NCBI RefSeq assembly: GCF_019443285.1
Contig: NZ_CP080327.1
Span: 868,001 to 932,000, forward strand
DNA length: 64,000 bases
Source: Aquisediminimonas profunda
GTDB taxonomy: Bacteria > Pseudomonadota > Alphaproteobacteria > Sphingomonadales > Sphingomonadaceae
Reading direction: 5' to 3'
In this document: piece after piece, positions 1-64,000 of the stretch
How the letters are laid out: each line of letters starts with the position of its first letter
Numbering within the stretch: position 1 is the first letter of the stretch
Notes under the pieces: generated by a model
Seen by the model: the letters and a program-made list of their open reading frames with translations, nothing else
Databases searched by the model: none
Told to the model about the DNA's origin: nothing
Made by a program: the position numbers and the translations under genes

Positions 1-212
1 GCCAGGCGCAGATCATCCGCGCAGAGGCCGACGCAAAATCGGCGCAGATCTATGCGGCCGCCTTTGGCAAGGATCCGGAATTCTACGATTTCTACCGGGC
101 GATGCAGTCCTATCGGCAGACATTCGGGGTGAATGGTAAGACCAACGGGTCAACCAACATCATCCTTTCACCCGGGAATGACTATCTCAGCGAGTTCCGC
201 GGGGGGAAGTGA
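1..212 (+). CDS. hflC: HflC-type protease modulator, 3' end only
   Basis: The window opens inside a reading frame that ends in TGA at 210–212. The visible residues (AQIIRAEADAKSAQIYAAAF, then a YRAMQSYRQTF stretch and a LSPGNDYLSEF tail) match the C-terminal part of HflC, the SPFH/band-7 membrane protein that with HflK regulates the FtsH protease. The alanine-rich coiled-coil portion followed by the short LSP...FF-like tail is typical. It sits 100 bp before degP in the same direction, the usual alphaproteobacterial hflK–hflC–degP order. The start lies outside the window. Confidence 0.85.
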   Translation, partial: QAQIIRAEADAKSAQIYAAAFGKDPEFYDFYRAMQSYRQTFGVNGKTNGSTNIILSPGNDYLSEFRGGK

Positions 213-311
213 GCGCCAGGACATGTTCAATTCCGGTTAAGCCTGAATCTTGCATGTTGATGAACGGGAAAAAGGGGATGGCTCATTTTTTCAATCAGGA
301 GGTTTGAATCC

Positions 312-1847
312 GTGCGTTACGCCTATGCAATAACATCCGCCCTTCTTCTTGGCGGCACTGCCGCTACCCTGGCTCTCCAGACGCCCGGTGGTGCGCAGAC
401 CGCCCAGAATGAACCCGGCAGCATGATGGCTGCAAATGCGCCGCGTGCAGGCGCCCCCATGAGCTTTGCCGATCTGGCAGCGCGTCTCCAGCCCGCTGTG
501 GTCAATATTTCGACGACGCAGCGCGTGCAGGTCAATAGCAATCCGTTTGCGGGCACGCCCTTTGGCGACCTGTTCGGCGGCGGCGACGCCAATGGTGGCC
601 GACCCGTAACGCGTGAGGCGCAGTCACTCGGCTCGGGCTTCATCATTTCGCCTGACGGCTATATCGTGACGAACAACCATGTCATTTCCGGCGGCGAAGG
701 CCCCGGGGCGGCGGCGGTTGCCTCGATCAAGGTCATCATGCCTGATCGCACCGAGTATGACGCGAAGCTGATCGGCCGCGATCCGACGTCGGACCTCGCC
801 GTGCTCAAGATCAACGCCACCAACCTGCCCTTTGTACGATTTGGCGATTCGACAAAGACACGCGTGGGTGACTGGGTCGTTGCCATCGGTAATCCCTTCG
901 GCCTTGGCGGAACCGTTACGGCAGGGATTGTCTCGGCCTTGCACCGCGTGACGGGACAAGGCGGCGCCTATGACCGCTACATCCAGACCGATGCCTCGAT
1001 CAACCAGGGCAATTCCGGGGGACCCATGTTCGACATCAACGGCAATGTGATCGGCATCAACACGATGATCTTTTCGCCAACCGGCGGAAATATCGGCATT
1101 GGCTTTGCCATCCCCGCTGAACAGGCCTTTCCGATCGTCGAAAAGCTGAAAGGCGGCGGCAAGATTGCCCGCGGCTATCTTGGCGTCGGCATCCAGCCGC
1201 TCGATGAAGGGATCGCCGATTCGCTTGGCATCGAGAAGAATCATGGCGAATTGATTGCGCGCGTCGAACCCGGGCAGGCAGCCGACAAGGCTGGCATCAA
1301 GCAAGGCGATGTCGTGGTGAAGGTCAATGGCCGCGAAGTGACTCCCGACCAGACCCTGTCCTATCTGGTTGCCAATCAGGCCGTCGGTTCGCGCGTGCCG
1401 ATCGAAGTGATCCGTGACGGACGCCGCCAGACGGTCACGGCCGTGATTGGAGAGCGGCCGTCGGAAGAAAAGCTCGCCAGCCTTGGCGCGGGCGGCGATC
1501 CCGGGCTTGATCCGGAGGATGAAAAGTCCAGCCAAACGGCCACGCGCGCGTCGCTTGGCCTCGCGCTGCAGACCCTGACGCCGGATATTTCACGCCAGCT
1601 CGGCCTGAACACCAATGTGAAGGGCGTCGTGATCGGTGCAGTCGATCCCTCAAGCGATGCAGCGACAAAAGGGCTTCAGCGCGGTGATGTGATCATTTCG
1701 GTCAATTACAAGCCAGCCAATACGCCCGCCGACGTTGCGGCAGCTGCAAATGCCGCCAAGTTGGCCGGACGCTCGAATGTGCTGCTGTTTGTGCAGCGCG
1801 GACAGAACCCTGCCCGCTATCTTGCAATAAAGCTCAAGCAGGGCTGA
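312..1847 (+). CDS. degP: Do/DegP-family periplasmic serine endoprotease
   Basis: 511 residues, the usual size for a DegP/MucD protein. It begins with a hydrophobic signal peptide (about residues 1–28). The trypsin-like domain carries the catalytic triad H123 (TNNHVI), D161 (SDLAVLKI) and S235 (GNSGGP). Two PDZ domains follow, about 295–385 and 405–505. It would degrade or refold misfolded envelope proteins in the periplasm. The start is GTG at 312, chosen because AGGAGG at 297–302 is ideally spaced and the signal peptide starts at once. It probably belongs with the upstream hflC in an envelope quality-control group. Confidence 0.95.
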   Translation: MRYAYAITSALLLGGTAATLALQTPGGAQTAQNEPGSMMAANAPRAGAPMSFADLAARLQPAVVNISTTQRVQVNSNPFAGTPFGDLFGGGDANGGRPVTREAQSLGSGFIISPDGYIVTNNHVISGGEGPGAAAVASIKVIMPDRTEYDAKLIGRDPTSDLAVLKINATNLPFVRFGDSTKTRVGDWVVAIGNPFGLGGTVTAGIVSALHRVTGQGGAYDRYIQTDASINQGNSGGPMFDINGNVIGINTMIFSPTGGNIGIGFAIPAEQAFPIVEKLKGGGKIARGYLGVGIQPLDEGIADSLGIEKNHGELIARVEPGQAADKAGIKQGDVVVKVNGREVTPDQTLSYLVANQAVGSRVPIEVIRDGRRQTVTAVIGERPSEEKLASLGAGGDPGLDPEDEKSSQTATRASLGLALQTLTPDISRQLGLNTNVKGVVIGAVDPSSDAATKGLQRGDVIISVNYKPANTPADVAAAANAAKLAGRSNVLLFVQRGQNPARYLAIKLKQG

Positions 1848-1869
1848 TCTTAACACTGATTCCCGCTTT

Positions 1870-1917
1870 GCTGTTGTGCTTGCGCTCGGCTATGCCGCTG
1901 CGCTCAAGCACAACAGC
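1870..1917. repeat. Perfect 13-bp inverted repeat (hairpin) between degP and the transporter gene
   Basis: The 13-nt arms 1870–1882 and 1905–1917 are exact reverse complements, and a second small stem (CGGC/GCCG) sits in the loop. There is no T-run after it, so it is not a classical intrinsic terminator. It could stabilise the degP mRNA end or separate degP expression from the downstream gene. The GTG at 1876 lies within the left arm, which argues against that codon as the start of the next gene. Confidence 0.7.
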
Positions 1918-1935
1918 CGGGAAGCCTGCTCCTTC

Positions 1936-3225
1936 ATGCGAAATCCGATGCGGTTACTGGGGCAAAGGCGATTCCTGCCCCTGTTCGTCACGCAGTTCCT
2001 GGGTGCCTTCAACGACAATCTGTTCAAGACGGCCATGGTCGTCCTGGTTATCTACCAGATTTACAGCGACCCGACCAAGGAGGCCGATTTCGCGGCCTTG
2101 GCCAGCGGACTCTTCATCCTGCCCTTTTTTCTTTTTTCAGCCCTGTCCGGCCAACTTGCCGATGGACGTGACAAGGCGCCCCTGATCCGCATCATCAAGT
2201 CGGCGGAAATTGGCATCATGGTGTTCGGTGCCGCCGGACTGATGCTCCATACCCTGCATCAGGGCCTGTCCATCGTGCTCATGCTGATGGCGCTGTTTGC
2301 CATGGGGGTGCACTCGACCTTTTTCGGCCCCATCAAATACGCAATCCTGCCCCAGCACCTCGGTGACGACGATGTCCTTGGAGGCACGGGACTAGTAGAA
2401 GCAGGAACCTATATCGCGATCCTGCTCGGCACGATCATCGGGGGGATCATTCCCTATCAATGGGCCGCTGCCGGCGTCCTTTTGACAGCAATTGCCGGTA
2501 GAATTGCGGGGCAGAAGGTGCCCCCGGCGCCGCCACAGGACGATGCCCCGCCTTTCACGTTCGACTGGCACATCATCCGCGCGTCGCACCGCCTTGTCAG
2601 TGCGACGATGCATATCCCCAGGCTCTATCTCGCCATTGTCGCCATCAGCTTCTTCTGGTCGATCGGCGCAGTGCTGGCCGCGCTGTTTCCCCCGCTTGTC
2701 AAGAATGCGCTTGGCGCGGACCAGACCGTGGCAACGATGTTCATGGCGATTTTCTCGATTGGCATTGCCATTGGCTCGGTTGCAGTCAACCGCTTGCTGA
2801 AGGGGCGCGTGTCGGCGCGCTATTCACCGGCATCAGCGATCGCGATGGGCGGGTTTGTCGCCATTTTGTGGTGGGCCGTAAGAACCTGGCCCGAAACACC
2901 CGATCATCTGATGGGCATTGCGGAATTCATTTCCTGGAAACAGGCGGACCTGGTTCTGGTCGCGCTCCTTGGCATTGCCATTGCGGGCGGCATGTTCGTG
3001 GTGCCGCTCTACGCCTTCTTGACGACCACTGTGCCGCAAGCCGAGACCGCGCGCACGGTTGCCGCCAATAACATTGTCAATTCGGGGGCAATGGTGATCT
3101 CTTCACTCTTGCTGATGGTGCTGAATGCCATGCATGTGACCATTGCAGACATGGTCCTGACCGTCGCCATAGGCAGCCTGATCGCAGCCTGGATCGCCCA
3201 GAAGCTGCATCTGGCCTGCGACTAG
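1936..3225 (+). CDS. MFS transporter, LplT-like (lysophospholipid transporter family)
   Basis: About 429 residues with roughly 12 hydrophobic segments. The N-terminus (FLPLFVTQFLGAFNDNLFKT) is the signature of the LplT branch of the major facilitator superfamily, which flips lysophospholipids inward or forms the N-terminal half of Aas-type acyltransferases. No acyltransferase domain follows, so this is the stand-alone form. The start is set at ATG 1936; an upstream in-frame GTG (1876) falls inside a hairpin. The stop overlaps the stop of the convergent hypothetical gene by 4 bp. Substrate is inferred from family only. Confidence 0.8.
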   Translation: MRNPMRLLGQRRFLPLFVTQFLGAFNDNLFKTAMVVLVIYQIYSDPTKEADFAALASGLFILPFFLFSALSGQLADGRDKAPLIRIIKSAEIGIMVFGAAGLMLHTLHQGLSIVLMLMALFAMGVHSTFFGPIKYAILPQHLGDDDVLGGTGLVEAGTYIAILLGTIIGGIIPYQWAAAGVLLTAIAGRIAGQKVPPAPPQDDAPPFTFDWHIIRASHRLVSATMHIPRLYLAIVAISFFWSIGAVLAALFPPLVKNALGADQTVATMFMAIFSIGIAIGSVAVNRLLKGRVSARYSPASAIAMGGFVAILWWAVRTWPETPDHLMGIAEFISWKQADLVLVALLGIAIAGGMFVVPLYAFLTTTVPQAETARTVAANNIVNSGAMVISSLLLMVLNAMHVTIADMVLTVAIGSLIAAWIAQKLHLACD

Positions 3226-3758
3226 GCTTCAACCTTTTCCACCCATTCGGGGAAGAACACAGGTTCCCGCGTGGACCAGCCGGGCGCGGTCGCCGCAGCT
3301 TCGCTGATCGATTGCAACAGCGCGCGACGCCTCTGGGGGTGGAGGTGGGGCAGAGATGCCGCTGCGCAAAAGGCTGCCGGGAACCACGGTCTTGCCGCTG
3401 CACCGATCAACCGCTCGTAAAGAAAGCGATAGGCACCAAAGGTGGAAATCCGGTCCTGGCCAAGATCGAACGCCGATATGCGGATCAACAGGCCCAGAAA
3501 GCCCTCAATCTGGCTCAGTCCGCTATCCTCCGGGATGGCCTGACGCAGTCCGGGAAGAAATTCATAGGTCTTGGTCTGGGCCCGGATACTGGCGGCCTCG
3601 ACAACATCTCGCGACCAGAGAGCAAGCGCATCGCTGCGACAATAGGCGACGTCGAGCGAGCGGCGGATATAGCGTTGTGCCGCCGCGTCAAAGCTCGCGA
3701 ACTCCTTGATCTCGGCAAGCGTGAGGCTGCCGTCGGCGGGTTTCATGCTGGTTGCCAT
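3222..3758 (-). CDS. Hypothetical protein, 178 aa
   Basis: I do not recognise a family. The predicted protein is soluble and mostly helical, with no signal peptide or membrane segment. It has a LTLAEIKEFASFDAAAQRYI N-terminus and tryptophan/proline-rich C-terminal third. The ATG at 3758 is preferred over the further upstream ATG because GGAG lies about 10 nt before it. It is convergent with the LplT-like gene (stops overlap by 4 bp) and divergent from the sensor kinase gene at 3900. Codon use matches its neighbours, so it is probably a real lineage-specific gene. Confidence 0.65.
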   Translation of the reverse strand: MATSMKPADGSLTLAEIKEFASFDAAAQRYIRRSLDVAYCRSDALALWSRDVVEAASIRAQTKTYEFLPGLRQAIPEDSGLSQIEGFLGLLIRISAFDLGQDRISTFGAYRFLYERLIGAAARPWFPAAFCAAASLPHLHPQRRRALLQSISEAAATAPGWSTREPVFFPEWVEKVEA

Positions 3759-3899
3759 GCGCAAAACTCCAATTCCCTGTGCGCGCATGATCGCCGAAGT
3801 TGGTTATCAAGCCGTTAATCAGGCCGATCAATCGACAAGCCAGAGCCAGATTTCGACAAAGGGGGTGCGCAAGGGGGTGCACAATTCGGCGATCGCGCT

Positions 3900-5030
3900 A
3901 TGGTAAAGGTGATGAACGAAAGTCGCGAACTACCGGAAAGCCGCCCGCTCGACAGTCGGGCAGTGCTGTTCTCGATCCTCGGATTCTGGCTGTTTTACGT
4001 CATCATCGTAACCTTGCGGGCGATGATCATGGACTTTCCAGCTCAGGGCGAAATGGCTCTGCGGCGTGGTTTCGTGACAGGTGTCGGGATTTTCATCACA
4101 ATCGGTCTGTGGCTGATCCTGCGACTCCTGGACCGCAAGCCATTCTGGACCCGCGTCGTTGCAGTCAGCCTGATGTCAGTCCCCTGTGCTGTCGCGATCT
4201 CGGCAGTGAATTACTATTTCTTCAACGTCTATGATCCGGCGGGCCTCATGGATATCGAGCGCGCCTTTCCGGACAAGGATCATCCGGTGATCATGGAAAT
4301 CGCGGAAGTCGCGATTTCGCGGTATTTCTTCCTGATCGCCTGGGCCTCGCTCTATCTTGCGCTCGGGTTTTCGCAGGATGTGCGCGAAGCGGAGCGCCGC
4401 ACGGCGCGCTTTGCCCGGGCAGCGCAGTCAGCAGAACTGCGGGCGCTCAGATATCAGGTCAACCCGCACTTCCTCTTCAATACACTGAATTCGCTCTCTG
4501 CCCTTGTGATGCGCGGGCGCCGTGACGAGGCGGAAACCATGATCATGAATCTGTCGACCTTCTATCGCACCAGCCTTTCAGGCGAACCGAGCGAAGACGT
4601 CGAGCTCGCCGAAGAGATCGAACTGCAGAAGCTTTACCTCGATATCGAAGCCGTCCGCTTTCCGGAACGGCTGCAGGTGAAGATCGACTTGCCGCCAGAT
4701 CTTGCCAGTGCCGCGGTTCCCGGGCTCATCCTCCAGCCCCTGGTGGAAAACGCGATCAAACACGGCGTGTCACAAACCAATCGACCGGTGCTGATTGAAA
4801 TCAGTGCAGCGCAAGCGGACGGGCAATTGATCCTGACTGTTTCCGACGATGGTCCCGGCCCCACAAAAGGCATGCAGCCCGATGATGGCCCGCGCGGTAT
4901 AGGGTTGGCCAACGTCCGCGACCGACTGGCCGCGCGCTTTGGTGATCGGGCCAGCATCGTGCATGGGCCGAATGCCGATGGCGGTTATCGTGTGTGCCTG
5001 ACCCTGCCTCTGGTGCGCCATGCCGGATAA
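3900..5030 (+). CDS. LytS-type sensor histidine kinase
   Basis: 376 residues. Four N-terminal membrane helices lie in about residues 20–165. A short coiled linker is followed by a His_kinase domain (PF06580 type) with the phospho-accepting H190 in QVNPHFLFNTLN. The ATP-binding HATPase domain has ENAIKHG (N box) and DDGPGP and RGIGLANVRDRL (G boxes). The 3' end overlaps the LytTR regulator gene by 11 bp, so the two are translated together as a LytS/LytR-type two-component system. The signal is unknown. ATG 3912 is an alternative start; neither has a strong ribosome binding site. Confidence 0.9.
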   Translation: MVKVMNESRELPESRPLDSRAVLFSILGFWLFYVIIVTLRAMIMDFPAQGEMALRRGFVTGVGIFITIGLWLILRLLDRKPFWTRVVAVSLMSVPCAVAISAVNYYFFNVYDPAGLMDIERAFPDKDHPVIMEIAEVAISRYFFLIAWASLYLALGFSQDVREAERRTARFARAAQSAELRALRYQVNPHFLFNTLNSLSALVMRGRRDEAETMIMNLSTFYRTSLSGEPSEDVELAEEIELQKLYLDIEAVRFPERLQVKIDLPPDLASAAVPGLILQPLVENAIKHGVSQTNRPVLIEISAAQADGQLILTVSDDGPGPTKGMQPDDGPRGIGLANVRDRLAARFGDRASIVHGPNADGGYRVCLTLPLVRHAG

Positions 5031-5763
5031 TGCTCCTCTCCGCACCCTGATTGTCGATGATGAGCCGCTGGCAATCGAGCGCATGCAAATCCTGTGCGCC
5101 GAGCAAGAGGGGATAACCCTGGTTGGCACTGCGGCGGATGGGGCTGCGGCCCTGCGCATGATCGAGAGCCTTGGTCCCGATCTTGTGCTTCTTGATATTG
5201 CCATGCCCGAACTTGACGGCATGGCTGTTGCAAAGACGCTTGGCCGTCAATCTGGCAGCTCTTCCCCGGCAATCATCTTTGTGACTGCTTTTGACAGCTT
5301 TGCGATTGAAGCCTTTGACCTGGCCGCTGTCGATTATCTCCTGAAGCCGGTATCGGCAGATCGGTTACGGCGTGCTGTCGATCGCGTCGCCGAACGCCGG
5401 CGCATTCCTTCCGCAGAAGCCACAGCGCCAGAGCCCGTTGATGAATTCTGGGTGCCGCACCGCTCCGAACTGGTCCGCATCGCTGCGAATGATATTGAGC
5501 GCATCGATGCCGAGCGCGATTATATGCGCCTCCATCTTGGACAGCGGAGCTACCTTCTCCACCAGACGATCGGCGCCCTTGAGGCCCGGCTCGATCCGAC
5601 GCGATTCATCCGGCTTCACAGGTCGGTGATTGTCCGCAAGGACCGGATTGCCCGGCTTGGGCATGACAAGGCCGGTGCCTGGCACGCGGAGCTTGTGGAT
5701 GGCGATCAGGTCCGGATTGGCAGGACCTATCTCGCCCATGTGAAGGCCATGGCCGGCCGCTAG
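5020..5763 (+). CDS. LytTR-family response regulator
   Basis: 247 residues. The receiver domain (residues 8–125) contains the acidic pair D13/D14, the phosphoacceptor D59 (LLDIAMPELDG) and a conserved K (YLLKPV). The C-terminal LytTR DNA-binding domain occupies about 150–245, with the RLHRSVIV segment typical of the fold. It should be phosphorylated by the overlapping LytS-type kinase and act as a transcription factor binding short direct repeats. No target sites were identified in the window. Confidence 0.92.
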   Translation: MPDNAPLRTLIVDDEPLAIERMQILCAEQEGITLVGTAADGAAALRMIESLGPDLVLLDIAMPELDGMAVAKTLGRQSGSSSPAIIFVTAFDSFAIEAFDLAAVDYLLKPVSADRLRRAVDRVAERRRIPSAEATAPEPVDEFWVPHRSELVRIAANDIERIDAERDYMRLHLGQRSYLLHQTIGALEARLDPTRFIRLHRSVIVRKDRIARLGHDKAGAWHAELVDGDQVRIGRTYLAHVKAMAGR

Positions 5764-5836
5764 ACAGGTTAATCACATTCACCTGCTATTCAGGTAAGAT
5801 ATAACATCACATGAGCAACTATAGGGGAGAGTGCTC

Positions 5837-7591
5837 ATGCTTGTCCGTATCAGCCGTTCGCGTCCTGCCTGCCTGATCCCGCTCATCGCACTTGTCATCG
5901 GACCCGCAACGCCACTGGCGTCTCGGACGCCTCCAGGCGCGCGGGCCGCTTCGCCTGATGGACCCGTGCGATGCAATCGGGGTGAACAGGATGGTTATGC
6001 ATTGGCCATTGGTCGGACGGTTCGCAAGGCGCCCGTCTTTTCGAGCCTGCCCGCCCCACCGCCTCCGCCGATGATCAGTCCCATGAGCGCACAGGACATT
6101 GCGGTCAGCGCGCAGCGCGCCAACCCGACGGTGCAGAACCTTCCCACAGCAATCGCAACCGTCACCTCGGCGCCGCGGGAAGGCCGCGAGCGCTATGCAG
6201 GAAAGGATGTTGCGGGCATTTTCGCCGTTGCACAGCAACCGATGTCGACCTTCTCTGTCGATGTCGATACCGGTTCCTATGCCAATGTCCGGCGCTTCCT
6301 CATGCAAGGTCAGACCCCGCCTGCGGCAGCGGTCCGGACTGAAGAGATGCTCAATTACTTCCGCTACGATTATCCGGCGCCGGAAGATCGCAATCGCCCG
6401 TTCAGCGTCTCGACCGACATGGCGATCACACCCTGGAACGCCGAGACACGGCTGCTCCGTATCGGCATCAAGGGCTTCGATCTGAAACGGGAACAGCGTC
6501 CACCGGCGAACCTCGTCTTCCTCGTCGATGTCTCAGGATCGATGTACGATCAGGACAAGCTGCCGCTGGTGAAGTCCGCACTTTCGTTGCTGGCGGACAG
6601 GCTTTCACCCCGGGACAAGGTTTCCATCGTTGTTTATGCAGGAGCGGCCGGGATTGTCCTCGAGCCGACCAGCAATCCGACCTATGTGAAGGCCGCGCTC
6701 GATTGCCTTGAAGCGGGTGGCTCAACCGCCGGCGGCCAAGGTATGGAACTCGCTTACGCGACGGCCCGTGCCCATTTCATCAAGGGCGGTGTCAACCGCG
6801 TGATCATGGCCACCGATGGCGATTTCAACGTCGGTATTTCGTCCGACGAAGGCATCGAAGCGATCGTGAAGAAGAATCGCGAGAGCGGAATTACGCTCAC
6901 CACGCTCGGCTTTGGTCAGGGCAATTACAATGAAGCGATGATGGAGCATGTCGCCGATGTCGGGAATGGCAATTATGCCTATATCGACAGTGCGATCGAA
7001 GCCCAGAAAGTGCTGGACGAAGAAATGGCGGCCACGCTCTTCACCATCGCCAAGGATGTGAAGATCCAGATCGAGTTCAATCCGACTGTGGTCAAGGAAT
7101 ATCGCCTGATCGGCTATGAAAACCGCGCGCTAGCCGAAGAGGATTTCAACAATGACGCCGTCGATGCCGGCGACATCGGGTCCGGCCATCAGGTGACGGC
7201 ACTTTATGAAGTTGTACCCGCAAATGCGAAGGGCTGGCTTCCCGGGCGGCATTTCGATGCCAATCGGACACCCCCTGCCGGCCCGATCGCCGGAAGCGAC
7301 CTTGCCTGGCTCAAGCTTCGGTACAAGCTGCCGGACGGAGATCGCTCGATGCTGATCGAACGTCCGGTCGCTGCGAGCCTGGCGCGTGCAGCGGGCCAGC
7401 CGCAGGGCGACATGGCATTCGCCAGTGCGGTTGCGGCATTTGGGCAGAAATTGCGCGGTGATAAGTATCTCGGCACGTTCTCCTATGCCGATATCAGGCG
7501 ATTGGCCGGGACACAGCAAGGCTATTTGCGCGAGGAATTCCTGAAGCTCACCAGTCTGGCCGACAAGGGTGCAGCCGCTCCGTCAGATTGA
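5837..7591 (+). CDS. YfbK-like von Willebrand factor type A domain protein
   Basis: About 584 residues. The N-terminus is hydrophobic with an Ala/Pro-rich linker (PAPPPPP). A conserved FSVDVDTGSYANVRRFL block (the YfbK N-terminal region) follows, then a VWA domain with an intact metal-binding MIDAS motif (DVSGSM, later TDGDFN), and a C-terminal DUF3520-like region (EVVPA...LAWLKLRYK). Such proteins are exported and are thought to mediate metal-dependent protein contacts at the envelope. ATG 5837 is preferred over GTG 5831 because of spacing to AGGGGAG at 5823–5829. Its function is otherwise unknown. Confidence 0.85.
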   Translation: MLVRISRSRPACLIPLIALVIGPATPLASRTPPGARAASPDGPVRCNRGEQDGYALAIGRTVRKAPVFSSLPAPPPPPMISPMSAQDIAVSAQRANPTVQNLPTAIATVTSAPREGRERYAGKDVAGIFAVAQQPMSTFSVDVDTGSYANVRRFLMQGQTPPAAAVRTEEMLNYFRYDYPAPEDRNRPFSVSTDMAITPWNAETRLLRIGIKGFDLKREQRPPANLVFLVDVSGSMYDQDKLPLVKSALSLLADRLSPRDKVSIVVYAGAAGIVLEPTSNPTYVKAALDCLEAGGSTAGGQGMELAYATARAHFIKGGVNRVIMATDGDFNVGISSDEGIEAIVKKNRESGITLTTLGFGQGNYNEAMMEHVADVGNGNYAYIDSAIEAQKVLDEEMAATLFTIAKDVKIQIEFNPTVVKEYRLIGYENRALAEEDFNNDAVDAGDIGSGHQVTALYEVVPANAKGWLPGRHFDANRTPPAGPIAGSDLAWLKLRYKLPDGDRSMLIERPVAASLARAAGQPQGDMAFASAVAAFGQKLRGDKYLGTFSYADIRRLAGTQQGYLREEFLKLTSLADKGAAAPSD

Positions 7592-7662
7592 TCTCCGCTG
7601 GACTTGGCGCCCCTGCGCGCTAGTGTCCCGGCACATTTGAAATTGCGTCGGGAGCAACAGCG

Positions 7663-8283
7663 TTGGACAACAGCTTGATCATTGCGGTTCTGGTCGGGAT
7701 CGTCGCCATAACATTGCTTTGGGTGCTCTTGCGCAATCGCGGGACAGGTCCAGCTTTGCCCGAAGACAGGAAGGCCGAGATCCCTGCGGCACCGATTGCT
7801 ACGCACGCAGCAGTTCCGGAACCGGCCGCGGAGCCCGCAGAGCCGATGCCAGCGTCAAAGCCGAAGCCGGAGCCGAAGGCAAAAGCAAAGGCCGTTACGC
7901 CCGTTGCCAAGCAAGCACCGGCGAAGAAGCCTGCAGCGAAGAAGGTCGCCAAGCCAAAGGCAGCCCCAGCGGTAACTGTGCCAAAGGCTGCGCCATCAAT
8001 GACCGAAATCGGAGTTCCCGCTGCGGTCGGCGAGCCGGACAACCTTCTCCTGCTCAAGGGGGTTGGCCCCAAGCTCAATACGCTGCTCATCGGGCTCGGG
8101 ATCACCCGGTTCGACCAGATTGGCGCATGGACAACCGAAGATGCCGCGAAGGTCGATGCGCATCTTGGCGCTTTCAAAGGCCGGATCGAACGTGATAGCT
8201 GGATCGAACAGGCAGGCCTTCTGGCCAGGGGAGAGATCGCTGCGTTTGAAACCAGATTTGGAAAGCTCGACAGCGAAAACTGA
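7663..8283 (+). CDS. Membrane-anchored protein with C-terminal helix-hairpin-helix-like domain
   Basis: 206 residues. One transmembrane segment (residues 4–22) is followed by a long Ala/Pro/Lys-rich disordered linker (about 30–125). The C-terminal domain has LLKGVGPKLNTLLIGLGI and RFDQIGAWT, the helix-hairpin-helix-like motif also seen in proteins annotated as NuoE C-terminal-like. The start is TTG 7663, with GGGAG 8 nt upstream. The linker resembles histone H1-like tails (KKPAAKK), so DNA contact near the membrane is conceivable but unproved. The next gene overlaps it, suggesting co-expression with the EnvC-type gene. Confidence 0.7.
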   Translation: MDNSLIIAVLVGIVAITLLWVLLRNRGTGPALPEDRKAEIPAAPIATHAAVPEPAAEPAEPMPASKPKPEPKAKAKAVTPVAKQAPAKKPAAKKVAKPKAAPAVTVPKAAPSMTEIGVPAAVGEPDNLLLLKGVGPKLNTLLIGLGITRFDQIGAWTTEDAAKVDAHLGAFKGRIERDSWIEQAGLLARGEIAAFETRFGKLDSEN

Positions 8284-9481
8284 TTGGCGCCGGCCGAGCT
8301 GGCTGGGCGGCGGTCGGGTTGCGCTTGCGGCCCTCCTGTTGGTCGGCTCCGTCGCGGCAGCGCAATCCCTCGATGATGAACGGAGGGCAATGTCGCGCGC
8401 CAAGGCGCAATCCGCAGCAGCAGATGCCCGTGCAAACCAGCTCGAGGCAAAGGCTGCTGCTGCGCGCGACCGAGGCGACCAGGCTCTCACGGACTCGGCT
8501 GCGCTAGCTTCGCGAATCCAGGCAACCGAAGCGGATATCGCGGTCGGCGAGGCGCGTATCCGTCTCATTGAAAAATTGCGTGCCGACCGGCGCGCGCGGC
8601 TTGCGGCCCGCCAGGAACCGGCGGTCCGGCTTCTGGCTGCGCTTCAGACGATGGCGCGACGCCCCCCAGCGCTAGCCTTCGTGCAGCCTGGATCGACACG
8701 CGACCTTGTTCATGCTCGTGTGGTGCTGGCGGCGGTCCTGCCCTTGCTTGAACAGCGCACGGCCGGGCTGCGACGCGAAGTCGAAACGGGTCGACGCTTG
8801 CGTGCCGATGCAGACCGCGCGGTCGCCGCGCTTGCTGCAAGCCGGCAGAAGCTTGAGGCCCAGCGCACACGCCTGATCCAATTGGCGGCTGCACATCGCC
8901 GCGATGCTGATCGCTTTGCGGCAAGTGCCATGTTCGAACAGGATCGGGCGATGGCGATGGGCGAAAAGGCGCGCGATATTGCCGATCTTATGAACCAGCT
9001 TGGCGTCGATGCGCAACAGCGCCAGCAGCTTGAGTCGTTGCCGGGGCCCTTGTTGCGACCTGCTCTGCCGGGCACTGCCCGGGCCGCTCCTGTTGAAACC
9101 CGTGTCCCGCAGCAAGACCGCCTCGCCTATCGCCTTCCCGTTGTGGGGCGCATTATTGCAGGGCTTGGTGAAGTTTCCGGGACCGGAGTCCGGGCCCGGG
9201 GTTTGACGATCGCCACGCGTCCATCGGCGCAGGTCATTGCGCCAAATGATGGCCGTATTGTCTTTGCCGGACCGTATCGCGGCTTCGGCAAGATCGTCAT
9301 CATCGACCATGGCCAGGGTTGGACAACGCTCCTGACAGGCATGGCTACGCTGGACGTCGCTGTGGGCGATCCAGTTGTCCAGGGAAGCCCGATTGGCCGT
9401 GCGGCAACGATTGATCCCAAGATCATAGTGGAATTGCGCCGCGGGGCCCGGCCGATCGATATAGCGCACCTGATGGGATAG
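8258..9481 (+). CDS. envC: EnvC-type murein hydrolase activator (degenerate M23 domain)
   Basis: About 407 residues. A signal peptide (VALAALLLVGSVAAAQS) precedes a long coiled coil (about 45–265), and a LytM/M23-like domain occupies roughly the last 120 residues (APNDGRIVFAGPYRGFGKIVIIDHG). The zinc ligands of active M23 peptidases (HxxxD, and HxH near the end) are not present, as in EnvC, which activates cell-division amidases together with FtsEX rather than cutting peptidoglycan. TTG 8258 overlaps the preceding gene; the exact start is uncertain because no strong ribosome binding site is visible. Confidence 0.85.
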   Translation: MESSTAKTDWRRPSWLGGGRVALAALLLVGSVAAAQSLDDERRAMSRAKAQSAAADARANQLEAKAAAARDRGDQALTDSAALASRIQATEADIAVGEARIRLIEKLRADRRARLAARQEPAVRLLAALQTMARRPPALAFVQPGSTRDLVHARVVLAAVLPLLEQRTAGLRREVETGRRLRADADRAVAALAASRQKLEAQRTRLIQLAAAHRRDADRFAASAMFEQDRAMAMGEKARDIADLMNQLGVDAQQRQQLESLPGPLLRPALPGTARAAPVETRVPQQDRLAYRLPVVGRIIAGLGEVSGTGVRARGLTIATRPSAQVIAPNDGRIVFAGPYRGFGKIVIIDHGQGWTTLLTGMATLDVAVGDPVVQGSPIGRAATIDPKIIVELRRGARPIDIAHLMG

Positions 9482-9512
9482 CCGAAGCGATCAATATCCG
9501 CAGATACAGAAA

Positions 9513-9540
9513 TGGCGGCTGGTGTTGCCACCAGCCGCCA
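9513..9540 (+). terminator. 12-bp perfect hairpin after envC
   Basis: TGGCGGCTGGTG (9513–9524), loop TTGC, then its exact complement (9529–9540), 32 bp beyond the envC stop. The stem is very GC-rich. No T-run follows, so it would be a Rho-assisted terminator or an RNA-stability hairpin rather than a canonical intrinsic terminator. Confidence 0.6.
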
Positions 9541-9916
9541 CTATGTCGAACCTTGCTCGTCCGGTCTTGCGGCCGTCTTTGCCGATTCTGACATCAACAG
9601 GCCTTTCCACAAGGGATCGATCCTGCTGCGGGCTTGCTCCGGCTTGTCGCATTCGCTTCAGGTTGCCCCTCTGCTGTGCGGCCTGCCTTTGCCGACCCTG
9701 CCTGTGTCGTTTCCGCTTTCCACCTTGCGGCTTCATGCAGCCCGTTTCACCGGCTTGCCGCTTTGGAAATCTCTTCGGTTGCCCTTGGATCCTTGCCTCA
9801 GCGACAGTTGGAAGGTCTCATGAAGCGCTGAGTCGTTCCAGCAAAATCGCGTCCTCCTAAGCTGTGGATAACGAGGATAACGGGGGTGAAATCAGCGGTG
9901 TCGTTGCTGGGAGGGT
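9541..9916. other. Gene-poor interval between envC and the DUF2332 gene
   Basis: I see no convincing gene here. The plus strand is rich in CTTGC/TTTGCC-like words, which makes the minus strand purine-rich and creates an 81-codon minus-strand frame coding for an Arg/Gln/Lys-rich peptide with no recognisable family or strong ribosome binding site. No tRNA-, tmRNA- or RNase P-like consensus was found. The only clear element is a perfect DnaA box near the right end. Confidence 0.5.
9863..9871 (-). promoter_or_regulatory. Perfect consensus DnaA box
   Basis: TGTGGATAA on the plus strand reads TTATCCACA on the minus strand, the high-affinity DnaA box. A similar GGATAACG follows a few bases later. 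There is no AT-rich unwinding region or cluster of further boxes, and a single exact match is not very improbable in 64 kb, so this is a weak regulatory call rather than an origin. Confidence 0.35.
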
Positions 9917-10957
9917 TCAACCGGCCCAATCGACAACGGCGCCATGCGGATGGACGTGCCCAAGAAGGCGAGTCGCGCCATCTGGCCACAGCGTGAGTCG
10001 CAATTCCGCGGTCGGCGTGACAGACGCAAATTCATAGCTCAACCAGGCGAGCGGTCGCTCTTCTGTGGCTGCGGCGCCAGCACGCTCCATGGCCGATCCG
10101 ATCCGCGCCCGGCTTTCAGGAGCAACGTACTGGAGTACGATACTGTGATAGACAATCCGCGTGACGCCCTGCGGTTGCGGCCGAGCCAGCCTGTCCTCGA
10201 GCCAATCCGCCGCGTCGGCCCTGGTTATCGGGGGCGGATTGGCCTGTGCCAGCGCGATGGCTGCACTGATCCGTGCGACGCGCGCATCCTGGTCCGGCCA
10301 CACAAAGGCCATCAGACGCTCGACTACCTCCGGCTTCGAAACGTCGAGCGGGTTCTGGTCGACACCAGCGCGGGAGGCTACTGCGACGGGCGCGAAGACG
10401 GGTGGCTTGCCATGCCAGTCCGGCTTGAGCTGCACACCGGAATCGGGATCGCCAGCAGCCGCTCCGCCCAAGACATAGCCAAAGCGGTCAAGATTGAGGT
10501 TGAGGCCAGCGCTGGCACCGAGTTCAAGAAGCTCCACATTTGGCCCGAACCTCGCGGCAACTGCCATGATGCCGGGCCAAAGCGCTCCCGCGCGGGCGAC
10601 TTCGTTGGTCTGCGGCGGGCCATCAAGCCAGGGCAGAAGCCAATCGTCCCATTCGGCAAGCACGCGAGAAACTTGTCCCCGGAAATCACCGCTGCGTGCG
10701 TGGTACAGGGCTGACAGCACCGGATCGGCACCCGATCGCGCCAGTGCATTGAGCCCGCCGGTTATGCGCATCATCAGCGCATCTGCCATGGGATTGCCTT
10801 GCCAGTCGAGGATAGCCGCACCTGTCCGCGTCTTGTGGTCCATGCGCTCCGCAAGCGCTGCACAGACCTCTCCGGTCAGGGGCGATCCCGAAGCAAGACA
10901 GAAGGCTGCCTGCGTCCGGAACGCTTCACGAATCGCGTTTTCGTCAGGGGCCGTCAT
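9917..10957 (-). CDS. DUF2332 family protein
   Basis: 346 residues, the normal size for the family. It matches the DUF2332 pattern: an N-terminal region with [19 protein letters not shown], a central [19 protein letters not shown] motif, and a C-terminal [14 protein letters not shown] plus LGHVHPHG. The LELGASAG block resembles a Rossmann/SAM-binding loop, but no activity is established for the family. ATG 10957 is chosen because the family N-terminus starts there; the frame stays open further upstream only by running antisense through hisG. It is divergent from hisG with a 49-bp gap. Confidence 0.85.
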
Positions 10958-11006
10958 TTGCCCAAGCTTGCCCTTATTGCGGTGCACAAGTAAAGGCCGC
11001 GCCACC

Positions 11007-11663
11007 ATGGCCACGCCCATCATCCTCGCTGTCCCCAAAGGGCGCATCCTCGAAGAGGCGCTGCCCCTGCTTGCGCGTGCGGGAATTGAGCCCGAAGCGG
11101 CCTTTGGCGATGAAAGCAGCCGCGCGCTTCGGTTCGAGACCAATCGCCCCGATATCAGCCTGATCCGGGTGCGCGCCTTCGACGTTGCGACCTTTGTTGC
11201 CCACGGAGCAGCGCAACTCGGCATCGTCGGATCAGATGTCATTGAAGAATTTGCCTATTCGGAACTCTATGCCCCGGTCGATCTCGATATTGGCCATTGC
11301 CGGATTTCGGTTGCGGAGCCTGCGGCGCTTGCTGCCTCCGACGATCCCAGGCGCTGGAGCCATGTCCGCGTTGCCACCAAATATCCGAACCTCACACGGC
11401 GCCATTTCGAGGCGCGCGGTGTCCAGGCCGAATGTGTCAAGCTCAATGGTGCCATGGAACTGGCGCCCACGCTTGGTCTGTCCAGCCGCATTGTCGATCT
11501 TGTGTCTTCGGGCCGAACCCTCAAGGACAATGGACTGGTGGAAGTCGAAGTCCTTGCGCACGTCTCCGCGAGGCTGATCGTCAACCGGGCCGCGTTCAAG
11601 ACCAATGCCGAGGTCGGCCGGATTGTCGATGCCTTCCGGAGGGCCGTCGATGATCAGGCTTGA
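11007..11663 (+). CDS. hisG: ATP phosphoribosyltransferase, short form (catalytic subunit)
   Basis: 218 residues, starting [18 protein letters not shown]. HisG catalyses the first step of histidine synthesis, joining ATP and PRPP. Conserved blocks include the KGRI loop, LGIVGSDV and [13 protein letters not shown] (PRPP binding). The length and lack of the C-terminal regulatory domain mark the short form, which in known systems needs the HisZ regulatory subunit; hisZ is not in the window. The 3' end overlaps hisD by 14 bp, so the two are translationally coupled. Confidence 0.95.
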
Positions 11664-12936
11664 TGCAGGGTCTGCCGATTTCGAGGCCCGATTTTCCGCT
11701 CTTGTGAATGGCCGGCGCGAGGCTGACCACAATGTCTCGGCAGATGTCGCATCGATTCTGGCCGATGTGCGCGAGAATGGCGATGCAGCGGTCAAGGCAT
11801 TGACGGCGCGTTTCGACGGGTTCGATCTTGATGCAGTCGGCTGGCAGATTCCGCTCGATACATGCCGCGCTGCGCTTGAGGACCTTGCCCCGGAACTGAG
11901 GCAGGCACTGGACCTCGCAGCCTCGCGCATCCGCAGCTATCATGAGGCGCAGCGGCCTCAAGACAGCGATACAACCGATGCTGCCGGCGTCCGCATGGGC
12001 GCTCGCTGGCGGGCGGTCGATGCGGCGGGGATTTATGTCCCCGGCGGTCGGGCCGCCTATCCGTCGTCCGTCCTGATGAATGCCATTCCGGCCAAGGTTG
12101 CCGGCGTGGAGCGGCTTGTGATGGTCACGCCCTCTCCCGATGGTGATATCAATCCGCTGGTTCTTGCGGCCGCAGCCCTTTCGGGGGTGGATGAAGTGTG
12201 GCGGATCGGCGGAGCGCAGGCCGTTGCCGCATTGGCCTATGGCACCAAAAGTATTGCGCCGGTCGATGTGGTGACGGGCCCTGGTAATGCCTGGGTCGCC
12301 GAAGCGAAGCGGCAGCTTTATGGCGTGGTGGGGATCGACATGGTTGCCGGTCCGTCCGAAATCCTGGTCGTTGCCGATGCGGGGAATGATCCGGACTGGA
12401 TTGCCGCCGACCTTTTGAGTCAGGCCGAACATGATCCCACCAGTCAGTCGATCCTCATAACCGATGATTCCGGTTTCGCGGATCGCGTGTCTGCCGCGGT
12501 CGAGCGCAAGCTGGGAACCCTTGCAACCCGAGACGTAGCCCGCGAGAGCTGGGAGACTCATGGCGCGATCATCATTGTTCGCGACCTTGACGATTCGCCG
12601 CCCTTGGTCGACAGGCTCGCGCCCGAACATCTTGAACTGGCCGTCGCGGATCCGGAGCCCCTGTTTGCCCGGGTACGCCATGCGGGGTCGATTTTTCTCG
12701 GTCGCCATACGCCCGAAGCGATCGGCGACTATGTCGGCGGTCCCAACCATGTTCTTCCGACCGGGCGCCGTGCTCGCTTTTCATCAGGATTATCCGTGCT
12801 CGACTTCATGAAACGGACCAGTTTTCTTGCCTGTGACGACGCGGCGATCCGCGTGATCGGTCCTGCCGCTGTCGCACTTGCCAAGGCAGAAGGGTTGCCC
12901 GCCCATGCAGATTCAGTGTCGGAGCGACTGGCATGA
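11650..12936 (+). CDS. hisD: Histidinol dehydrogenase
   Basis: 428 residues, full length for HisD, which oxidises L-histidinol to L-histidine with two NAD+ in the cytoplasm. Family blocks visible are [46 protein letters not shown] and APEHLEL (zinc/catalytic Glu-His). ATG 11650 lies inside the end of hisG, and the stop overlaps the nusB start (ATGA), giving a tight hisG–hisD–nusB operon. Confidence 0.97.
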
Positions 12937-13376
12937 GCCGCGCCCGTGCACGCTCCGCAGCCCGGCTCGCCGCCGTGCAGGCGCTTTATCAGCGTGAAAT
13001 GGAAAATACGCCACTGGCCCAGCTGCTTCATGAATTTCACTTGCACCGGCTTGGCGCGACGATTGAGGATGCGACATATGCGGATGCAGAAGTCGATTTC
13101 TTTGATGACGTGGTGAAGGGCGTCGATGCCCGGCTTCAGGAAATCGACGCAGCGATTGCCGCAAACCTTGGCGAGGGCTGGACAATTGATCGGCTTGACC
13201 GCGCGCTCCGCCAGATCCTCCGCGCGGGATCTTATGAATTGCTGGCGCGTCCCGATATTCCGACGGGCAGCGTGATCAGCGAATATCTTGACGTCGCTCA
13301 CGCCTTTTTCGACCGCAAGGAGAAGAAGTTCGTGAACGGTGTCCTTGATGCCGTTGCGAAAGCTGTTCGGGCCTGA
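12933..13376 (+). CDS. nusB: Transcription antitermination factor NusB
   Basis: 147 residues. The all-helical NusB fold is recognisable from ARLAAVQALYQREM at the N-terminus, the central RALRQILRAGSYELLARPDIP segment and the C-terminal FVNGVLDAVAK. NusB binds boxA RNA with NusE (S10) to prevent premature termination in rRNA operons. It starts with a 4-bp overlap with hisD and is the last gene of the cluster. Confidence 0.96.
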   Translation: MSRARARSAARLAAVQALYQREMENTPLAQLLHEFHLHRLGATIEDATYADAEVDFFDDVVKGVDARLQEIDAAIAANLGEGWTIDRLDRALRQILRAGSYELLARPDIPTGSVISEYLDVAHAFFDRKEKKFVNGVLDAVAKAVRA

Positions 13377-13396
13377 CCGGCTGGCTGCTGTCGGAA

Positions 13397-14635
13397 CTAA
13401 AGGTCTTCGGGGCGCTTTTCTCGCCGAAGCGTGCGGTGAATGATCCCGCCAAGATCCTGAAAGAACGGCCTGGGATCGTCTGCGGTGTAGATGAAGTGAC
13501 GCAGCCGCGGATCGACGAAGCCCGAGAGATAGGACGCCAATTCGGCAAGGCGTGACGGCTTGTAATTGGGGATCGACTTCGGCTTGAAGAGGACCGTGAA
13601 CAGGCGCCGTGTTTCGGGCACCAGGAAGCGTGCACGGCGATCCGTCAGGCGGGGCTTTGCCGGGCCGGATTCACCCAATATCCTGTGCCGATACTGCTCC
13701 CAGGCGAATTCTGCGCCGCAGTGCAGGGCGAGCGGGAGGCTCCCCCAGAACCGGCCATTCACTTCCATCAGCCAGTATTTGCCGGTCTTTGGATCATGCC
13801 GATACTCGACCATTGCCGGCCCCTCCCAGCCAATCGCTGCAAGCAAGGCTGCGGAATGCTCCATCTGGTGCGTGTGACGGCGCAGCGGCACGGACTCGCA
13901 CAATGTCGAAAACCCGCCTTGGGCAGGCCACTCATGGATGCGTCTGTGCTGGAACATCAGGCTAGGCTGGCCGCCAGCCATGTGCAGCATCTGCGCGAAT
14001 CCGAAACCGGAGCAAAAGGGTTGAACAATTGGCCATTCGCGTAACGCGGCATAGCGGTCCAGCAAAGCCAGAAGGGCATGGGGGGATGCCGCATGTTCTG
14101 CCTTGACCAGCGGAAGGCCGTGATCCGCCAATATGCGTGCCATTGCGGGTGGATCGGCCCATTTGGCGACCACGGGATAGGTCAGCGTTTCGGCATATTG
14201 GGCGAAGTCTTCCCCGGCCAGCGGCTGCCAGCTTTCGGGAACGTCGATGCCCAGCCCCGCGGCAAGGGCCAGAGTCCTGCACTTGTCGAGAACGAGATCA
14301 AGTTGCGGCTTGCGAGGTGTGAGAATCCGGCAGCCTTCAATCTCTTCGGGCAGTGCTGCAAGGGCCACGAGATCGTCTTCGGCGATGGCGAAAAGCGCGC
14401 GGGCGCCGGTGTGGAAGACTCGCTCAGGTAGCCACTGGGCAAGAGCCGGGCCTTCTGGACGCAACGAAAAGCCGGACAGATAGCGCGACGTGCGGCCCAG
14501 TGCGTCGCCGTTGCGGCCAATGCCGTGCACGGGCACGCCGCGGCGACCCAGTTCGCGAATGACGGTCAGGCCGACGGGCGTATCGACGCCCAGGACAATG
14601 GCCGGGGGCAGCTTCATGCGGGCCGCAACAGCCAT
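13397..14635 (-). CDS. ATP-grasp domain protein (carboxylate–amine ligase-like)
   Basis: About 412 residues from ATG 14635 (ATG 14617, giving MKLPPAIVLGVDTPVG, is equally possible). The N-terminal pre-ATP-grasp Rossmann region (IVLGVDTPVGLTVIRELGRRG) is followed by an ATP-grasp core: TYPVVAKWADPPAM, YGxxM-like stretches and MVEYRHDPKTGKYWLMEVNGRFWGSLPLAL, which holds the metal/ATP-binding Glu and Asn. The family joins a carboxylate to an amine or related nucleophile using ATP; the substrate is unknown. It is convergent with nusB. Confidence 0.8.
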   Translation of the reverse strand: MAVAARMKLPPAIVLGVDTPVGLTVIRELGRRGVPVHGIGRNGDALGRTSRYLSGFSLRPEGPALAQWLPERVFHTGARALFAIAEDDLVALAALPEEIEGCRILTPRKPQLDLVLDKCRTLALAAGLGIDVPESWQPLAGEDFAQYAETLTYPVVAKWADPPAMARILADHGLPLVKAEHAASPHALLALLDRYAALREWPIVQPFCSGFGFAQMLHMAGGQPSLMFQHRRIHEWPAQGGFSTLCESVPLRRHTHQMEHSAALLAAIGWEGPAMVEYRHDPKTGKYWLMEVNGRFWGSLPLALHCGAEFAWEQYRHRILGESGPAKPRLTDRRARFLVPETRRLFTVLFKPKSIPNYKPSRLAELASYLSGFVDPRLRHFIYTADDPRPFFQDLGGIIHRTLRREKRPEDL

Positions 14636-14726
14636 ACCCCGTCGGCCGCTTCGGCGCGGGTCAAATCCGGGACATGAATCACGCACACCTCATCCAAGAC
14701 TGGACTACGGATTTACGCGCCTGACC

Positions 14727-15263
14727 TTAAGAAGCGGTAATGCGTTCATAGGCGTCCAGATCAGCGCGCGTGTTGAGATTGTGCAGCGGCGCAGATGGCG
14801 GAACCGGTCGGGCGCGGCATCGCTTGATCCAGCCACGGATCGACCGGTCGTTCTGTTCGGCGAGATGACGCTCCAGATCCGGAGCCAGGGCGCTGGGCCA
14901 CCAGCCAAGGAGAAAGTGATCGTCAAGATAGGCCGGTCCGCCTCCGGCCAAGAGTGACGCCATGTCCGGAAGAATGGGCAGCGTGTCGCATCCTGCGCTG
15001 ATGACGCCATCATAACCATATGCGCTCGCATGATGGAGTGCAGCGTTGAGGCCGGCGAGTGGGCCAAGCGCGCCCTGGGGCCGGTCAGCCAGAAATGGCA
15101 GGCCAGTCCAGGTCCGCCCCACGACGACAAGATCTGCAACCTGCCGTGCCAGGGCTTCCGCCACATGTTCGATCAGCGGCTTCCCCCGAAACAGTGCAGC
15201 AGCCTTGTCTCCGCCGAAACGCCGCCCCTGTCCGCCGGCGATGATGGCCCCCAGTGCGCGCAT
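14727..15263 (-). CDS. mobA: Molybdenum cofactor guanylyltransferase
   Basis: 178 residues. The N-terminal nucleotidyltransferase signature GAIIAGGQGRRFGGDKA is diagnostic, and RPQGALGPLAGLNAALHHA and GCDTLP (metal-binding Asp) follow. MobA links GMP to molybdopterin to make the bis-MGD cofactor of DMSO-reductase-family enzymes. The gene follows a small membrane protein gene by 4 bp and probably shares its transcript. No molybdoenzyme is encoded in the window. Confidence 0.93.
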   Translation of the reverse strand: MRALGAIIAGGQGRRFGGDKAAALFRGKPLIEHVAEALARQVADLVVVGRTWTGLPFLADRPQGALGPLAGLNAALHHASAYGYDGVISAGCDTLPILPDMASLLAGGGPAYLDDHFLLGWWPSALAPDLERHLAEQNDRSIRGWIKRCRARPVPPSAPLHNLNTRADLDAYERITAS

Positions 15264-15267
15264 TCCG

Positions 15268-15492
15268 TCACCCCGCCTTCAGGGCAAAGGCTGCAAGAAC
15301 GGCGGCGATGATCATGGCCAGCACGAGGATGAGCGGCCAGGGCATGAAGCCGACGTCGTCGGGGTCAGTGCGATTTGCACGCCGCCGGTCTCCCCATGTC
15401 GCAAGTCCCGCGACGGCGAGAGCCGTTACACATCCACTCCAGAGCAATTGCTGCAACCCTTGGTCCTCTCTGCCAGTCTTGCCCGCAATCAT
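15268..15492 (-). CDS. Small membrane protein, 74 aa
   Basis: Unrecognised family. Two hydrophobic segments (about residues 18–33 and 50–72) separated by a charged loop (GDRRRANRTDPDD) predict a hairpin-like inner-membrane protein. It is positioned 4 bp before mobA on the same strand, which supports it as a real co-transcribed gene. The start could also lie a few codons downstream. No functional link to molybdenum cofactor synthesis can be shown. Confidence 0.6.
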   Translation of the reverse strand: MIAGKTGREDQGLQQLLWSGCVTALAVAGLATWGDRRRANRTDPDDVGFMPWPLILVLAMIIAAVLAAFALKAG

Positions 15493-15543
15493 AGGGAAAG
15501 CAGACCGGGCACCGCCAGCTTTGATTTCGCTCGATTCTCAAGC

Positions 15544-15559
15544 TTGACGTAAACGTAAA
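15544..15559 (+). promoter_or_regulatory. Palindromic operator resembling LiuR (MerR-family) sites
   Basis: TTGACGTAAACGTAAA is a near-perfect palindrome of the form TTkACGT-N2-ACGTmAA. It strongly resembles the sites attributed to LiuR-type MerR regulators of branched-chain amino acid and fatty-acid catabolism in proteobacteria. It lies 48 bp before the nitronate monooxygenase start and contains a TTGACG that could serve as a −35 box. The regulator gene is not in the window. Confidence 0.55.
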
Positions 15560-15606
15560 CTGCGGCCACCGTCCTGCCAAACTTTGCATTTGAGAGGATT
15601 CGCCCC

Positions 15607-16584
15607 ATGAAGACCCGCATCACGGAAATGTTCGGCATTGAGCACCCCATCATTCAGGGGGGCATGCATTATGTCGGTTTTGCGGAGATGGCTGCCGCCG
15701 TTTCGAATGCGGGCGGGCTCGGCATCATCACTGGCCTGACCCAGAAGACGCCTGCGGATCTTGCGAACGAAATCGCCAAATGCAGGGACATGACCGACAA
15801 GCCGTTCGGCGTGAATCTGACCTTCCTTCCGGTCGTCAATGCGCCGGACTATCCGGGGATGGTCAAGGCGATCATCGAAGGCGGCGTGAAGGTTGTTGAA
15901 ACGGCAGGCAACAATCCCGTGCAGGTGCTGCCAGCGCTGCATGATGCCGGCATCAAGGTCATCCACAAATGCACATCCGTCCGTCATTCGCTGAAGGCGC
16001 AGGCGATCGGCTGCGATGCCGTTTCCGTCGACGGATTCGAATGCGGCGGCCATCCGGGTGAAGACGACATACCCAATTTCATCCTGCTGCCCCGTGCAGC
16101 AGACGAACTCGACATTCCGTTTGTCGCCTCAGGCGGTATGGCGGATGGCCGCAGCCTCGTTGCAGCGCTGGCACTCGGCGCCGAAGGCATGAACATGGGC
16201 ACGCGCTTCATCGCAACCAAGGAGGCCCCGGTCCACGAAAAGGTTAAGCAGGCTCTGGTTGCTGCATCCGAACTCGATACGCGACTCGTTATGCGGCCTT
16301 TGCGCAATACCGAACGGGTGTTGACCAATGTGGCTGTCGAACGCCTGCTCGAAAAGGAACGCGCGCTCGGAGCCAATATCACCTTCGCGGACATAGCCGA
16401 GGAAGTTGCGGGCGTTTATCCGCGCATCATGCTGGAAGGCGATATGGAAGCCGGCGCCTGGAGTTGCGGCATGGTCGCCGGGCTGATCCACGACATCCCG
16501 ACCTGCAAGGAACTGATCGACCGAATCATGGCCGAAGCCAATGCCATCATCAACAAGCGGCTGCCCGGGTTCGCCAACGCCTAG
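15607..16584 (+). CDS. Nitronate monooxygenase / 2-nitropropane dioxygenase-like flavoprotein
   Basis: 325 residues forming an FMN-binding TIM barrel. Visible blocks are HPIIQGGMHYVGFAEMAAAVSNAGGLGIITG at the N-terminus (described here in part), PFGVNLTFLP, GFECGGHPGEDD and VASGGMADGRSLVAALALGAEGMNMGTRF for flavin phosphate binding. Family members oxidise alkyl nitronates, though many are enoyl-reductase-like and of unknown substrate. GAGAGGA precedes ATG 15607. The upstream LiuR-like operator suggests a role tied to acyl-CoA or branched-chain catabolism rather than nitroalkane detoxification. Confidence 0.88.
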   Translation: MKTRITEMFGIEHPIIQGGMHYVGFAEMAAAVSNAGGLGIITGLTQKTPADLANEIAKCRDMTDKPFGVNLTFLPVVNAPDYPGMVKAIIEGGVKVVETAGNNPVQVLPALHDAGIKVIHKCTSVRHSLKAQAIGCDAVSVDGFECGGHPGEDDIPNFILLPRAADELDIPFVASGGMADGRSLVAALALGAEGMNMGTRFIATKEAPVHEKVKQALVAASELDTRLVMRPLRNTERVLTNVAVERLLEKERALGANITFADIAEEVAGVYPRIMLEGDMEAGAWSCGMVAGLIHDIPTCKELIDRIMAEANAIINKRLPGFANA

Positions 16585-16596
16585 CAGCGTCTGCCC

Positions 16597-18144
16597 CTAG
16601 CAGCGGAAACCGCGCGCCTTCGGGCCGGGTTCCAGTACGCGGTAGGCCTGCTCGACGAATTCGCAGAGCATCGGTCTCGTGTCGCGCGGATCGATAATGT
16701 CTTCGATCCGGAACTTTTCGGCAGTGCGGAACGGACTGCGGACCTGATTGAGACGGGCAGTGATATCCTTCAGCAGGGCTTTCGGATTGTCCGAAGCTTC
16801 AAGGTCGGACTTGTAAGCCGCTTCGAGTCCGCCCGAGATGGGCAGACTTCCCCAATCTCCGCTTGGCCAGGCGAAGCGCCATTTGAAGCGCGACAAGTTG
16901 GCAGGTGCGCTGCCCCCCATGCCATAGACCTTGCGCAAGATGACGACGCAGATCGGCACCTTGCTCTGATAGACGGCCGTCATCGCGCGGCTGCCATAAC
17001 GGATGGTCCCGTCTTCTTCGGCCTTGCGGCCGATCATGAACCCCGGATTGTCGACCATATGGACGACCGGCAGGTGGAATGTATCGGCCAGATCGATGAA
17101 ACGTTCCACCTTGCGGGCGGTTGCTGCTGTCCACAGGCCACCCAGGACCATCGGGTCGCTTGCCATGATCCCGACCGGATATCCGTCAATCCGCGCAAAG
17201 CCGGTAACAATGGACGGGCCATGCTGCCGACCGATCTCGAAGAAACTCCCCTGATCTACAACGGCTTCGATGATCGGGCGGATCTTGTAGAGATGACGCA
17301 AATCCCGCGGGACCGCTTCGATCAGGAACTGTTCCCGACGATCCGGCTTGTCCCGGGTCGGCTTGCGTTCGGGCAGTTCATGGATCGAGGATGGCAGGTA
17401 GGATAGAAAGGTCCGCGCCATCGCAAAGGCTTCGGCCTCGCTGGCGGCCTCATCATCGATTGCGCCATTCTTTGCGTGGATGTGTGATCCGCCCAGTTCT
17501 TCCTTGGTCCGCTTTTCACCGACGGCAGCGACGACAGGCGGTCCGGCCACGAAAAGCTGGCTCAGGCCTTTAACAAGCAGGCTGTAATGGCTCATCACCA
17601 GCCGTCCGGCGCCCAGGCCGGCCACCGGGCCAAGCCCCAGCGCGACGACCGGAATCAAAGACAGATTGTCGACCATCAGGTCCCAGCCCGGCACTTCAGG
17701 GACATAGGTGAACCCCATTGTCTCGAGCGTCTTGACGGAACCGCCGCCACCCGTGCCTTCGATCATCCGGACCAGCGGCATCCGATATTCGCCCGCCAGC
17801 TTTTCCGACTGGACAAGCTTTTCGTGGATCGCCGCATCGGCGGCGCCGCCCCGGACAGTGAAATCGTCAGACTGAACGACAACCGGGCGCCCTTCGATCT
17901 TGGCCCGACCGAAAAGCATGTTCGAGGGAAGGAAGCTCTTCAGCTCGCCCTTGGCATCATAGGTCGCGGCACCGCCAAGCTGGCCGATTTCGCGAAAGCT
18001 CCCCTTGTCGACCAGCCCCGCTATCCGTTCCCGCGCGTTGAGCTTGCCATCGGCCTTTTGCTTTTTCAGCTTCTCCGGCCCGCCCATCGCCTCGGCAAGC
18101 TTCTTGCGCTTGCCGATTTCATCGACTTCCTTCTGCCAGCTCAT
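16597..18144 (-). CDS. Acyl-CoA carboxylase carboxyltransferase (beta) subunit
   Basis: 515 residues, typical for the PccB/MmdA-type carboxyltransferase. Two crotonase-like halves are visible, with KLNARERIAGLVDKGSF at the N-terminus, IEGTGGGGSVKTLETMGFTYVPEV, a GPVAGLGAGRL acyl-CoA site, and in the second half PVVHMVDNPGFMIGRKAEEDG and YGMGGSAPAN. It transfers CO2 from carboxybiotin to an acyl-CoA. No biotin carboxylase/BCCP subunit is nearby. ATG 18144 overlaps the ABA4-like stop by 4 bp, so they are translationally coupled. Confidence 0.9.
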   Translation of the reverse strand: MSWQKEVDEIGKRKKLAEAMGGPEKLKKQKADGKLNARERIAGLVDKGSFREIGQLGGAATYDAKGELKSFLPSNMLFGRAKIEGRPVVVQSDDFTVRGGAADAAIHEKLVQSEKLAGEYRMPLVRMIEGTGGGGSVKTLETMGFTYVPEVPGWDLMVDNLSLIPVVALGLGPVAGLGAGRLVMSHYSLLVKGLSQLFVAGPPVVAAVGEKRTKEELGGSHIHAKNGAIDDEAASEAEAFAMARTFLSYLPSSIHELPERKPTRDKPDRREQFLIEAVPRDLRHLYKIRPIIEAVVDQGSFFEIGRQHGPSIVTGFARIDGYPVGIMASDPMVLGGLWTAATARKVERFIDLADTFHLPVVHMVDNPGFMIGRKAEEDGTIRYGSRAMTAVYQSKVPICVVILRKVYGMGGSAPANLSRFKWRFAWPSGDWGSLPISGGLEAAYKSDLEASDNPKALLKDITARLNQVRSPFRTAEKFRIEDIIDPRDTRPMLCEFVEQAYRVLEPGPKARGFRC

Positions 18145-18566
18145 GCGGGAAAGAACCTGCGGCGGCCGACCCTGATCACGAAGTAGAGCAACAGGCCAGT
18201 GGGCCCGAGCATCAGGGTCAGGAACAGGCAGGGCAGCACCAGCCAATGCGGAATGCCCTCCCTGCCCGCATCTTCAACTTCCCAGCTACCGATGAACAGG
18301 TCGAACGCCAGGTAATGCGTCCAACCCATCATCACATTTCCGGGCGAGGTAAAGAGCGCGGTGATTTCCGCCAGTGACCCGAAACCGGCGCCGTCGATGG
18401 TTTCTGTCGTGAAGAAGAATTGCGCCAGATATGCCACTGCAAGCAACAGGGCGAGGATGCGGGCAAAGGCGATGCTCGAATCCCTCTGGAGCGGCGCCAG
18501 AGCAAGGACGAGCCAGCCGATCATGGCAAGTGCACTCGTCCCGGAATAAATGCCTTCAAGATGCAT
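18141..18566 (-). CDS. ABA4-like (DUF4281) membrane protein
   Basis: 141 residues with four predicted membrane helices. It has the ABA4-like pattern: ALAMIGWLVLALAP in helix 1, FTSPGNVMMGWTHYLAFDLFIGSW in the middle, and MLGPTGLLLYFVIR at the C-terminus. Plant ABA4 is required for neoxanthin synthesis; the bacterial homologues have no assigned role. It lies 4 bp after the MDR oxidoreductase gene and overlaps the carboxyltransferase gene, making a three-gene operon. A link to carotenoid or lipid metabolism is only a guess. Confidence 0.82.
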   Translation of the reverse strand: MHLEGIYSGTSALAMIGWLVLALAPLQRDSSIAFARILALLLAVAYLAQFFFTTETIDGAGFGSLAEITALFTSPGNVMMGWTHYLAFDLFIGSWEVEDAGREGIPHWLVLPCLFLTLMLGPTGLLLYFVIRVGRRRFFPA

Positions 18567-18570
18567 GATG

Positions 18571-19689
18571 CTATGCCTTTGTTGGAACGATGAGGAATTT
18601 CTCCCCTGTCGCGCGCCGGTTATAGGCTTCGATGATGGCAGGCTGCAGGGCCTCCGTCAGTGAAATCTCCCGCGTATAGTGGCTTGCAAAAGTCGTCTTG
18701 AGTTCGTCCATCACGCGTTGGCGGAGCCGCATCGCATCTGGCCCCAACTTGATGAGGAACGGCGTCAGCAGCCATCCGCCCACGCCCCATGCCATGCCGA
18801 GCCCTGCACCCAGTTCGGTCGGCCGGGTGTCGAGGCGGCCATAGATATAGACCTGCTTGTGCACAGTTGAGCCATAACGGCTATATTCCTTCGCATTCCG
18901 GTTGGCTGCGATTTCCATGGCGGTCAGGATCTGCCCTGCAAGCTTTCCGCCGCCGATTGCGTCGAATGCCAGCGTCGCGCCGGTTTCTGCCAAGGCGTCG
19001 ACCAGCCTGTCCATGAAATCGGGCGCACTCGAATCGCAGATATATTTGGCACCGATATCGCGCAGGATCTTCGCCTGCTCCGGACTGCGGACGATGTTGA
19101 CGAGGGGAACCCCGTCCTTGATGCAGATCTTGTTGAGCATCTGGCCAAGGTTCGAAGCAGCGGCCGTATGGACAAGAGCCGTATGCCCCTCGCGCTTCAT
19201 GACTTCGACCATGCTGAGCGCTGTCAGCGGATTGACGAAGCAGGATGCTCCATCCGCGGGGGTCGCGCCTTCAGGCAGCGCCATGCAATCGGCCGCACGC
19301 AGGCAACGATATTCGGCATACATGGCGCCGCCGATCATCGTGACGGTCTTGCCAAGCAGGGCCTGCGCCTCCGGCGATGACCCCGCCTTCACCACAACGC
19401 CCGCGCCCTCGTTGCCAACGGGCATCGACTGCCCGACGCGCGGAGCCATGGCGCGCATCATCTGTTCCGGAATCCTGAAGGTGGTGACAGGATGTGTGGC
19501 CGTCCCCGAAGCCCGCGCAGTCGACACATCGGCCGCGCCGAGCAAAAGTCCCAGATCGGATGGATTGATCGGCGTCGCCTCGACACGGACCACGACCTGG
19601 TCCGGCTTTGGCTCCGGCATGGGCACATCGACCAGCGACAGTTCCAGTTCCCCACTCTCCTTGACGAGCGAACGCAATTCCAATCCCAT
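18571..19689 (-). CDS. Zinc-type (MDR) alcohol dehydrogenase / quinone oxidoreductase-like
   Basis: 372 residues. GroES-like N-terminal domain (VVVRVEATPINPSDLGLLLG) and Rossmann domain with ALVHTAAASNLGQMLNKIC and LAFDAIGGGKLAGQIL. No set of catalytic or structural zinc cysteines is evident, so it resembles the zinc-independent quinone-oxidoreductase/enoyl-reductase branch of the medium-chain dehydrogenases. ATG 19689 has GGAG 7 nt upstream. It is the first gene of the operon with the ABA4-like and carboxyltransferase genes. The substrate is unknown. Confidence 0.85.
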   Translation of the reverse strand: MGLELRSLVKESGELELSLVDVPMPEPKPDQVVVRVEATPINPSDLGLLLGAADVSTARASGTATHPVTTFRIPEQMMRAMAPRVGQSMPVGNEGAGVVVKAGSSPEAQALLGKTVTMIGGAMYAEYRCLRAADCMALPEGATPADGASCFVNPLTALSMVEVMKREGHTALVHTAAASNLGQMLNKICIKDGVPLVNIVRSPEQAKILRDIGAKYICDSSAPDFMDRLVDALAETGATLAFDAIGGGKLAGQILTAMEIAANRNAKEYSRYGSTVHKQVYIYGRLDTRPTELGAGLGMAWGVGGWLLTPFLIKLGPDAMRLRQRVMDELKTTFASHYTREISLTEALQPAIIEAYNRRATGEKFLIVPTKA

Positions 19690-19773
19690 GTGTCTCTCCG
19701 GTCTCTGTTTTGAAGTCCCACCATGCGCGTGGCTCGACAATCGCGCAAGACTGACATATTGGCTTGCCCCCAG

Positions 19774-19847
19774 GCGGGCGTAGCTCAATGGCAGAGCAGA
19801 AGCTTCCCAAGCTTACGACGAGGGTTCGATTCCCTTCGCCCGCTCCA
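19774..19847 (+). tRNA. tRNA-Gly (anticodon CCC)
   Basis: A 74-nt cloverleaf: acceptor GCGGGCG/CGCCCGC, D arm GCTC...GAGC, anticodon loop TTCCCAA with anticodon CCC, T arm around TTCGATT, and encoded CCA at 19845–19847. The lowest pair of the anticodon stem (27·43) is a G·A mismatch; other pairs are intact. It would read GGG glycine codons. It ends 91 bp before the stop of the outer-membrane protein gene on the opposite strand. Confidence 0.96.
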
Positions 19848-19938
19848 GCGTGCATGGTCAGGTGCCGTTACCGGAAAATCGCGCGGCAAGATGGTGCAGT
19901 TGGAAGGCTCTGCCGAAGCACGGGTCATTCGCGCTGCG

Positions 19939-22587
19939 TCAGAAGTCGAGCCGATAGCCCGCGCTCAGGACAATGCCGCGTTCAGTGCTGATCGAATCGA
20001 CCCCCGGCGATATCTGGTGCTGCCGCGACAGGTTGGCGCCGATTTCGATTTCGATTTCCGATTGACGCATCGGATAATAATTAACCCGCAACGTGGGCTG
20101 AAATTGGCGAAACGTGCTTGCCGTCAGCTTGTCACTCCGAAAGCCATAACGCGCACGCGGGCTCAGGCGGAACTTGCTGGTTATCGGGATACGGGCATTG
20201 ATGTCGGCCGTATAGGTCCGCGACCGTTCATTGTTGGCGTAGCGGGCGCTCAGAATGTAGATATCGTTGGAAAAGACCATGCCACTGCCGACCAGCTGGG
20301 CCCCGTAGTAGAACTCGTTGCCGATGGCAGGCTGCGCAGGATTGAGCGGCGGATTGGCAGTGGGGATCACTCTTGTGGACCCTAGATAGCCGCCCGTATT
20401 CGTCAGGGTGAAGTCCAGATTGCCCTGGAGTTTCGCGCTGATTGGTCGTGAATAGGACATGGTCAGCGATTTGGTGACCTGGGTATTGTCGCTGGCGAGC
20501 TGATAGATCTGTGAATCCGAAAGGCTTGCGCGCAGGTCGGCAAGCGTGCGAATCATCGTCGTGCCGCCTGGCAGTATCTGTGCAAACGTGCCGTTGAGCG
20601 CGGAATTTGTCGTCAGGAGCGGCGACTGGCGATAGTCGGCCGTGAGGCTGAAGCTAGACTGGTCCTTCAGGGAATAGTTGAGGGTAACCAGCCCAAGGTT
20701 CACCTTCTTGAAGTGAATGTCATAGTCCAGGATCGTATAGGCATTGAACCGGTTGTTCAGATAACGCATTTCATTGCCAACCGATCGCCTGTCGATGAGG
20801 CCATGGCTGCGCTGGTCGAACCAGTAGAATGTGGTCTGGAACTTGTCCTTCTTCGAACCGATATCAGCGGACACGCCATAGAAGAATCGATCATTCTGGA
20901 TATGGGTAATGCGCGATGAGGACACCGGGAATCCGGCGGCCACGTTCAGCCTCAACTTCCTCTTCACCTGCCAGCCGAGCAGGGCACCGTCGAACCGGCC
21001 GAGAATGCCCGAACCATTGCGGGTCTGCCGACCGATCCGCCCTGAAATGTTGAGGGTCGAATCCGCGAAATCGAAATAGAGCGCACTGATCGATTTGACG
21101 TGATTGCGCCGCATGGTCTGGATGCCCGTGAAGGGGTCTGTGTGCAGGCTCGCCGGACGGAAGTCTCGCGTATAGGAACCGGCCGCACGCAACAGCAACT
21201 GGTTGCGGTCGCTGCCGCCCGTCAACGAAATGTCTGCGTTGCTCAGCAGTTGGTTGAGATTGACCGAATTGTCGACTTCAGCCGTCGGATCGACGCGCGT
21301 CGCATCAAGAAATTTCGATGAGCTCTGGTCCCGGAAATAGAATTGGGAAAAGCTGCCCCGAGCGCCCCAGCGCCATGATTTTGCTGCTTCGCCTGCTCCG
21401 CTGCGTCCACTCGCCGCGCGCAGTTCTGTTGTCGATTGCGTGTCAGGGCTCAGCAGTGCAGCGAGCCTTTGACGCACGCGATCCGCAGCCTCGCCCGTCG
21501 GATAACGCCTCAGATACTCCTCATATTCGGCCTTGGCGTGGGCATTCTGCCCTTTGCGCTCGCGTGTGAGGCCAAGAAGTTCCCGTGCCCGCGGGCTGTG
21601 CTCATTTTCCGGAAGCGTCAGAGCCAAAGTCAGGATCTGGATGGCACGATCATTTTCGCCGGCCTTGAGCGCGGCTTCTGCGTCGGCTTCTGCCTTTGCG
21701 GCGGCCATTTGCTGTTCGTTCGACAGCGGTGCGGCGGGCGCGACGGACGTCGCCGACGGGGCGGCGCCTGTGCCGACATCGATCCGCGAGGCGACCCCCT
21801 GCGCCCGCTCCTGCGCAGTCACTTTGACGACCCAGGCTTCCGGAAACAGTTTCGCCAGCTTTGCACTGGCGGCTTCAGCCGCTTCGCGCGTTTCGAAGAA
21901 GCCGACGCGCAAGCGATGCCAGGTCTGGCCGTCGCGCTCGAACCGCGTTTCATAGGTGGTCTGCCCTGCCAAGGCTTCGGCCCGGGCTGCCGGCAAATCG
22001 CCAATGTCCTTGGGTTGGGACAGGACGTTTACGACGTAAAGGCCGCTCGGGATGGGGATCGCTGGCTTTGCCTGTTCGGCGGAGGGGTTGGTGCCCGATG
22101 GAGGCGGCGCCGCTGCGATATCGCCACCAATTGCCGAGGCCGAGCAGGACGAGGTGTCCCCGGCCTCGGACACGGTGACAATGACTGTCTGGGGCGTTTT
22201 CCCGGCGGCCACGTCAAACCGGACATCGCGATTGAAAAAGAGCGAGAGCACCGGGCCTGATGCGTTATCCCCCTCATACTGGATCGATCTGAGAGCGGGC
22301 ACACCCGTTGGCGCCCGAAGGGACTCGCGGGACAGCGACGTGCCATCGAGCGTCTTGACGCGAATGTGCAGTTCGCGACCTTCCGTTTGCGGGAAGAAAC
22401 TCAGCACCTGCACCCGGACATTGAATGCAATGGAAATGGTAGAGCAAGTGCCCACGCTTTGCGCAGTCACGTCCGAGAGAACGCGATCGCTCACAGACTG
22501 CGCATAAATGTCTTCAGTCGGACAGAGGCTGCCCGCGATTGCAGCCGTGAAAAGGAGGGAGGCAGATTTACCCCTGTGCAATGTCAT
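19939..22587 (-). CDS. Outer-membrane beta-barrel protein with SPOR and TPR domains
   Basis: 882 residues. A signal peptide (to about residue 30) is followed by a beta-rich N-terminal domain, a SPOR-like domain (about 183–260: SGLYVVNVLSQP...WHRLRVGFFETREAAEAASAKL), TPR-like helices (about 290–390) and a C-terminal barrel (about 410–882) of alternating amphipathic strands ending in the outer-membrane-type aromatic terminus RLDF. SPOR domains bind denuded peptidoglycan, so the protein could tie an outer-membrane channel to the cell wall. It starts 18 bp after the 31-heme cytochrome stop, so it is co-transcribed and is a plausible porin partner for it. Confidence 0.8.
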   Translation of the reverse strand: MTLHRGKSASLLFTAAIAGSLCPTEDIYAQSVSDRVLSDVTAQSVGTCSTISIAFNVRVQVLSFFPQTEGRELHIRVKTLDGTSLSRESLRAPTGVPALRSIQYEGDNASGPVLSLFFNRDVRFDVAAGKTPQTVIVTVSEAGDTSSCSASAIGGDIAAAPPPSGTNPSAEQAKPAIPIPSGLYVVNVLSQPKDIGDLPAARAEALAGQTTYETRFERDGQTWHRLRVGFFETREAAEAASAKLAKLFPEAWVVKVTAQERAQGVASRIDVGTGAAPSATSVAPAAPLSNEQQMAAAKAEADAEAALKAGENDRAIQILTLALTLPENEHSPRARELLGLTRERKGQNAHAKAEYEEYLRRYPTGEAADRVRQRLAALLSPDTQSTTELRAASGRSGAGEAAKSWRWGARGSFSQFYFRDQSSSKFLDATRVDPTAEVDNSVNLNQLLSNADISLTGGSDRNQLLLRAAGSYTRDFRPASLHTDPFTGIQTMRRNHVKSISALYFDFADSTLNISGRIGRQTRNGSGILGRFDGALLGWQVKRKLRLNVAAGFPVSSSRITHIQNDRFFYGVSADIGSKKDKFQTTFYWFDQRSHGLIDRRSVGNEMRYLNNRFNAYTILDYDIHFKKVNLGLVTLNYSLKDQSSFSLTADYRQSPLLTTNSALNGTFAQILPGGTTMIRTLADLRASLSDSQIYQLASDNTQVTKSLTMSYSRPISAKLQGNLDFTLTNTGGYLGSTRVIPTANPPLNPAQPAIGNEFYYGAQLVGSGMVFSNDIYILSARYANNERSRTYTADINARIPITSKFRLSPRARYGFRSDKLTASTFRQFQPTLRVNYYPMRQSEIEIEIGANLSRQHQISPGVDSISTERGIVLSAGYRLDF

Positions 22588-22605
22588 GCCGATGTCCTTG
22601 CTGGA

Positions 22606-25023
22606 TCAGTCGAAACCACTCGCACTGACGCGGTGGTGGCCGGTACGCCGTTCCTTGATCGTTGTGAGTGAGCTGTTGGTGTAGATGTGGCATGAGCCCG
22701 TGCAGTCGCGCAGCTCCGACACGGTGTAGTTCACGCGCGTCGGGGACTCGTATTTTGGATGCGAACCGGCCCTGAAGTCCCCAGCATGGCACGCGGCGCA
22801 ATTGGGCGCATAGGACGCATATCTATAGGGCACCGTTTGCGAATTGGTTGTGTGACAGTCGAGGCAGGCCAATTGGCGGGCATGCGTGCCGGGATACGCC
22901 GGAGAGCTGTGGATATAGTTGGTTGTCGGAATCCACGCCGTCACCCTGTGGCAATTTTCGCAACCGATTGTCGTCTGGAAATGCGTCGGGGACTTGCCGG
23001 TGGCCTTGGTGCCATTGTGGCATGTGCTGCAAGCCCCTGTCACATTGGCATGGTCAAATGTCGCGGGCAGCCAGGCAATCGTCTTGTGGCAATCGCCGCA
23101 ATCGCCAGTGGTTGGAATATGCGTGGCCGGCTTTCCGGTTGCCTTGGTGCCATTGTGGCAGCCGGAGCAGGTTCCAAGTGCTTGGGTGTGATCCATGCGG
23201 ACGGTTGTCCAGGCCGTGGTCACATGGCAGCTGTCGCAACTGTCAGTCGTTGAGATATGGTTTGCGGGTTTGCCGGGAACCTTGGTCCCGTTGTGGCAAC
23301 TCACACAGGTTCCGTTGGCATCGACATGATTGAACGTTGCGGGGATCCAGGCTGTCGGCCTGTGGCAGTCCTCGCAGGTGTTCGTGGTCGACAAGTGCGT
23401 GGCACTCTTGCCTGTGGCCTTGGTTCCATTGTGGCACGTGTAGCAGGTTCCCGTGATGCCACTGTGGTTGAAGGTGGCGGGCACCCATGCGGTTGTGCGA
23501 TGGCAGTCTTCGCAAGTGTTGCTCGTTGCGAGGTGGGTCGCGCTCTTGCCTGTGGCTTTGGTGCCATTGTGGCAGCTGTAGCAGGTTCCCGTGATACCGC
23601 TGTGGTTGAAGGTGGCGGGCACCCATGCGGTTGTGCGATGGCAGTCTTCGCAGGTGTTGCTCGTTGCGAGGTGGGTCGCGCTCTTGCCCGTGGCCTTGGT
23701 GCCATTGTGACAGCTGAAGCAGGTACCGGTGATGCCACTGTGGTTAAAGGTCGCGGGGATCCAGCCGCTGGTCTTGTGGCAGTCCTCGCAGGTATTGCTG
23801 GTTGAGAGGTGCGTGGCACTCTTGCCGGTGGCCTTGGTGCCGTTGTGACAACTGAAGCACGTCCCGGTGATGCCGCTGTGGTTGAAGGTGGCAGGAATCC
23901 ATGCGGTCGTGCGATGGCAGTCTTCGCAGGTGTTGCTCGTTGCGAGGTGGGTCGCGCTCTTGCCCGTGGCCTTGGTTCCATTGTGGCAGCTAAAGCATGT
24001 TCCGGTGATGCCACTATGGTTGAAGGTGGCGGGTATCCAGGCTGCGGTTTTGTGGCAGTCCTCGCAGGTATTGCTGGTTGAAAGGTGCGTGGAGCTCTTG
24101 CCCGTGGCCTTGGTTCCATTGTGGCAGCTGAAGCAGGTGCCGGTGATGCCACTGTGGTTGAACGTTGCGGGTATCCAGCCTGTGTTTTTGTGGCAATCCT
24201 CGCACGTGTTGCTCGTCGTCAGATGAGTCGCACTCTTGCCGGTGGCCTTGGTGCCATTGTGGCAGCTGAAGCATGTTCCTGTGACGCCGCTATGATTGAA
24301 GGTTGCAGGGGTCCAGCCACTGGTCTTGTGGCAGTCCTCGCAGGTATTGCTGGTGGCCAGGTGCGTGGAGCTCTTGCCCGCGGCCTTCGTGCCGTTGTGG
24401 CAGCTGAAGCAGGTGCCCGTTATGCCCGCATGTGAAAACCGGGCCCCGGCCCAGCTGTTTGTTGTGGTGTGGCAATCCTCGCAGACATTGGATGACGGAA
24501 GGTGGTTCGCCGACTTGCCCGTGGCCTTGGTGCCGTTGTGACAGCTGAAACAGGATCCGGTCACATTTGAATGGTCAAATCGCGCGCCCGCGAATGAATT
24601 GGTGTTGTGGCAGTCCTGGCATTCGTTGCTCGATTGGGGGTGGTTTGCCGTCTTGCCAGTGGCTTTGATGCCGTTGTGGCACGTCACGCAGCTTTGCGTT
24701 GCGCCTGTGTGATCGAACCTGTTGATCGTCCATTGGCGGGTTGTGTGGCAGCTGTCGCATTCCGCCTGCGTAACGATATGGTTTGCCGGCTTGCCATTGG
24801 TGCGCACATCATTGTGGCATCCTGAACAGGTCTTGGGCGTACCCTTGAAGACTGCGGCTTTGTGGCATGTCTCGCAGGCAACGGCCACATGGGCTCCCGT
24901 TAGCGGAAACCCGGTCGAAAAATGATCGAAGGAGGATTTGCGCGCTGCCGACAGGGGGTTGCCTGCGACGATCGCCAAAGCGAACACCACAGTCAGGAGT
25001 GCAGCAAGCCATCTCCCGATCAT
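22606..25023 (-). CDS. Multiheme c-type cytochrome with 31 CXXCH motifs and one CX3CH
   Basis: 805 residues from ATG 25023, with a signal peptide/anchor (LLTVVFALAIVAGNPLSA). Counting the translation gives 31 CXXCH heme-attachment motifs plus a terminal CX3CH (CTGSCH). Most of the protein is a tandem 46-residue repeat with two hemes per unit (CFSCHNGTK... and CEDCHR...) and a conserved FNHSG whose His may be a distal heme ligand. It would be exported and matured in the periplasm as a long heme wire. No lipobox is visible. The porin-like gene follows, suggesting an outer-membrane electron conduit. Function is inferred; family is the cytochrome c3/doubled-CXXCH type. Confidence 0.9.
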   Translation of the reverse strand: MIGRWLAALLTVVFALAIVAGNPLSAARKSSFDHFSTGFPLTGAHVAVACETCHKAAVFKGTPKTCSGCHNDVRTNGKPANHIVTQAECDSCHTTRQWTINRFDHTGATQSCVTCHNGIKATGKTANHPQSSNECQDCHNTNSFAGARFDHSNVTGSCFSCHNGTKATGKSANHLPSSNVCEDCHTTTNSWAGARFSHAGITGTCFSCHNGTKAAGKSSTHLATSNTCEDCHKTSGWTPATFNHSGVTGTCFSCHNGTKATGKSATHLTTSNTCEDCHKNTGWIPATFNHSGITGTCFSCHNGTKATGKSSTHLSTSNTCEDCHKTAAWIPATFNHSGITGTCFSCHNGTKATGKSATHLATSNTCEDCHRTTAWIPATFNHSGITGTCFSCHNGTKATGKSATHLSTSNTCEDCHKTSGWIPATFNHSGITGTCFSCHNGTKATGKSATHLATSNTCEDCHRTTAWVPATFNHSGITGTCYSCHNGTKATGKSATHLATSNTCEDCHRTTAWVPATFNHSGITGTCYTCHNGTKATGKSATHLSTTNTCEDCHRPTAWIPATFNHVDANGTCVSCHNGTKVPGKPANHISTTDSCDSCHVTTAWTTVRMDHTQALGTCSGCHNGTKATGKPATHIPTTGDCGDCHKTIAWLPATFDHANVTGACSTCHNGTKATGKSPTHFQTTIGCENCHRVTAWIPTTNYIHSSPAYPGTHARQLACLDCHTTNSQTVPYRYASYAPNCAACHAGDFRAGSHPKYESPTRVNYTVSELRDCTGSCHIYTNSSLTTIKERRTGHHRVSASGFD
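23365..24468. repeat. Tandem array of about eight 138-bp units within the multiheme cytochrome gene
   Basis: The sequence GCAGTC(C/T)TCGCA recurs at strict 138-bp spacing (for example 23503, 23641, 24331). Each unit encodes 46 residues with two CXXCH motifs. Neighbouring units differ by scattered, mostly synonymous substitutions, and more diverged units continue on both sides. Confidence 0.9.
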
Positions 25024-25269
25024 GCGAACCCCGACTCCCTTTTTCCCGCCTGGACCCGGATCTTGGCGTCTCGACAGACACCGCAACCCAAAGACCATAT
25101 CGTCAGCCTCAAATCCTCTCATCGACCCAAGGACTGAAACAGCTTATTATCGGGAATGGTTAATATAATCCGCGATCGAAAGTTAGGGCGGTTTATCCCG
25201 CTGTTGAATCAACCTATCGCGCAAAAGAATGGATTGTCAGCTTCGTGACAGTTTCGTTCATCTCAAAGT

Positions 25270-25310
25270 AAAAATACAGTATTACTTATGTTCACCCATA
25301 ATTATACTGT
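25270..25310 (-). terminator. AT-rich hairpin with T-run after the 21-heme cytochrome gene
   Basis: Read on the minus strand, ACAGTAT (25304–25310) pairs exactly with ATACTGT (25276–25282), with further pairing of ATTATG/CATAAG-like inner arms, and is followed by A and five Ts (25270–25274). It begins 7 bp after the stop at 25317. It could end or attenuate transcription of the cytochrome b–21-heme pair, leaving the next two genes to their own promoter in 25024–25269. Confidence 0.55.
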
Positions 25311-25316
25311 GATTTC

Positions 25317-26879
25317 CTATCGACGCATTGTTATCTGGTTGAAATTTGTAGTCACATGACACTGTTCACAATTGTCTCCGAAGCTTCCCTTGTGAATATC
25401 GTCCTGCTTATGGCAGGCGACGCAATCCTTTTGCAGCTTTGCCGGATCTTCGGCTTTTGCATGGCAGGCCGAACAGATCAGTCCCTTGTGTTGGCCGGTC
25501 AGCGGAAATTGTGTCGCACCATCATGATCGAAACTCCACAGCTTCCAGCCGTTGACCGTGTGGCAGCGCGCACACTTTGACGGAGTGCCCAGGGCACCTG
25601 CGTGGTGATCGTCTGCATGGCAGGATTCACAGGTTACACCCTTGGCGGCGAAACTCTTGTCCGCATGGCATTGTGTGCATGCGACGGCCGCATGTTTGCC
25701 CAGCAACGGGAAGCGGGTCAGGGCATGATCGAAGGAGACCTTTTCCTTCCAGCCGATCGCATTGTGGCAACTCTCGCACGCTGCGCCGAACTTGCCTTTG
25801 TGGACATCGTCATCCGCGTGGCAGCTCGCACAGCTTACCGACAGTTTGACGACGCGTGGCGGTTGCTTGTGACATGCGCCGCAGGCAAGCGGCTCGTGCG
25901 CGCCGCGCAGGGCAAAACGGGTCATCGTGTTGTGATCGAAGCTTGCCTGCTTCCAGTCGCGGCTGTTGTGGCAGCGCGCGCACTCGGTGCCATTGCTGCC
26001 TTTGTGGACATCATCCTTGATGTGGCAGGCCACACAGGCCCTTGAAGGCTTCCGGATCGTGTTGCCGACGCCATGGCATGAAGCACACCCGGTTGACGCG
26101 TGCCGACCGATCAGGGGAAAGCCGGTATCCGTGTTGTGATCGAACGATGTTGCCTTCCACCCTGCCGGCGAATGGCAGCTGGCACAATTTGTTCCCCGAG
26201 AGCCGTTGTGCACATCCTTTTTTGCGTGGCAGGCGATGCATTGTGAGGGCGTCCCGGCCCAGCGTTGCCCGGCATGGCAGGAAAGGCAGGCGGCTGTCCT
26301 GTGGCCGCCGGTCAGTGCATAGCCCGTCGACCGGTGATCGAACGGCAAGGGTTGCTTCCAGCTGTTGACGTCATGACAGGTCTGGCAGGCCTTCCCGAGG
26401 CGGCCCAGATGCGGGTCCTTCTTCGCATGGCAGGTTGCGCAGGCCGTCGAGACCCCTCGGAAATGGCCGCCATTGCCGTGACAGCCCGCGCAGGTCGCCT
26501 TGGCGTGGCCGCCGAGCAGGGGGTAGTCTGTCAGCTGGTGGTTGAAGCCGGCGCGCGTGAACCGCACAATGGGGAAGTTGCGACCCTGGTGTTCGCTGTG
26601 GCACGTCTTGCAGGCTTGTGATCGCGCGGTCGATTTTCCGTGGAATCCGGCTCCCCCTCTTATGTCAGCGCCGATGCCGGTATGGCAGGCAAGACATTTT
26701 CCGTTCTGCGCCTGGCGCGAAAAGGATTCATGGCAAGAGGCGCAATTGGCTTCGAGCTTTGCATGGGCCCTGCTCAGCGGACCGGGCGTGATCAGGCGTT
26801 CCATGATGCCTTGGGCAAAGGCGAGGTGCGCAGCAAAGGCCAGCCAGGCAATCGCAAGAAGGCGAACCCACCGCGCCAT
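25317..26879 (-). CDS. Multiheme c-type cytochrome with 21 CXXCH motifs
   Basis: 520 residues from ATG 26879, with a cleavable signal peptide (WVRLLAIAWLAFAAHLAFAQG). The translation contains 21 CXXCH motifs arranged in loosely repeated blocks (…CVACHxKDDVHKGSxGTxCxxCH…SFDH). Each block carries additional histidines suited to bis-His ligation, as in cytochrome c7/c3-type modules. It is predicted to be periplasmic. The start overlaps the stop of the b-type cytochrome gene by 1 bp, so electron transfer from that membrane protein to this one is likely. I know no named orthologue. Confidence 0.88.
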   Translation of the reverse strand: MARWVRLLAIAWLAFAAHLAFAQGIMERLITPGPLSRAHAKLEANCASCHESFSRQAQNGKCLACHTGIGADIRGGAGFHGKSTARSQACKTCHSEHQGRNFPIVRFTRAGFNHQLTDYPLLGGHAKATCAGCHGNGGHFRGVSTACATCHAKKDPHLGRLGKACQTCHDVNSWKQPLPFDHRSTGYALTGGHRTAACLSCHAGQRWAGTPSQCIACHAKKDVHNGSRGTNCASCHSPAGWKATSFDHNTDTGFPLIGRHASTGCASCHGVGNTIRKPSRACVACHIKDDVHKGSNGTECARCHNSRDWKQASFDHNTMTRFALRGAHEPLACGACHKQPPRVVKLSVSCASCHADDDVHKGKFGAACESCHNAIGWKEKVSFDHALTRFPLLGKHAAVACTQCHADKSFAAKGVTCESCHADDHHAGALGTPSKCARCHTVNGWKLWSFDHDGATQFPLTGQHKGLICSACHAKAEDPAKLQKDCVACHKQDDIHKGSFGDNCEQCHVTTNFNQITMRR

Positions 26880-27766
26880 CAATACATATGCACCGCGACA
26901 ATGTGGATGATCGCTGTCACGACAAGGATGAAAAAGAGCGGCAGGTGAAACAGGTGCCAGAGCCTGAACATCCGATCGTAAAAGGCGAATTCAGCGGCGT
27001 GCCGGACGGCATCGAGATAATCTGATGCAAGGGCAACCAGTCGCTTTTTGTCATGATGGGCGCGGGCATCCCTGGTCATTGCAGCCGGTGCTGTCGCGGC
27101 GAGATCGCTGCGCAGCTGTCGCATGGCAAGCCGGGTGTTGAGGCCAAGGCTTACAACCGACCAGGCGCTTGTCCAGAAGCCGGCCCCGGCAACGACGGTT
27201 CGTTGTTCAAAGGGTTCGAGACGCGTCCGGATCAGAATCCCGTCGTTTCCAAGTCCCGCCAGACTGTCCAGCAGTTCATGCATCTCTTTCAGCAGAGCCC
27301 GCACTTCAAGCTTTCTGCCCGAATAGCCGCGATGGATTCGCGAATAGAAATACCGCCCGATGAGGCCGCTTCCGGAAACGATCAGCATCGCGCCCATCGC
27401 AACGGCACTATTGAGTGCTCCCCAGGAAAAGCGCGCGTGGTAGAGGATCGCGACCGGGCCAATCAGGCCGAGGAACATGTGAAAGCGGAACCAGAAGCCG
27501 ACACTGCCGATGCCGGCGAGCATGCGGATGCGCTTGCGGAATGGGTAGACGAGCAGGAGCAGCATCATGCTGCCGCCGAAAATGCCGAGCCAGTAACCAA
27601 TGCCGCTTTCGGGGTTGATCCAGCGATTGTCCCTGTGGAGCCACCCATAGGCAAGCAAGGCCGAGACAGAAAGGCCGACAAGTAAAGACAGAGCATTCTC
27701 GAGTTGGGCAGGCTTCAGGAACGGCTTGGCAGTCTTCAAATCTGTTTCGGCAATGGCTTGCGTCAT
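26879..27766 (-). CDS. Di-heme b-type membrane cytochrome
   Basis: 295 residues with about five hydrophobic segments. Two histidine pairs with 14-residue spacing sit in membrane helices: H96/H110 (FRFHMFLG...LYHARF) and H274/H288 (LFHLPLFF...IIHIVA), the pattern of bis-His b-heme sites as in ferric-reductase-like and cytochrome b561-like proteins. A soluble loop (about 145–255) is inserted between them. GTG 27802 is an alternative start. As first gene of the minus-strand group, it probably moves electrons across the inner membrane to the periplasmic cytochromes. Confidence 0.75.
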   Translation of the reverse strand: MTQAIAETDLKTAKPFLKPAQLENALSLLVGLSVSALLAYGWLHRDNRWINPESGIGYWLGIFGGSMMLLLLVYPFRKRIRMLAGIGSVGFWFRFHMFLGLIGPVAILYHARFSWGALNSAVAMGAMLIVSGSGLIGRYFYSRIHRGYSGRKLEVRALLKEMHELLDSLAGLGNDGILIRTRLEPFEQRTVVAGAGFWTSAWSVVSLGLNTRLAMRQLRSDLAATAPAAMTRDARAHHDKKRLVALASDYLDAVRHAAEFAFYDRMFRLWHLFHLPLFFILVVTAIIHIVAVHMY

Positions 27767-27995
27767 CCAGCTTTCCCATCCACTCACATTGTCCGTCGGC
27801 ACTTTTCTCTAGCGTGGCTTCATTAGCGAAAAGTTCACATCTGGCCGCGAAACAACGGCTCGTTTCGGCCTGTTTTCCCACCATAGTACCGGCGAACAGG
27901 CCGTAAATGCAGCTTGGTGTCAGCTTCACTGATTGCAGTGGGCCAATCCCAAGCCATAGGGCGCACCGAATGAACGATATGAGCAGGGGTCAACC

Positions 27996-29084
27996 ATGTT
28001 AATTCCCATGATCTTGACAGGGCTGGCGGGACTCGCCCTGGGCATCGCCATCATGCGGCTTGTGCAGGCGCGCGGGCAGGATGCCAGCAGCGCAGCAACA
28101 TCTTCCGAGGTCGAACAGGCCACGGAACCGGCTGCAGTGCCAAAAGAGCCGAAGGCCGGCATTATATCGCCGCGGCTGGCCTTTGCAGGGGCAGGCGTCC
28201 TCGTATTGGCGGCAGGCGGCATCTATGCATATCGCAGCCTTGAGGGCCCGGCGGAAACCCCGCTTGCGCTGCCTGCGGGCGCCGCTGCAGTCGGCCAGCC
28301 CGATGCAAAACTTGACGATGTCGACACGATGATCAGCCGCCTGGAGGCGCGCCTTCAGAAGAATCCGAATGATGGAGAAGGCTTCCGGATGCTTGGCTGG
28401 TCATTCCAGAGTACGGGCAAGCCAGCCGAAGCCGCTCTTGCCTATGCCAAGGCCGTCAAGCTGCTGCCGGCACGCGCCGATGTACAGGCGGGATATGCTG
28501 AGGCGCTGGTGTCGGTTGCCGGTGATACCGTGACGCCTGAAGCAAAAGGCCATATCGACACGGCGTTGCGGCTTGACCCCAAAGAGCCGCGCGCCCGTTT
28601 TCTTGCATCGCTCTACAAGGCCCAGAATGGTCAGGAACGCGCAGCGCTTGATGAATGGATTGCGCTGTCCAACAGCGCGTCCGCCGACGTGCCCTGGCAG
28701 GTCGATCTGCGCCAGCGCATTGAAAAACTGGCCGCGAAACTCGGGGTCAACGTCGCCGGGCGGCTTGTTTCGGCTCCGTCTGCGTCCCTGACGCCGGGAA
28801 TGGCGCCATTGTCCGGACCAAATCCCGCGCAGGTGGCGGCGGCTTCGTCGCTTCCCCTGACCGACCAGCAGTCGATGATCGACGGGATGGTCAATGGCCT
28901 GGCGGCAAAGCTCAAGGCAAACCCCAACGATGCCGAAGGCTGGCTGAAGCTCATTCGCTCGCGCGTCGTGCTGAAGGACATGCCCCAGGCCAAGGCTGAC
29001 CTTGCTACTGCGCGCAAGACGTTCGCATCCCAACCGGCCAAGCTGGCTCAGGTCAACGCCTTGGCGAGCGAGCTGGGCCTCTAG
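27996..29084 (+). CDS. CcmI/CycH-like TPR protein
   Basis: 362 residues. Two N-terminal membrane segments (about 3–20 and 62–80) flank a charged loop, and the remainder is TPR-like (NPNDGEGFRMLGWSFQSTGKPAEAALAYAKAVKLLP, partly quoted, and a second block near residue 300). This is the layout of CcmI/CycH/NrfG, which deliver apocytochromes to the heme ligation machinery. No ccmABCDEFGH genes are nearby. AGGGG precedes ATG 27996. Position opposite two giant cytochromes suggests a dedicated maturation factor for them. Confidence 0.75.
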   Translation: MLIPMILTGLAGLALGIAIMRLVQARGQDASSAATSSEVEQATEPAAVPKEPKAGIISPRLAFAGAGVLVLAAGGIYAYRSLEGPAETPLALPAGAAAVGQPDAKLDDVDTMISRLEARLQKNPNDGEGFRMLGWSFQSTGKPAEAALAYAKAVKLLPARADVQAGYAEALVSVAGDTVTPEAKGHIDTALRLDPKEPRARFLASLYKAQNGQERAALDEWIALSNSASADVPWQVDLRQRIEKLAAKLGVNVAGRLVSAPSASLTPGMAPLSGPNPAQVAAASSLPLTDQQSMIDGMVNGLAAKLKANPNDAEGWLKLIRSRVVLKDMPQAKADLATARKTFASQPAKLAQVNALASELGL

Positions 29085-29091
29085 CATACAA

Positions 29092-30402
29092 ATGCATTTC
29101 AATCCGCTTCTGCTTGCCTATGCGGTTCCGCTCGTTGGGCTCTGGCTGACGTTTTACATCGTGTCGCGTCGGCGGACGAAGCGCGCACTTGCGGTGATGG
29201 AAGAGGCCCGGATCGCAGGCCTGACCGAGCCGGCCTCCCTTCACCCCGTCATTGATCCGGCCCTTTGTCTTGGCTGCGCGGCATGCGTCAAAGCCTGCCC
29301 CGAAAAGTCGATACTCGGGATCATCGACGGCAAGGCCAAGCTTATCGAACCCTCGCATTGTGTTGGTCATGGCGCCTGCGCCACCTCTTGTCCGACCGAT
29401 GCCATTTCGCTCGTGTTCGGCACGGAAACGCGCGGCGTCGACATCCCCCATGTATCACCGAAGTTCGAAACGAACGTGCCCGGCCTGTTCATTGCTGGCG
29501 AACTGGGCGGCATGGGACTGATCCGCAACGCCATTGAACAGGGCCGCCAAGCGATCCGGCACATCGCCGCCAAGGCCCGCGCGATTGAGGCCGGGCCCGA
29601 GGTTCTTGATCTTCTGATTGTCGGCGCCGGCCCGGCGGGCATTTCCGCGGCTCTGGGCGCGACAGAGCAGAAGCTGAAATTCCGGATTGTGGAGCAGGAC
29701 ACGCTCGGGGGAACCGTTGCGCATTTCCCGCGTGGAAAGCTTGTGATGACTGCTCCGGCGGAATTGCCTCTGGTCGGCAAGGTCAAGTTCGGAGAAATCA
29801 GCAAGGAAAAGCTGCTTGAGTTCTGGGAGGGCGTTGTTGCGCAAACGGGGCTGCGCATTGATTTTGAGGAACGGGTGGATTCGGTTTCCCGCGAGAATGG
29901 CCTTTTCATCATAAGCACGAACAGGTCTGAATTTCGCGCCAAGACCGTCCTGCTTGCCATCGGGCGAAGAGGCACGCCACGCACCCTCGGCGTTCCCGGT
30001 GAAGACAGCACGAAGGTCGTCTATCGCCTTGTTGATCCCCAGCAATATGGCGGCCAGCATGTCCTTGTCGTCGGTGGCGGAGACAGCGCGCTCGAAGCGG
30101 CTGCCTCGATCTCGGACGAGGCGGGAACGCATGTGACACTGGCCTATCGCGGCAAGGCTTTTGACCGCGCTCGTCAAAAGAACCGCGACCGCGTGAACGC
30201 TGCCGCTTCCGCCGGCAGAATCTCTGTTCTTCTCGAGTCAGATGTGGAGCGCATTGCCATGCGCACAGTAGCGATCCGGACGCCGCAGGGTGTTCTCGAA
30301 ATTGCCAATGACGCCGTGATTGTGTGTGCAGGTGGCGTCCTGCCCACCGAATTTCTGAAGCGCACCGGCATCGAGGTCGAAACGAAATTCGGAACCGTTT
30401 GA
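29092..30402 (+). CDS. Membrane-anchored ferredoxin–FAD/NAD(P) oxidoreductase
   Basis: 436 residues. An N-terminal membrane helix (about 3–20) is followed by two ferredoxin-type cluster motifs: CLGCAACVKACP (complete) and CVGHGACATSCP, in which a His replaces the second Cys. A thioredoxin-reductase-like module follows with GAGPAGISAALG (FAD site) and VVGGGDSALEAAAS (NAD(P) site). No CxxC redox disulfide is present in the flavin module. It starts 7 bp after the CcmI-like gene. It is a good candidate for feeding cytosolic electrons to the b-type cytochrome encoded opposite. Confidence 0.85.
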   Translation: MHFNPLLLAYAVPLVGLWLTFYIVSRRRTKRALAVMEEARIAGLTEPASLHPVIDPALCLGCAACVKACPEKSILGIIDGKAKLIEPSHCVGHGACATSCPTDAISLVFGTETRGVDIPHVSPKFETNVPGLFIAGELGGMGLIRNAIEQGRQAIRHIAAKARAIEAGPEVLDLLIVGAGPAGISAALGATEQKLKFRIVEQDTLGGTVAHFPRGKLVMTAPAELPLVGKVKFGEISKEKLLEFWEGVVAQTGLRIDFEERVDSVSRENGLFIISTNRSEFRAKTVLLAIGRRGTPRTLGVPGEDSTKVVYRLVDPQQYGGQHVLVVGGGDSALEAAASISDEAGTHVTLAYRGKAFDRARQKNRDRVNAAASAGRISVLLESDVERIAMRTVAIRTPQGVLEIANDAVIVCAGGVLPTEFLKRTGIEVETKFGTV

Positions 30403-30510
30403 CGTCACTGCGTCATCGCCGGATACAATCCACCGTCCCGCAATGATTCTGCCAATTGTCAGGATGGGTGCAGCTTCGTCAGGCAGCGCAGTGTCGAACG
30501 AAGGGCCACA

Positions 30511-31167
30511 ATGCGGATTCTCCTAGTTGAAGATGACTCGGAAATATCCCGACGACTGATGTCGCGGCTTGCTGCTGCCGGCTTTGTTGTCGAACATGCG
30601 CCGGATGCGGAAACAGCGCTGGACTGGCCCGATCCCCAAAAGTTCACGACCCTGGTTGTGGATCTCGGCCTTCCCGGCATGAGTGGCATTGAACTGATTT
30701 CCAAGTGGCGGGAACGAGGCCTCACCAATCCGATCCTGATCCTGAGTGCACGCGGGAGCTGGCAGGACAAGGTCGAAGGATTGAATGCGGGCGGCGACGA
30801 TTTTGTCGTCAAGCCGGTTCGGGCGGAGGAATTGATCGCGCGTCTGCATGCGCTCTCGAGGCGGGCCATGGGCCATACCGGCGCACGGATCGTGGCGGGC
30901 GGGATAACGCTTGATCCCGCAGCAAAGTCTGTCTGGAAGGGCGACGAACTGCTCGATTTGACGCAGATGGAATATCGGCTGTTGCGGATGTTCATGCTGC
31001 GCGCGGGCCACATCATTGCACAACCGGACATTCTGGACCATCTTTATCCCATGGATAGCGAGCGAGACCTGAACACGATTGAGGTCCATGTCGGGCGGCT
31101 GCGGCGCAAGATCGGTAAATCTGCGATCACGACAATTCGCGGTCTGGGATATCGATTCGAGCGGTGA
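30511..31167 (+). CDS. OmpR/PhoB-family response regulator
   Basis: 218 residues. Receiver domain with acidic residues E7/D8/D9, phosphoacceptor D51 (LVVDLGLPGMSG) and the conserved Lys in VVKPVRAEEL. A winged-helix output domain (about 125–218) ends in the family motif TIRGLGYRFE. The stop overlaps the GTG of the sensor kinase (GTGA), so they form one operon. Its position after the redox genes suggests it controls the divergent cytochrome operons. Confidence 0.93.
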   Translation: MRILLVEDDSEISRRLMSRLAAAGFVVEHAPDAETALDWPDPQKFTTLVVDLGLPGMSGIELISKWRERGLTNPILILSARGSWQDKVEGLNAGGDDFVVKPVRAEELIARLHALSRRAMGHTGARIVAGGITLDPAAKSVWKGDELLDLTQMEYRLLRMFMLRAGHIIAQPDILDHLYPMDSERDLNTIEVHVGRLRRKIGKSAITTIRGLGYRFER

Positions 31168-32516
31168 CCGGCTTTTTCAACAGCCTGAAATTTCGTTTCA
31201 TTGCCAGCACGTTCGCCTGGATTGCCATAGGCCTCATTCTGACCGGCCTGGTCGTCTCCGCGCTCTTCAGGGCCTATGTGACGCAAGGTTTTCATGATGA
31301 GCTGCAGGTTCATATTGATGAACTCGCGGCTCTGGTGCGCGTTGATGCACAGGGTGATCCTGTCATGCTGCGGCGCTTGTCCGATCCCCGCTATATTCCG
31401 CCCGGATCGGGCTATTACTGGCAGATCGAGCGGCTTGGCCACCGGACCCTTCGGTCTCCGTCATTGGCGGGCCGATCCTTGTCCGGCACACTGGCGCGGA
31501 GCCCGAAGTTCGCCTGGGCGCAGGTGCAGGGCCCGTCTGGCGAAACACTCGAATATGGCATGACGCTTGCCGTAAAGGGCGGCGGCCCCCCGCTGCACTT
31601 GTCGATCGCGTCGGACGTCCGGCTGCTCGATGACGTGCTTGCAGAATTCGAAAGGCCACTTGCCGGGCTCCTTATCGCCTTTGCCTTGGTGGTGCTGACG
31701 ACAGGCGCTGTACAGATTGCCTTTGGCCTGCGCCCGCTGCGGCGCATGTCAGAAGCGATTGCGGATGTTCGGGCGGGACGGACAACAGTGATGCAGGGTG
31801 ACTATCCGACCGAAGTCGCGCCTCTGGTGAGTGACCTGAACGATCTGTTGGAAGTCAATTCGGCGATCGTCAAAAAGGCCCGGGTGCAGGCTGGCAATCT
31901 GGCCCATGGGCTCAGGACACCGCTGACCATCATCCTCGATGAGGCAGAGCGCCTTGCCGCAGAAGGGCATGTGGACAGTGCGGCCACTCTGATCCGCGAG
32001 AGCGAACGGATGAAGCGTCAGATCGAGCACCACCTTGCCCGCGCCCGTGCGGCGTCTGTGGATCGCACCCCCGGCCAGGTCGCGTCGCTGCGCGAAACGA
32101 TCACGCCTGTGCTTGCGGCCATGTCCCGACTGCACCGGGATCGCGATATCGCGTTCTGTTGCGGAGACTTCCCGGACCAGACTGTCCAGATCGACGCCAC
32201 GGACCTGGCAGAGATCCTTTCCAACCTGCTTGACAATGCAGCCAAATGGGCACGGTCGCGCGTGATCGCAAGTTGGGAACGCGAGGGGACGATGGTCCGG
32301 CTGCTGGTCGATGATGACGGCCCCGGCATCGATCCCGCGCTTTACGAACAGGCTTTTACCGTCGGAGAGCAGCTGACCGACAGTGCCACAGGTTCTGGCC
32401 TCGGCCTTGCCATCGTGCGCGACCTTGTCGAGCTGTACGACGGGACCGTGACACTCGGCAAATCCCCCCTTGGCGGGCTGCAGGTCGCCGTGAGGTTGAA
32501 CACAGCGGGACGGTGA
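31164..32516 (+). CDS. Sensor histidine kinase
   Basis: 450 residues from GTG 31164. Two membrane helices (about 12–35 and 165–187) bracket a periplasmic sensor region of about 130 residues. A HAMP domain, a HisKA domain with H248 (NLAHGLRTPLTIIL) and an HATPase with LLDNAAKWA, DDDGPGID and GSGLGLAIVRDL follow. It resembles the PhoQ/QseC-like class and should phosphorylate the overlapping OmpR-type regulator. The periplasmic domain lacks recognisable heme (CXXCH) or cysteine motifs, so a redox signal cannot be read from the sequence. Confidence 0.92.
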   Translation: MTGFFNSLKFRFIASTFAWIAIGLILTGLVVSALFRAYVTQGFHDELQVHIDELAALVRVDAQGDPVMLRRLSDPRYIPPGSGYYWQIERLGHRTLRSPSLAGRSLSGTLARSPKFAWAQVQGPSGETLEYGMTLAVKGGGPPLHLSIASDVRLLDDVLAEFERPLAGLLIAFALVVLTTGAVQIAFGLRPLRRMSEAIADVRAGRTTVMQGDYPTEVAPLVSDLNDLLEVNSAIVKKARVQAGNLAHGLRTPLTIILDEAERLAAEGHVDSAATLIRESERMKRQIEHHLARARAASVDRTPGQVASLRETITPVLAAMSRLHRDRDIAFCCGDFPDQTVQIDATDLAEILSNLLDNAAKWARSRVIASWEREGTMVRLLVDDDGPGIDPALYEQAFTVGEQLTDSATGSGLGLAIVRDLVELYDGTVTLGKSPLGGLQVAVRLNTAGR

Positions 32517-32715
32517 TGTTGCCGCGGTGAGGGCTGGTTTGAGGCCAATCCGCCCGCCGCCGCTTGCCCCGTCCAGATTGGCCATCAGGTCCCCGCATGG
32601 GCAGCAGGCAACATGTGTCATTTTTCTAGCTATCAAGCCATGTGGATTTGGCGCGTAGGAAAGTTCTCTTCATGCTCATCGCGGCCCAGCCTTGCGCGCA
32701 ATGTGGATCGGGCGC

Positions 32716-33543
32716 TTAACCGAAAACGGGACAGTCCAGTCCTGCAGGGCTCTTGGTGAAGATTTCCGGCGCGCCGTCGGTGATGCCGATCGAGTGTTCG
32801 AACTGGGCCGAGAGCGACCGGTCCCGCGTGACGGCGGTCCAGCCATCGTCGAGCACCTTGCAGTCCGGCCGGCCGATGTTGATCATCGGCTCCACGGTGA
32901 AGAACATGCCCGGGCGCAGTTCCGGCCCGGTGCCGGGCCTGCCGGCGTGGACGACTTCGGGGGCGTCGTGGAACAGTCGGCCGATGCCGTGTCCGCAGAA
33001 ATCGCGCACAACGCCATAGCGGTGCTTTTCGGCAAAGCTCTGGATGGCATGGGCCACATCGCCCAGCCGGTTGCCCGGCCGCGCCTGTTCGATGCCGAGC
33101 ATCATGGCCTCATAGGTCACTTCGACAAGGCGCCGCGCCTTGATCGGCACGTCTCCCACCAGATAGGTGCGATTGGTATCGCCATGCCAGCCATCGACGA
33201 TGCTCGTCACGTCGACGTTGACGATATCGCCGTCGCGCAGGACCTTCGGGCCCGGAATGCCATGGCAGATGACATGGTTGATCGAGGTGCAGCAGCTGTG
33301 GGTATAGCCGCGATAGCCAAGAGTCGCCGGGATTGCTCCGGCCTCCAGCGTCATCCGGCGCACCGTGTCGTCAATCTCTTCAGTCGTGATGCCGGGCACG
33401 ATCAGCGGCACCAGCGCGTCGAGGATCTGCGCGGAAAGGCGGCCAGCCTTGCGCATGCCTTCGAACCCTTCGGGTCCATGCAGTTTGATGGCCCCATTAC
33501 GGGCGTGGAGCGTGTCGAGGCCAACGGTCTGATAATCGGTCAT
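32716..33543 (-). CDS. map: Methionine aminopeptidase, type I
   Basis: 275 residues. Removes the initiator methionine from nascent proteins. The five metal ligands of the pita-bread fold are in place: DGDIVNVDV (two Asp region), CGHGIGRLFH (His), FTVEPM (Glu) and the C-terminal SAQFEH (Glu). Length and absence of an N-terminal zinc-finger extension fit the bacterial type Ia enzyme. It is divergent from the CinA-domain gene and its 3' end faces the sensor kinase across about 200 bp. Confidence 0.96.
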   Translation of the reverse strand: MTDYQTVGLDTLHARNGAIKLHGPEGFEGMRKAGRLSAQILDALVPLIVPGITTEEIDDTVRRMTLEAGAIPATLGYRGYTHSCCTSINHVICHGIPGPKVLRDGDIVNVDVTSIVDGWHGDTNRTYLVGDVPIKARRLVEVTYEAMMLGIEQARPGNRLGDVAHAIQSFAEKHRYGVVRDFCGHGIGRLFHDAPEVVHAGRPGTGPELRPGMFFTVEPMINIGRPDCKVLDDGWTAVTRDRSLSAQFEHSIGITDGAPEIFTKSPAGLDCPVFG

Positions 33544-33614
33544 GGCGGTTATATAACAGCGGCGCCATCATTTTGCGAGCCTTGCAGGATTTGGCTGTTG
33601 CACGCTTCCGCGCT

Positions 33615-34385
33615 ATGGCACCCAGCATGACATCGACACGCATCTGGACCGCCGCTCTTGTCGTCATTGGCGATGAAATTCTCTCTGGCCGCACACAGGA
33701 CAAGAATGTTGCGCAGATCGCGCTCTGGCTGAACATCCAGGGCATAAGACTGACCGAAGTGCGGGTCGTGCCCGATGTGCAGGAGGCCATCGTCGAAGCG
33801 GTCAACATCCTGCGCGCGCGCAACGATTATCTCTTCACGACTGGCGGTATCGGGCCGACACATGACGATATCACGGTTGATGCCATTGCTGCGGCCCTGG
33901 GGGTGGGTGTTGTCATTCATCCCGAAGCGAGCGCCGCGCTGCACCGTTATTATGAGGCCCGTGGCGGGATTACCGAAGCGCGCCTGCGCATGGCGCGTGT
34001 ACCCGATGGTGCTGAACTCATTCCCAATCGCATGTCGGGCGCGCCGGGCATCCGCCATGGCAATATCTTCATCATGGCTGGCGTGCCGCACATTACGGCG
34101 GGGATGCTTGATGCACTGACCGGAACGCTTGAGGGCGGGCTGCCGCTTCTGTCGCGCACGATCGGTTGCTGGGTTGCGGAAAGCGAGATTGCGGAGCTTC
34201 TTGGCGACACCGAAAAGGCGCATGAGGGCTGCCAGATCGGGAGCTACCCATTCTTTCGGCATGGCCAGGTCGGGTCCAACTTCGTGATCCGTTCGACGGA
34301 CCAGGTCGCACTCGATGCCTGTGCGGCTGCCCTTGGTGCTGCGCTCGATGCCATCGGCCATGAGGCGATTGACGGCGGAATCTGA
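33615..34385 (+). CDS. CinA N-terminal (molybdopterin-binding-like) domain protein
   Basis: About 256 residues. The MoaB/MogA-like fold is clear: ALVVIGDEILSGRTQDKN, FTTGGIGPTHDDITVDAIA and MAGVPHI. Full CinA proteins also carry a C-terminal NMN-amidase domain, which is absent here, so this is the stand-alone form commonly annotated as competence/damage-inducible protein A or a molybdopterin-binding protein. ATG 33627 is an equally possible start; no clear ribosome binding site distinguishes them. The actual activity is not known. Confidence 0.88.
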   Translation: MAPSMTSTRIWTAALVVIGDEILSGRTQDKNVAQIALWLNIQGIRLTEVRVVPDVQEAIVEAVNILRARNDYLFTTGGIGPTHDDITVDAIAAALGVGVVIHPEASAALHRYYEARGGITEARLRMARVPDGAELIPNRMSGAPGIRHGNIFIMAGVPHITAGMLDALTGTLEGGLPLLSRTIGCWVAESEIAELLGDTEKAHEGCQIGSYPFFRHGQVGSNFVIRSTDQVALDACAAALGAALDAIGHEAIDGGI

Positions 34386-34396
34386 CGCACGTCGGC

Positions 34397-35632
34397 CTAG
34401 TCCGCGATTGCCGGATCAGGCCTTTGTGCAGGAGCTATTGCAAGGAGTATCGCCAGCCCGGCCAGCGCGAAGAGCGCTGCAAGGACAAAGGCAATACCAT
34501 AGAATTGGAACGGCGCCTTGGGGCCAGTGAACCAGGACAGGGCCGGATTGAAGACCATTGGCGCGATGACGGACCCCACAGCCATCACGCTCGACGCAAA
34601 GCCCTGGATTTCGCCCTGATTCGTCGCATTTGCCCGCCGTGACATCATTGCGGTCAGACAGGGGTGAACCAGTGACTGGACGGCCAGGAAGGGCATCATC
34701 GCAAAGGCAAGCCAGCCGTTCGTGGTGACGGCAAAGCCGATCATCCCCAGTGCACCACCAAGCATGCCAATGGTCGCGGTCCGCCGCTCTCCGAAGCGGG
34801 CTATGATCCGGGACGAAAAGACGATCTGGGTGAGCGCCATGGAGACACCCATGAGGGCCAGTGAGAGGCCGATCATGGCATTGGACCAGCCATAACGCCC
34901 GATCGTGAAATAGGACCAGGTCATGGGGTAGATCAGGCTCGCCAGCTGCCAGGCCAGATAGACGGCAGAAATGGGCAGCAGCCCCGGCAGTTTGCGCACT
35001 GTCAGGAGCGCCCCGACGGGATTGGCGCGCTTCCAGTCGAACGCGCGACGGTTCTCCTTGGCCAGTGTTTCGGGCAGGGCGAAGGCACCGTAGACGAAGT
35101 TTGCCGCCGCCAAGGCGCTTGCCGCATAGAAAGGCAGTCGCGGATCGAATTCGGCAAGCAGCCCGCCGAGTGCTGGTCCGGCCACGAACCCCACTCCGAA
35201 GGCTGCGCTGATATAGCCGAACAGCCGCGAACGATCGTCCGGTCCGGTGACATCCGCAATCACGGACTGGGACGGCCCGTTGGTCGCCCCGAAAATGCCC
35301 GTCAGCATCCGCGTCGCAAACAGCCAGACAAGGCTCGGCGCGAAGGCCATGACGAGGAAATCGACCGCGAATCCGAACAGCGATCCCAGGAGAACCGGCC
35401 TCCTGCCCAGGCGGTCGGACAGATTGCCCATCACTGGGCCAAAGAGAAACTGGAACAGCGCATAGGTCAGCGACAGCCATCCACCGATCGCAATCGCCTG
35501 CGACAGCGGGACATGTCCAAGCGACATGATCAATTGCGGGAAGGACGGAATGATGATGCCAAAGCCGATGGAATTCACCAGCATTGTCGCCAGAACAAAC
35601 TTGATCGCAGCAGGCAAAGGGGGGCGGCTCAT
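34397..35632 (-). CDS. MFS transporter, TCR/Tet-like drug:H+ antiporter family
   Basis: 411 residues, about 12 membrane helices. The loop 2–3 motif GNLSDRLGRRPVLL (MFS motif A) and the motif C-like helix 5 (GPALGGLLAE) place it in the drug:proton antiporter group close to TetA/TCR proteins. ATG 35632 begins MSRPPLPAAIKFVLATMLVN, directly before helix 1. Substrate cannot be deduced; annotation as a tetracycline exporter would go too far. It is divergent from the acyl-CoA dehydrogenase gene. Confidence 0.85.
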   Translation of the reverse strand: MSRPPLPAAIKFVLATMLVNSIGFGIIIPSFPQLIMSLGHVPLSQAIAIGGWLSLTYALFQFLFGPVMGNLSDRLGRRPVLLGSLFGFAVDFLVMAFAPSLVWLFATRMLTGIFGATNGPSQSVIADVTGPDDRSRLFGYISAAFGVGFVAGPALGGLLAEFDPRLPFYAASALAAANFVYGAFALPETLAKENRRAFDWKRANPVGALLTVRKLPGLLPISAVYLAWQLASLIYPMTWSYFTIGRYGWSNAMIGLSLALMGVSMALTQIVFSSRIIARFGERRTATIGMLGGALGMIGFAVTTNGWLAFAMMPFLAVQSLVHPCLTAMMSRRANATNQGEIQGFASSVMAVGSVIAPMVFNPALSWFTGPKAPFQFYGIAFVLAALFALAGLAILLAIAPAQRPDPAIAD

Positions 35633-35724
35633 CCCGGCACAGGGGCCTAAAAAAATCCCCCGGTCAAGGGCGGAGCCAAAACCGGCCGTTGCAGTTCCGG
35701 GAACTGCCCTGTTATGGTCTTTCA

Positions 35725-36900
35725 ATGAACACTTCCCATTATGACGCTTTTCGCGCCGAGGTCCGCCAGTGGCTTGACGAAAACCTGACGGCTGAACTGC
35801 GGGAAGTGTCGGAGCGGGCGACGAGCGTCTTCATCGACAAGCCCCATACTCTGGCCTGGCAACGCATCCTTGCGACACGCGGCTGGGTCGCGCCGCATTG
35901 GCCGGCGGACTATGGCGGGCCAGGTTGGGATGAGACAGAGCGCTATATCTTTGCCAGCGAATGCGCGCGCGCCGAAGCACCAAGCCTCGCGCCAATGGGT
36001 CTGCGGATGGTCGCCCCCTGCATCATGCGTTACGGCACAGAAGAGCAGAAGGCCCATTATCTGCCCCGCATTCTCTCGGGCGAAGACTATTGGTGCCAGG
36101 GCTATTCCGAGCCACAGGCGGGCTCGGATCTGGCTGCACTTGCACTGCGCGCGGATCGCGACGGGGACTTTTATGTCCTCAACGGGTCCAAGATCTGGAC
36201 CACGCACGCGCATTTCGCGAACCGTATGTTCTGCCTTGTACGCACAAGCCGCGAAGGACCTCGACAGGCGGGCATAACCTTCCTGCTGCTCGACATGGCC
36301 ACGCCCGGGATCAGCGTTCGGCCGATTGTCTCGATCGCCAATGACCATGATTTCAACCAGGTCTTTTTCGAAGACGTGCGGGTGCCCGTATCCGGGCGGC
36401 TCGGGGAAGAGAACCAGGGTTGGACAGTTGCCAAATACCTGCTGGAGTTCGAGCGTGCGGTTGCCTATGCCGCCGGTCTCCACGCGGCGCTCGGCAAGCT
36501 CAAGGCAGCAGCCCGTGAAGCAGGGTTACTGGAGGAGCCTCAATTCCGGCGCAAGATTTCGATCCTGGCGGCGCAGATTGGAGCGATTGAAGCTGTCGAA
36601 CTCGGTGTCATGGCAGCGATCGCTTCGGGGCGAAATCCGGGGCCGGCCTCGTCCATGCTGAAGATCCAGGGCACGGAGACGCAGCAGCGTATCCAGGAAC
36701 TCGCTGTCGAGGTTGCAGGATATTATGCTGCGCCGGACCAGCATGCGGCGCGCCAGCCGGGCAGCGGTGTGCCAGCGCTGACCAGCAACTCGGCGATGAT
36801 CGCGGCACCGCATTACTTCAATGGACGCGCAGCCTCGATCTACGGTGGATCAAACGAGATCCAGCGGGGAATCATCGCGCGGCAAGTGCTGGGGCTCTGA
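35725..36900 (+). CDS. Acyl-CoA dehydrogenase family protein
   Basis: 391 residues from ATG 35725. FAD-dependent acyl-CoA alpha,beta-desaturation is the family reaction. Typical segments are WCQGYSEPQAGSDLAALA (flavin/substrate loop), NGSKIWTTHAHFA and the C-terminal YGGSNEIQRGIIARQVLGL. The catalytic Glu of short-chain enzymes is not obvious at the usual site, and the sequence resembles the large, diverse ACAD groups of sphingomonads that act on cyclic or steroid-like acyl-CoAs. Substrate unknown. Confidence 0.88.
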   Translation: MNTSHYDAFRAEVRQWLDENLTAELREVSERATSVFIDKPHTLAWQRILATRGWVAPHWPADYGGPGWDETERYIFASECARAEAPSLAPMGLRMVAPCIMRYGTEEQKAHYLPRILSGEDYWCQGYSEPQAGSDLAALALRADRDGDFYVLNGSKIWTTHAHFANRMFCLVRTSREGPRQAGITFLLLDMATPGISVRPIVSIANDHDFNQVFFEDVRVPVSGRLGEENQGWTVAKYLLEFERAVAYAAGLHAALGKLKAAAREAGLLEEPQFRRKISILAAQIGAIEAVELGVMAAIASGRNPGPASSMLKIQGTETQQRIQELAVEVAGYYAAPDQHAARQPGSGVPALTSNSAMIAAPHYFNGRAASIYGGSNEIQRGIIARQVLGL

Positions 36901-36913
36901 AGCTGCAGTTCCG

Positions 36914-37447
36914 TCAGAACGAAGTGGCGAAGCGCTCGCGAGTGATCGCATAGGCAACATAGGGAACCGCTCGCCCGAAGGCCGTCACGGTTTCATCCCA
37001 CGGGATTGCTTGGCCGCCAATCTTTTCCATCGCGCGACGCGAACGAAGATTGCTCTCTGCGATCCGAAAGATCACGCGCGGAAAATGAGCAAGTGCATGC
37101 GTCAGCATGATCCGCTTCATGTCGCGATTATGGTCCCCGCCCCACAGCGCCCTCGCAAGGAAAGTCCAGCCGATTTCGATCTCCTCTTCGCCGACATAGC
37201 GTTGCGAATAGCGCGAGAAGCCTGCGATTTTGCCTGACGAACGCTCGATTGCGACCAGCCCGCCGCGATCGGAAAAGGCATCATCGACATAGTTGCGGAA
37301 AACGGCCCGTTCGGCCCGTTCGGGCACTGGATGGATGGCCCAGATCAGCGGATCTGCCGCTACAGCATACAGCGGTTCGAAATCGGCCTCTACCATAGGC
37401 CGCATAACAATCAGGGCGCCTTCTAATCGGGGCTGAAAATCGAACAT
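36914..37447 (-). CDS. GNAT family N-acetyltransferase
   Basis: 177 residues, start ATG 37447 with GAGAG about 7 nt upstream (ATG 37462 is an alternative). The acetyltransferase fold is recognisable: RLEGALIVMRPMVEADFEPLY at the N-terminus, GFSRYSQRYVGEEEIEIGWTFL in the central strands, and IFRIAESNLRSRRAMEKIGG, which contains the conserved acetyl-CoA-dependent N-x-x-S-R-R-A region of RimJ/RimL-type enzymes. Substrate unknown. It is divergent from glnB. Confidence 0.85.
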   Translation of the reverse strand: MFDFQPRLEGALIVMRPMVEADFEPLYAVAADPLIWAIHPVPERAERAVFRNYVDDAFSDRGGLVAIERSSGKIAGFSRYSQRYVGEEEIEIGWTFLARALWGGDHNRDMKRIMLTHALAHFPRVIFRIAESNLRSRRAMEKIGGQAIPWDETVTAFGRAVPYVAYAITRERFATSF

Positions 37448-37627
37448 GTTACGGTCTCTCATCACGCAGGAGGAGAGGCGATTCCATAGCGCCGTGGCGC
37501 CGGAAATCCATCCGTTTGCAAGCTCATCTGCCCAAAAAATGGGCAATCGTCTCGGCTTTGCTTGCCCACGAGGCACAATTTGAACGATCCTTTCGCGGAA
37601 TTGCGACTCCTGTTGCGGAATCGTGTT

Positions 37628-38020
<393 letters not shown>

Positions 38021-38027
38021 AGCTGTT

Positions 38028-38101
38028 CGTCGCCCCTGCGCAGGCAGGGGTCAGCCTGAATTTAGTACTCCAAACAGGCCCCGGCCTTCGCAGGGGCAAC
38101 G
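38028..38101. repeat. REP-like inverted repeat between glnB and glnA
   Basis: Two 25-nt arms (38028–38052 and 38077–38101) are reverse complements with four mismatches, of the type CGTYGCCCCTGCGMAGGCMGGGGYC, separated by 24 nt. This looks like a dispersed palindromic element of the REP class. It fills almost all of the 104-bp glnB–glnA gap, just before the glnA ribosome binding site, and could change relative glnA expression. Confidence 0.75.
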
Positions 38102-38124
38102 CATAACAGAGAAGGAAAGCAAAA

Positions 38125-39534
38125 ATGGCCAAACCGGCAGATGTTTTGAAGCGTATCAAGGAAGAAGAGATCGAGTGGGTCGATCTTCGTTTTACCGATC
38201 CCAAGGGCAAGTGGCAGCATCTGACCATGTGTGCAGGCGTCATCGGCGAAGACGAATTGACCGACGGCCTGATGTTCGACGGTTCATCGATCGCCGGCTG
38301 GAAGGCCATCAATGAGTCGGACATGATCCTGAAGCCCGACCTTGATTCTGTGTATGTCGACCCCTTCTCGGCCACGCCGATGATGATCATCTTCTGCGAC
38401 ATCGTCGAGCCGTCGACGGGCGAGCTCTATGCCCGCGATCCCCGCTCGACCGCGAAGCGTGCCGAGGCCTATCTCAAGTCGACCGGCATTGGTGACACTG
38501 TCTATGTCGGCCCCGAAGCCGAATTCTTCATGTTCGACGATGTGCGCTTCGAGAATGGCTACAACACGTCATACTACAAGCTTGACGATATCGAACTGCC
38601 GACCAACACCGGTACCAAGTATGAAAGCGGCAACATGGGCCATCGCCCGCGTGCCAAGGGGGGCTATTTCCCGGTCGCGCCGGTTGACTCAGCCCAGGAC
38701 ATTCGCGGTGAAATGGTCTCGACCATGCTCGAAATGGGCCTGCCCTGCGATAAGCATCACCACGAAGTGGCGGCCGCCCAGCACGAACTCGGCCTGACAT
38801 TCGGCACCCTGACCGAAACTGCAGATCGCATGCAGATCTACAAATATGTCGTGCACATGGTGGCCCAGGCCTATGGCAAGTCGGCCACCTTCATGCCGAA
38901 GCCGATCAAGGAAGATAACGGCTCGGGCATGCACACCCATCTGTCGATCTGGGCGAAGGGCAAGCCACTGTTTGCGGGCAATGGCTATGCCGGCCTGTCG
39001 GACATGTGCCTCTATTTCATTGGCGGCATCATCAAGCATGCAAAGTCTGTCAATGCCTTCACCAACCCGACGACGAACAGCTACAAGCGGCTCGTCCCGG
39101 GCTATGAAGCGCCGGTTCTGCTCGCCTATTCGGCGCGCAACCGTTCAGCATCCTGCCGCATCCCCTATGGCGCTGGGGCCAAGGCGAAGCGCGTCGAGGT
39201 TCGCTTCCCGGATGCGATGGCCAACCCCTATCTTGCCTATGCCGCGCTGTTCATGGCCGGGCTCGACGGGATCGAGAACAAGATTCATCCCGGCGACGCG
39301 ATGGACAAGAACCTCTATGACCTGCCGCCAGAAGAACTGGCGCAGGTGCCGACCGTGTGCGGTTCGCTGCGTGAAGCACTCGAAGCGCTTGAGGCTGATC
39401 ACGCCTATCTGCTGAAGGGCGATGTGTTCTCGAAGGACCAGATCGAATCCTATATCGAACTCAAGATGGAAGACGTCGCCCGCTGGGAAATGACGCCGAG
39501 CCCGGTCGAGTTCGACATGTATTATTCCTACTGA
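38125..39534 (+). CDS. glnA: Glutamine synthetase, type I
   Basis: 469 residues, the length of dodecameric GSI. It makes glutamine from glutamate and ammonia with ATP. Motifs present are [12 protein letters not shown] (N-terminal barrel), EAEFFMFDD (metal ligands), [12 protein letters not shown]-type segment read here as [22 protein letters not shown] (substrate site) and the adenylylation loop [10 protein letters not shown] with its conserved Tyr. AAGGAAAG precedes ATG 38125. It is the second gene of the glnBA operon and ends at a strong terminator. Confidence 0.98.
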
Positions 39535-39545
39535 TCCAGAAATTC

Positions 39546-39580
39546 GGGGCGGTGGCTGAAAGGCTGCCGCCCCTTTTTTT
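39546..39580 (+). terminator. Rho-independent terminator of glnA
   Basis: GGGGCGG (39546–39552) pairs with CCGCCCC (39567–39573), followed by seven Ts (39574–39580), beginning 11 bp after the glnA stop. The 3' end coincides with the stop of the convergent bpt gene. Confidence 0.93.
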
Positions 39581-40367
39581 AGGCCAGCTGGGAAATCCGG
39601 ATGGCTGGAGGGGGGGTCGGTTGCGCACCCTGTTCGGGATCGAAGCGATGCCAGCCGTCTGGGCCGAGCCTCTCGATCGGCCGGAATTTCGTCTTGTATT
39701 CCATCCTGCTTGAACCCTGGATCCAATAGCCAAGATAGACATAGGGCAATCCGGCCGCACCTGCGCGCAGGATATGGTCCATGATGATGAAATTGCCGAG
39801 ACCCACCCGCGTCTCATCCTGCGCCGCAAAGAAGCTGTAGATCATCGAAAGCCCGTCGCCTTGCTGGTCGGTCAGGCAGGCACCAACCAGTCGACCCGGC
39901 ATGCCGTTGACCGACGGTTCGCGATATTCGATCACAAAGGTGTTGACGGGCGTCTGTTCCACCATGTCGGCAAAGTCGATTTCGTCCATTCCAGCCATTC
40001 CGCCATCGGGGTGGCGCGCGGCGAGATATTGCCGCAGCAGCTGGTATTGTTCATCGGTTGACCAGGGCTGGGCGGCGGTGACCTCAAGGTCCGAATGGCG
40101 TTTCAGAACCTTGCGCTGACTGGCGTTCGGAGCGAACTCCTGTGTCACGACGCGCACGGAAATACAGGCCGAACAATCCCCGCAGCTCGGACGATAGGCA
40201 ACACCCTGGCTGCGACGAAAGCCGATCTTGCCAAGGGCATCATTCAGTTCGCTCGCGTTGGCGCCTGTCAGTTCTGTGAAGACCTTGCGTTCCTGCTTGC
40301 CTGGCAAATAGGGGCAAGGCGACGGGCTGGTGACAAAAAATCTCGGAAACCGGAATTGTGCTGTCAC
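39579..40367 (-). CDS. bpt: Aspartate/glutamate leucyltransferase (bacterial ATE-type arginyltransferase family)
   Basis: 262 residues from GTG 40367, which has GGGAGACGG upstream. The N-terminal ATE domain holds the cysteine motif [16 protein letters not shown] and [15 protein letters not shown]; the C-terminal domain contains [23 protein letters not shown] and [20 protein letters not shown]. The enzyme adds leucine from Leu-tRNA to N-terminal Asp/Glu, marking proteins for ClpAP via the N-end rule pathway. It is convergent with glnA. Confidence 0.93.
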
Positions 40368-40485
40368 GGCCGATCCGTCTCCCAAACGGTGTTACGAGAA
40401 TAGCTGGTGCGTTATGGAACGACATGCCGGTTATGAAAAGGGCATTTACCATCAAAAAACGGTAAACGCGAAAATGGCCTTGATA

Positions 40486-41715
40486 TCAGGCCAGTTCGAC
40501 CTGCGACACGTCATAGCCGGCTTCGCGCAACGCGGCGATCAGGCGCGCCAGGTGCGGAGCGTCTCGTGTCTCGCATTCGATATCGGTAATGAGACCCTTG
40601 GCTGGCAAATCGGTGAAGACGCGCTGGTGATAGATTTCGAGCACGTTGACATTCTGTTCGGCAATCACTCGGAACACGTTCACCAGTGCCCCTGGCCGAT
40701 CCTGCAGCCGGATGCGGATGCGCGCCAAACGACCCGAGCGGACCTGATCGCGCAGCAGCACATTGGCCAGCAAGCGCGTATCAATGTTGCCGCCTGTCAG
40801 GACAATGCCGACCGTGCGTCCGCGGAACTGATCGGCATGCTCCATGAGCGCAGCAAGCCCTGCAGCACCCGCGCCTTCGACCACTGTCTTTTCGATCTGG
40901 AGAAGGAGGCTGACGGCTTCTTCGAGCCGCCGTTCGCTGACGAGCAGGATTTCATCCACCAGCGTCTTGACGAAGCGCCGGGTCAGTTCGCCCGGATGCT
41001 TGACAGCAATACCTTCAGCCAGCGTATCGCCCGTGCACGGCGCATCTGCGCCCGTCACGACATTGTGCATCGACGGATAGAGTTCGGCCTCGACGCCGAT
41101 CACCCGGAGGTCGGGACGCAGGGCCTTGGCCGCCGTTGCCATTCCGGAAATGAGCCCGCCGCCGCCAATGGGCACCACAAGTGTGTCGATGTCGGGTGCG
41201 TCCTCAAGCATTTCGAGCGCAACCGTTCCCTGCCCTGCGATGATATCGGGTTCGTCGAAGGGATGCACAAAGGTCAGGCTGCGCTCGCCTTCCAGGGCGC
41301 GGGCATGCGCATTGGCGGCTTCGAAGGTTTCGCCGTAGAGCACTACGGTTGCGCCATGGGCTTCGGTCTGCATCACTTTCACGGTCGGGGTCAGTTTTGG
41401 CATGACGATCGTGACAGGAACGCCAAGCCGTTTGCCATGGTAGGCAAGGCCCTGGGCATGGTTTCCGGCGGAGGCTGCGATGACGCCATTCTTGCGCGCA
41501 TTGTCTCCCATCAGGAGCAGGCGGTTGAGCGCCCCGCGCTCCTTGTAGGCCGCCGTGAACTGCAGGTTTTCGAACTTCAGGTAAATGTTCGCCCCCGTCA
41601 TCGCAGAAAGTGTCTGGCTTTGCAGCGTGGGCGTGCGGATAACCGCACCGCTGACGCGGTCATGGGCGGCGCGGACATCGTCGAGCGTGACGGGCAGGTG
41701 ATCCAAGTCTGACAT
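40486..41715 (-). CDS. Threonine ammonia-lyase with C-terminal ACT domain
   Basis: 409 residues. The PLP-binding lysine lies in FTAAYKERGAL, the phosphate loop is SAGNHAQGLA and PIGGGGLISG, consistent with the threonine/serine dehydratase fold. An ACT-type domain follows (about 330–409: RIRLQDRPGALVNVF...VNVLEIYH). It deaminates threonine to 2-oxobutanoate for isoleucine synthesis or catabolism. The roughly 400-residue single-ACT form can be biosynthetic or catabolic; no ilv genes are adjacent. It is divergent from the HIBADH-type gene. Confidence 0.93.
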   Translation of the reverse strand: MSDLDHLPVTLDDVRAAHDRVSGAVIRTPTLQSQTLSAMTGANIYLKFENLQFTAAYKERGALNRLLLMGDNARKNGVIAASAGNHAQGLAYHGKRLGVPVTIVMPKLTPTVKVMQTEAHGATVVLYGETFEAANAHARALEGERSLTFVHPFDEPDIIAGQGTVALEMLEDAPDIDTLVVPIGGGGLISGMATAAKALRPDLRVIGVEAELYPSMHNVVTGADAPCTGDTLAEGIAVKHPGELTRRFVKTLVDEILLVSERRLEEAVSLLLQIEKTVVEGAGAAGLAALMEHADQFRGRTVGIVLTGGNIDTRLLANVLLRDQVRSGRLARIRIRLQDRPGALVNVFRVIAEQNVNVLEIYHQRVFTDLPAKGLITDIECETRDAPHLARLIAALREAGYDVSQVELA

Positions 41716-41770
41716 GCGGGCGCCCTAACGCATCTGGCGCTGTTGGCAAACAGTGCTTATGCTCGCCTGC

Positions 41771-42643
41771 ATGGCAAAACTGGCTTTTATCGGACTCGGC
41801 GTGATGGGTGGGCCGATGGCACAGCACCTGGCCGAAGCCGGGCACGACATGACGGTTTACAACCGGACACAGTCCCGGGCAGATGCCTGGGTCCGGGTCA
41901 ATGGCGGTCGCAGCGCCTCCAGCCCGGCCGAAGCTGCCGAAGACGCGGATGCCGTCATTACCTGCGTTGGCAATGATGATGATCTGGCTGCCGTCACGCT
42001 GTCGCGCGATGGTGCCTTCCGGACGATGCGCAAAGACAGCCTGTTCATCGATCACACAACTGTCTCGGCAAAGATCGCGCGGCAACTCGCAGTCGAAGCC
42101 AAGGACAAGTACATCCTGCCGATTGATGCACCGATGACCGGCGGTCAGATCGGGGCACAGAAGGGTGCGCTTACCCTGATGTGCGGCGGCCGGGCGAAAG
42201 CCATCGAAGCGGCGACGCCGATCATGCAGGCCTATGCCGCCAAGATCGTCCATGTGGGGCCGACGGGCGCGGGGCAGTTGACCAAGATGGTCAACCAGAT
42301 CGGTTTTGCCGGGATCGTCCAGTCACTTGCCGAGGCGATCCGTTTTGCACAGGCCGAAAATCTCGATCTCGACAAGGTCTTCGAAGCCATTTCTGGCGGG
42401 GCGGCCTCAAGCTGGCAGATGACTAACCGCTGGGCCACAATGGCGCGCGACGAATTCGACTTCGGGTTGGCTGTGGACCTGATGCGCAAGGACCTTGGCC
42501 TTGCCTTTGATGAGGCGCGCGGCAACGGCGCGACTCTTCCGGTGACGGCACTCGTCGACCAGTTCCTTGCCGATGTGCAGGGCTTGGGCGGCGGACGCCA
42601 AGACCCAAGCGCGCTGATCCGCCGGCTGGCAAAACCGGATTAG
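41771..42643 (+). CDS. NAD(P)-dependent 3-hydroxyisobutyrate dehydrogenase-family oxidoreductase
   Basis: 290 residues from ATG 41771. Rossmann motif AFIGLGVMGGPMAQHLAEAGH, the substrate motif DAPMTGGQIGAQKGALTLMCGG and the catalytic-lysine region GAGQLTKMVNQI identify the beta-hydroxyacid dehydrogenase family. Members reduce or oxidise 3-hydroxyisobutyrate, tartronate semialdehyde or succinic semialdehyde; which applies here cannot be told. Upstream in-frame ATGs (41753) are less likely because the Rossmann strand normally begins right after the start. Confidence 0.9.
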   Translation: MAKLAFIGLGVMGGPMAQHLAEAGHDMTVYNRTQSRADAWVRVNGGRSASSPAEAAEDADAVITCVGNDDDLAAVTLSRDGAFRTMRKDSLFIDHTTVSAKIARQLAVEAKDKYILPIDAPMTGGQIGAQKGALTLMCGGRAKAIEAATPIMQAYAAKIVHVGPTGAGQLTKMVNQIGFAGIVQSLAEAIRFAQAENLDLDKVFEAISGGAASSWQMTNRWATMARDEFDFGLAVDLMRKDLGLAFDEARGNGATLPVTALVDQFLADVQGLGGGRQDPSALIRRLAKPD

Positions 42644-42718
42644 GGTTTGTGCAGTGATTTGAATAGGGTGCATTTCGAAGATGCACCTGCAAGAGCGCCA
42701 GGAAAGTTGGAGCGCAGA

Positions 42719-43201
42719 ATGGCCAAGACGTCGAGACGCCTTTTCGCTGGTGCCGCAGCAATGTTGTTGGCGCCCTCTTTGACGCCAATTGCCTCGGCAT
42801 CAACCAGGGCATGTGACGGCACTGAAGAGGCAAATCGCAACATCGTGCTTGCCTTTTACAACGAAGCACTGGTTGGCCTTCAGCCGCGGCGCGCGTTTGA
42901 TCGCTATATGGCGCCGGACTTTATCGAACACAAACCTGATGTTTCAAGCGGGAGTCGTGAGGCAGCTGCCACCTTTCTTGAGCAATTGATTGCCGAGTTG
43001 CCTCAAGCCCGGTGGGAGGTGGTGCGAACAATCACGGAGGGCCAAATGGTGTTCCTCCACGGTCGGTTTACGCCAGCCCCTGGGGCACCACCTTACGCAA
43101 TTGCAGACGTGTTCAGGCTCAACAACTGCAAGATCTCAGAGCATTGGGATGTTGTTGCACCACCGCCAGCGGTTCAGCGAAACCCGAATAGCCGCTTTTG
43201 A
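42719..43201 (+). CDS. Exported SnoaL/NTF2-like protein
   Basis: 160 residues. An RR-containing signal peptide (KTSRRLFAGAAAMLLAPSLTPIASA) suggests Sec or Tat export. The mature part matches the SnoaL-like NTF2 fold: FYNEALVGLQPRRAFDRYMAPDFIEHKPD, later GRFTPAPGAPPYAIADVFRLNNCKISEHWDVV (quoted in part). The family includes polyketide cyclases and uncharacterised secreted proteins. ATG 42719 follows GGAG by 6 nt. Slightly lower GC and different codon choices than its neighbours hint at a more recent arrival. Confidence 0.8.
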   Translation: MAKTSRRLFAGAAAMLLAPSLTPIASASTRACDGTEEANRNIVLAFYNEALVGLQPRRAFDRYMAPDFIEHKPDVSSGSREAAATFLEQLIAELPQARWEVVRTITEGQMVFLHGRFTPAPGAPPYAIADVFRLNNCKISEHWDVVAPPPAVQRNPNSRF

Positions 43202-43255
43202 GTCTGGAGGAGCTTCGATGTGATGCGAGCTACTCCTAGCCACGCCCCGTCGCAC

Positions 43256-43819
43256 TCATCCAAAGCCATGCTCTGCCGGGATCGGGGAGGGCGGGCCATT
43301 CGGCATTGTGATCAGTTCCTCGTTTGATGCGCCATTCCTGTAGCGGGTGAGCAGCTCTTCAGGATCAATGACGACGCCCACCGGATTGGCAGCGAAAGCC
43401 TTGCTCTCCATGAAGGCCATCGCATCCTCAAGCGTCCCGCAATCGACCTGAAGTTCCATCCGGTTGCCGTCCGGATCCTTGTAGTACATCGAAAGCGTTG
43501 TCCCATGATGGATCGGCCAATAAGGCAAGATCCCGGCGGCCTTCAGTCGCGCATAGGTTTCGAGAAGATCGCCTGCGCCAGCATAGGTATAGGCGACGTG
43601 GTTGACCCCGATTGTGCCACGTTCATTCCCGCCATCCGGGTTGAAGGCATTGAGATTGGCGAAAGCGAACCGGTGGTGCTCATCGTCATAGGTCATGAAC
43701 GCGAGAGCGGGATCGCGATGCACGACCCGAGCCTCGAAAACGGTCTCGTACCATGCGATCATCTCGTCGTAGCGACGCGTCTGATAAACGACATGTGCGA
43801 ATTTGACAGGTTTTGCCAT
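43256..43819 (-). CDS. VOC-family protein (glyoxalase/extradiol-dioxygenase-like)
   Basis: 187 residues. Paired betaalphabeta units of the vicinal-oxygen-chelate fold are visible: FAHVVYQTRRYDEMIAWYETVF with a first metal-ligand His, VNHVAYTYAGAGDLLETYARL, and YYKDPDGNRMELQVD with a terminal Glu ligand. Such proteins act as lyases, isomerases or ring-cleavage dioxygenases. GGGGGAAAGAGA precedes ATG 43819. Substrate unknown. It is divergent from the amidohydrolase gene. Confidence 0.85.
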   Translation of the reverse strand: MAKPVKFAHVVYQTRRYDEMIAWYETVFEARVVHRDPALAFMTYDDEHHRFAFANLNAFNPDGGNERGTIGVNHVAYTYAGAGDLLETYARLKAAGILPYWPIHHGTTLSMYYKDPDGNRMELQVDCGTLEDAMAFMESKAFAANPVGVVIDPEELLTRYRNGASNEELITMPNGPPSPIPAEHGFG

Positions 43820-43939
43820 TGTCTCTTTCCCCCTTGTGCGCGCCGGATCGAGTCGCGTCCGGCATCCTATGTTCGCTGGTTTAAGGTGCAAGAGGGGAGC
43901 GCGCTTGCGAGAAGGGCGCAAGGCGGGCATGATCGCGGG

Positions 43940-45652
43940 ATGCACATCTTCACACCCGGCATGCGCCGCACCTGCCTCGCCCTTCTTGCCTTTTCTTTCG
44001 CTGCTCCTGCAGCCGCCGATACATTGATCGATAATGTGAATGGCATCACGCTGGACGAGGCGGGCCATGTTGTCCGGTTTTCCGGGCTGGTGATCGGCAA
44101 TGATGGAAAGATCGCCCGCCTGATGACAGCGTCGTCACCACCGGCCGAACCGGCCCGGAAAATGAAGAAGGGTAAGACTGCTCCTGACCCCTCGCGCCCG
44201 GACTACCGGATCGACGGCAAGGGGCGAACCATGCTGCCCGGCCTGATCGATGCGCACGGGCATGTCATGGGGCTCGGTTTTCAGGCGCTGACGCTCGATC
44301 TGTCTGATACAAATTCGCTTGCCGAGGCGCAGGCGAGAATTGCCGCTTATGCGCGCGATCATGCCAATCGGCGCTGGATCATCGGACGGGGCTGGAACCA
44401 GGAGCGGTGGGGGCTGGGGCGGTTTCCGACTGCGGCCGAACTGGATGCTGTCGTGGCAGACAAGCCGGTCTGGCTCGAACGGGTCGATGGACATGCGGGC
44501 TGGGCAAACAGTGCGGCAATGGCCGAGGCGGGAATTACGGCAAAGTCTGTCTCGCCGTCCGGCGGGCGGATCGAGATGGCTGGCGGACAGCCAAGCGGCA
44601 TTTTTGTCGATTCCGCCATGAAATTGATTGACACGGCTGTGCCCCGGCCGCTGTCGCGCGAACGCGATCAGGCCCTGATCAAGGCGCAAGAGGCGCTGCT
44701 TGCCTTTGGCATCACCGGGATTGCCGACATGGGCACAAGCCTTGAGGACTGGTCAAGCTATCGCCGCGCCGGGGACGGCGGCTGGCTGAATATCCGGATC
44801 TTTTCCTATTCTGATGGGCTCGATCCGATCCTTGTGATTGGCGGCAATACCCCCACGCCCTGGCTCTATGGAGACAAGTTGCGCATGGGTGGCGTAAAAC
44901 TTTATGCTGATGGCGCACTTGGCTCGCGCGGGGCTTGGTTGAAGGCGCCCTATGCCGATGCACCGGGCAATCGCGGTCTCCAGTTTGTCGAGGATACGAA
45001 GCTCAGGAACATCATGAGCCGGGCAGCGCTCGACGGATACCAGATTGCAATCCATGCCATCGGCGATGCGGCCAATGCGCAATCCCTCGCGGCCTTTTCC
45101 GAACTGCAATCGACATATACCGGGGACCGGCGCTGGCGCATCGAACATGCGCAGATCCTTGATCCCGCCGATATTCCGCGCTTTGCGCAACTTGGTGTGA
45201 TTGCGTCGATGCAACCGGTCCACCAGACGAGCGACCGGACCATGGCGGAAGCGCGACTGGGCCCGGGGCGGTTGAAAGGGGCCTATGCCTGGAAGAGCCT
45301 CCTGACCTCCGGCGCGCGTCTCGCCTTTGGGTCGGATACGCCGGTCGAAAGCCCGGACCCCTTTGCCGGGCTTGCCGCCACAATCACCCGCGAGGATGCA
45401 AAGGGCGAACCCTTTGGCGGCTGGCAACCGCAGGAGCGGATCTCGCGCGAAGAGGCGCTCGCGGGCTTTACGACCGGTGCGGCCTACGCCGCATTCGCAG
45501 AAAGCAAGGTCGGGCGGCTGGCGCCCGGTCTTTGGGCCGATTTCATCCTGGTCGACCGCGATCCCATGCTGGCGACCCCTGCCGAACTCCGCGCAACAAA
45601 AGTGCTGGAAACCTGGGTGGCCGGACGGAAAGTCTATTCGCGGCCTAATTGA
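43940..45652 (+). CDS. Exported amidohydrolase (YtcJ-like, amidohydrolase 3 family)
   Basis: 570 residues with a signal peptide (TCLALLAFSFAAPAAA). The metal-dependent amidohydrolase fold shows MLPGLIDAHGHVMG (metal-binding His pair), WLERVDGHAGWAN, a lysine-containing GGVKLYADGALGSRG, IAIHAIGDAAN, RIEHAQIL and FGSDTPVESPDPF (final metal Asp). The YtcJ-type family hydrolyses amide or cyclic substrates, mostly unknown. The 3' end overlaps the convergent dsbD-like gene by 8 bp. ATG 43961 is a possible alternative start. Confidence 0.9.
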   Translation: MHIFTPGMRRTCLALLAFSFAAPAAADTLIDNVNGITLDEAGHVVRFSGLVIGNDGKIARLMTASSPPAEPARKMKKGKTAPDPSRPDYRIDGKGRTMLPGLIDAHGHVMGLGFQALTLDLSDTNSLAEAQARIAAYARDHANRRWIIGRGWNQERWGLGRFPTAAELDAVVADKPVWLERVDGHAGWANSAAMAEAGITAKSVSPSGGRIEMAGGQPSGIFVDSAMKLIDTAVPRPLSRERDQALIKAQEALLAFGITGIADMGTSLEDWSSYRRAGDGGWLNIRIFSYSDGLDPILVIGGNTPTPWLYGDKLRMGGVKLYADGALGSRGAWLKAPYADAPGNRGLQFVEDTKLRNIMSRAALDGYQIAIHAIGDAANAQSLAAFSELQSTYTGDRRWRIEHAQILDPADIPRFAQLGVIASMQPVHQTSDRTMAEARLGPGRLKGAYAWKSLLTSGARLAFGSDTPVESPDPFAGLAATITREDAKGEPFGGWQPQERISREEALAGFTTGAAYAAFAESKVGRLAPGLWADFILVDRDPMLATPAELRATKVLETWVAGRKVYSRPN

Positions 45653-47663
45653 CCAGCGCGGTCAAAGTCCCGGTCGTCAGCACTTGCGGCAGTTCCACCG
45701 GTTCTGCATTGCCTTTTGCATACCAGAGGTAAAGCGGCACGCCTGATCGGCCGTGCGCCTCGAGAAAGCGCGTGATCTCCGGATCGCCGTTGGTCCAGTC
45801 TCCAACCATCACGGTCACCCCTGCCTTTTCGAATGCAGCCTTGGTTTCGGCGCGATCGATTGCGGCCTTTTCATTGACCTTGCAGGTCAGGCACCAATCG
45901 GCAGTGAAATAGAGAAAGACAGGCGTATTGGCCTTGCGCAAGGTGGTCAGGCGGCCTTCCGAAAATGGCTCTGCGCCCATAACCGCGGTGTGGGCAGGCG
46001 CCAGCGTGAACAGGAAGGGCATGGCATAAGCGGCGCCCGCCGATACCGCTGCAAAGCCGGTAAGTGCAACCACCCCGAGCGGCCGACGCCGTCCACCGAT
46101 CCAGCCAACAAGTCCGACAAGCACCGATCCGGCGATGCCGATGTACAGGCCTGTCGGTCCCGTCTGGCGCCAGAGCAACCAGAGAAGCGCAACGACGGTC
46201 AGGGCCATCGGTATGGCAAGGAAGCGCTGGAAGGTCGCCATCCATGCACCGGGTTTTGGCACCATCCGGCGAAGTGCCGGAACAAAGCCGAGCCCCAGGA
46301 ACGGCAGGGCAAGGCCCAGGCCCAACCCGGCGAAGATCGCGAGCGCGGCCGGAACGGGAAGGACAAGCGCTGCACCCAGTGCAGCAGCCATGAAGGGCCC
46401 GGTGCAGGGCGTTGCGACAAACGCTGCGAGAACGCCTGTCCAGAAGGCGCCGGTCATACCACCCTTTGAGGCCAGCGCATCGCCCCCGCCATAGCTTCGC
46501 AAATGGAGCAGGCCCATGAGGCTCAGTGTGATGGCGCTGGCAAGCAATGTGAGGAAAAGGATCACGCGCGGGTCCTGCAACTGAAAGGCCCAACCCACCT
46601 GAGTGCCACCAGCGCGCAGAGCGAGCAGTCCGCCGCCGAGGGCCAGGCAGGTTGCGATGACACCCGCAGCATAGGCCAGCGCTTCCCTCTTCGCTTCGCC
46701 TTCATCAATGCTTCCGGCCCGCGCCAGGCTGATCGCCTTGAGGCTGATCACCGGAAAGACGCACGGCATGATGTTGAGGATCAACCCGCCCAGGATGGCA
46801 CCGCCGAGTGCAAGGACAAGGGCCAGAAGGCCTGCATCGCTGCTGCCCTTTTCGACTGTGCCAGGCACTGCGGAGACAGTCAGTCCTTCGCCCTTGCCAA
46901 GCGCAACAACGCCTTCAAGCGTCTTCGGGCTGGCAAAGCCAAAGAGCGCCTTCGAGGTTTCGATAACCAGCATGTCGCCAACGCGGCTGACTTTCTGCGG
47001 AGCCGCATAATTCAGGACATTTTCGCTGGTGGAGAAGAACCATGGGTCAGTCGCTGGGCGGCTGGCGGGATAGGGGATGCCGATGCGGATCGCTGGCCCT
47101 TCGATCTCGAAATGCGCGATGCTCCCCAACGGGCGCGGCAGTTTCGTCCGCCACGCGTCGAACCGGGCACGATCAGCTGCTGCGATTGTGCCGTCGCCGA
47201 CGGTCAGGTCCAGCGCGAGATCGTCATGCTCGGGCACGCAAATCTTGTCGGTGCAGGCCAGCCGGTCGATCGACAGACGCAGCGGTAGCCTGGTTCCCTT
47301 GGCAAGATTGCCCGGCACTGTCAGGGTCGCGAGCAGGGCATGTTCCGTATTGAAGACGTGATTCATCAGGTCCGCAATTACCAACCGTTCCGGCACGGGG
47401 TAGCGCGGCGCGCTGACCGTCACACCGTTCGGCAGCGCCCAGTGCAACTGCGCGGAGAGGCCCGCGTCGCCCGGGTTCTGCCAATAGCCATGCCAACCCG
47501 GCTCTGGCTGCATGAGGATCGCAATCGTGATCGCATTGCCAGGGGCAGGCTCTGCAGATTCCGCCACCAATGATGCCCTGATGTGGTTTTGGGCCCAAGC
47601 CGGTGGTGCGAAAGCGCAGAGCATTGCGACCAGGCTCATCAGGCCGCACCGAAGCCAGTTCAT
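45645..47663 (-). CDS. DsbD/ScsB-type thiol:disulfide interchange protein
   Basis: 672 residues from ATG 47663, preceded by AAGGA. After a signal peptide, an N-terminal periplasmic domain with a CTDKIC pair (about 145–150) is followed by an eight-helix CcdA-like membrane domain with redox cysteines in MPCVFPV and TPCTGPF, and a C-terminal thioredoxin domain with WCLTC. This three-module chain carries reducing power from cytoplasmic thioredoxin to the periplasm. The protein disulfide-related N-domain resembles ScsB. It could reduce heme-binding cysteines of the multiheme cytochromes, though it is encoded elsewhere. Confidence 0.92.
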   Translation of the reverse strand: MNWLRCGLMSLVAMLCAFAPPAWAQNHIRASLVAESAEPAPGNAITIAILMQPEPGWHGYWQNPGDAGLSAQLHWALPNGVTVSAPRYPVPERLVIADLMNHVFNTEHALLATLTVPGNLAKGTRLPLRLSIDRLACTDKICVPEHDDLALDLTVGDGTIAAADRARFDAWRTKLPRPLGSIAHFEIEGPAIRIGIPYPASRPATDPWFFSTSENVLNYAAPQKVSRVGDMLVIETSKALFGFASPKTLEGVVALGKGEGLTVSAVPGTVEKGSSDAGLLALVLALGGAILGGLILNIMPCVFPVISLKAISLARAGSIDEGEAKREALAYAAGVIATCLALGGGLLALRAGGTQVGWAFQLQDPRVILFLTLLASAITLSLMGLLHLRSYGGGDALASKGGMTGAFWTGVLAAFVATPCTGPFMAAALGAALVLPVPAALAIFAGLGLGLALPFLGLGFVPALRRMVPKPGAWMATFQRFLAIPMALTVVALLWLLWRQTGPTGLYIGIAGSVLVGLVGWIGGRRRPLGVVALTGFAAVSAGAAYAMPFLFTLAPAHTAVMGAEPFSEGRLTTLRKANTPVFLYFTADWCLTCKVNEKAAIDRAETKAAFEKAGVTVMVGDWTNGDPEITRFLEAHGRSGVPLYLWYAKGNAEPVELPQVLTTGTLTALVN

Positions 47664-47732
47664 CGAAAATCCTTGTTGCATTACAGGCAGCGCTATAGCC
47701 TGTTTCGGTTGAACACAAAGCGGAGTTACAGG

Positions 47733-49394
47733 GTGAGGAAAATCCTTCTGGCTGGTGCAATGCTGGCCTTGTCGACAGCGGCTTTTCCGGCAAACGCGAA
47801 AGAGGCCGCGGCGCCAGCTGCGGTCGCGCCCAAGCTTATCGTTGCGATTGCGGTCGACCAGTTTTCATCCGACCTGTTCAATGAATATCGGGGGCGTGTC
47901 ACCGGCGGCCTGGCCCGACTGGGCAAGGGAGTTGTTTTTGCACGAGGCCATCAGAGCCATGCGGCGACCGAAACTTGCCCCGGGCATTCGACAATCCTGA
48001 CGGGTAGCCACCCGGCCCGGACGGGAATCATTGCGAACGACTGGCAGAACCCGCGGGCTGCGCGCACAGACAGTGCCGGGAAGCCGAGCTATGAGGTCTA
48101 TTGCGCGGAAGACGAAAGCCTGCCGGGAAGCAATGCGTCCAACTACACGGTGTCGCCCCATCATCTGAAAGTGCCGACCCTTGGCGACAGGATGAAGTCT
48201 GTTTTTCCGGGAACGCGTGTCGTTGCCGTTTCCGGCAAGGACCGCGCGGCCGTGATGATGGGCGGGCATGATGCGGATTTCGAAATCTGGTGGGATGGCA
48301 AGAGCTTCACCAGTTACAAGACCAAGCTTGCGGACCTTCCTGCGGGCCTTGCTGCTGTCAATGCACGGGCGACGGCGGCTATTGCAAAGCCCGCTGCCAT
48401 CAGATTGCCAGCAGATTGCGCGGGTCAGGTGCGCGATATTCCCATTTCAACGTCAATGAAGATCGGTCGGCTTGCCCTGCGCAAGCCGGGGGACGAACGC
48501 GGATGGCGGGCAACGCCGGAGTTTGATGCACTGACCCTTGATGCGGCTCTTGCCGCGTTCGATGAATTGAAGCTCGGGCGGGGCAGCGGGACCGATGTGC
48601 TCGCCGTCAGCTTTTCGGCGACCGATTATGTCGGCCATGGCTTTGGCACCGAAGGCCCTGAAATGTGCGCCCAGATTCACGCGCTCGATGCGACGCTTGG
48701 GCGCTTCTTTGCCGCGCTTGACAAGGCGAAGATGCCCTATGCCGTGGTGCTGACGGCCGATCATGGCGGACATGATGCGCCCGAGCGCAACCGCGAAGAT
48801 GCATTGCCTGAGGCGCAGCGGGTCGATGCAGCGCTGTCGGCAAAATCCGTCGGAGCAATACTTGCCACGCGCTTTGGCCTTGCCGATAGCGCGCTCCTCG
48901 GTCGGTCGGCCTTTGGCGACATTTACCTCTCCCCGGCGGTGCCTCCGGAAAAGCGAGCAGACGTTCTGCAAGCCGCAGTGGCGGCCTATCGCCAGAATCC
49001 GCAGGTGGCAGCCGTCTTCACGGCGGCAGACATTGTCGCAGCCCCGGCCCCGTCTGCACCGGTTGACGAATGGTCGCTTCTGGACCGGGTCAAGGCCAGT
49101 TTCGATCCGGAACGGTCGGGCGATTTCATTGTCTTGCTGAAGCCCTATGTCACGCCGATCCCCGCCGGTGGCCCGGGCTTTGTCGCAACGCATGGATCGC
49201 CCTGGGGATATGACCGGCGGGTGCCGATCCTGTTCTGGTGGAAGGGCATGACCGGGTTCGAACAGCCCAATGCCGTCGAGACGGTCGATATCCTGCCGAC
49301 GCTGGCCAGCCTGATCGGCTTGGCTGTGCCGTCTGCAGAAATCGACGGGCGCTGTCTGGACCTGATCGCGGGGCCGGCAAGCAACTGCCACTGA
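47733..49394 (+). CDS. PafA-like alkaline phosphatase family protein
   Basis: 553 residues from GTG 47733 with CGGAG 7 nt upstream and a signal peptide (ILLAGAMLALSTAAFPANA). The alkaline phosphatase/nucleotide pyrophosphatase core has the metal site VAIAVDQF, the nucleophile Thr in TETCPGHSTILTG, SATDYVGHGFG, LTADHGGHDA and ATHGSPWGYD. This pattern matches the PafA class of Ca/Zn-dependent phosphomonoesterases, which use Thr as the nucleophile and release phosphate outside the cytoplasm. No Pho-box-like promoter was identified. Confidence 0.9.
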   Translation: MRKILLAGAMLALSTAAFPANAKEAAAPAAVAPKLIVAIAVDQFSSDLFNEYRGRVTGGLARLGKGVVFARGHQSHAATETCPGHSTILTGSHPARTGIIANDWQNPRAARTDSAGKPSYEVYCAEDESLPGSNASNYTVSPHHLKVPTLGDRMKSVFPGTRVVAVSGKDRAAVMMGGHDADFEIWWDGKSFTSYKTKLADLPAGLAAVNARATAAIAKPAAIRLPADCAGQVRDIPISTSMKIGRLALRKPGDERGWRATPEFDALTLDAALAAFDELKLGRGSGTDVLAVSFSATDYVGHGFGTEGPEMCAQIHALDATLGRFFAALDKAKMPYAVVLTADHGGHDAPERNREDALPEAQRVDAALSAKSVGAILATRFGLADSALLGRSAFGDIYLSPAVPPEKRADVLQAAVAAYRQNPQVAAVFTAADIVAAPAPSAPVDEWSLLDRVKASFDPERSGDFIVLLKPYVTPIPAGGPGFVATHGSPWGYDRRVPILFWWKGMTGFEQPNAVETVDILPTLASLIGLAVPSAEIDGRCLDLIAGPASNCH

Positions 49395-49498
49395 ACGGCG
49401 ACTTCTTCGGCTTGTCCAGTCCGGTCAAGCAGGCTAGCTTCCCTGATCAATAGGACGAATCCCTCAAAAGTCGCAAAGGCGGGATAGAGGAGGACGGG

Positions 49499-50425
49499 AT
49501 GCGGAAGTTCATGATTTCATCCGCAGCGATTGCTGCGCTTGCGGTGGCCAATCCGGTGTCGGCATCTGGCGGCGGCGGAGGTGGCGGCGGCGGAGGCTTC
49601 CCGAGCGACAGCGCGCCGCAATATGATCCGGTCGCCGAATACACAAAGGGCATTGCAGCGCTTCAGGCGCAGGATTTCAAGGCGGCCAAGATTGCATTTG
49701 ACCATGTTCTGGCCAGTGCTCCGCGCGACGCGAATACAAATTTTCTTGCCGGCATGGCCCGCGAAGGCCTGAACGACTGGAAAGGCGCGCGGAAGTTCTT
49801 CGAAAAGGCGACCAAGATCGATCCCAACATGACGAACGCCTGGCGGGAACTGGGCGTGAGTTATGTCAAGATCGGCGACAGGCCCAATGCGGAAGCGACG
49901 CTCGCTGCGCTTCAGGCCAAAGCCACTGCCTGTGCCACGACATGCCCAACAGCGGGCGAAATCAAAAGTGCGATCGATGCGATTTCGGCAGCAATGGCAG
50001 CCGCCCCGGCAGCATCGCTTGCGCCGAGCCAAAGCCTGCTCTTCGCAAGTGCAGCCAAGGGCGATGCACTTTATCTCGATGCTGTCGGGCTGATCAACGA
50101 GCATCGCTATGAGGATGCGATTGCAGCGCTCAAATCGGCTCAGGCAAGCTTCGGGCCCCATCCCGATATCCTGACCTATCTCGGCTTTGCCAATCGCAAG
50201 CTCAAACGGTTCGACGTCGCAGAGAGTTATTATCTTGCAGCATTGGCTGTTGCCCCGAACCATCGCGGCGCAACCGAATATTATGGCGAACTTATGGTCG
50301 AGCGCGGGGATCTGGCAGGGGCAAGGCTGAAGCTGGCGCTCCTAGATGCGCAATGTCAGTTCGGTTGCGCCGAGGCGGAGGAATTGCGGCGTTGGATCGC
50401 GGCAGGTCACTCGCCGCACTCCTGA
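49499..50425 (+). CDS. Exported TPR protein with polyglycine segment
   Basis: 308 residues. The signal peptide (ISSAAIAALAVANPVSA) is followed by a run of ten glycines, then several TPR units (KGIAALQAQDFKAAKIAFDHVLA; WRELGVSYVKIGDRPNAEATLAAL; ...ILTYLGFANRKLKRFDVAESYYLAAL). A CATTCP cysteine pair sits near residue 142. AGAGGAGG precedes ATG 49499. The 3' end overlaps the mono-heme gene, so they are probably co-translated; TPR proteins beside cytochrome genes often serve as scaffolds, but the function is unknown. Confidence 0.82.
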   Translation: MRKFMISSAAIAALAVANPVSASGGGGGGGGGGFPSDSAPQYDPVAEYTKGIAALQAQDFKAAKIAFDHVLASAPRDANTNFLAGMAREGLNDWKGARKFFEKATKIDPNMTNAWRELGVSYVKIGDRPNAEATLAALQAKATACATTCPTAGEIKSAIDAISAAMAAAPAASLAPSQSLLFASAAKGDALYLDAVGLINEHRYEDAIAALKSAQASFGPHPDILTYLGFANRKLKRFDVAESYYLAALAVAPNHRGATEYYGELMVERGDLAGARLKLALLDAQCQFGCAEAEELRRWIAAGHSPHS

Positions 50426-51345
50426 GGCTCCTTGCTCTCACAGTCGCGGCATGTGCTGGCGCGCGCGCCAGTGCCCCATTGCCGATCCGGGAAGCGAACT
50501 GGCTCGTTGCTTCGCAACGGCTTCATCTGCTGACAACCCGTCCGGAGGAATGCCTGCCAGAGGATCCGCCGGACATTGTGTCGCTTGTCTACGGGACGGT
50601 TGCGTTCCGGGATCCGATGCTGCTCGGCGGGCAGGCAGCGCGGGCCGGGCTCAGTTGCATGAGCTGTCATCGCGGCGGACGCGGCAATCCCGGTTTCCAT
50701 TTTCCGCGCCTGTCGGGTGCACCGGGCACTGCAGATGTCACCTCTTCACTGATGAGTTCCCATCGCGGAGACGGGATAGCCAACCCGAAGCGCATTCCCG
50801 ACCTGACCTTTGACGTCCCGAAAATCTCGCGCGTGGACGAACATGGCCTCGAAGCCTTCATTCGCGGACTCATTGTCGAAGAGTTTGACGGTGAGCCGCC
50901 CTCGCCCGTAATCCTGAAGGGTCTGGCGAGCTATGTCCGGGCGCTGGATCCGTCGCATTGCCCCTCAAGGCAGGACCAGCCCTATGGATTGGCCAACGCG
51001 CTGGCCGACTATTTCCTTGCGCTCGGCGCTGCGGAAACGGCTTTGGTCGATAACGATCCCGACACGGCAATCGCAATGCTTCGGGGTGCCCGCTCCATCC
51101 TTGGCGGGATTGATGCGCGCTTCCAGGGCCGGGGGCTGGAGGAACAGCGTTCCGCACTGAAAGAGGCCGGGCTTGCATTGGCGCAAATTCAGCAGCAGCT
51201 TCGTGAGGGCGGAGACCTGACCGGTCCGGTGGATGCTGTTCATCGACGCTGGATCGCGACCCGTCGCTGGGCAGATCCGCTCATCCGCAGCGAGCGGCAA
51301 TCCCTCTACAATCCGGAAAAGCTGAAGGCAGCCCTGGCAGGCTGA
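50392..51345 (+). CDS. Exported protein with a single CXXCH heme motif
   Basis: 317 residues if TTG 50392 is the start; GGAGG lies about 10 nt before it, whereas the upstream ATG 50353 has no ribosome binding site. A signal peptide (LAALLRLLALTVAACAGARA) is followed by one CMSCHRGG heme-attachment motif near residue 88 and a helical C-terminal half. The RIPDLTFDVPKISRVDEHGLEAFIRGLI region and the motif context resemble di-heme peroxidase-related cytochromes, but only one site is present. The overlap with the TPR gene suggests a joint function in the periplasm. Confidence 0.75.
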   Translation: MDRGRSLAALLRLLALTVAACAGARASAPLPIREANWLVASQRLHLLTTRPEECLPEDPPDIVSLVYGTVAFRDPMLLGGQAARAGLSCMSCHRGGRGNPGFHFPRLSGAPGTADVTSSLMSSHRGDGIANPKRIPDLTFDVPKISRVDEHGLEAFIRGLIVEEFDGEPPSPVILKGLASYVRALDPSHCPSRQDQPYGLANALADYFLALGAAETALVDNDPDTAIAMLRGARSILGGIDARFQGRGLEEQRSALKEAGLALAQIQQQLREGGDLTGPVDAVHRRWIATRRWADPLIRSERQSLYNPEKLKAALAG

Positions 51346-51417
51346 GCCCGCTAAAAAGCTTGCGCAGCGCCAAAAAACCAAGCAGCATGTCGGTTCCGGA
51401 GAGGGAAAACATAAATA

Positions 51418-52212
51418 ATGCCGAATAATCAGACAGATAGGGTTGCGCCGCCATCTTTGTTCCTGGCGCTGACAGAGCCAATGCGGGCCTTGATGGAACT
51501 CGGTTCGATCCCCATGGCTGCACCGATCCTCGCTTCTGCGCCGCGTGGAGACGGGCATCCGGTACTCGTTTTGCCGGGATTTATCACCACCGACCGGTCG
51601 ACATCGCTGCTTCGCCGCTTCCTCACGCGCATGGGCTATGATGCTCACAGCTGGAACCTTGGCCGCAATCTCGGCCCCAAGGCGATCGGGCTGGAAGGCG
51701 AGCACCTGATAGCGCGCCTCGACGAGATCCATGCGCTAACCGGCCAAAGAACAAGCCTTGTGGGCTGGAGCCTTGGCGGCATGATGGCGCGTCAACTTTC
51801 GCGCCGGCGGCCGGATCTTGTCCGGCAAGTCATTACACTGGGATCACCCATTGTCGGTGACCCGCGCGCGACCAACGCCTGGCGCGCCTACCAGCGCTTT
51901 ACCGGACACCGGCTCGACGATCCGGGCGTAGACGAGCAGCTGCGCGAGAGCGAATTGCCGCCCCCTGTCCCGTCGACCGCCATTTTCAGCAAGGAAGACG
52001 GCGTGGTTGCCTGGCAGAATTGCATCGAGCCCGAAGATGCCTTCACGGACAACATCCGTGTCTATGGCAGTCACTGCGGTCTGGGCGTCAATCCGGTGGT
52101 GCTCTATGCTGTGGCGGACCGGCTGGCGCAGGAAGATGGAAGCTGGAAGCCGTTCGACCGCACCGGGCTGATGCGGCAGTGCGTCTATCCGTCATCGGGG
52201 CATAGCCACTAG
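51418..52212 (+). CDS. Alpha/beta hydrolase (lipase-like)
   Basis: 264 residues. The nucleophile elbow GWSLGGMMAR (Ser), the oxyanion region LVLPGFITTDRST and later Asp/His candidates (FSKEDGVVAW, YGSHCGLGVNP) fit a serine hydrolase of the alpha/beta fold, near the PGAP1/triacylglycerol lipase group. No signal peptide is apparent, so it is probably cytoplasmic. GGAGAGGG precedes ATG 51418 at a slightly long spacing. Its 3' end meets that of the convergent xerC (4 bp apart). Confidence 0.83.
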   Translation: MPNNQTDRVAPPSLFLALTEPMRALMELGSIPMAAPILASAPRGDGHPVLVLPGFITTDRSTSLLRRFLTRMGYDAHSWNLGRNLGPKAIGLEGEHLIARLDEIHALTGQRTSLVGWSLGGMMARQLSRRRPDLVRQVITLGSPIVGDPRATNAWRAYQRFTGHRLDDPGVDEQLRESELPPPVPSTAIFSKEDGVVAWQNCIEPEDAFTDNIRVYGSHCGLGVNPVVLYAVADRLAQEDGSWKPFDRTGLMRQCVYPSSGHSH

Positions 52213-52216
52213 ACCG

Positions 52217-53098
52217 TCACGCCCGCGGATGGGCGTTCCGGTATACGTCGAGCAGATAGGCAGCATCGACTGACGTGTAAATCTGCGTCGAACTGAGGCT
52301 GGCATGGCCCAGCAGTTCCTGCAGGCTGCGCAAGTCTGCGCCTCCGGCAAGCAAATGCGTGGCGAAGCTGTGCCGCAGGGCGTGCGGGGTCGTCCGTTCG
52401 CCAAGGCCAAGCCGCGTGCGGGCTGCCCGGACCGAGCGGCGGATGATGGCAGGATTGAGAGGCCCGCCCCGGCTGCCGCGAAAGAGCGGCTGGTCGTTGG
52501 TCGCCGGATAGGGGCAGAGCGCCACATAGGCATTGATCGCGTCGGCGACAGGAGCGAGCAAGGGCACGATCCGGGTCTTGTTCCGCTTGCCGGTTACGCG
52601 CAGCACCCGTTCCAGCGGCAGAACGGCGCCCGTCAGGCCCAAGGCCTCGCTGATCCGCAGGCCCGCGCCATAAAGAAGAAGGAGAATCGCCCAGTCGCGT
52701 GCGCCGATCCAGCTGTCCGAAGCCTGGTCCGCGACATCTTCGGCCAGCGACACCGCTTCGGCTGGCGAAATGGCGCGTGGCAGGCCTTTTTTGACCCTTG
52801 GCCCCTTGAGACGCGGGACGCCCTCCGCTCCGCCGGCAAAGGCAAGAAATCCCCGGATCGCCGAGAGTTCCCGAGCGGCGCTGGCGTTGCCCAGTCCCTC
52901 CATCCGGCGCCGCGCCAGAAAAGCGCGCAGATCGGACGCCTCAACCGCATCAAGCTGCGGTGGCCCGCCCTGGTGGTCGCTGAGGAATGCCAGCAGACGT
53001 TCTGCTGTTGCGACATAGGCGCGGACAGTATGGAGCGAGCGCCGCCGGTCCTGGCGAAGGTGATCGCCCCAGGCGCTGATCAGCGCCTCGCCACTCAC
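52217..53098 (-). CDS. xerC: Site-specific tyrosine recombinase XerC
   Basis: 293 residues. The catalytic set is complete: Arg in [10 protein letters not shown], Lys in [29 protein letters not shown] (His/Arg), [13 protein letters not shown] (His and nucleophile Tyr). Size and sequence match the chromosomal XerC that resolves dimers at dif with XerD. The start is GTG 53098, which overlaps the transaldolase stop (GTGA). Its proximity to the phage-like cluster is probably coincidental: it belongs with tal on the opposite strand. Confidence 0.93.
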
Positions 53099-53748
53099 CC
53101 GATCTTCTGCCCCGTCTTTTCCCAATCAGCGAGGAAGCCCGCAATGCCCTTGTCGGTGAGGACATGGTTGAAGAGCGAACGGATGACTGCCGGCGGCGCC
53201 GTCATGACATCGGCGCCGATCTTGGCGGATTGGAGGACGTGGATCGGATGGCGGACCGAGGCGACAAGGATTTCCGTGCCGAAATCATAATTGTCATAGA
53301 TCAGGCGAATGTCCTCGATCAGCGCCATTCCGTCAAAACCATTGTCATCGTGCCGACCCACGAACGGTGACACGAACGTCGCACCGGCCTTGGCGGCCAG
53401 TAGCGCCTGGTTGGCAGAAAAACAGAGCGTGACGTTGACCATCGTGCCCTCGCTGGTCAGGGCCTTGCAGGTCTTCAGGCCATCGATTGTCAGTGGCACC
53501 TTGATGCAGACATTGTCTGCAATCTTTCGCAGGATATCCGCTTCCTTCATCATCGTCGGGTGATCGAGCGCCACGACCTCGGCCGAAACCGGGCCATCGA
53601 CCAGACCGCAGATCTCCTTGGTCACGTCCATGAAATCGCGGCCCGACTTATGGATGAGCGACGGGTTGGTCGTGACACCGTCGAGCAGGCCGGTGGCGGC
53701 GAGTTCTGCAATGTCCTTGGTATCGGCAGTATCGACGAAGAATTTCAT
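53095..53748 (-). CDS. tal: Transaldolase, small (TalC/MipB-type) form
   Basis: 217 residues starting [16 protein letters not shown]. The family motifs [15 protein letters not shown] and [18 protein letters not shown] (Schiff-base Lys) and [13 protein letters not shown] are present. The roughly 220-residue decameric form catalyses transfer of dihydroxyacetone between sugar phosphates in the pentose phosphate pathway; fructose-6-phosphate aldolases share the fold. Its stop overlaps the xerC start, so the two genes are co-transcribed. Confidence 0.93.
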
Positions 53749-53831
53749 GAATCGGGCTTTCGGGCTTGGGTCAATGGTCGCAGGTTCGATAACAGGGTTG
53801 CCAGCCATATTCCAATGTTGATCGCCGGAAT

Positions 53832-53900
53832 CTTCGTGCCTTGGTGTCTTCGTGTGAGCCCACCGTCTTTTGACTCACACGAAGACACCAAGGCACGAAG
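53832..53900. repeat. Perfect 27-bp inverted repeat with 15-nt loop
   Basis: Arms 53832–53858 and 53874–53900 are exact reverse complements built from CTTCGTG/CACGAAG words (CTTCGTGCCTTGGTGTC...). It sits upstream of tal on its 5' side and before the phage-like cluster. A stem this long and perfect is likely a mobile palindromic element or cruciform-forming site; it would also terminate or block transcription. Confidence 0.9.
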
Positions 53901-53967
53901 GCTCTAGGGATTTTGCTTTTAAAAATCCTATTTGTTCTTATATAATCTCCTATTTGGTAATTAATAC

Positions 53968-53996
53968 TTGACAGCGTCGCGCTGTTTTGTCTAAAA
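53968..53996 (+). promoter_or_regulatory. Sigma-70-type promoter before the phage-like cluster
   Basis: TTGACA (53968–53973), a 17-bp spacer and CTAAAA (53991–53996), preceded by an AT-rich tract (53905–53967) that contrasts with the high-GC surroundings. Transcription would start near 54003. Confidence 0.5.
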
Positions 53997-54002
53997 GGCG
54001 TT

Positions 54003-54076
54003 CAATGGAAAAATGCGAATCGCGGCGAGGGCGCTGCGACGGGCTGCGGGCGGAGACGCCTTTGCAGCCCTTTTTT
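54003..54076 (+). ncRNA. Possible short RNA or attenuated leader (about 75 nt)
   Basis: The interval between the predicted start site and the terminator could yield a stable RNA of about 75 nt, or a leader that regulates read-through into the small terminase gene. It resembles no RNA family I can name. A short frame (MEKCESRRGRCDG...) runs through it, so a leader peptide is also possible. Confidence 0.3.
54041..54076 (+). terminator. Intrinsic terminator / attenuator in the leader of the phage-like cluster
   Basis: GGGCTGC (54041–54047) pairs with GCAGCCC (54064–54070), with an inner GGCG/CGCC stem and GAGA loop, and six Ts follow (54071–54076). It stands 20 bp before the small terminase start and would stop most transcripts from the upstream promoter. 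Confidence 0.8.
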
Positions 54077-54095
54077 GTGTCGAAAGGATTTGAGG

Positions 54096-54557
54096 ATGGC
54101 AGCAAGGAAGTCGCCAGCGAAGCGACCGGGATGGACAAAGGCTGCGCGCAGCGTGTTCCTTGCCGAGCTGGCCGAGACAGCCAATGTGGCGGCATCGGCG
54201 CGCAAGGCCGGGATGCCGGTGTCCAGCGTCTATGCGCTGCGCATCAAATCGCCGGAGTTTCGCCTGGACTGGAGCGAAGCGCTGGCCGAAGGCTATGCGC
54301 GGCTTGAGGCCTCCCTGCTCGAGGCCGCGCTTGGCAAGGGGCCCAGCACTGCCGATCCAGATGCGATGAAGCGGGAGGCTGCCCGTCACCGCCTCGGCCT
54401 CAGCCTGCTCGCGCAGCATCGTCCCGCGGTCAAGGGGATGGCGCCCGCGGCGCGCAAGGTCGATCCGGCCCAACTCAAGGCGCGCATCCTCGATCGCATC
54501 GCGCTGATGCATAAGCGAGCCGAAGCGGCGAAATCCGATGTTGCGTCACACGGCTGA
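54096..54557 (+). CDS. Small terminase-like DNA-packaging protein
   Basis: 153 residues from ATG 54096 with AAGGA 8 nt upstream. The N-terminal part (RPGWTKAARSVFLAELAETANVAASARKAGMPVSSVYALRIKSPEFRLDW, quoted in pieces) resembles a helix-turn-helix of small terminase subunits, which recognise packaging DNA and pass it to TerL. The C-terminal helix is Arg/Lys-rich. It overlaps the large terminase gene by 20 bp. The family assignment rests mainly on context and HTH-like pattern. Confidence 0.7.
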   Translation: MAARKSPAKRPGWTKAARSVFLAELAETANVAASARKAGMPVSSVYALRIKSPEFRLDWSEALAEGYARLEASLLEAALGKGPSTADPDAMKREAARHRLGLSLLAQHRPAVKGMAPAARKVDPAQLKARILDRIALMHKRAEAAKSDVASHG

Positions 54558-55845
54558 AGAGCTTGCCCTCATGCCGCCGGACCGCGCAGCGGCGATCATC
54601 CGGCGGACGAAAACGTCCGACCTGCAGGCCTGGTCGCAGTCCTGGCGCTTCTGGAGGCTGGCGGCGCAGGCCGAGCCCGAGGGAGATTGGCGGATCTGGC
54701 TGGTGATGGCGGGGCGCGGCTTTGGCAAGACACGGATGGGGGCCGAATGGGTCCGAGCGCGCGCGGAGAGCGACGGAGACCTGAGGATTGCGCTGGTAGC
54801 GGCGACGATCGTCGAGGCACGCGCGGTCATGATCGAAGGCGAAAGCGGTTTGCTGGCCTGTGCAGCAAACGGCATGCCGGTCCGGTGGGAGCCTTCGCTG
54901 CGCAAACTGAGCTGGGACAATGGCGCAGAAGCCCGCATCTATTCGGCCGCCGAGCCCGAGGCCCTGCGAGGTCCGCAACATCACATCGCCTGGGCCGACG
55001 AGATTGCGAAATGGCCCTATGCGCTTGCGGCATGGGACAATCTGATGATGGGGCTGCGGCTCGGCACGCAGCCGCAGGCCATGGCCACCACGACGCCCCG
55101 TCCGGTGCCGCTTCTCAAGCAGCTCCACGGGGCGGCGGATGTGCGCCTGACAAAGGGTCGGACGGCGGACAATGCCGCGAACCTGCCGCTGGCTTATCTG
55201 CGGGCCATGAAGGCTGAATATGGCAATCGGCGGATCGGTCGTCAGGAACTGGACGGCGAACTGATCGAGGATGCCGAAGGCGCACTCTGGACGCGGGCGC
55301 GCCTTGAGGATTGCCGGATGCGGACTGTGCCGCACCTTGTTCGCGTCGTGATCGGAGTCGATCCACCGGCAGGCCGTGACGGCGATGCGTGCGGCATTGT
55401 CGTTGCCGGACTGTGTGCAAACGGCAAGGCGTGGGTGTTGTCTGATGCGAGCGTTTCTGGCCGGTCGCCTGATGGCTGGGCGCAGACCGTCGCGGACGCT
55501 GCAGCCCAGTGGCAGGCTGATCGTGTGATTGCCGAAAAGAACAATGGCGGGGATATGGTGGAAAGCGTGCTGCGGGCGGCTGACGTTTCATTGCCGATCC
55601 GTCTCGTCCACGCCAGCCGCGGCAAGGTGGCACGGGCAGAGCCGGTGGCGGCGCTTTATGAAAAGGGGCGCGTCCATCACGCCGGGGCGTTCTCCGCGCT
55701 TGAAGATGAAATGTGCGGGCTCATCGCAGGCGGTGCCTATGAGGGGCCGGGCAGATCCCCGGACCGGGCCGATGCCCTCGTCTGGGCCCTGACAGAATTG
55801 ATGCTGGGCAAGCGATTGACCGGCCCGCGTGTGCGGACGGTCTGA
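54538..55845 (+). CDS. Terminase large subunit (RcGTA-like, gp2 type)
   Basis: 435 residues, apparently intact. The ATPase has Walker A AGRGFGKT and Walker B with catalytic Glu (HIAWADE); the nuclease domain keeps DPPAGRDGDA and RSPDRADAL acidic residues. TerL drives DNA into a procapsid and cuts it. Conservation of catalytic residues in a cluster lacking capsid genes means either recent decay or a retained secondary use. The start overlaps the small terminase gene. Confidence 0.92.
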   Translation: MLRHTAEELALMPPDRAAAIIRRTKTSDLQAWSQSWRFWRLAAQAEPEGDWRIWLVMAGRGFGKTRMGAEWVRARAESDGDLRIALVAATIVEARAVMIEGESGLLACAANGMPVRWEPSLRKLSWDNGAEARIYSAAEPEALRGPQHHIAWADEIAKWPYALAAWDNLMMGLRLGTQPQAMATTTPRPVPLLKQLHGAADVRLTKGRTADNAANLPLAYLRAMKAEYGNRRIGRQELDGELIEDAEGALWTRARLEDCRMRTVPHLVRVVIGVDPPAGRDGDACGIVVAGLCANGKAWVLSDASVSGRSPDGWAQTVADAAAQWQADRVIAEKNNGGDMVESVLRAADVSLPIRLVHASRGKVARAEPVAALYEKGRVHHAGAFSALEDEMCGLIAGGAYEGPGRSPDRADALVWALTELMLGKRLTGPRVRTV

Positions 55846-55879
55846 AGCTCCCGCGCCCATATCCAGAAAGGAAAGAGAG

Positions 55880-56095
55880 ATGTTGCTCAAGAAGATTGCC
55901 CGCTGGGCAGGCCGGCGCTTGTCCGAAAAATCCACGTACATCGGTTTGGCGACGGTCGCCATTGCGGTGGGTGCTCCGCCCGAAGTCATCGAAACGATCG
56001 GCAAGGCCGGGCAGGTTGCGGCGCTGATCTTCGGCACCGGGCTGGCCGCGGCGACCACTGCGCCGGTTCCGCCTTCTGCAGACGCGGCGGAATAG
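55880..56095 (+). CDS. Small holin-like protein, 71 aa
   Basis: 71 residues. Basic N-terminus (KKIARWAGRRL) followed by hydrophobic segments (about 20–35 and 42–62: YIGLATVAIAVG, VAALIFGTGLAAATT). It resembles the small unassigned membrane peptides found between terminase and portal genes in sphingomonad GTA clusters. AAAGGAAAG precedes ATG 55880. It is 3 bp from the portal gene. A holin role is a guess from size and topology. Confidence 0.6.
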   Translation: MLLKKIARWAGRRLSEKSTYIGLATVAIAVGAPPEVIETIGKAGQVAALIFGTGLAAATTAPVPPSADAAE

Positions 56096-56098
56096 GCA

Positions 56099-57847
56099 AT
56101 GAAACTATTCGGCTGGAAATCGGCCGGGCGCGCGGTGGCGCGTCCGCTGCTTGCGCACGGCTTTTCGACCTGGGGTTCGGCTGACTGGCCGCGCTCCTAC
56201 GAAGCGCAGTTGCGGGAGCTTTATCTGGGCAATGCCGTCGCCCAGCGCGCGGTGCGGCTGGTGGCGGAAGGGGTTGCGTCCGCGCCGCTCGGCACGTCCG
56301 ACCCCAAGGCACTGGCGCTTGTCTCGGCAACGAGCGGCGGCCAATCCCTCCTCGAAACCGTGGCGATGCAGTTGCTGCTGCACGGCAATGCCTATGTCGA
56401 ACTGCTCGCCGGGCCCGATGGTGCGCCGGCCGAACTGTTCGCGCTCCGGCCCGAGCGGGTGAGTGTCGAGCCGGACCCGCGCGGATGGCCGATGGCCTTT
56501 GTCTATCGCGCCGGGGCCGCAACGACGCGGCTTGCGAGCGACCGGGTGATCCACATCCGGACGCATCATCCGCTTGACGATCATTACGGGCTTGGCTGCC
56601 TCGACGCGGCGGCCGGGGCCATGGCCGCGCACAATGCCGCAACGCGCTGGAACAAGGCGCTGCTCGACAATGCCGCGCGGCCATCGGGCGCGCTCGTTGC
56701 CGAGGGCAGCGAGACGCTGACCACGGACCAGTTTACCCGGTTGCGGCAGGAAATGGAGGAGAGCTTTTCGGGCTCCGGCAATGTCGGGCGACCGATGCTG
56801 CTTGAAGGCGGGCTGCGCTGGCAGGCGATGTCGCTTTCGCCCACCGACATGGATTTTGCCGGACTGAAGGCGGCCGCCGCGCGCGAGATTGCGCTGGCGT
56901 TCGGCGTGCCCTCGGTGCTGCTCGGCCTGCCGGGCGACGCGACCTATGCGAATTACCGCGAGGCCAACAAGGCCCTGTGGCGGCAGGCGATCCTGCCGTT
57001 GGCGGGCAAGATCCTCGATGCGCTGGCGGAAGGGCTATCGCCCTGGTTTGCCGGGCTGAAACTGTCCGTCGATCTCGACCAGGTGCCGGCGCTTTCGGAA
57101 GACCGGGAGCGGCTGTGGGCGCAGGTGAACGGTGCGGATTTCGTTACCGTGAACGAGAAACGCGCGATGGTCGGGCTGGAGCCGATTGCGCCCGCTGTGG
57201 AAATGCCGAAAGCGCGCGACGAGGGCGGCGGCGTCGAAACCAAGTTCAACCCCTGGCACGATCCTGGGAATGGCCAGTTTGCGCAGTCAGGGCAGGGCGT
57301 GCGGTCTGATGGGGCCGCTTCATCTGGATCAGCTGCCGCGCCATCCACAAGGAGCAGAGCTGCTTCAGTCGGGACAGGACAGCGCAGAGCCGAGAGGGAC
57401 GAAATTGACGATAGCAAAATCGGCAAGCGCACGGTGCGAGAAGCGAGCAACATATTGACCAACGAAACGAACGGATTGTCAGGCGGCCCCCCGGGAGAGC
57501 TGGCCCGTGCGAAGACTGCTTTGGCGCACGCCATTCATAACGGCCTCGTCCAAAAGAAGCCGCCCAAGGTTGCACCAGCCACGATCAGTGCCGAGGCAGA
57601 GGCGAGTGTCGGCCGCGTCGATGATAAACGCATCACGCGCACCGTATTCACCGGCAGACTTGCCGGAGCCATCGACCCGACCAACGGAGCGATATATTAT
57701 GGGACCAGCAAGGACGTGCTGACGAGCCGACGCATTGCCTCTGGCAGGCAGGACGTGCTGCTCAGATTTGGACCATTCGATCATGGATCCGGATCGAAGC
57801 AATATGTGTATATCTATGGGGAGCCCTATAAGCCCAAACCGAGGTAG
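56099..57847 (+). CDS. Phage/GTA portal protein with unusual C-terminal extension
   Basis: 582 residues. Residues 1–385 are an HK97-type portal protein (AQRAVRLVAEGVASAPLG, YVELLAGPDGAPAELFALRPERV in part, GVPSVLLGLPGDATYANYREANKALW). GTA portals of this type end near 390. Here a further 200 residues follow, opening with KFNPWHDPGNGQFA, a motif that recurs at junctions before variable C-terminal domains in phage head proteins and polymorphic toxins. The extension (about 57240–57847) has lower GC and different codon use. Its final domain (RTVFTGRLAGAIDP...YYGTSKDVL...YVYIYG) is unrecognised. Confidence 0.85.
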   Translation: MKLFGWKSAGRAVARPLLAHGFSTWGSADWPRSYEAQLRELYLGNAVAQRAVRLVAEGVASAPLGTSDPKALALVSATSGGQSLLETVAMQLLLHGNAYVELLAGPDGAPAELFALRPERVSVEPDPRGWPMAFVYRAGAATTRLASDRVIHIRTHHPLDDHYGLGCLDAAAGAMAAHNAATRWNKALLDNAARPSGALVAEGSETLTTDQFTRLRQEMEESFSGSGNVGRPMLLEGGLRWQAMSLSPTDMDFAGLKAAAAREIALAFGVPSVLLGLPGDATYANYREANKALWRQAILPLAGKILDALAEGLSPWFAGLKLSVDLDQVPALSEDRERLWAQVNGADFVTVNEKRAMVGLEPIAPAVEMPKARDEGGGVETKFNPWHDPGNGQFAQSGQGVRSDGAASSGSAAAPSTRSRAASVGTGQRRAERDEIDDSKIGKRTVREASNILTNETNGLSGGPPGELARAKTALAHAIHNGLVQKKPPKVAPATISAEAEASVGRVDDKRITRTVFTGRLAGAIDPTNGAIYYGTSKDVLTSRRIASGRQDVLLRFGPFDHGSGSKQYVYIYGEPYKPKPR

Positions 57848-57951
57848 CAGCCATTTCCACGCATCATCTGGCATCGATCGCGCTCATCGCGAGTACCGCA
57901 GCCGCTTCATCGACGCTTGCCACAGCATCATCAACACAAGATGTTTCGGAT

Positions 57952-58356
57952 GTGACGGCAAGCCTTTATTGTCTTTCACACAGCCGGTTCCGGTTCCAAG
58001 ACCCCAAGGCTCGTCAATACCGTGTCCGATATATCGTTGATACACGGAGTTTCGCGGGGGAGCGCCATATCCTGTTGCTTGTCGAGGCGGCGCGCGGATT
58101 GACCCGGTGGTATGATGTTGAAGTTTTCCGGATGCGGCCTGCGCGCGGCTACCGGCTCACAAACAATGCCGAGTTAGTTGGAGGCCGCAGGGCGCTGAGG
58201 ATTGTCAGCCCGCCTTTGGGAGGAATATGGGCGCAGGACCGCTTCGAACGGGTATTGGCCGCACTCCGGCTGCAGGCGGCGATCATGGTCAAACCCTCCA
58301 AGAAGCAGGCCTATCGGGAACAGTGTCGGTCGTTTGACGAGCTTTTCGGGGGGTGA
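57952..58356 (+). CDS. Hypothetical protein following the portal extension
   Basis: 134 residues from GTG 57952. No family recognised. The frame is open back to 57832, and the upstream part would encode a signal-peptide-like stretch (LASIALIASTAAASSTLATA) but contains no ATG, GTG or TTG, so either an unusual start (ATT 57853, CTG 57868) or an upstream frameshift is possible. It shares the lower GC of the portal extension. Being directly downstream of a toxin-like C-terminus, it may be its partner or immunity protein; this is inference. Confidence 0.5.
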   Translation: MTASLYCLSHSRFRFQDPKARQYRVRYIVDTRSFAGERHILLLVEAARGLTRWYDVEVFRMRPARGYRLTNNAELVGGRRALRIVSPPLGGIWAQDRFERVLAALRLQAAIMVKPSKKQAYREQCRSFDELFGG

Positions 58357-58458
58357 TTGAAAGCCCCGCAATCAAAGGCGGCCATCCCGGCTGAACCGAC
58401 CAACCAAACTGAACCACAGAGCCGCCTTCGGGTGGCTTTTTCTTTGTCCGGAGCGCAC

Positions 58459-58773
58459 ATGATGAGCGATTCAACCATGCTGATACAATTGACTGCGCAG
58501 GCAGAGGCGCATGGCGCCGACCTGCTGACGCTGCGCGCGCTGATCGAAGAGGCCTGCGAACTGGGGGCCGCGCGGGCGCTCCGTTCGCTTGGCCTTGAGG
58601 ATGATCGAGCGCGCAAGGATCTGGACGAGATGCGCGAACTGCTGTCGGCCTGGCGCGAGGCGAAAGGAGCGGCGGGCCGCGCGCTGATCGGCTGGCTGGT
58701 GCGCTGCGCCCTTGTCCTGCTGGTCGTGGGCGTGGCCGTGAAGTTCGGCCTCGGCGGGATCACCCTCCCATGA
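58459..58773 (+). CDS. DUF6127 family protein
   Basis: 104 residues from ATG 58459 (or the next codon), GGAG 6 nt upstream. A helical, acidic/basic N-terminal part (LRALIEEACELGAARALRSLGLEDDRARKDLDEMRELLSAW, quoted in part) ends in a C-terminal membrane helix (RCALVLLVVGVAVKFGL). This protein is a standard member of sphingomonad GTA clusters between portal and prohead protease. Its stop overlaps the protease start (ATGA). Biochemical role unknown. Confidence 0.8.
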   Translation: MMSDSTMLIQLTAQAEAHGADLLTLRALIEEACELGAARALRSLGLEDDRARKDLDEMRELLSAWREAKGAAGRALIGWLVRCALVLLVVGVAVKFGLGGITLP

Positions 58774-59057
58774 GGTTCGCAGGCTATGCCGCCATTTTCG
58801 ATCGCCCTGACAGCGGCGGGGATATTGTCCGTAAAGGGGCCTTTGCCGGCGCCCCGGCCAAGGGCGTTCCGCTCTTCTGGCAGCATGATCCGGCGCACCG
58901 TATCGGCACGATCGAGAGCTTGCGGGAAGACGGGCGGGGGCTGCGCGTGATCGGCATTGCCAATGTCACAAGCGGGGGATCACCCGATGCAGAATTGCGC
59001 GCCACCGTCACTGCAATATTGCAGGCGTTGAGGGCCCATGGCCTGATAGAGGTCTGA
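58770..59057 (+). pseudogene. Prohead protease N-terminus fused to the end of a distal tail gene
   Basis: 95 residues. Residues 1–64 (MRFAGYAAIFDRPDSGGDIV, VPLFWQHDPAHRIGTIE, GRGLRVIG) match the start of an HK97-type prohead protease, but the catalytic Ser/Glu part that should follow is gone. The sequence passes in frame into GGSPDAELRATVTAILQALRAHGLIEV, which resembles the C-terminal end of the DUF2793-type tail protein that closes these clusters. The simplest reading is one large in-frame deletion with a junction near 58962. Confidence 0.7.
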
Positions 59058-59206
59058 ATTGATTGTTCAGTGTCGTCTTTCCTGCAACACACTGCACAAC
59101 TGAGACATTTCGGCAACAGTTTCGGCATAACAATGCTTGCACCAATCTTTTCCATTAGCTAGTGAACCAAGGCTGTCCCGAGTGACAATTGAGAAAGGGG
59201 ATTACT

Positions 59207-60322
59207 ATGCGGAAGCTGGCCATTGCTATGGCGCTCACCTCAACCGCCATTGCCTCACCCGCGCTAGCGCGAAATGATGCGTGGTATATCGGCATTGAGG
59301 GCGGGCCCTCGATTGTAGAGGATATTCAATTCGACGTTGGTACGACGTCCAATGCAATATTGGTCGATAGCGACACAGGATATGACGTCGATGGCATTAT
59401 CGGCTATGACTTCGGCGGGTTCCGGCTTGAGTCGGAAGTGGGTTACAAGAAAGCCAAGGCAAATTCTCTGTCGTCTTCGCTTACTTTCCCGATCCCGGGC
59501 AGTACTGGCGTAACCAGTGCGCCTGCTGGTACGTTCAGCAATATCAGCGGCGACACCTCGGTCCTGAGCTTCATGATCAATGGTATGCTTGATTTTGGTG
59601 ATGACGACGGCCTGAATGGCTTTGTTGGTTTGGGTGGCGGTGTTGCCCGCGTCAAGGGAAGCTATTCCGTCGGTTCGGCCGCAGCCTCGATTGACGATTC
59701 AGACACCGGCTTTGCTTGGCAGGCTATTGCTGGCGTCCGTCTCCCGTTGTCCGACCATTGGGACATCGGTCTGAAGTATCGCTTCTTCAATGCAGACAAC
59801 TATAAAATTGTTGATCTGGCAGGGCGTTCGCTGGATGGCCGTTACCGGTCGCACAGCCTTTTGGGCAGCTTGGTGTACAACTTTGGCGAAAAGGCTCCTC
59901 CGCCTCCGCCGCCACCTCCGCCTCCGCCGCCACCTCCGCCTCCGCCTCCGCCTCCGCCTCCGCCGGCAGTCTGCTCGCCTGGACCGTATATCGTGTTCTT
60001 CGAGTGGGATAAGTCGGACATCACGGCTGAAGCTGCCGGGATCCTGGATAGCGCTGTCGGTGCCTATGCTGATTGCGGTCAGGCACAGGTCATGCTTGCG
60101 GGCCATGCCGACAAGTCGGGTACGCCGAAGTACAACATCGGCCTGTCCGAACGTCGTAACGCTTCGGTTCGTGCCTATCTTGAGGGCAAGGGCATCCCGA
60201 CGGGTGTCATCAGCACTCAGGCCTTTGGTGAAAGCGCTCCGCGCGTTGAAACCGCCGATGGCGTGCGTGAACTCCAGAACCGTCGTGTGGAAATCACCTA
60301 CGGTCCGGGTTCGGGCATGTAA
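59207..60322 (+). CDS. OmpA-family outer-membrane protein with polyproline linker
   Basis: 371 residues from ATG 59207, GAAAGGGG just upstream, with a signal peptide (LAIAMALTSTAIASPALA). Residues 24–229 form an OmpA-like eight-strand beta-barrel (WYIGIEGGPS...SLVYNFGE). A run of 23 prolines links it to a C-terminal OmpA/MotB peptidoglycan-binding domain (YIVFFEWDKSDIT, GHADKSGTPKYNIGLSERRNASVRAYL in part, NRRVEI). It anchors the outer membrane to the cell wall and is typically very abundant, in line with the strong terminator that follows. Confidence 0.95.
   Translation: MRKLAIAMALTSTAIASPALARNDAWYIGIEGGPSIVEDIQFDVGTTSNAILVDSDTGYDVDGIIGYDFGGFRLESEVGYKKAKANSLSSSLTFPIPGSTGVTSAPAGTFSNISGDTSVLSFMINGMLDFGDDDGLNGFVGLGGGVARVKGSYSVGSAAASIDDSDTGFAWQAIAGVRLPLSDHWDIGLKYRFFNADNYKIVDLAGRSLDGRYRSHSLLGSLVYNFGEKAPPPPPPPPPPPPPPPPPPPPPPPAVCSPGPYIVFFEWDKSDITAEAAGILDSAVGAYADCGQAQVMLAGHADKSGTPKYNIGLSERRNASVRAYLEGKGIPTGVISTQAFGESAPRVETADGVRELQNRRVEITYGPGSGM
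59897..59965. repeat. Microsatellite-like proline-codon run in the ompA-type gene
   Basis: 69 bp of alternating CCT/CCG/CCA codons, mostly the hexamer CCTCCG, encoding 23 consecutive prolines. Such a tract is prone to slippage in 3-bp steps, changing linker length without frameshift. Confidence 0.95.
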
Positions 60323-60353
60323 GCCATTCGATCCTTTCAGGATTGAAACGAGG

Positions 60354-60379
60354 GGGCCGGTCGAAAGATCGGCCCTTTT
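60354..60379 (+). terminator. Intrinsic terminator after the ompA-type gene
   Basis: A nine-pair stem (60354–60362 with 60367–60375, one G·U) capped by a GAAA tetraloop and followed by TTTT. It begins 32 bp after the ompA-type stop and 70 bp before ugd. Confidence 0.88.
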
Positions 60380-60445
60380 CGTTGGTATTGGCGCGTTAAT
60401 GATTGGCCGTTATTGGGCTGAACGCGAATTGGATAAGGGTTCCCA

Positions 60446-61756
60446 ATGAACATCACGATGATTGGCGCGGGCTATGTTGGGCTCGTTTCCGGTGCCTGCT
60501 TTGCGGACTTTGGCCACACTGTCATTTGCGTGGATCTGGATGCGCGCAAGGTTGACGCGCTGCGCAATGGCGTCATGCCGATCTACGAGCCCGGCCTCGA
60601 AGCTTTGGTGCGCACCAACGCGGCCGCCAATCGCCTCTCCTTTTCCACAGACCTTGCAACGTCCGTGGCAGACGCAGATGCTGTATTCATTGCCGTTGGA
60701 ACACCATCTCGTCGCGGGGACGGCCATGCCGATCTTTCCTATGTCTACCAGGCGACCCGCGACATTGCAGCAGCCATCACCAAGCCAACCGTGGTCGTCA
60801 CCAAATCCACGGTCCCGGTTGGCACAGGAGACGAAGTCGAGCGCATCCTGAACGACGTCGCGCCAACGGTCGAATGGGCTGTTGTCTCAAACCCGGAATT
60901 CCTGCGCGAAGGTGCGGCGATCAGCGACTTCAAGCGCCCCGACCGGATCGTCATCGGCACGGAAAATGAGCGCGCGCGTGACGTCATGCGTGAAATCTAC
61001 CGGCCCCTGTTCCTGAATGAAGCGCCGATCCTGTTCACGGGGCGCAGGACGGCCGAACTGACGAAATATGCCGCCAATGCATTCCTCGCGACCAAGATCA
61101 CCTTCATCAACGAAATTGCTGATCTTTGCGAAGCCGTGGGCGCCGATGTTCAGGACGTCTCGCGCGGGATCGGGCTCGACAATCGCATCGGCTCCAAGTT
61201 TCTCCATGCCGGTCCGGGCTATGGTGGGTCTTGTTTCCCCAAGGATACGCTAGCCTTGCTCAAAACGGCCGAAGATTTCGATGCACCGGTCCGCATTGTT
61301 GAAGCGGTCGTGTCCGTCAATGACAGCCGCAAGCGGGCCATGGGTCGCAAGGTGATTGCGGCAGCGGGCGGCGATGTGCGTGGTCGCAAGGTCGGCATCC
61401 TCGGCCTGACTTTCAAGCCCAACACAGACGACATGCGCGATGCGCCCTCACTTGCAATTGTTCAGGCGCTGCTTGACGGCGGCGCCATTGTGACGGCCTT
61501 CGATCCGGAAGGCATGGATATCGCACGTTCGATGATGCCCGACATCGCCTACGCGACTGACCCCTATGAGGCCGCTGCCGGAGCGGATGTGGTCGTCATC
61601 GTGACGGAATGGGATGCATTCCGCGCGCTTGACCTCCGCCGCTTGGGGGACATCATGCAGACACGCTGTATCGTTGACCTTCGCAATATCTACAAGCCGG
61701 AGGTCGCGCGGCAGGCCGGCTTCGACTATCACTCGATCGGCCGCCCCAACAGCTGA
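60446..61756 (+). CDS. ugd: UDP-glucose 6-dehydrogenase
   Basis: 436 residues. The NAD-binding MNITMIGAGYVGLVSGACF, the TKSTVPVGTGDEVE and NPEFLREGAAISDF segments, and the catalytic Cys in GPGYGGSCFPKDTLAL define the UDP-glucose/GDP-mannose dehydrogenase family. It oxidises UDP-glucose twice to UDP-glucuronate, a precursor for exopolysaccharide such as sphingans or for LPS sugars. AAGGG lies 6 nt before ATG 60446. No polysaccharide cluster is adjacent in the window. Confidence 0.95.
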   Translation: MNITMIGAGYVGLVSGACFADFGHTVICVDLDARKVDALRNGVMPIYEPGLEALVRTNAAANRLSFSTDLATSVADADAVFIAVGTPSRRGDGHADLSYVYQATRDIAAAITKPTVVVTKSTVPVGTGDEVERILNDVAPTVEWAVVSNPEFLREGAAISDFKRPDRIVIGTENERARDVMREIYRPLFLNEAPILFTGRRTAELTKYAANAFLATKITFINEIADLCEAVGADVQDVSRGIGLDNRIGSKFLHAGPGYGGSCFPKDTLALLKTAEDFDAPVRIVEAVVSVNDSRKRAMGRKVIAAAGGDVRGRKVGILGLTFKPNTDDMRDAPSLAIVQALLDGGAIVTAFDPEGMDIARSMMPDIAYATDPYEAAAGADVVVIVTEWDAFRALDLRRLGDIMQTRCIVDLRNIYKPEVARQAGFDYHSIGRPNS

Positions 61757-61768
61757 GGGCAAGCTTGG

Positions 61769-63322
61769 TCAGATCGGCTCGCCCGCGTCCCGTGCCCGCG
61801 CGACCAGACTTGCCTCTGCCGCTGGCAGGGAACGATAGGCAAGCACGAGCAAGATTGCTGAAATTGGCGCGGCGACGATGATCGAGAGGATGCCCGTTGC
61901 AAGGTCGCCGGTCACTGCAGACACTTGCCCCGCCATATACGGCCCGAGCGAAAGACCCACGAGCGTCGTTGCGAGGAAAAAGGTGGCCGTTGCAACCCCG
62001 CGCATTCTTGGCAAGACAAGGTCCTGGGTGGTTGCTGCTGTTCCACCAAGGGCGGCGCTTGTAAAAATCGCCGCACAGAAGTTTCCGGCATAGAAAATGG
62101 TCGTGCTGTCGGTGGTGAAGGCAATCACGAAAGGCACCAGCGACAGGAGCGGTGCCAGAAGCACAACCAGGATCCGGCCCGAAGGATTCGTCTTGCGCAG
62201 ATGATCGGCGAGCCTGCCGCCAACGATCACGCCCAGAAAGCCAGCCAGCGCCCCGGGCCCACCGACCCAGAAGCCGGCTTCGCTCTTGGAAGCTCCAAGC
62301 ACGCGTTCCACATAAGGTGCAGCCCAGAAGCTGACCGCATAACTCTGGAAGGCGATCAGGCCGTAGCCGAGTGTCGTGTACAGGAAAGCGGGTGTTCCCC
62401 AGATTAGCTGGAATGCAGGGGGATCCCGTTCCTTGAGGGCGCTGGCCCACGAGAAAACGGCATAGGCCCCAATTCCGACCGCGACCCATTGGGCCACCGA
62501 GCCGGTCAGCCAAACGAGACATGCAGCGGCTCCCGCAATCAGGATTGCTGCGGCAATGTTCACGGCCAGCTTGGCCGAGCCTTGGCGGGCGGCACTGAAC
62601 AGTGTGAGAGGTGGGATCACTGTCAGAAGTTCATCGAAGAAGTCACGGAAAGGATGCTCTCCCGGCGGCGTCGCAATGCCATCGGCCTGGCCGCGCATTG
62701 GCTCACGCAACGTTGACACCCAGAGCGCCAGCAACAGGCCGGGAATGCCGACTGCCATGAAAGCGGCCTGCCATCCCGCAAGGCCAAGCGGTCCGGAATG
62801 GGCCGGGAAAGCCGCATCCCAGCGCTCGACAATCTGACCTCCGATGAGCAGTGACAGACCGCCGCCAAGATAGAGGCCGGATGAATAGATGGCGAGCGCC
62901 GTCGCTCGCCTTTCCTTTGGAAACCAGTCGGACAGTAATGAATAGGCCGACGGACTCGCCGTCGCTTCGCCAATGCCAACCCCAATCCGCGCCCCTGCGA
63001 GCATCGCGCCGTTTTTGGCAAAGCCGGACGCTGCGGTCATGACGGACCACAGGCTCAGCCCCAGGGTCAGAAGCCGCGTGCGGTTCCAGCTATCGGCGAG
63101 CTTGCCAAGGGGTATGCCAAATAGCGAATAGAAGACGCCAAAGGCCGTGCCATAAAGAAAGCCGAGATCGCCATCGGTCAGGCCAAGGTCGCGCTTGATG
63201 TCATTGGCGAGGATCGAGATGATCTGCCGGTCAATGAAATTCAGCACATAAACGATCACGAGGATGGTCAGCACATACCAAGCGTATCGGGGATTGGGTT
63301 GCGGCTTCGCTGTGTCGTTCAA
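61769..63322 (-). CDS. Spinster-type MFS transporter
   Basis: 517 residues, 12 or more membrane helices. The family pattern VLNFIDRQIISILANDIKRDLGLTDGDLGFLYGTAFGVFYS (quoted in part) and GKLADSWNRTRLLT (motif A) and GVGIGEATASPSAYSLLSDWFP are typical of the spinster/YajR-like MFS proteins abundant in sphingomonads. A longer cytoplasmic/periplasmic insertion lies around 235–300. The start is TTG 63322, with GGGGAGG 6–7 nt upstream; longer in-frame extensions lack a ribosome binding site. Substrate unknown. Confidence 0.87.
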   Translation of the reverse strand: MNDTAKPQPNPRYAWYVLTILVIVYVLNFIDRQIISILANDIKRDLGLTDGDLGFLYGTAFGVFYSLFGIPLGKLADSWNRTRLLTLGLSLWSVMTAASGFAKNGAMLAGARIGVGIGEATASPSAYSLLSDWFPKERRATALAIYSSGLYLGGGLSLLIGGQIVERWDAAFPAHSGPLGLAGWQAAFMAVGIPGLLLALWVSTLREPMRGQADGIATPPGEHPFRDFFDELLTVIPPLTLFSAARQGSAKLAVNIAAAILIAGAAACLVWLTGSVAQWVAVGIGAYAVFSWASALKERDPPAFQLIWGTPAFLYTTLGYGLIAFQSYAVSFWAAPYVERVLGASKSEAGFWVGGPGALAGFLGVIVGGRLADHLRKTNPSGRILVVLLAPLLSLVPFVIAFTTDSTTIFYAGNFCAAIFTSAALGGTAATTQDLVLPRMRGVATATFFLATTLVGLSLGPYMAGQVSAVTGDLATGILSIIVAAPISAILLVLAYRSLPAAEASLVARARDAGEPI

Positions 63323-63512
63323 TGCTATCCTCCCCGAAGGTCTTTCCTTCGTAAGCCTTATGGCTAGCAGAGCATTGCGACTTGGCAAGGAGATTAGGGC
63401 ACAAGCGTATCAACGGCGCCCACCACAGGACTACCCATGACTTTCGAGGAGTCACCGGCCAAATGCCAGAACGTGATCAGGCTGCGGAGTGCTGACGGGA
63501 TGCCAGGTTCGA

Positions 63513-64000
63513 TCAGACGCGCATCGGCATCAGCACATACAGCGCGCTGGCCTTGTCGTTTTCCCGGATCAGCGTGGGCGCCGCGGCGTCTGCCAGATGA
63601 ACTTCCACAGTATCGCCTTCAACCTGAGCCAGAATGTCCATCAAATAGCGCGCATTGAAGCCGATTTCGAAACCGTCCGACTTGTAGTCGCCGGATACTT
63701 CTTCGGCAGCCGTGCCATTTTCCGGCGATGTGACGGACAGCGTGATCTTGTCATTCTCCAGAGCCATCTTGACGGCGCGGGTCTTTTCCGACGCAATGGT
63801 CGAAACACGGTCCACGCCTTCCATGAAGCTTTTTGGATCGATCTTCAGGATCTTGTCATTGCCCGTCGGGATCACGCGGCTGTAATCCGGGAAAGTCCCG
63901 TCGATCAATTTCGACGTCAGAACGGCTGTGCCCAGGCCGAAGCGGATCTTGCTCGCTGACAGTGACACTTCGACCGAGCCGTCGATCTCGTCGAGCAGCT
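63513..64000 (-). CDS. dnaN: DNA polymerase III beta sliding clamp, C-terminal part
   Basis: The frame runs in from beyond the window end. The visible 161 residues (LLDEIDGSVEVSLSASKIRFGLG..., KLIDGTFPDYSRVIP, KTRAVKMALENDKITL, FEIGFNARYLMDIL, and the final ALYVLMPMRV) are the second and third domains of the beta clamp; the C-terminal MPMRV-type end is highly conserved. The dimeric ring tethers replicative polymerase to DNA. A 190-bp gap separates it from the divergently read start of the MFS gene's upstream side. Confidence 0.97.
   Translation of the reverse strand, partial: LLDEIDGSVEVSLSASKIRFGLGTAVLTSKLIDGTFPDYSRVIPTGNDKILKIDPKSFMEGVDRVSTIASEKTRAVKMALENDKITLSVTSPENGTAAEEVSGDYKSDGFEIGFNARYLMDILAQVEGDTVEVHLADAAAPTLIRENDKASALYVLMPMRV

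Follow-up and report, generated by a model that had tools for sequence, protein, structure and literature searches.

How might a heterotrophic sphingomonad connect its cytosol electrically with the cell surface, and at which cytosolic redox pool would such a route end? This question is raised by eight genes from Aquisediminimonas profunda, contained in a 64,000-nucleotide stretch of its genome (NZ_CP080327.1, positions 868,001 to 932,000; hereafter the window, from whose first letter all positions are counted). A first-pass annotation made from the letters alone had described them as a complete candidate electron conduit whose layout matched neither Mtr, Pio nor Cyc2, and an ORF check found all eight at the positions it gave (19939 to 32516).

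The PCC3 identity of the locus

This layout has been described before. The main text of a 2017 paper by He et al. (PMC5566968) defines a porin-cytochrome class, PCC3, that consists of a porin, an outer cytochrome (median 34 hemes), an inner cytochrome (21 hemes) and an inner-membrane protein of about 300 residues marked by an SGxxG motif and two WX3HX13H motifs. By its sequence features the window locus is a complete member of this class, with genes for a barrel, two large multiheme proteins and the inner-membrane protein clustered in the conserved order, and we therefore rejected the idea of a new layout. Nor is its presence in an aerobic sphingomonad wholly unexpected, as the first-pass annotation had thought, since the same text records PCC3 in an Erythrobacter, a member of the Sphingomonadales. 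Pfam and NCBIfam profiles recognized c7/c3 cytochrome, SPOR and TPR, CcmH/CycH TPR, Pyr_redox and Fer4, response regulator and histidine kinase domains across the locus.

The two multiheme cytochromes are encoded on the minus strand. Exactly 31 CXXCH motifs are present in the ORF at 22606-25122 and 21 in the ORF at 25317-26882, which contain 65 and 42 cysteines, respectively, leaving almost none unused. Such richness in CXXCH with near-zero spare cysteine cannot be chance; the motif counts and the c7/c3 domains found by Pfam confirm the 21- and 31-heme cytochromes of the earlier reading. Although its ORF reaches 25122, the 31-heme gene probably starts at the ATG at 25023 (22606..25023), and from this start the protein begins with a type-I signal peptide and lacks a lipobox. 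The spacing of 25 residues per heme in the inner protein (521/21) and 26 in the outer (805/31) lies within the 22-39 of the PCC3 criterion. Across relatives, 63 of the 65 complete inner cytochromes have 18, 21 or 24 hemes; outer cytochromes range from 9 to 67 hemes, with an odd number in 36 of 39. Quantized numbers of this kind are expected if the inner protein is built from three-heme modules and the outer from two-heme modules. The 21-heme protein of the window comprises seven c7-like three-heme modules, and its outer gene offers a direct view of the two-heme module in a 138-bp tandem array (23330..24426, minus strand; 7.9 copies) whose unit encodes 46 amino acids and two hemes. Both cytochromes had been assigned to the periplasm at first; the main text of He et al. 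terms the outer multiheme of PCC3 extracellular (PMC5566968).

The inner-membrane protein (26879..27802, minus strand) is a predicted di-heme b cytochrome. It displays the motifs W104x3H108x13H122, S145GxxG149 and W282x3H286x13H300, and the two WX3HX13H motifs together with SGxxG recur in 71 of 72 relatives. Histidines 108, 122, 157, 283, 286 and 300 are invariant, which agrees with the di-heme assignment made earlier. Four hydrophobic segments are clear from hydropathy and the predicted helices allow five, the number of transmembrane helices in the PCC3 criterion. A Pfam search of this protein returned no match, including none to the ferric reductase models, and a Foldseek search with its predicted model returned nothing significant (top match cytochrome b561, E 1.8). 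An apparent likeness to b561 by VIA-align (Z 6.8) was dropped, as the aligned rows were helical-bundle noise.

The porin gene (19939..22587, minus strand) encodes, in order, a signal peptide, an AMIN-like beta domain (residues 37-141), a SPOR domain (about 184-266), TPR repeats (290-379) and the barrel (406-880). An AlphaFold model (pLDDT 64) places about 22 barrel strands after the first three domains and gave barrel matches in Foldseek; together with the Pfam hits to SPOR and TPR, this bears out the SPOR/TPR outer-membrane barrel originally proposed. SPOR was found in 9 of 13 PCC3 porins tested and should tie the barrel to peptidoglycan. Comparison of the barrel profile with solved structures gave no MtrB-type match.

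A divergent intergenic region (27803..27995), whose minus strand shows a single weak promoter-like site, separates these genes from a plus-strand group. The latter begins with a CcmI/CycH-like TPR protein of cytochrome c maturation (27996..29084; Pfam PF23914), continues with the FeS-flavoprotein discussed below, and ends with an OmpR-family response regulator (30511..31167) and a sensor histidine kinase with HAMP, HisKA and HATPase domains (31164..32516), both assigned by Pfam. The regulator and sensor domains are as first described. The regulator occupies an equivalent position in other sphingomonad PCC3 loci; the pairing itself is particular to the window among the related sphingomonad loci inspected, which keep the regulator without an adjacent kinase on the same strand. 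In about 69 of 90 PCC3 loci the flavoprotein gene is followed by one for a secreted Sel1-ankyrin-repeat protein, which the sphingomonad clade lacks, having the CcmI-type protein and the OmpR-type regulator instead.

Compared with published PCC3 loci (PMC5566968, PMC10734462, PMC12442390), the window shares the barrel, both multiheme cytochromes, the b cytochrome and the gene order. The FeS-flavoprotein, the Sel1-ankyrin protein and the SPOR domain are not named as parts in the main text of these descriptions, and the window adds CcmI, the regulator and the kinase. MtrCAB, MtoAB and PioAB resemble the locus in working, as a barrel and multihemes across the outer membrane, whereas the window has no decaheme MtrA-type unit and no CymA in the locus, the partners on the inner side being a b cytochrome and a flavoprotein. 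A DmsE-type decaheme model scored the 31-heme protein at 144 bits, below its cut-off of 192, and did not match the 21-heme protein. The barrel sequence is free of CXXCH, unlike the monoheme cytochrome-barrel fusion of Cyc2, so the earlier judgement that the layout is not that of Mtr, Pio or Cyc2 holds. PCC4 and the porin-less multiheme loci, as presented in the main text of PMC5566968, contain a five-helix b cytochrome; with the window they share the HX13H pairs of this protein, an extra FeS redox protein and multihemes, but they use other cytochrome b and multiheme families. A second locus of the host (L043) is of the porin-less kind: it lacks a barrel and encodes a 10-heme protein with an FHA domain and a cNMP/FAD/FeS protein.

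A permuted flavoprotein as constant partner

The flavoprotein gene (29092..30402, plus strand; start moved to the ATG at 29092) encodes an N-terminal transmembrane helix, a 2[4Fe-4S] domain and a TrxR/YpdA-like FAD/NAD(P) domain. A run of Arg and Lys follows the hydrophobic N-terminal helix, and by the positive-inside rule this charged stretch would place the FAD/FeS domain in the cytosol. The FAD motif GxGxxG and the NAD(P) motif GGGDSA are conserved among relatives, and the sequence of this part most resembles those of YpdA/Bdr and TrxR-like ferredoxin-NADP reductases (7a7b, E 4e-36). In those enzymes the segment FETNVPGIFIAGE... closes the FAD domain; in the PCC3 flavoprotein it precedes the core (residues 120-172; 29446..29604). 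The host paralog at L043 has it in the normal place, at residues 285-325 after a core at 16-276. From this transposition the PCC3 flavoprotein is, by sequence, a circularly permuted TrxR-like protein, and the permuted order was found in 87 of 87 relatives having both parts. It thus differs from YpdA and TrxR, whose FAD-NAD(P)-FAD linear order it does not have, and also in its fusion to 2[4Fe-4S] and a transmembrane helix. The second cluster motif, CxxHxxCxxxC, has His for the second Cys (residues 91-101; 29359..29391). As the motif had entered one of the patterns used for searching, its constancy might have reflected how relatives were collected; 43 of them, however, are without the exact pattern, and the His occurs in all 86 relatives showing the motif. 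We found no report of a permuted TrxR-ferredoxin in the text of the literature searched.

In a search of the host's order, close homologues of the b cytochrome occurred in only a dozen of 298 genomes, and nearly all of those loci with enough flanking sequence had the flavoprotein, the inner and outer multihemes and the barrel, with the order kept. We then scanned a flavoprotein alignment against one genome each of 84,980 species and obtained over 570 relatives; the 80 with the best scores belong to Gamma- and Alphaproteobacteria, Gallionellaceae, Nitrospira, Nitrospina and one Omnitrophota bin. Published PCC3 examples were recovered, namely Amphritea atlantica (63 + 21 hemes) and Bradyrhizobium STM 3843, and co-directional flavoprotein-ANK-cytochrome b-MHC-MHC-barrel operons occur among the relatives. 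Where more than 8 kb flanked the flavoprotein gene on both sides, the b cytochrome and a multiheme were present in 24 of 24 loci and the barrel in 21 of 24. Since these 24 loci had been found via the flavoprotein, co-occurrence was retested free of this bias with three separate profiles in 398 Pseudomonadota genomes. The barrel, flavoprotein and b cytochrome profiles matched the identical six genomes of six genera; one extra weak match of the flavoprotein profile is a different, fused protein. The hypergeometric probability of one such coincidence is 1.9e-13 and rises to 1.2e-11 when the query genome is left out, with the reservation that the genomes are related to one another. The FeS-flavoprotein is a constant partner of PCC3, no less so than the b cytochrome. 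An apparent split of PCC3 in two genomes (G338 and G645) was rejected because contigs end inside the repetitive outer multiheme gene.

In a flavoprotein tree the window falls in a sphingomonad/Erythrobacteraceae clade (100/98), and two other Sphingomonadales families are placed among Gammaproteobacteria. PCC3 is absent from the one other genome of the host genus that was examined. A search for an empty site beside tRNA-Gly, which would have pointed to a recent insertion, found the flanking genes non-syntenic in the same-genus genome G059 and two other relatives. The simplest reading is a patchy and partly horizontal history, with which a plasmid copy agrees: Bacteroidota plasmid Emticicia pEMTOL02 carries one co-directional run of b cytochrome, flavoprotein, 23-heme protein, 40-heme protein and barrel-like protein. 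The pairing of flavoprotein and b cytochrome recurs at L043, a paralogous mini-system in which the FAD/FeS protein gene abuts a related cytochrome b gene.

Electron route and competing readings

Gene set, gene order, co-occurrence and motifs are what the analysis establishes for the locus. Together they make it probable that this is a PCC3-type conduit by which electrons move between NAD(P)H in the cytosol and the surface of the cell, and the best reading of the sequences is that PCC3 would end, on the cytosolic side, at pyridine nucleotide, either in place of quinone or in addition to it. We infer that the parts form a complex with the flavoprotein as electron donor or acceptor. Electrons would pass from NAD(P)H to FAD and the 2[4Fe-4S] clusters of the membrane-anchored permuted flavoprotein, then to the two b hemes across the inner membrane, and from these through the 21-heme inner cytochrome across the periplasm to the 31-heme outer cytochrome, which is presumably held in or beyond the barrel of about 22 strands. 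The SPOR domain would tie this barrel to peptidoglycan, CcmI would support the maturation of so many hemes, and the two-component system may control expression of the locus. The conserved set and order support the flavoprotein-cytochrome b-multiheme-barrel route as originally proposed; electron transfer to the outside is putative. In its working the route recalls NOX and ferric reductases, in which cytosolic NAD(P)H feeds FAD and two b hemes across the membrane, and the main text of He et al. likens the HX13H pairs to these enzymes (PMC5566968). PCC3, by contrast, has a separate permuted flavoprotein with FeS clusters, and the b cytochrome of the window gave no match to ferric reductase models.

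As published, the main-text model of He et al. runs the other way: electrons from Fe(II), reduced minerals or Mn outside the cell would enter the multihemes and pass to a quinone-reactive b cytochrome and, finally, the quinone pool (PMC5566968). On this view the flavoprotein would be auxiliary or regulatory. Many carriers come from lithotrophic groups (Gallionellaceae, Thiodiazotropha, Nitrospina), and Sideroxydans CL21 expresses PCC3 throughout growth regardless of iron-oxidizing activity (PMC12442390), which may favor this model. Against it, both PCC3 clusters of Sideroxydans lithotrophicus ES-1 are down when Fe(II) is compared with thiosulfate (PMC8788666), an observation that argues against Fe(II) oxidation and not against a conduit. 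A flavoprotein of NAD(P)H type that is no less constant than the b cytochrome also speaks against it, as does a host without RuBisCO to use such electrons, and we regard this model as unlikely. Quinone coupling of the b cytochrome could nonetheless coexist with the flavoprotein route, and the flavoprotein may work with a different protein. The term 'FAD' is absent from the He et al. main text, though its figures or supplements may draw the gene; in the text of the literature searched we found nothing on a PCC3 flavoprotein or on the ES-1 flanking genes.

The multihemes might instead act as a capacitor, a periplasmic electron store or redox buffer that makes no contact with the exterior and for which the barrel is structural. 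This idea has been raised before (PMC10734462) and would suit a type-I signal peptide without lipobox on the outer cytochrome and a heme number that varies from 9 to 67. It is difficult to reconcile with the distribution of the barrel, which 21 of the 24 loci with long flanks have and which occurs in just those genomes with the remaining parts, and is improbable. Least probable is uptake to NAD(P)+, in which low-potential electrons from FeS minerals, Fe(0), reduced partners or a cathode by-pass quinone: the anatomy of parts is the same and autotrophic carriers need NADPH, but with Fe(II), as with most donors found in nature, the path is energetically uphill, and the window host has no RuBisCO.

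For an NAD(P)H-coupled conduit in this host, outward flow is somewhat the likelier direction. The genome encodes a photosynthetic reaction centre and the T2SS secretin GspD, and RuBisCO is absent; for a photoheterotroph of this kind, electrons leaving the cell, as an overflow or as a valve reducing minerals or humics, are easier to envisage than lithotrophic uptake. More tentatively, and with the balance of probability still against it, PCC3 could be a quinone-independent, NAD(P)H-coupled line in which the permuted reductase feeds the b cytochrome and more than 50 hemes to the outside. None of the papers we found describes direct NAD(P)H coupling of this type in the extracellular electron transfer of Gram-negative bacteria, and none reports a biochemical or genetic experiment on a PCC3.

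Consequences for the PCC3 family

PCC3 was a known class, in Sphingomonadales too, and includes some of the largest multiheme proteins reported. Its carriers include relatives of iron oxidizers, of sulphur symbionts, of methanotrophs and of nitrite oxidizers and, here, a photoheterotroph. What our analysis adds is the constant FeS-flavoprotein, which revises the PCC3 model. As an enzyme with a soluble domain, this pyridine-nucleotide flavoprotein should be open to purification and assay in vitro. Its constancy would imply coupling that does not depend on quinone, and may be the reason why Fe(II) does not induce PCC3.

Flavoprotein module and its neighbors

The circularly permuted FAD/NAD(P) domain of the PCC3 flavoprotein is not confined to this porin-cytochrome cluster, since a 777-aa protein of another genome (L158:5908-8241, G304) fuses the permuted FAD module to a polytopic NapH-like iron-sulfur membrane domain. 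Outside the sphingomonads, a secreted Sel1-ankyrin protein is a near-constant neighbor of the PCC3 flavoprotein, as in loci L033-L040, L059, L086 (Bradyrhizobium STM 3843), L094 (Amphritea atlantica), and others. In the flavoproteins of L114 (Gallionellaceae) and L157 (Emticicia), the first cluster motif reads CxGSxxCxxxC, with Ser replacing the second Cys. L157 is a PCC3-like operon located on the Bacteroidota plasmid pEMTOL02 of Emticicia oligotrophica; it includes CcsA, and its multiheme cytochromes carry 23 and 40 hemes. The barrel of this operon was not recognized by the proteobacterial barrel profile.

Genomic setting of the locus

A tRNA-Gly (ccc) gene at window positions 19774-19847 directly adjoins the end of the PCC3 locus and is a possible insertion point. 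Synteny of the locus flanks was found neither in the same-genus genome G059 nor in two other relatives.

Further redox genes of the host

The host genome contains a second, porin-less locus (L043, G000:C1:2814001-2828000) encoding an FHA-domain 10-heme protein, a related b cytochrome, an 826-aa FAD/cNMP/FeS protein, and a CcmI-like protein. In the homologue search, relatives of this b cytochrome were common in the family, with weak matches across many genomes. Porin-less multiheme/IMP loci have been mentioned by He et al. (PMC5566968).

The host genome also harbors reaction-center L/M genes (two PF00124 matches, G000:C1:1067002-1068665) and lacks RuBisCO. The host is therefore a photoheterotroph that also carries PCC3.
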